DNA from: Verrucomicrobiota bacterium
Lineage (GTDB): Bacteria; Verrucomicrobiota; Verrucomicrobiia; Opitutales; Opitutaceae
NCBI GenBank assembly: GCA_030916665.1
Contig: JAUPWC010000098.1
Span: forward strand, 1 to 15,333
Length of the DNA stretch: 15,333 nucleotides
Direction of reading: 5' to 3'
Below the pieces are notes generated by a model. That model saw nothing but the letters and a program-made list of their open reading frames with translations. It did not search any database and was not told the DNA's origin. Below, piece after piece: positions 1-15,333 of the stretch. Numbering within the stretch: position 1 is the first letter of the stretch; every line of letters begins with the position of its first letter. A program made the translations under genes and the position numbers.

Positions 1-652
1 AGTGCTGCGCCGGGGTGACCGTCACCTTCACCCCCGGCTTCACCTCGTGGCTCTGCCACCAGTCGAGTTCGACCGCGGTGTCGATGCCCTCCCCGGCGAG
101 AAACGGCCTGTTGCCGAGCGTGGTCACGATGACCGGACGGTGCGCGGCATGCAGGCGTTTCAGGGTGGGCAGATCGAGGTGGTCGTAGTGGTTGTGGCTG
201 ACGAGGACCAGGTCGATGCGCGGCAGCGCGTCAAAGGCGAGACCGGGCGCGCGCACGCGTTTCGGGCCGGCCCACGACACGGGGCTGCAGCGCTCGGACC
301 AGATCGGGTCGGTGAGCACGTTGAGTCCGTCAAATTGGATCAGGAAAGTGTCGTGACCGACGAAGGTCACGGCGCACTCGCGCGGCCCGAGGGTCGCCGG
401 CAGCGTCGGGGCGGCCGTGTTCTCGATCCATGCGGGCCACATGCCCTGAGTGCGACCAAACTGCCATTTGAGCAGGTCGCGGAAACAGCGCGGGTTGTGG
501 TCGTTCGGGTTGAAGAAGCGTTCGCCGTCGAAGTGGTCGCTGCGGGGATAGGGAGGGTTCATGGCTTCATCGGCGCGGGCCGGATTCCCGGAGGCCAGAG
601 CCGCGGTCCCGGCGGACAGCAGGCGGAGAAACCGGCGGCGGGAAAACAGCAT
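1..652 (-). CDS. MBL-fold metallohydrolase, NAPE-PLD-like, Tat-exported (3' end outside window)
   Basis: The minus-strand frame from the ATG at 652 stays open to the window edge and gives 217 residues of an incomplete protein. The N-terminus MLFSRRRFLRLLSAG carries a near-ideal twin-arginine motif (SRRRFLR) followed by an Ala-rich hydrophobic stretch and an ARA-type cleavage site around residue 27, so export of the folded protein through Tat is likely. Residues 153-158 read HNHYDH, the HxHxDH zinc-binding signature of the metallo-beta-lactamase fold; upstream 'VTFVGHDTFLIQFDGLNVLTDP' style residues (about 84-105) match the family's first strands. Overall it resembles the N-acyl-phosphatidylethanolamine phospholipase D/UlaG-like branch. 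Known family role: metal-dependent hydrolysis of phosphodiesters or lactones; the actual substrate cannot be read from the sequence. It is divergent from the Sel1 gene, 91 bp away. No clear Shine-Dalgarno sequence precedes the start. Confidence 0.85.
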   Translation of the reverse strand, partial: MLFSRRRFLRLLSAGTAALASGNPARADEAMNPPYPRSDHFDGERFFNPNDHNPRCFRDLLKWQFGRTQGMWPAWIENTAAPTLPATLGPRECAVTFVGHDTFLIQFDGLNVLTDPIWSERCSPVSWAGPKRVRAPGLAFDALPRIDLVLVSHNHYDHLDLPTLKRLHAAHRPVIVTTLGNRPFLAGEGIDTAVELDWWQSHEVKPGVKVTVTPAQH

Positions 653-665
653 GGACCGGACAATG

Positions 666-681
666 GGCGGGTTCGCCCGCC
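666..681. other. Short perfect hairpin with TTCG loop in divergent intergenic region
   Basis: Six perfect base pairs (GGCGGG/CCCGCC) close a TTCG tetraloop when read on the plus strand. It lies in the 91-bp gap between two divergent genes, so it would fall in the 5' leader of one or both. There is no T-run after it, so it is not an intrinsic terminator. I see no convincing -35/-10 pair in this gap. The role is unknown; a leader stability element is possible. Confidence 0.35.
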
Positions 682-743
682 GCGCAAGCGGCCTACGCAG
701 CCCTACGTATTGCCGCCGACGGGGAAAACTGACACCCTGCGTG

Positions 744-3700
744 ATGCCCGCTTCCGTCCGCCCCGGTGTCCGCTCGCTGATCGTTTGCCTTGCGCTGTTT
801 TTCTACAACGCACTCCCCGCCGAGCAGACCGAGGACGGCCGCGATGTCGCGGCCTTGCTGAAACAGGCGCGGGCCGGGGATGTGACGGCGCAGCTTGCCC
901 TCGCCAACCACGTGCTCGATCGCGTGGACCTCCCGGCTGACGATGATCAAGCGGAGCCCGTGGCGATCGACTGGAGCCAACTTGAGCGCTGGCTGATCGC
1001 CGCCGCCGCGAAGGGCAACCCGGAAGCCGCTGCGCAGCTGGGCAGCATCTACTTCGAGGGACTGGGCGGCTTGGAGCAGAATTATTCAAAGGCCCTCGCG
1101 GCCTTCACCAAGGCTGCCAGCGGCGGAAGCGTCCCCGCCATGCTGACACTGGCCGACTTCTTTACCAAGGGCTACGGCGTTCCCGTCGATTTCGCCAAGG
1201 CGGAGGAATGGCTCAAACGCGCTCAAGCCAAGGAGGGGGATGTCACCGGTTATGCCGAGATCGCCGCCACGCGCCTGCAGGATCTCGCCGCGGCCCGGGA
1301 GCGGAGCGCCGAAATCACCGCGCTGCGCAAGCAGGCCGACGCCGGGGACGCCCCGGCCGCCTACAAGCTCTTTGAGTATCTCGGCAATCGCGACGACGGG
1401 CTTTTCTATTCGGAAAAGGACGCGATGCACTATCTCCGCCGGGCCGCCGAGCTCGGGGAAAAATATGCGCAGGATGAACTCGCACGACAGCTCCTGGCCG
1501 ACAACACCGAGGAAGCGCTCAGTTGGCGCCGCAAGGCCGCCGATCAGGGCGTCGGCTCGGCCCAGTATGACCTCGGTCTGGACTTGGGCTACGGACGCGG
1601 CCTGACCCGCGACCGCGCCGAGGCGGCCCGCTGGCTCATGCTCGCTGCAGCGCAAGGCTTGCCGATCGCCCAGCAGACCCTGGCCAGTTTTCCGTTCTAC
1701 AGCGGCTTGTCGCGCAGCGAAGCCGGGGCGTTGCTCTCGAAGCCCGACGGCCTCGCCAAACTCACGGCCGCCGCGCAGAAGGGCGACGCCGAAGCCCAGT
1801 TTGTCCTCACCCGCTCGGCCAAGCTTCCGACCCGGGCTGAGTCCGCCACGTGGCTGGTCAAGGCCGCCGAGCAGGGACATCGCGCCGCGATGACGAGCCT
1901 GGCGGCGGCGCTCAACAACGGCGACGGCGTGCCGCGCGACGTCGCGCGGTCCCTCGCCTGGTATGCCCGCGCCGCCCAGCTCGGCGACACCGAGGCCATG
2001 ATGCGCCTCGCGGAGGCCTTGCTCAACGGCCATGGCCTCGCGGCGGACCCGGCCTTGGCCAAGTTTTGGCTGCAACGGGCTGCGTCGCTGGTGCCGGCGA
2101 ACGATCCGGGCCGCCCGTGGATGGAGCAAACCGCGGCGAAGATTGCCGCGGCTCCAACCGCCTCCGATGTCGCGCTCGCAAACCTGAACGACCGGGCCGC
2201 CCTCGCGGTCAAGCCGGGCACCCCGCCCGCCCCCGTGGCGATCGTGGCCGCCGCGCCCAAACCCGCGGCCCCCGCGGCTCCGCCCAAGCGCACGCCGGAG
2301 GAACTGCTCGCCGCCGCCGGGAAGGGCGACGCCGAGGCTATGTATCAGCTCGGACTCGCCGACATCGAGCGCCGCCAGATCGAAAGCAACAAACACACCG
2401 GCGCATTTTACCCTGACCCGCAGCGCAATGCGGCGGACTTCCGCTGGATCATGACCGCCGCGCGCGCCGGCCACCCCGAAGCGCAGTTCCTCGCCGCCAC
2501 CCACTGGCTCTCGGCCGAGACCGACACCGGCAAGAAAGCCTGGCTCGAAAAAGCCGCCGCGCAGGACCACACGGCGGCAAAGGATAAACTCGCCGCGCTC
2601 AACCAGGGGGCGGCCAAAGCCGTCGCCCTCGCCGCCGAGGCCGCCAAGCAGGCTGCCGCCGACCGCCCGCTCGCCGCGCAGGGCGACCCCGACGCGGCGT
2701 TCCGGCTCTTCCGCACGCGCATGAAGGAGATCGTTGCCACGATCCTCGACGATTTCTCCGCCGCCCAGAACGGCCGGCCCACGTCGGGCAAAAACTTCAA
2801 GCTCGGTTACCTCGACGCCGAGATGATCAAGTGGGCCGACGCGATCACCAACCACCTGCACCCGGATGGCCTCGTGATGCTGCACGACTACCTGCGCGAC
2901 GCCCGCCCGGACTTCGCCTATCGCGCGCTGCTCCTGCGCGAGCGGATCGCGAAGACCGACCTGCGCCTGCAACTGGCCGACGGCGGCTTCGGCACGAATT
3001 CGCGCGCCGGTTTCGAGAAGGCCCTCGCCCACCTGCGGGGCAAGCTCACCGCCGACCAGCGCGCCCAGACCGAGAAGACCACCGCCGGGCAGTTCGGCGG
3101 CCCGTGGGTCGACAACGTCATCGGCGCCAACTTCGAGCGCGGCGTCTGCGGTTATCCGCAGGACCATGGTCTCGCGCTCGTCCACTATCGCCGCTCTGCC
3201 GAGGCCGGGTTCGCCGCCGGGCAGACCAATCTTGCCCGTAGCTACCATTACGGTCTCGGGGTGGCCAAGGATCTGGATCAAGCCCGCGTGTGGTATGCGA
3301 AGGCCGCCGCGCAAGGCAACGCCACCGCGCGCGAGCAGTTGCAGCTCATGGACGCGCTCACCGGCATGGTGCGCCTCAAGTCGCTCAGTGCCGAGGAGCG
3401 GGCCAAGCTCTCCGAACTCGACTGGGCGCAGGCGGAGTTCCAATTGCTCAACGGCGAACAGCGCGAGAAGCTGCACTCAGCCGACCCGACTCTCGCCGTC
3501 GCGCTCGGCATCAACTACCGCGATGGCACCAATGGTTTCGTGCAGGACTACGGTCGCGCCTACGTCTGGTTTTCCGCGGCGGTAGAAAAGGGCAGCGCCA
3601 CCGCCCATGTCGAAATCGGGAACATCCTTTTCCGCGGCCAAGGTCGTCCGACCGACAAGCCCGGTGCTTTCGCGCACTACCTCCGCGCCGCCGACCTCGG

Positions 3701-6047
3701 CGACGCCGTCGGTCAGCTCAACGCGGGTTTCTGCTACCTCCAAGGCGAAGGCGTCGCGCGCGATCCGCTTGCCGCCCACGATTGGCTCACCCAGGCGGCC
3801 GCCAAGGGCCAGGCCAATGCCCAGGCCCTCGTGGAGACTCTCAAGCGCGACGCCGGCCTCCAGCTCCTCCTCGCCCAACGCAACGAGCAGCAGGCCTTGC
3901 GCAATGCCCAGCAAGGGGTCGCCACCGCGTTGTCGTACCCGCCCTCGCCCGCCCCGGCCGTCCCGGCGCAACCCGGTAAACCGGAACACCTGAAGCAGAC
4001 CCCACTGAACGGAAGCGGGAGTTTGCACGCCCAACCCACGGGTGATGCCTTTATCGATGCCATGCTGGCGAATTACCAGTTACCGGACACCGGTAATCAG
4101 GAAAAAGACCTGGCAATCATCCATCAGGCCAACGTGGAGAACTTGCGCCAGAGCAACGATCTCATGCAAAAGGCCGCGCCGCCGCCTTCTCCTCCCGTGC
4201 CCAAGGCAGGGGCCGTGACTCTGGCCAACCTGCAGATGCAGGCCATCCCCGCGGCGGAGGGCTTGGATCGTCAGCTTCTGCTGCAAGCCATGGAGAAACT
4301 GCGGCTCGACACGATGGGGCTGCACCTGCGGAGCACGTTCAGCGGCATTTCCCGGTATCGGATCAAGGAGGCGCAGGAGATTTTAGCCAAGGGGGACAAA
4401 CCCAAGGCGCGGGCGCTGCTGCTCGAAGCCGTCCAGGCCGGGATGACGGCGGCGGTGCCGGTGTGGCAGCAGCATTTTCCGGACGAGCCGGTGACCCGCC
4501 CCGACTATCGCGGCGACCAGCCCGGACTCTGGCCGGGAGATGCCGACTGGCCGGACGCCCAGGCCAAGTTCGCGGAGGGCATTATCCGCTGGGAAACCGA
4601 TCCCGCCGCCGCGCGCCCGCTCCTGGAGGTGGCGGCCCAGGCAGGCTTGGCCGAGGCCTATACCTTCCTGGCAACCAACCGAAAAGATCTGCGTCCGGGC
4701 GACTTCGACATCCTGCTCAACGCGGCCTTTGATCGCGGGCATGCCAGTGCGGCCTGGCGGCAGCGCCGGGTCCGCGTCTTCCAGCCCGCCTCCGAGCTGG
4801 CCGTGGCCAGCGTGGAGCAACTCACGGCCGATGCGAACACCGGCAACTCTGCCGCCGGACTGGTGCTCGGCCTGAAGCTCCTGCCGACCAAGCCGCAGGA
4901 GGCGCTCGACCGCATCGGACGGCTGGCGGTTGACGGCTACGGCGGGGCGGAGATGGTGCTCGCGGGTCTTTACGCCCAGGGCCGCGTTGTGTCGGCGGAT
5001 GCCACGCAGGTCTTCGTCTGGCTGGCCCGCGCCGCGGTCAAGGGTTCCCAGGATGCGCAGATCCACTTCGGCGACTACCTCGCCGGCAAATACGGCGGAG
5101 AGGCCCAGCCGGCCTTCGCCCGGTTCTGGTATCTGCGCGCCGCGGCCTTTCCGCGCGAGGGCGACTATCTGGCCCGATTGGCGTCATTGCGCGCCGCCGA
5201 GATCGATCTGGCGGCCGAGACGGCGTCGCGGGCCTTTGCCCAGGCCCGGAAACTGGCGGCCACCGCCCGCGTGCCCGGACTTCCGCACGGGACCAAGACC
5301 CCCGAGGCGAATCCGGTGCCGGCGAAAACCGGCGACACGGCCCCCCTGCATTCGCCCGCTCCCCTGCTCCCCCCACCCGCCCCGGTCCAACCGGCTCGAC
5401 CCCTCTCCGCGCCGGTGCCAGACGGCAAGGTGCCGGAGCTTAACCCTGGGACTTTTGCGGCGTTACAACGGATCAAAACACGAAATCCCGGCGCGTTGAC
5501 CGAGGCGGATGCGAAGGAACTGAAGCAAATGATTTTGAGTGACGGGGGTCAGATCGACGACGCGGAGCGCGACCTGCTCGCGGAGATGACGAACAGCCAG
5601 TTCCGTAACATCCAGGTGCGGCCGGTTGGAGGGAAACCCGACGCGCCCGCCGTCACCCTTTTTCCGGCCTCGGGCAACGCCAAGAAAGTGTTGCGGGAAG
5701 TGTTATACGGAAAACCAGATTTCGAGGTGGAATGGAACCGGGGCGCCCCCGGTTACGGTGCACTCTGCACCTACTGCCAGGTATCACCGGAAGCCGAGGT
5801 CGATGTCCTGCGGTTTGTGGCCGGTAAATTTGCCATGGAATGGGAGCGGAGCAACCCAGCCAACAGCTACAAACCCCTGCGCGATTTGATCGCCCGACAG
5901 TATAGCTACAGCAACTCATTGGGCCAGGACACAAGCTTGGGGCGTTCCCTCCTATACCGCGCGATGAACCAAATCGACCGCAACAGCAAAGACCAGATTC
6001 CGGATTTCCTCTACAATTGGGTCAGCACCACCGGCAAAACCCCATAA
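744..6047 (+). CDS. Giant exported Sel1-repeat (SEL1/TPR-like) protein, 1767 aa
   Basis: The frame opens earlier (561) but the ATG at 744 is preferred: it begins a signal peptide (MPASVRPGVR then SLIVCLALFF, likely cleaved after ALPA, residue 26), and the earlier start would run through the divergent gene. The body holds many Sel1-like units of the form A..G...A...LG..Y..G.GV..D...A..W...AA..G, in blocks at about residues 30-480, 517-660, 790-1060 and 1250-1520. Pro/Ala-rich linkers separate the blocks (about 486-516, 1064-1092, 1143-1158, 1530-1562). The last ~200 residues (1569-1767) are not Sel1-like, contain a CTYC pair (Cys1675, Cys1678), and match no domain I recognise. Sel1 repeats are alpha-solenoid scaffolds for protein-protein contacts; a periplasmic or surface scaffold is the likely role here. 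The ends of the linkers and the C-terminal domain look lower in GC than the repeat blocks. It converges on gmk with only 8 bp between stop codons. Confidence 0.85.
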   Translation: MPASVRPGVRSLIVCLALFFYNALPAEQTEDGRDVAALLKQARAGDVTAQLALANHVLDRVDLPADDDQAEPVAIDWSQLERWLIAAAAKGNPEAAAQLGSIYFEGLGGLEQNYSKALAAFTKAASGGSVPAMLTLADFFTKGYGVPVDFAKAEEWLKRAQAKEGDVTGYAEIAATRLQDLAAARERSAEITALRKQADAGDAPAAYKLFEYLGNRDDGLFYSEKDAMHYLRRAAELGEKYAQDELARQLLADNTEEALSWRRKAADQGVGSAQYDLGLDLGYGRGLTRDRAEAARWLMLAAAQGLPIAQQTLASFPFYSGLSRSEAGALLSKPDGLAKLTAAAQKGDAEAQFVLTRSAKLPTRAESATWLVKAAEQGHRAAMTSLAAALNNGDGVPRDVARSLAWYARAAQLGDTEAMMRLAEALLNGHGLAADPALAKFWLQRAASLVPANDPGRPWMEQTAAKIAAAPTASDVALANLNDRAALAVKPGTPPAPVAIVAAAPKPAAPAAPPKRTPEELLAAAGKGDAEAMYQLGLADIERRQIESNKHTGAFYPDPQRNAADFRWIMTAARAGHPEAQFLAATHWLSAETDTGKKAWLEKAAAQDHTAAKDKLAALNQGAAKAVALAAEAAKQAAADRPLAAQGDPDAAFRLFRTRMKEIVATILDDFSAAQNGRPTSGKNFKLGYLDAEMIKWADAITNHLHPDGLVMLHDYLRDARPDFAYRALLLRERIAKTDLRLQLADGGFGTNSRAGFEKALAHLRGKLTADQRAQTEKTTAGQFGGPWVDNVIGANFERGVCGYPQDHGLALVHYRRSAEAGFAAGQTNLARSYHYGLGVAKDLDQARVWYAKAAAQGNATAREQLQLMDALTGMVRLKSLSAEERAKLSELDWAQAEFQLLNGEQREKLHSADPTLAVALGINYRDGTNGFVQDYGRAYVWFSAAVEKGSATAHVEIGNILFRGQGRPTDKPGAFAHYLRAADLGDAVGQLNAGFCYLQGEGVARDPLAAHDWLTQAAAKGQANAQALVETLKRDAGLQLLLAQRNEQQALRNAQQGVATALSYPPSPAPAVPAQPGKPEHLKQTPLNGSGSLHAQPTGDAFIDAMLANYQLPDTGNQEKDLAIIHQANVENLRQSNDLMQKAAPPPSPPVPKAGAVTLANLQMQAIPAAEGLDRQLLLQAMEKLRLDTMGLHLRSTFSGISRYRIKEAQEILAKGDKPKARALLLEAVQAGMTAAVPVWQQHFPDEPVTRPDYRGDQPGLWPGDADWPDAQAKFAEGIIRWETDPAAARPLLEVAAQAGLAEAYTFLATNRKDLRPGDFDILLNAAFDRGHASAAWRQRRVRVFQPASELAVASVEQLTADANTGNSAAGLVLGLKLLPTKPQEALDRIGRLAVDGYGGAEMVLAGLYAQGRVVSADATQVFVWLARAAVKGSQDAQIHFGDYLAGKYGGEAQPAFARFWYLRAAAFPREGDYLARLASLRAAEIDLAAETASRAFAQARKLAATARVPGLPHGTKTPEANPVPAKTGDTAPLHSPAPLLPPPAPVQPARPLSAPVPDGKVPELNPGTFAALQRIKTRNPGALTEADAKELKQMILSDGGQIDDAERDLLAEMTNSQFRNIQVRPVGGKPDAPAVTLFPASGNAKKVLREVLYGKPDFEVEWNRGAPGYGALCTYCQVSPEAEVDVLRFVAGKFAMEWERSNPANSYKPLRDLIARQYSYSNSLGQDTSLGRSLLYRAMNQIDRNSKDQIPDFLYNWVSTTGKTP

Positions 6048-6055
6048 AGGGAGCT

Positions 6056-6661
6056 TCAGGTCTCACCGCCGCGCTTCCGCCGGGCCTGGGCCCAGTAGTC
6101 GAGCAACGCGCGGAAATCCTGCTCCTTGGTGGAGCTGTGGATCACGTAATCGTAGCTGTTGCGCTCGGCGAGCTCGAGCTCGGCGCTCTGCATCCGGCGC
6201 GCCAGCTCCTCGGCGGGCAGCGGGCCGCGGCCCTCGAGGCGCTCGCGCAGCACGTCGAGCGAGTCGGGCGCGATGAAGATCGTGACGAGGCAGCGCTGCA
6301 GCAGCGGGATCTCCGCCGCCGCGGCGCGGATGCTGCGCACGCCCTGCACGTCCACGTTCATCACGAGGTTGGTGTGCGGCAGGCGGTCGAGCACGGAGGA
6401 CTTGGGCGTGCCGTAGCGGTATTTCCGGTGGACCCAGGCCCACTCGAGAAACCCGTCTGCCGCGAGCTTCGCGTCGAACTCCGCCTCGGAATAAAAATGG
6501 TAGTCGCGACCATTGACCTCGTTGGGCCGGGGCGGGCGCGTGGTGGCGGTGATCACGCGCTCGAAGCCGGGCACCTCGGTGACCAGCCGTTCACAGAGGG
6601 TGCTTTTGCCCACGCCGGCGGGACCGGCGAGAATGATCAGGCCATGGACGTCCGCGGCCAT
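6056..6661 (-). CDS. gmk: Guanylate kinase
   Basis: This 201-aa cytoplasmic enzyme has the usual guanylate kinase length. It phosphorylates GMP to GDP with ATP in purine nucleotide metabolism. Visible motifs are the P-loop GPAGVGKST at residues 13-21, the GMP-binding segment TRPPRPNEVNGRDYHF at about 41-56 (family form TRxxRxGExxGxDYxF; here NE replaces GE), and YRYGTP at about 81-86, matching the conserved YGT. The TGA stop of the upstream membrane-protein gene is only 4 nt before the ATG, so the two genes are very likely co-transcribed and translationally coupled. It is the last gene of the miaB-led group. No intrinsic terminator is possible in the 8-bp gap to the convergent Sel1 gene, so its transcript probably runs into the 3' end of that gene in antisense. 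Confidence 0.95.
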   Translation of the reverse strand: MAADVHGLIILAGPAGVGKSTLCERLVTEVPGFERVITATTRPPRPNEVNGRDYHFYSEAEFDAKLAADGFLEWAWVHRKYRYGTPKSSVLDRLPHTNLVMNVDVQGVRSIRAAAAEIPLLQRCLVTIFIAPDSLDVLRERLEGRGPLPAEELARRMQSAELELAERNSYDYVIHSSTKEQDFRALLDYWAQARRKRGGET

Positions 6662-6665
6662 CGGC

Positions 6666-7205
6666 TCAGTAGGTGAAGGCGGCGGCCGAGGTCGCGAGGC
6701 CGTAGGTCAGCAAAACGGCGCCGAGCAGCTTCGGCCGGCCGGGACGGCGGAACAGCCAGTCGAAGAAATCGCGCAGACGGAACGGATACGCCGCGAGATA
6801 CAGCGCCGCGGCGAGGCCGACATAGACCGCGGTGACCATCAGCAGGCGCTGCGGGTGGTCCCACTTCATGTAGGCGGCGCGCAGCAGCGGCTCGGCGCCG
6901 AGCAGAACCAGCACGCTCAGCCCGCGCACGGCGAGAAAGTCGGGCGTGTAGATGAAGGCCAGCACGGCCAGCGCCCCGAAGCCGATGATGACGGGCATCG
7001 GCGTCTGGAAGAAAATCAGGTCGGCCTCGCCCGTGCGCGACAGGCGCCACAGGAAGCAGAGGGCGCCGAGACCGAACAGCGCCCACGCGGCGGCCTGCGA
7101 ACGCGGCAGCGCCTTGGCCGCGGGCGCGGCGCCGGGCCAGAAAAGCACCGCGCCAAGGACAGCGAGGAGCAGACCGGGGAGGAGGGTGGCGAGGAAGAGG
7201 GACAT
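6666..7205 (-). CDS. Six-TM integral membrane protein of unknown function
   Basis: This 179-aa protein is dominated by hydrophobic helices at about residues 2-23, 38-54, 70-86, 90-108, 120-141 and 159-177, joined by short loops with Arg/Lys-rich patches (for example RLSRTGE at 54-60 and FRRPGRPK at 152-159). I do not recognise the family and see no catalytic motif; it may be a lineage-restricted inner-membrane protein. It sits 4 nt before gmk, so is coupled to it, and its ATG lies 4 nt after the terminal repeat of the S23-family element. Its leader and any ribosome-binding site are therefore contributed by the repeat (AAGAGAACGAG lies just upstream; no standard Shine-Dalgarno). If the long stem predicted for the element forms in the transcript, this start codon would be at its base. 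Confidence 0.75.
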   Translation of the reverse strand: MSLFLATLLPGLLLAVLGAVLFWPGAAPAAKALPRSQAAAWALFGLGALCFLWRLSRTGEADLIFFQTPMPVIIGFGALAVLAFIYTPDFLAVRGLSVLVLLGAEPLLRAAYMKWDHPQRLLMVTAVYVGLAAALYLAAYPFRLRDFFDWLFRRPGRPKLLGAVLLTYGLATSAAAFTY

Positions 7206-7207
7206 GA

Positions 7208-7243
7208 AAAATCGTTCTCGTTCTCTTAATCGTTCACGTTCTC
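7208..7243 (-). repeat. Hexamer array, downstream end of S23 element
   Basis: Read on the minus strand, six consecutive hexamers fill this stretch: GAGAAC, GTGAAC, GATTAA, GAGAAC, GAGAAC, GATTTT. The inner four (with adjoining bases) form the left 22-bp terminal inverted repeat (7210-7231). The third hexamer supplies the TAA stop codon of the S23-family gene (7226-7228), and the first two encode its last residues. Confidence 0.75.
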
Positions 7244-7642
7244 CACAAGCCCAGAACCGTAGGGAGCCTGATCTTCCTGAACAGTTCCGCCAAAACGTGC
7301 GATCAAACCCGCGACCAAAGAGACAACCCCCACCAAAATGACCTTACCTTCGGCGATATCCGCGGCGGCCAGTTTCTTACGGGCGACCAACACATCAAGG
7401 CAAGCGGCACATTCCAGTGCGGAACCCCGTGAAATATCGAAGTAGCGGCAGCGGTCGGGATGGGAACGCTTGCCGTTCCCCTCCGCGATATTAAGGACGA
7501 TGGAGGTAGAAGCGCGATCAAGTTGATCCCGGGCAGCCAGTTTGGCAGGCAGCCGTTCGATGACCGGTTCGACCCAGGCGGAAAATTTCAAGGCTTCCTG
7601 ATAAGCACGCAACTTCTCATGGTCGAACTGGGGTGGGTTCAT
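7226..7642 (-). CDS. Four helix bundle protein (S23 / 23S rRNA intervening-sequence protein family)
   Basis: The 138-aa product has the family hallmarks in order: FDHEKLRAYQEALKF (6-20), a QLDRASTSIVLNIAEGNGK core (40-58) matching QLxRAxxSIxxNIAEGxGR, RYFDISRGSALECAACLDVL (66-85) matching the RFxxIArGSaxExxxxLD segment, and a final hydrophobic helix VILVGVVSLVAGLIARFG (101-118). Residues 119-138 are an unconserved tail, and the last residues and the TAA stop are encoded by the element's hexamer repeat. Relatives are encoded in 23S rRNA intervening sequences, and the fold is shared with Avd of diversity-generating retroelements; biochemical function is not established, though nucleic-acid binding is suspected for the basic bundle. 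No Shine-Dalgarno precedes the ATG; the leader between repeat and start is 12 nt. The gene is intact, with no frameshift. Confidence 0.9.
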   Translation of the reverse strand: MNPPQFDHEKLRAYQEALKFSAWVEPVIERLPAKLAARDQLDRASTSIVLNIAEGNGKRSHPDRCRYFDISRGSALECAACLDVLVARKKLAAADIAEGKVILVGVVSLVAGLIARFGGTVQEDQAPYGSGLVENVND

Positions 7643-7654
7643 GGGGTCGGATTC

Positions 7655-7684
7655 GTTCTCATAATCGTTATCGTAATCTTAATC
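7655..7684 (-). repeat. Hexamer array, inner arm upstream of the S23 gene
   Basis: On the minus strand five in-register hexamers occur: GATTAA, GATTAC, GATAAC, GATTAT, GAGAAC. They lie 12 nt before the start codon of the S23-family gene. They are in inverted orientation to the outer array (7707-7740), from which they are separated by 22 bases that include the palindrome ATGCGCAT (7695-7702). Confidence 0.7.
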
Positions 7685-7706
7685 TCTGACTTGGATGCGC
7701 ATAAGC

Positions 7707-7740
7707 GAGAACGATTAGGATTAAGAGAACGAGAACGATT
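7707..7740 (+). repeat. Hexamer array, upstream end of S23 element
   Basis: On the plus strand the words GAGAAC, GATTAG, GATTAA, GAGAAC, GAGAAC and a partial GATT run without gaps. Bases 7719-7740 form the right terminal inverted repeat, and base 7740 is also the final base of the miaB stop codon. The array can pair either with the far end of the element (22 of 22 plus 7) or with the inner array (24 of 34 positions in register). Confidence 0.75.
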
Positions 7741-9101
7741 CAAACCCCAACTCCCGCCAGCTGGAGCTCGCCGTAGAGGACCGCCGTCGAGACGCGGTTG
7801 ATCTTCACCGGCACGAGTTCGCCGATCAGCCGCTCGCTGGCGGCGAAGTGGACGATGCGGTTGCCGCGGGTGCGGCCCATGAAGCCGATCCCCTTCTTGT
7901 CCGGGCCCTCGACCAGCACTTCCTGGGTCGTGCCGAGGAGCGTGGCGTTGCGGCGGTTGGAGTTGGCCTCGAGGATTTTCAGGAGCGTCTCGTTGCGCGC
8001 CTCTTTCACCTCGTCGGGGATCTGGTCGCCCATGTCGGCGGCGGGCGTGCCGGTGCGGATCGAATACTTGAAGACGTAGGCCATGTCGAAATCGCAGGCG
8101 GCGAACAGGTCGCGGGTCTGGGCGAACTCCCCCTCGGTCTCGCCGGGGAAGCCGACGATGATGTCGGTCGAAAAATACATGTCGGGGCGCACGCGGCGCA
8201 GGTCGTCTACGATCTGCCGGTAGCGGTCGCGCGAGTAGGGCCGGTTCATCGCCTTCAGGATGCGGTCGCTGCCGGACTGCATGGGGAGGTGGACGTATTC
8301 GCAGAGTTTCTCCAGCCGGCCGTAGGCCTGGATGAGGTCGTCCTTGAAGCCGCGCGGATGCGGCGAGGTGAAGCGGATGCGGCGGACGCCCGGAATGGCG
8401 TTCACGCGCTCAAGCAGCTGCACGAAGGGCGTGACGCCGTCCGTGTGCGCGTAGTCGCGGCGGCCGTAGCTGGTGACGATCTGGCCGAGGAGCGTGATTT
8501 CCTTCACGCCGCGGTCGGCGAGCTGCTCGCACTCGCGCACGATCTCGTCCATCGGCCGCGAGCGCTCGTCGCCGCGGGTTTTCGGCACGATGCAGAAGGC
8601 GCAGTCCATGTTGCAGCCCTGCTGGATGGAGACGAAGGCGGAAACCTGCTTCTCCTCGAGCACATGGTCGCGGATGGTGTTCTGCGAACCGGTCTCCTCG
8701 GCGATGTCCACGATGCGCGTGGGCAGCACGGTGCCGGCTTCCTGCGCGGCGCGCAGGTTGTCGAGGTAGTCGGGCACCTGGTGGAATTTCTGGGTGCCGA
8801 CGATGAGGTCCACGTCGGGCAGGGCGTCGAGGAGCGTGGCGCCGCGGTTCTGCGCCATGCAGCCGAGGATGCCCAGGATGAAGCGCGGGTTGCGCTTCTT
8901 CTTCTGGGCCACGTAGCCGGCCTTGCCGATGGCCTTCTGCTCCGCCATGTCGCGCACGCTGCAGGTGTTCATCAGCATGACGTCGCAGGCGTCCTCGTCC
9001 TGCACGATGCGGTAGCCCCGGGCACGGAGCAGCGCGGCCACGGCCTCGCTGTCGCGCTCGTTCATCTGGCAGCCGTAGGTCTTGATATAGACGCGGTTCA
9101 C
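7740..9101 (-). CDS. miaB: tRNA-2-methylthio-N6-dimethylallyladenosine synthase MiaB
   Basis: From the GTG at 9101 the product is 453 aa, a normal length. MiaB is a radical-SAM enzyme that adds a methylthio group to i6A37 of tRNAs, using two iron-sulfur clusters. The N-terminal UPF0004 domain has its three cluster cysteines (TYGCQMNE Cys11, NTCSVRD Cys47, GCMAQ Cys81). The radical-SAM motif CNMDCAFC places Cys163, Cys167 and Cys170. A TRAM RNA-binding domain occupies about 388-453 ([11 protein letters not shown]...[12 protein letters not shown]). The frame is open back to 9182, but the GTG start gives the family's [12 protein letters not shown] beginning and avoids overlap with the divergent gene. 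No strong Shine-Dalgarno is seen. It leads the minus-strand group ending in gmk, and its TGA overlaps the S23 element by one base. MtaB-type relatives are less likely given the motif context and domain set. Confidence 0.94.
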
Positions 9102-9199
9102 GAGGACAGAAACGGTTTGATTACCCGCCCCGTCCCGGCGGTCAACGCGGGAAACTACCGGGCTTGCCCGCGGTCGGAACAAGGCCAGCCTCCCCGGCC

Positions 9200-11509
9200 A
9201 TGCGGCGCCTGATCCTCACCCTTCTGCTGCTTGCCCTGCAAGGGCTTGGCCGTCTGGCCGGCGCGCCCGCCGGCGCCGAGGCCGTGCTGGTCGTGACCGG
9301 CGACATGCACTCGGCCTACGACCGGACGGCGCAGTTCGTGGCGCTGGTGGACCGCCTCAAGGCCGAGCACCCCGCGCTCCCGCTGGCCGTGCTGCTGAAC
9401 GGCGACACGCAGGAATACGGCAACGCCCTCGCCCGGCGCAGCGGCGGCGAGATCGATTTCGCGCTCTACGCCGCGCTCGTGCGGCGCGCGCCGGTGATCC
9501 TCAACCTCGGCAACCACGAGGCCGACTATTTTGCCCTGGAAGAGACCGTGCAGCGCGCCGAGGCCGTCGGCATGAAGGTGATCGGCAACATCGTCAACCG
9601 CGGCACGGGCCGGCCCTTCGCCCCGGCGTCCGTGCCGCTCCAGCTCGGCACGCACACGGCGACGGTCGTGGGCCTCGCCCCCGACGCGCTCGCGACCTAC
9701 CGCGTGGCGGTCCGGCCGTCGCTGGATCTGGCCGACCCCGTGGTCTGGGCAAAGGAGTATTTTCCGCGGCTGCTGGGCGGCCCGGGCGAGGGCGTTGAGA
9801 GCAACACGCCGCCCCCGCTGCCGCTTGTCGTCAGCCACTGCGGCCTCGCGGCCGACCGGGAGTTGCTGAAGCTCGTGCCCGACGGCACGCTGTTTTCCGG
9901 GGCGCACAGCCACCTGCGTTTCGTCGAGCCGTTCGGGCGCACGGTGTATTTTCACACGGGTTCCTGGACGCAACACGTCGCGCTGGCGTGGCTCTGCCGC
10001 GACGAAGCGGGCGTGTTGCGCTGGCAGGTCGAGCCGCTGCCCGTGCCCGCCGACGGGCCGGCCGATCCGGAACTGGCGGCGGTCATCCGCGACGTCCGCG
10101 AGCGGTGGCTCATCCCCGAGGACCGCGCCGTGGTCGGCCAGACCAAGCGGGCCATGGAAACACCGGAGGCCGCGCGGTTCGTTGCCCGGGTGCTGCGCGA
10201 AGGCGCGAAGGCCGACGCCGCGTTCATCGGCAACACCACGTTCGGCGGCGGCCTGCCGGCGGGCGACGTCACGCAGCTCGAGTTCGACGCCTGCGTGCGT
10301 TTCGACGGACCGGTTTACACCGCCACCGTCGGGGGCGCGCGCCTGCGGACGCTGCTTGCGGCAGCCAACCAGGGACCGGAAACGCCGTTTGCCGAGCGCG
10401 GCGGCGAATTCAACTTCGCCGACGGGCCGGACGTGATCGAAGACGCACGCCACTACCGGATCGCGACGACCGACTGGGGCGCGAAGAACACCGCGCGTTA
10501 TTTTGGCGAACCGGCCATCGTCTGGACCGAGCGTCCGGAACTCCGGCTCAAGACACTCGTGCGGGACCGGCTGGTGCGGGACCGCGTGCTGTCGTTTCCC
10601 GCCACGCCACAGGACCCGATCACGCCGGCGGCGGTCCTGGACAGCGACACGCTGGTGGAATTCGGCCGGCGGCTGTTCGAGGCCTACGCGCCCGAGGAAA
10701 TCCAGGAGGAGTTCGAGTTTCCCTCGAAGCAGGAGTGGGACGAGTTTGCCGCGCGCCTGCAGGCCGCGCTGGAGAGCAACGACCTGCGCCGCCTGGCCGC
10801 TTACGAACCCGAGGCGCGCGCCGCGTTGCTGGCCCTGCGGGCGCTGCCCGAATACGGGGATTACGCGGACTGGCTGACCGAGCGCCTTGATTACATCAGC
10901 GCCGCGCAGCAGGCCGTCGTCGCGCCTGCGCCCGGGCCGGTCAAACCCGATCCCGGGCCGAAACCCATCCCGGCGCCCGCGTCGGCGGAGCTTCCCAGCT
11001 ACGCGCTCTGGCTCGACCGCATGAAGACGCGTGCCGTGCCCGCGCGAGCACCGTTGCTGCTGCCGCGGCTGCAGCGGGTATTCATCGAGGAAGGCGTGCC
11101 CGCCGAGCTGGTCTGGCTGGCGGAGACCGAATCCACCTTCAACCCCGCCGCGCGCAGCCCGGTCGGAGCGCGCGGGCTTTTCCAGCTCATGCCCGAGACG
11201 GCCAAGCGCCTCGGGTTGCAGACCTTCCTGCCCGACGAGCGCACCGATCCGGAGAAATCGGCCCGGGCTGCCGCCCGCTACCTGCGTTATCTGCACGGCC
11301 GTTTCGGCGACTGGCCGCTGGTGCTCGCCGCCTACAACGCCGGCGAAGGCCGCGTCTGGCGCACGCTGAAGAGCGGGAACGCCAGCACCTTCGCCGAAAT
11401 CGCCGGCTCCCTGCCCGCCGAGACGCGCATGTATGTCCCGAAAGTCCTCGCCACCATCGAAACCCGCGCCGGCGTGAGCCCCGCCCGGCTCGCCGCCCCC
11501 GGCGCCTGA
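9200..11509 (+). CDS. Exported 5'-nucleotidase-like phosphoesterase fused to a lytic transglycosylase
   Basis: The ATG at 9200 starts a signal peptide ([20 protein letters not shown], cleavage near AGAEA, residue ~29); an upstream TTG at 9164 would lengthen it without benefit. The 769-aa product has a calcineurin-type metallophosphoesterase domain with metal ligands Asp35/His37 (GDMH), Asn67-Asp69 (NGD), GNHE at 104-107, His213 (SHCG) and His236/His238 (GAHSH). A 5'-nucleotidase C-terminal-like region follows (about 310-470, with [20 protein letters not shown]). A helical segment and Pro-rich linker (about 500-595) lead to an SLT lytic transglycosylase domain (about 625-740): ETESTFNP with probable catalytic Glu644, [11 protein letters not shown] and AYNAGEGRV. 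Such enzymes cleave periplasmic nucleotides and peptidoglycan strands respectively. The frame is continuous, so this is a real fusion rather than two annotated genes. It is divergent from miaB (98 bp) and 50 bp before the next plus gene. Confidence 0.85.
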
Positions 11510-11559
11510 CGCCGTAAAACAGCATCGCCAGCCGCCGGTCCGGGACTTTGTTTCCTGCC

Positions 11560-12951
11560 ATGGGAATTTTTGACCGCTTTTCCTCCGGATCGAAACCGCA
11601 GCCCAAGCCCGAGCCGACGCCGGTCCCCGCGGCTGCGCCCGTGGACAAGCCCGCCATCGCCGGCAACGTGATCCCGCGCATGGCGGAGGCGCGCGCGAAA
11701 CTCGAAGCCAAGGATCTGCCCGGTGCGGTGGCGATCTACCAGGAGGTGCTCGCCTCGGCCGGCGCCCGGCCCGACGTGCTCGTTGCGCTCTCCGGCGAAC
11801 TCGGCCAGCGCGGCCATGTGCGCGAACTCATCGAGCTCGTTGCGCCGCACTACGACGCCCAGCGCCACGGGCCGGCCACGGGCATCAACCTGCTGCAGGC
11901 CTACCTTGCCCTGCGCCTCATCGAGCCCGCCCAGCACCTGCTCGACATCCTGTTCTCCCTCGGCAAACCCGAGCTGGAGGAGCGCCTCTTCGGCTTTTCC
12001 AACGCCATCGGCGAACTCATGGCCGGCCACGAGTCGGCCGCGCCCACGCCGGAACAGATCGCCGGCAGCGGCGGCGCGCCGGCCGAGAACAAGATCAGCC
12101 TCGCGAGCATCAGCAAACCGGTCTGGTTCTACGGACTCGAAGAAACCGCGCCGCAGCTGCTGCCCCCCAAGGGCGGCAAGCTCCGCCGCGTGGCCTTCGC
12201 CCAGTGCACGCTGCCCGGATTGCAGGATTTTGCCGAACGCTCGGCGCGGCCCGAGGATGACGTCGGCCGCTTCTGCCGCGGTCTGTCGCTCTGGTTTGCC
12301 GAGACCTTCGCCGCCGCCGCCGGCTACGATCCGATCACCGCGGTGGGGCTTTCCAGCCGCCAGCATTTCTTCCTGTTTCCCGCGGAGTGGACGGCGGACA
12401 ACATCCGCGAACTCAACGAGACCAGTCCCGCCGGCCTCGACTTCGTGGTCACCTCCTCGCTGCGCAACCGCAACGACGACTTCGAACTCACGCTCCGCAT
12501 CTGGGAGGTGAAAAAGTTCCGCGAGCTGAAACAGTTTTCCACCCGCTGGACCCCGATCAACGCCGACGCGGCCCTCGTGCAGTTCCACGCCCAATTCCGC
12601 CAATACATGGAATGGAGCGCGCTGCCCGAGGGCAGCGGACTCGCCTACACCGCACCCGCCGTGCCCACCGCGCACATCCAGGCGCTGGGGGCCACGCTCA
12701 ACCAGTTTCTTGGCGTCAAGGGCGCCCTGGCACCCGAACAGGTCGCCGGCGGCACCGCCGTGCAGCTGCGCAACGCCCAGGCCAACCCCGACGACGCCCG
12801 CGCGCAACTCCTGCTGGTCGCCGGTCTGGTGCGCGAAAAGTCGCTCGGTGCGCAGCCCGATGCCGCGGCGCTTCAGCACGCCCGATCCTGGCTCGCGGGC
12901 GAGGCGGCGCAGAAGGCCGGCGCCGCGGGTTTGAGCGAGACGCTGGCGTGA
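11560..12951 (+). CDS. Uncharacterised protein with TPR-like N-terminus and TolB/FlgO-like middle region
   Basis: The 463-aa product begins MGIFDRFSSGSKPQ, an amphipathic start followed by a Pro-rich linker (residues ~15-40). Residues ~42-150 are helical with TPR-like spacing (AEARAKLEAKDLPGAVAIYQEVLASAG; LLQAYLALRLIEPAQHLLDIL). The middle, about 180-375, starts KPVWFYGLEE and contains the stretch DFVVTSSLRNRNDDFELTL followed by RIWEVK, which resembles the 'ADYLVTGSVRR.GDRLRVTxQLxD' strand pattern of TolB-N/FlgO-like domains; this is a by-eye similarity. A short helical tail closes the protein (about 400-463). I assign no function. No signal peptide is evident. An earlier TTG at 11548 is possible, but the ATG at 11560 gives the more natural MGIFDRF start. 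The 50-bp gap after the nucleotidase/transglycosylase gene and the shared strand suggest co-transcription. Confidence 0.75.
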   Translation: MGIFDRFSSGSKPQPKPEPTPVPAAAPVDKPAIAGNVIPRMAEARAKLEAKDLPGAVAIYQEVLASAGARPDVLVALSGELGQRGHVRELIELVAPHYDAQRHGPATGINLLQAYLALRLIEPAQHLLDILFSLGKPELEERLFGFSNAIGELMAGHESAAPTPEQIAGSGGAPAENKISLASISKPVWFYGLEETAPQLLPPKGGKLRRVAFAQCTLPGLQDFAERSARPEDDVGRFCRGLSLWFAETFAAAAGYDPITAVGLSSRQHFFLFPAEWTADNIRELNETSPAGLDFVVTSSLRNRNDDFELTLRIWEVKKFRELKQFSTRWTPINADAALVQFHAQFRQYMEWSALPEGSGLAYTAPAVPTAHIQALGATLNQFLGVKGALAPEQVAGGTAVQLRNAQANPDDARAQLLLVAGLVREKSLGAQPDAAALQHARSWLAGEAAQKAGAAGLSETLA

Positions 12952-12957
12952 GACTGT

Positions 12958-13059
12958 AGGGCGGGGTCTCCGACGGAGGCTTGGCGGAGATGGCGAAGCA
13001 ACCCCGCCATTGTTCGATGACGTTGTGCTGTTCGAGGCGGGGTTCGGAGACCCCGCCCT
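12958..13059. repeat. REP-like inverted-repeat element (GGGCGGGGTCTCCGA ... TCGGAGACCCCGCCC)
   Basis: Bases 12958-12973 and 13044-13059 are exact reverse complements (16 bp). Inside, AACCCCGCC (13000-13008) can pair with GGCGGGGTT (13036-13044), so a competing inner hairpin shares part of the right arm. The element begins 6 bases after the stop of the plus-strand gene and lies between convergent genes. It has no ORF. The composition and placement are those of a dispersed extragenic palindrome, which may also act as a bidirectional transcription brake. No T-run follows either arm. Confidence 0.65.
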
Positions 13060-13118
13060 GCAGCAAAATCGGGCCGTCCCTGAAGTCCAGAAGCAGAGGG
13101 GTGCGGTTTGCCGGACAC

Positions 13119-13147
13119 AAAAAAGGCCCGGCGATCATGCCGGGCCT
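13119..13147 (-). terminator. Rho-independent terminator of the skp-like gene
   Basis: On the minus strand a 9-bp perfect stem (AGGCCCGGC, six-base loop ATGATC, GCCGGGCCT) is followed at once by a run of six T. It begins 27 nt after the stop codon of the OmpH/Skp-like gene, the normal position for its terminator. Confidence 0.9.
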
Positions 13148-13174
13148 GAAAGTTAAACGGATGTTCCCGGTTGA

Positions 13175-13744
13175 TCAGGGATTCGCCGCGTTGAACGTGG
13201 CGATGAAGTCGGCCGTGACGTCGAGGTCGGCCTTGGTGTAGAGGACAGCATCGCCGAGCTTGGCACCGTCGAGCAGCACACCGAGGTCGCGTTCCTTGGC
13301 ATAGGCCTCGATGGCCTTGCCGATCTCGGCCATGACCGGACCCTGCTTCTGCTGCTGGGCCTGGCCGAAGGCCTGCTGAGCCTGCTGCTGCTTGGCTTGC
13401 AGCTCCTGCTGGAGCTTAAGGCCCTCGGTCTGCTTCTCCTGGACGGCCTGGGCATTGGCCTCGCCGCCGGCCTGGAGCTTCTGCAGCTCGCCGACGATCG
13501 TGCGGAGCTTCTCCTGGAGGAGTTGGAGCTCGCTCTGGGTGCCGCTGAACTCGAGGTCGAGTTCCTTGACGGCGCGCACGAGGCGCTTGATGCCGGTTTC
13601 CTCATTGAAGAACGCACGGCTGTCGAGCCAGGCGACCTTGGCGACGGGCACCTGTTTGGGTGCGGTGGCCGTGGTCTGGGCGACGAGCGGGGAAGCCACG
13701 AGGAGAGCGAGGAGGAGGGAAGAAAGCGAACGGGTGAATTTCAT
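13175..13744 (-). CDS. OmpH/Skp-family periplasmic chaperone
   Basis: From the ATG at 13744 the product is 189 aa with a clear signal peptide (MKFTRSLSSLLLALLVASPL, cleavage near VAQ, residue 23); the frame opens 13 codons earlier but that start would bury the signal. After cleavage comes a strand of the form VAKVAWLDSRAFF (about 35-47), then a long charged and Gln-rich coiled coil (about 55-150, including QAKQQQAQQAFGQAQQQKQG), and a terminal strand region with DLGVLLDGAKLGDAVLYT and DVTADFIATFNAANP. This is the tentacle-and-body layout of Skp/OmpH, which holds unfolded outer-membrane proteins in the periplasm for the BAM machinery. It lies 143 bp downstream of rlmN with a repeat element between and has its own terminator. 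A TTTAAT box at 13784-13789 (minus strand) could be part of a promoter, but no well-spaced -35 is seen. Confidence 0.78.
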   Translation of the reverse strand: MKFTRSLSSLLLALLVASPLVAQTTATAPKQVPVAKVAWLDSRAFFNEETGIKRLVRAVKELDLEFSGTQSELQLLQEKLRTIVGELQKLQAGGEANAQAVQEKQTEGLKLQQELQAKQQQAQQAFGQAQQQKQGPVMAEIGKAIEAYAKERDLGVLLDGAKLGDAVLYTKADLDVTADFIATFNAANP

Positions 13745-13803
13745 GAGAGCGCCCAAAGCAAGGACTCCCGCGACCTTTGGCAAAGATTAAATCGCAGGGC
13801 GAC

Positions 13804-13887
13804 GTAACAAGTATGAGGTAACAAGGGCCGGGAATCGGGCTGCTTTTCAGTCCGCCAGATTTTTGTTACTTGGTCCTTGTCACTTGG

Positions 13888-13895
<8 letters not shown>
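13804..13895. repeat. ORF-less heptamer-word inverted repeat between rlmN and skp
   Basis: Two arms of 7-base words face each other across about 30 bases. On the minus strand from 13894 the words CAAGTAA, (C) CAAGTGA, CAAGGAC, CAAGTAA, CAAAAAT run to 13859. On the plus strand GTAA (13804-13807) is followed by CAAGTAT, GAGGTAA, CAAGGGC from 13808 to 13828. GTAACAA (13818-13824 or 13804-13810) can pair with TTGTTAC (13863-13869). The first minus-strand word supplies the TAA stop of rlmN. The design matches the hexamer arrays of the 7210-7740 element, with different words and no gene inside. Confidence 0.6.
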
Positions 13896-14934
<1,039 letters not shown>

Positions 14935-14938
14935 TTTT

Positions 14939-14945
14939 CTCCCCT
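14939..14945 (-). promoter_or_regulatory. Ribosome-binding site of rlmN
   Basis: AGGGGAG on the minus strand ends 4 nt before the ATG at 14934. It is the clearest Shine-Dalgarno in the window and fixes this start. It directly follows the ATTGCGAG-type repeat, which would lie in the same mRNA leader. Confidence 0.75.
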
Positions 14946-14978
14946 GTCATTGCGAGGAGCGCAGCGACGAAGCAATCC
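14946..14978. repeat. Dispersed ATTGCGAG...GCAAT(CC) extragenic repeat
   Basis: The stretch starts GTCATTGCGAGGAGCGCAGC and ends GACGAAGCAATCC. This is a widely seen dispersed intergenic repeat type in bacterial genomes, whose plus-strand reading encodes the telltale 'SLRGAQRRSNP' peptide. ATTGC and GCAAT form the ends of an imperfect hairpin. It lies in the 98-bp gap between divergent rlmN and the SDR gene. Copy number in this genome cannot be judged from one window. Confidence 0.65.
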
Positions 14979-15032
14979 ATCTTGCGAGACAAGACAGGTT
15001 GCGCGCCGACGACAGGCGGGCTTACATCCCCC

Positions 15033-15333
15033 ATGGCCAAAATTGTCCTCGCCGGCGGCAGCGGATTTCTCGGACAGGCGCTCGCGCGGCGCCTGGCGGC
15101 GGCCGGCTGGGAGGTGGTCGTGCTTTCGCGCCAACCGCGCGCCGGGGGGGCCTTTCGCGAGGTGCTTTGGAACGCGGAAACCGGAGGCGACTGGGCGGCC
15201 GAGCTGAACGGCGCCGCGGCGGTGGTCAATTTCGCCGGCCGTTCCATCAACTGCGTGCATACGCCGGCCAACCGCCGCGCGATCCTCGGCTCGCGCGTCA
15301 ACGCCGTGCGCGCGCTCGCGCAGGGCTGGACGC
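15033..15333 (+). CDS. TIGR01777-family SDR epimerase (3' end outside window)
   Basis: One hundred codons from the ATG at 15033 are visible. The N-terminal MAKIVLAGGSGFLGQALARR has the GxxGxxG nucleotide-binding turn of extended short-chain dehydrogenases (GGSGFLG, residues 8-14). AAVVNFAGRSINC (about 64-76) followed by TPANRRAILGSRVNAVRAL (about 78-96) matches the 'NLAGxxI...R..I..SRv..T..L' block typical of the TIGR01777 (YfcH/SulA-like) epimerase family. Family members are NAD(P)-binding, with mostly unassigned substrates. It is divergent from rlmN. Only a weak GGCGGG-type ribosome site lies about 12 nt upstream. The catalytic YxxxK lies beyond the window edge and could not be checked. Confidence 0.85.
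   Translation, partial: MAKIVLAGGSGFLGQALARRLAAAGWEVVVLSRQPRAGGAFREVLWNAETGGDWAAELNGAAAVVNFAGRSINCVHTPANRRAILGSRVNAVRALAQGWT

Follow-up and report, generated by a model that had tools for sequence, protein, structure and literature searches.

An S23 gene between inverted short-repeat arrays in an Opitutaceae genome: a candidate gene-bearing copy of a dispersed fold-back repeat family

The stretch of DNA analysed here (the window; 15,333 nt, contig JAUPWC010000098.1 of a Verrucomicrobiota bacterium of the family Opitutaceae) carries, between protein genes of a presumed operon, a short element in which a gene of the S23 family lies between mirror-image arrays of a short repeat. The layout of a small gene between such arrays recurs in several phyla and, in the genomes examined, is accompanied by dozens of gene-less copies, which suggests a repeat-spreading element that has so far gone undescribed. 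In our best explanation, to which we give a probability of roughly 0.55, a fold-back repeat family has S23 as its protein partner, and the element is the copy that bears the gene (the "master" copy). Its mobility is inferred, as is an action of S23 on the hairpins, the latter from co-occurrence, from shared ends and from a unit length that goes with the protein family.

The features of the element and its neighbours are collected in Table 1. Inverted-repeat and ORF analysis confirmed what an earlier note on this DNA had described, a unit of 531 bp with 22-of-22 inverted ends around an S23 gene: positions 7210-7231 pair exactly with 7719-7740, and the arms are 88% complementary over 34 nt. They are degenerate hexamer arrays (AATCGT TCTCGT TCTCTT ...) with a direct-repeat spacing of 18, i.e. 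3 x 6. Since the third, inner array faces the upstream arm, the miaB-side end is a small hairpin by itself; this inner array was not seen in the copy of the element in the related genome G012. The coordinates also agree with the placement given earlier, as the miaB stop codon occupies 7740-7742 and has its last base within the arm, and the ATG of the downstream 179-aa ORF (7203-7205) lies 4 nt past the element. The S23 stop codon falls within an arm. The note had presented this as an exact fit between genes; the fit is indeed flush here, but closeness is usual for such elements, which on both sides lie a median of 12 nt from a neighbour of the same direction (determined with a crude gene caller).

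Table 1. Coordinates of the fold-back element and the adjacent host genes in the window
Feature	Position	Strand	Remarks
Whole fold-back element	7210..7740	-	S23 gene and inverted hexamer arrays, 531 bp
Array arm, downstream (gmk-side)	7210..7243		outer 22 nt exact
Array arm, upstream (miaB-side)	7707..7740		34 nt
Third, inner array	7653..7687 (about)		faces the 7707-7740 arm; alternative hairpin, miaB-side end
S23 / 23S_rRNA_IVP four-helix-bundle gene, 138 aa	7226..7642	-	PF05635 E 5.5e-19; TIGR02436; PDB 2GSC E 1e-7
miaB, upstream host gene	7740..9182	-	Radical_SAM, UPF0004, TRAM
Conserved 179-aa ORF, downstream host gene	6666..7205	-	membrane protein by eye; without Pfam match
gmk (guanylate kinase), next in presumed operon	6056..6661	-	Pfam

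PF05635 was the sole Pfam match of the S23 protein, in which no transposase or nuclease domain was recognised, and the closest solved structure by sequence is Xcc0516 of Xanthomonas campestris (2GSC). Estimates of dN/dS for S23 range from 0.05 to 0.14 (finite in 8 of 15 pairs, with dS near saturation), and the gene at miaB looks to be under purifying selection. Of 120 family genomes, 115 contain a relative of the 179-aa ORF. Elsewhere the window contains a 1,828-aa ORF with Sel1 repeats (561-6047; PF08238 E 1.4e-50) and an ORF (9164-11509) in which a lytic transglycosylase SLT domain is combined with calcineurin-like phosphoesterase and 5'-nucleotidase C-terminal domains.

The miaB spacer was compared in 30 family genomes, which were entered via the membrane gene out of 115 with a match. 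Nine of the 30 have an S23 match in the spacer, one of them shortened to about 38 aa; in six the spacer is almost empty (7-23 nt, by eye), and at least six others of the 30 have, likewise by eye, a different gene-less fold-back there with another unit (e.g. of the GTTGAAA and CACRGAG types). Outside this set, the S23 gene also occupies the same site in G012, G023 and G026. The comparison of miaB loci that had been proposed thus showed other relatives to have an almost empty or differently filled site. It had also been considered that all relatives might carry the S23 gene at this locus with diverged, non-pairing ends. The ends are diverged and array-like, and they pair in 10 of 12 aligned miaB-locus elements, the exceptions, in the piece compared, being G115 and the shortened copy in G021. 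Arms at the 12 loci match their own partners better than those of other loci (score 19.0 vs 16.1, p 0.007), of which genome-specific repeat units may be a simple cause.

To score S23 loci in general, the 250 nt on each side of the S23 domain were compared for their highest-scoring ungapped inverted repeat (match +1, mismatch -2). The set of relatives comprised 105 loci, i.e. the best-scoring PF05635 loci, those of the window's own genome and seven others; one locus was left out for a short flank, and one of the seven (G044) belongs to the order, outside the family. A score of at least 12 was reached by 81/104 loci and a score of at least 15 by 61/104, while 23/104 had no inverted repeat reaching 12. 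Matched control intervals gave 6/204 and 0/204 at the two thresholds, and a control membrane gene gave 0/30 at the lower one. Among the best 80 of at least 528 S23 loci in named genomes (one dropped), 62/79 scored at least 12 and 51/79 at least 15, against 4/130 and 0/130 controls; grouped by record title, the higher score was found in 21/28 Verrucomicrobia, 10/12 Planctomycetes, 13/29 Bacteroidetes/Balneolota and 7/10 others. Of 35 plasmid records with S23, 12 were analysed, all cyanobacterial, and all 12 have inverted arrays (scores 14-31, 11 of them at least 15). All six IMG/VR loci reached 12. Pooled over the S23, named-genome and GxxExxY sets (the latter described below), matched controls reached 12 in 15/469 and 15 in 0/469 cases. 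The unit is 7 nt long in 45 of 50 S23 arms in the family and in 31 of 41 in named genomes; in the window's lineage it is 6 nt. With the crude gene caller, 52 of 81 S23 elements point along both neighbours and 11 against both.

Some of these loci deserve separate description. On three plasmids, S23 array elements lie between cas genes (L415, L406, L414; cas6/S23/cas4 twice and cas10(cmr2)/S23/cmr3 once). Contig C227 of the window's genome has a pair of S23 elements about 1.7 kb apart (L006, L007), whose GATTTTC arms are almost the same and whose proteins share 80% identity; their neighbours resemble ABC-transporter genes, and in both elements the stop codon of S23 and the start codon of the following gene overlap (TGATG). 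This is probably a duplication inside an operon. The spacer that holds an AGTAGCG-type S23 element in the same genome is occupied by other gene-less fold-backs in three relatives (L190, L191, L192; by eye), and certain spacers look as if they were hot spots for repeats.

The search for similar ends elsewhere in the host genome, which had likewise been proposed, was productive. With up to 2 mismatches, ATCGTTCTCGTTCTC has 79 matches in the window's genome, compared with 1 for a reversed-pattern control, and many of these are +/- pairs 40-80 bp apart. An array hairpin was present at 17 of 20 places inspected (intergenic by eye; most had been chosen for paired matches). The genome-wide searches in this genome covered two S23 repeat families, and the AGTAGCG repeat of the second gave 48 matches vs 1 in the control. 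Close S23 paralogues within a genome are rare, since only 2/95 pairs among the best-scoring loci reach 65% identity. In the window's genome the loops of the gene-less copies score 7.27 vs 5.33 in shuffles, a likeness that perhaps comes from array units left in the loops.

The number of repeat copies goes with the presence of the S23 gene. The miaB spacer was classed in 92 family genomes, 22 with a window-type S23, 2 with a partial one, 61 without and 7 undetermined; "without" here means no window-type S23 at miaB, and such genomes may have S23 elsewhere. In 83 genomes the median number of repeat copies was 48 with S23 at miaB vs 3 without (Mann-Whitney p 1.8e-8, not corrected for phylogeny). 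A first comparison within the genus, of 4 holders vs 17 others, gave p 0.0027; in all six genera of this sample that include holders as well as non-holders, mean copy number is higher in the holders (within-genus permutation p 0.009). There are exceptions on both sides, with 77, 65 and 47 copies in non-holders and 5, 5, 6 and 7 in holders. G018, G057, G151 and G085 have 47-77 TCGTTC array matches and no window-type S23 seen at miaB (the spacer of G018 was left out of the classification); in these genomes the gene was possibly lost with the arrays remaining, or the master copy is elsewhere.

Whether arms travel with the gene was assessed by relating arm 6-mer sharing to protein identity in 81 S23 elements, using pairs in unrelated gene contexts. 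Mean sharing was 0.66 for pairs with at least 80% protein identity (n=26), 0.37 at 65-80% (n=46) and at most 0.02 in every band below 65% (n=2,935), and the correlation was reached by 0 of 1000 permutations. The 26 closest pairs all come from a single lineage, which has AGTAGCG arms at numerous loci, and are thus not independent. A given locus's own arms outscored every other partner at 15/38 S23 loci, 15/30 GxxExxY loci and 0/30 controls.

A second protein with another repeat unit shows the same arrangement. GxxExxY genes (PF13366) were found in 85 of 100 family genomes; the protein is a member of the PD-(D/E)XK nuclease family and unrelated to S23. Of its 70 best-scoring loci, 58 have inverted arrays scoring at least 12 and 45 at least 15, compared with 5/135 and 0/135 controls. 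The unit is 8-10 nt long in 40 of 42 arms, so that unit length goes with the cargo family (7 nt with most S23, 8-10 nt with GxxExxY). The co-travel test was weaker here (54 of 1000 permutations). In the complete genome of the relative G013, ACCACGAATNNACAC has 29 matches and the control 0; 8 exact pairs form close hairpins with unrelated loops, and further matches have imperfect partners. In one pair, which spans 433 bp, the same arms enclose a gene for a GxxExxY protein (Pfam E 3e-33); at least 8 hairpins without a gene have these arms too. When 400 kb of this genome were scanned for inverted repeats with arms up to 1.3 kb apart, 46 scored at least 17, compared with 0, 0 and 1 when the sequence was shuffled locally (three shuffles). 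Many of those inverted repeats (L286-L305) are separate REP-like hairpins (TGTAGG... GC palindromes), and at L364 an apparent REP-like hairpin lies within a GxxExxY-type array hairpin.

As the gene-bearing copy of such a family, the element would encode an S23 protein that binds the hairpin formed by the arrays, whether this is single-stranded DNA, a cruciform or RNA, and that drives or stabilises the spread or persistence of the hairpins in trans, as is thought for RAYT on REPINs. Spacers between operon genes would be places where insertions are tolerated. As S23 has no recognised nuclease domain, it may act together with a host nuclease or one of the GxxExxY type. Simple copy-and-paste in the manner of a MITE was rejected, because the loops of the gene-less copies in G013 are unrelated. 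No strain-level insertion was seen; among 44 elements of the GxxExxY type, with and without the gene, target duplications of no length stood clearly above shuffled partners, in agreement with the earlier description of the window's element as free of one.

The arrays might instead be the target rather than the product, if selfish S23 and GxxExxY ORFs invade pre-existing array hairpins in the manner of homing cargo, much as the ORFs of rRNA intervening sequences (IVSs) are found within rRNA helices. The membership of GxxExxY in a nuclease family fits this, as does the fact that repeat matches far exceed gene-bearing copies (for two S23 types in the window's genome and one GxxExxY type in G013), and rRNA IVSs are described in the available part of PMC4990558 as having replaced helix tetraloops. 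However, efficient homing would fill many hairpins per genome, whereas close paralogues are rare, and it does not predict that array number tracks the presence of S23; we regard it as unlikely. Passive arrays that expand by slippage, spread by recombination and are kept as terminators or spacers, with S23 as a hitchhiker, would agree with the degeneracy and varying unit number of the arrays and with the case of one lone, partnerless array (L395). Against it, unit length differs between cargo families, arms accompany an S23 lineage to unrelated loci and array count follows S23 presence; we give it a very low probability.

The earlier note had suggested an RNA-level explanation, an IVS-like insert in an mRNA spacer. 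What stands of this is that such a spacer contains an S23 element whose ends pair; its ends are tandem-repeat arrays and no unique stem. In the fuller version the paired ends would be an mRNA processing site for RNase III that insulates the cistrons, and the arrays would be kept for pairing. In the predicted transcript fold the ends form an uninterrupted 23-bp stem (z -2.84), most elements are co-directional with both neighbours, and RNase III excises the IVS from 23S rRNA (PMC4990558, available part). However, 11/81 elements oppose both neighbours, and in sense RNA the arm mismatches compatible with wobble pairing are rarer than the mirror type, with 39 vs 66 for S23 (binomial p 0.011) and 31 vs 63 for GxxExxY (p 0.0013), although base composition may confound this comparison because the upstream arm precedes a start codon. 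The commonest mismatch in the tables printed for S23 is A upstream vs G (as reverse complement) downstream. Gene-less arms in the window's genome are not pair-specific either (likeness 0.58 own vs 0.63 cross, 17 elements). With the wobble test reversed and no advantage of own arms in gene-less copies, selection for RNA pairing was rejected as a candidate and is not claimed here, and we consider the RNA-level explanation improbable.

The REPIN/RAYT system, in which the partner gene is near single copy per genome, is what the element appears to work most like, by analogy and not by homology. Shared traits are the many inverted-repeat hairpins dispersed in intergenic space of the window's genome and the scarcity of close S23 pairs within a genome noted above. 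Unlike in REPIN/RAYT, the partner gene is S23 (PF05635) and no Y1 (HUH) tyrosine transposase, and the arms are tandem 6-8-mers rather than one palindromic REP. Inverted ends built of short tandem repeats are also known from the fold-back (FB) transposons of Drosophila, which are eukaryotic and much longer; the likeness noted is one of layout. Many small intergenic hairpins with an associated gene are described for REPIN/RAYT in the accessible part of PMC3116915. In 23S rRNA IVSs, part of the family has an S23/IVP ORF between complementary, stem-forming ends (PMC4990558, same part), as has the window element. The latter differs in lying between protein genes, in a window without an rRNA (Rfam) match, and in that its tandem-array ends recur in gene-less hairpins elsewhere in the genome. 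Avd, an accessory protein of diversity-generating retroelements (DGRs), is a reported structural relative of S23 (PMC10053308, in part). Unlike in a DGR, no reverse transcriptase was found among the 9 window ORFs scanned (Pfam); the sole match in the assembly is on another contig. An enzyme acting in trans was rejected as a requirement and seems unneeded, since 22 of 61 family genomes had a reverse transcriptase match and none was found in S23-rich ones such as G070.

Short intergenic tandem units are likewise known as heptamer arrays. X. campestris is reported to have 186 GGGAATC arrays with 70 cases of close convergent inverted pairs; in the available part of that paper they are generally not tied to mobile elements, and its main text, to the same extent, leaves xcc0516 unmentioned (PMC4692102). 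A ttgtcag run of 44 copies is reported from Nostoc 7120 (PMC2408588, in part). The S23 arms of the family are likewise made of short tandem units, which measure 7 nt in 45 of 50 arms but 6 nt in the window's element. Unlike in the heptamer arrays as reported in these parts, where no partner gene is named, the arrays bracket S23 at all 12 cyanobacterial plasmid loci. Among the open-licence papers listed in our literature search, we found none that links S23 or GxxExxY to short-repeat arrays or assigns a role to either protein.

We think it possible, at somewhat less than even odds, that S23 and, independently, GxxExxY are trans-acting partners of bacterial two-component repeat systems that form a new class, in which each lineage would recognise and spread or maintain its own hairpins (of 7 nt for most S23 and about 9 nt for GxxExxY). 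If so, this would account for the cyanobacterial heptamer repeats and probably for the Xanthomonas GGGAATC arrays. It would likewise explain why S23 genes turn up here and there in operons, those of cas genes among them, and the IVSs with an S23 gene would be the copies whose landing site was rRNA. The occurrence of S23 in cas loci has been noted before and read as a CRISPR-linked function (PMC3936711, available part); given inverted-array inserts between cas genes on three plasmids, this would be reread, and the plasmid elements may account for the earlier reports. S23/IVP and GxxExxY proteins occur widely among the genomes searched, and where the heptamer arrays of bacterial spacers come from has not been known. 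Should protein and array turn out to be each other's missing half, two old puzzles would become one testable system.
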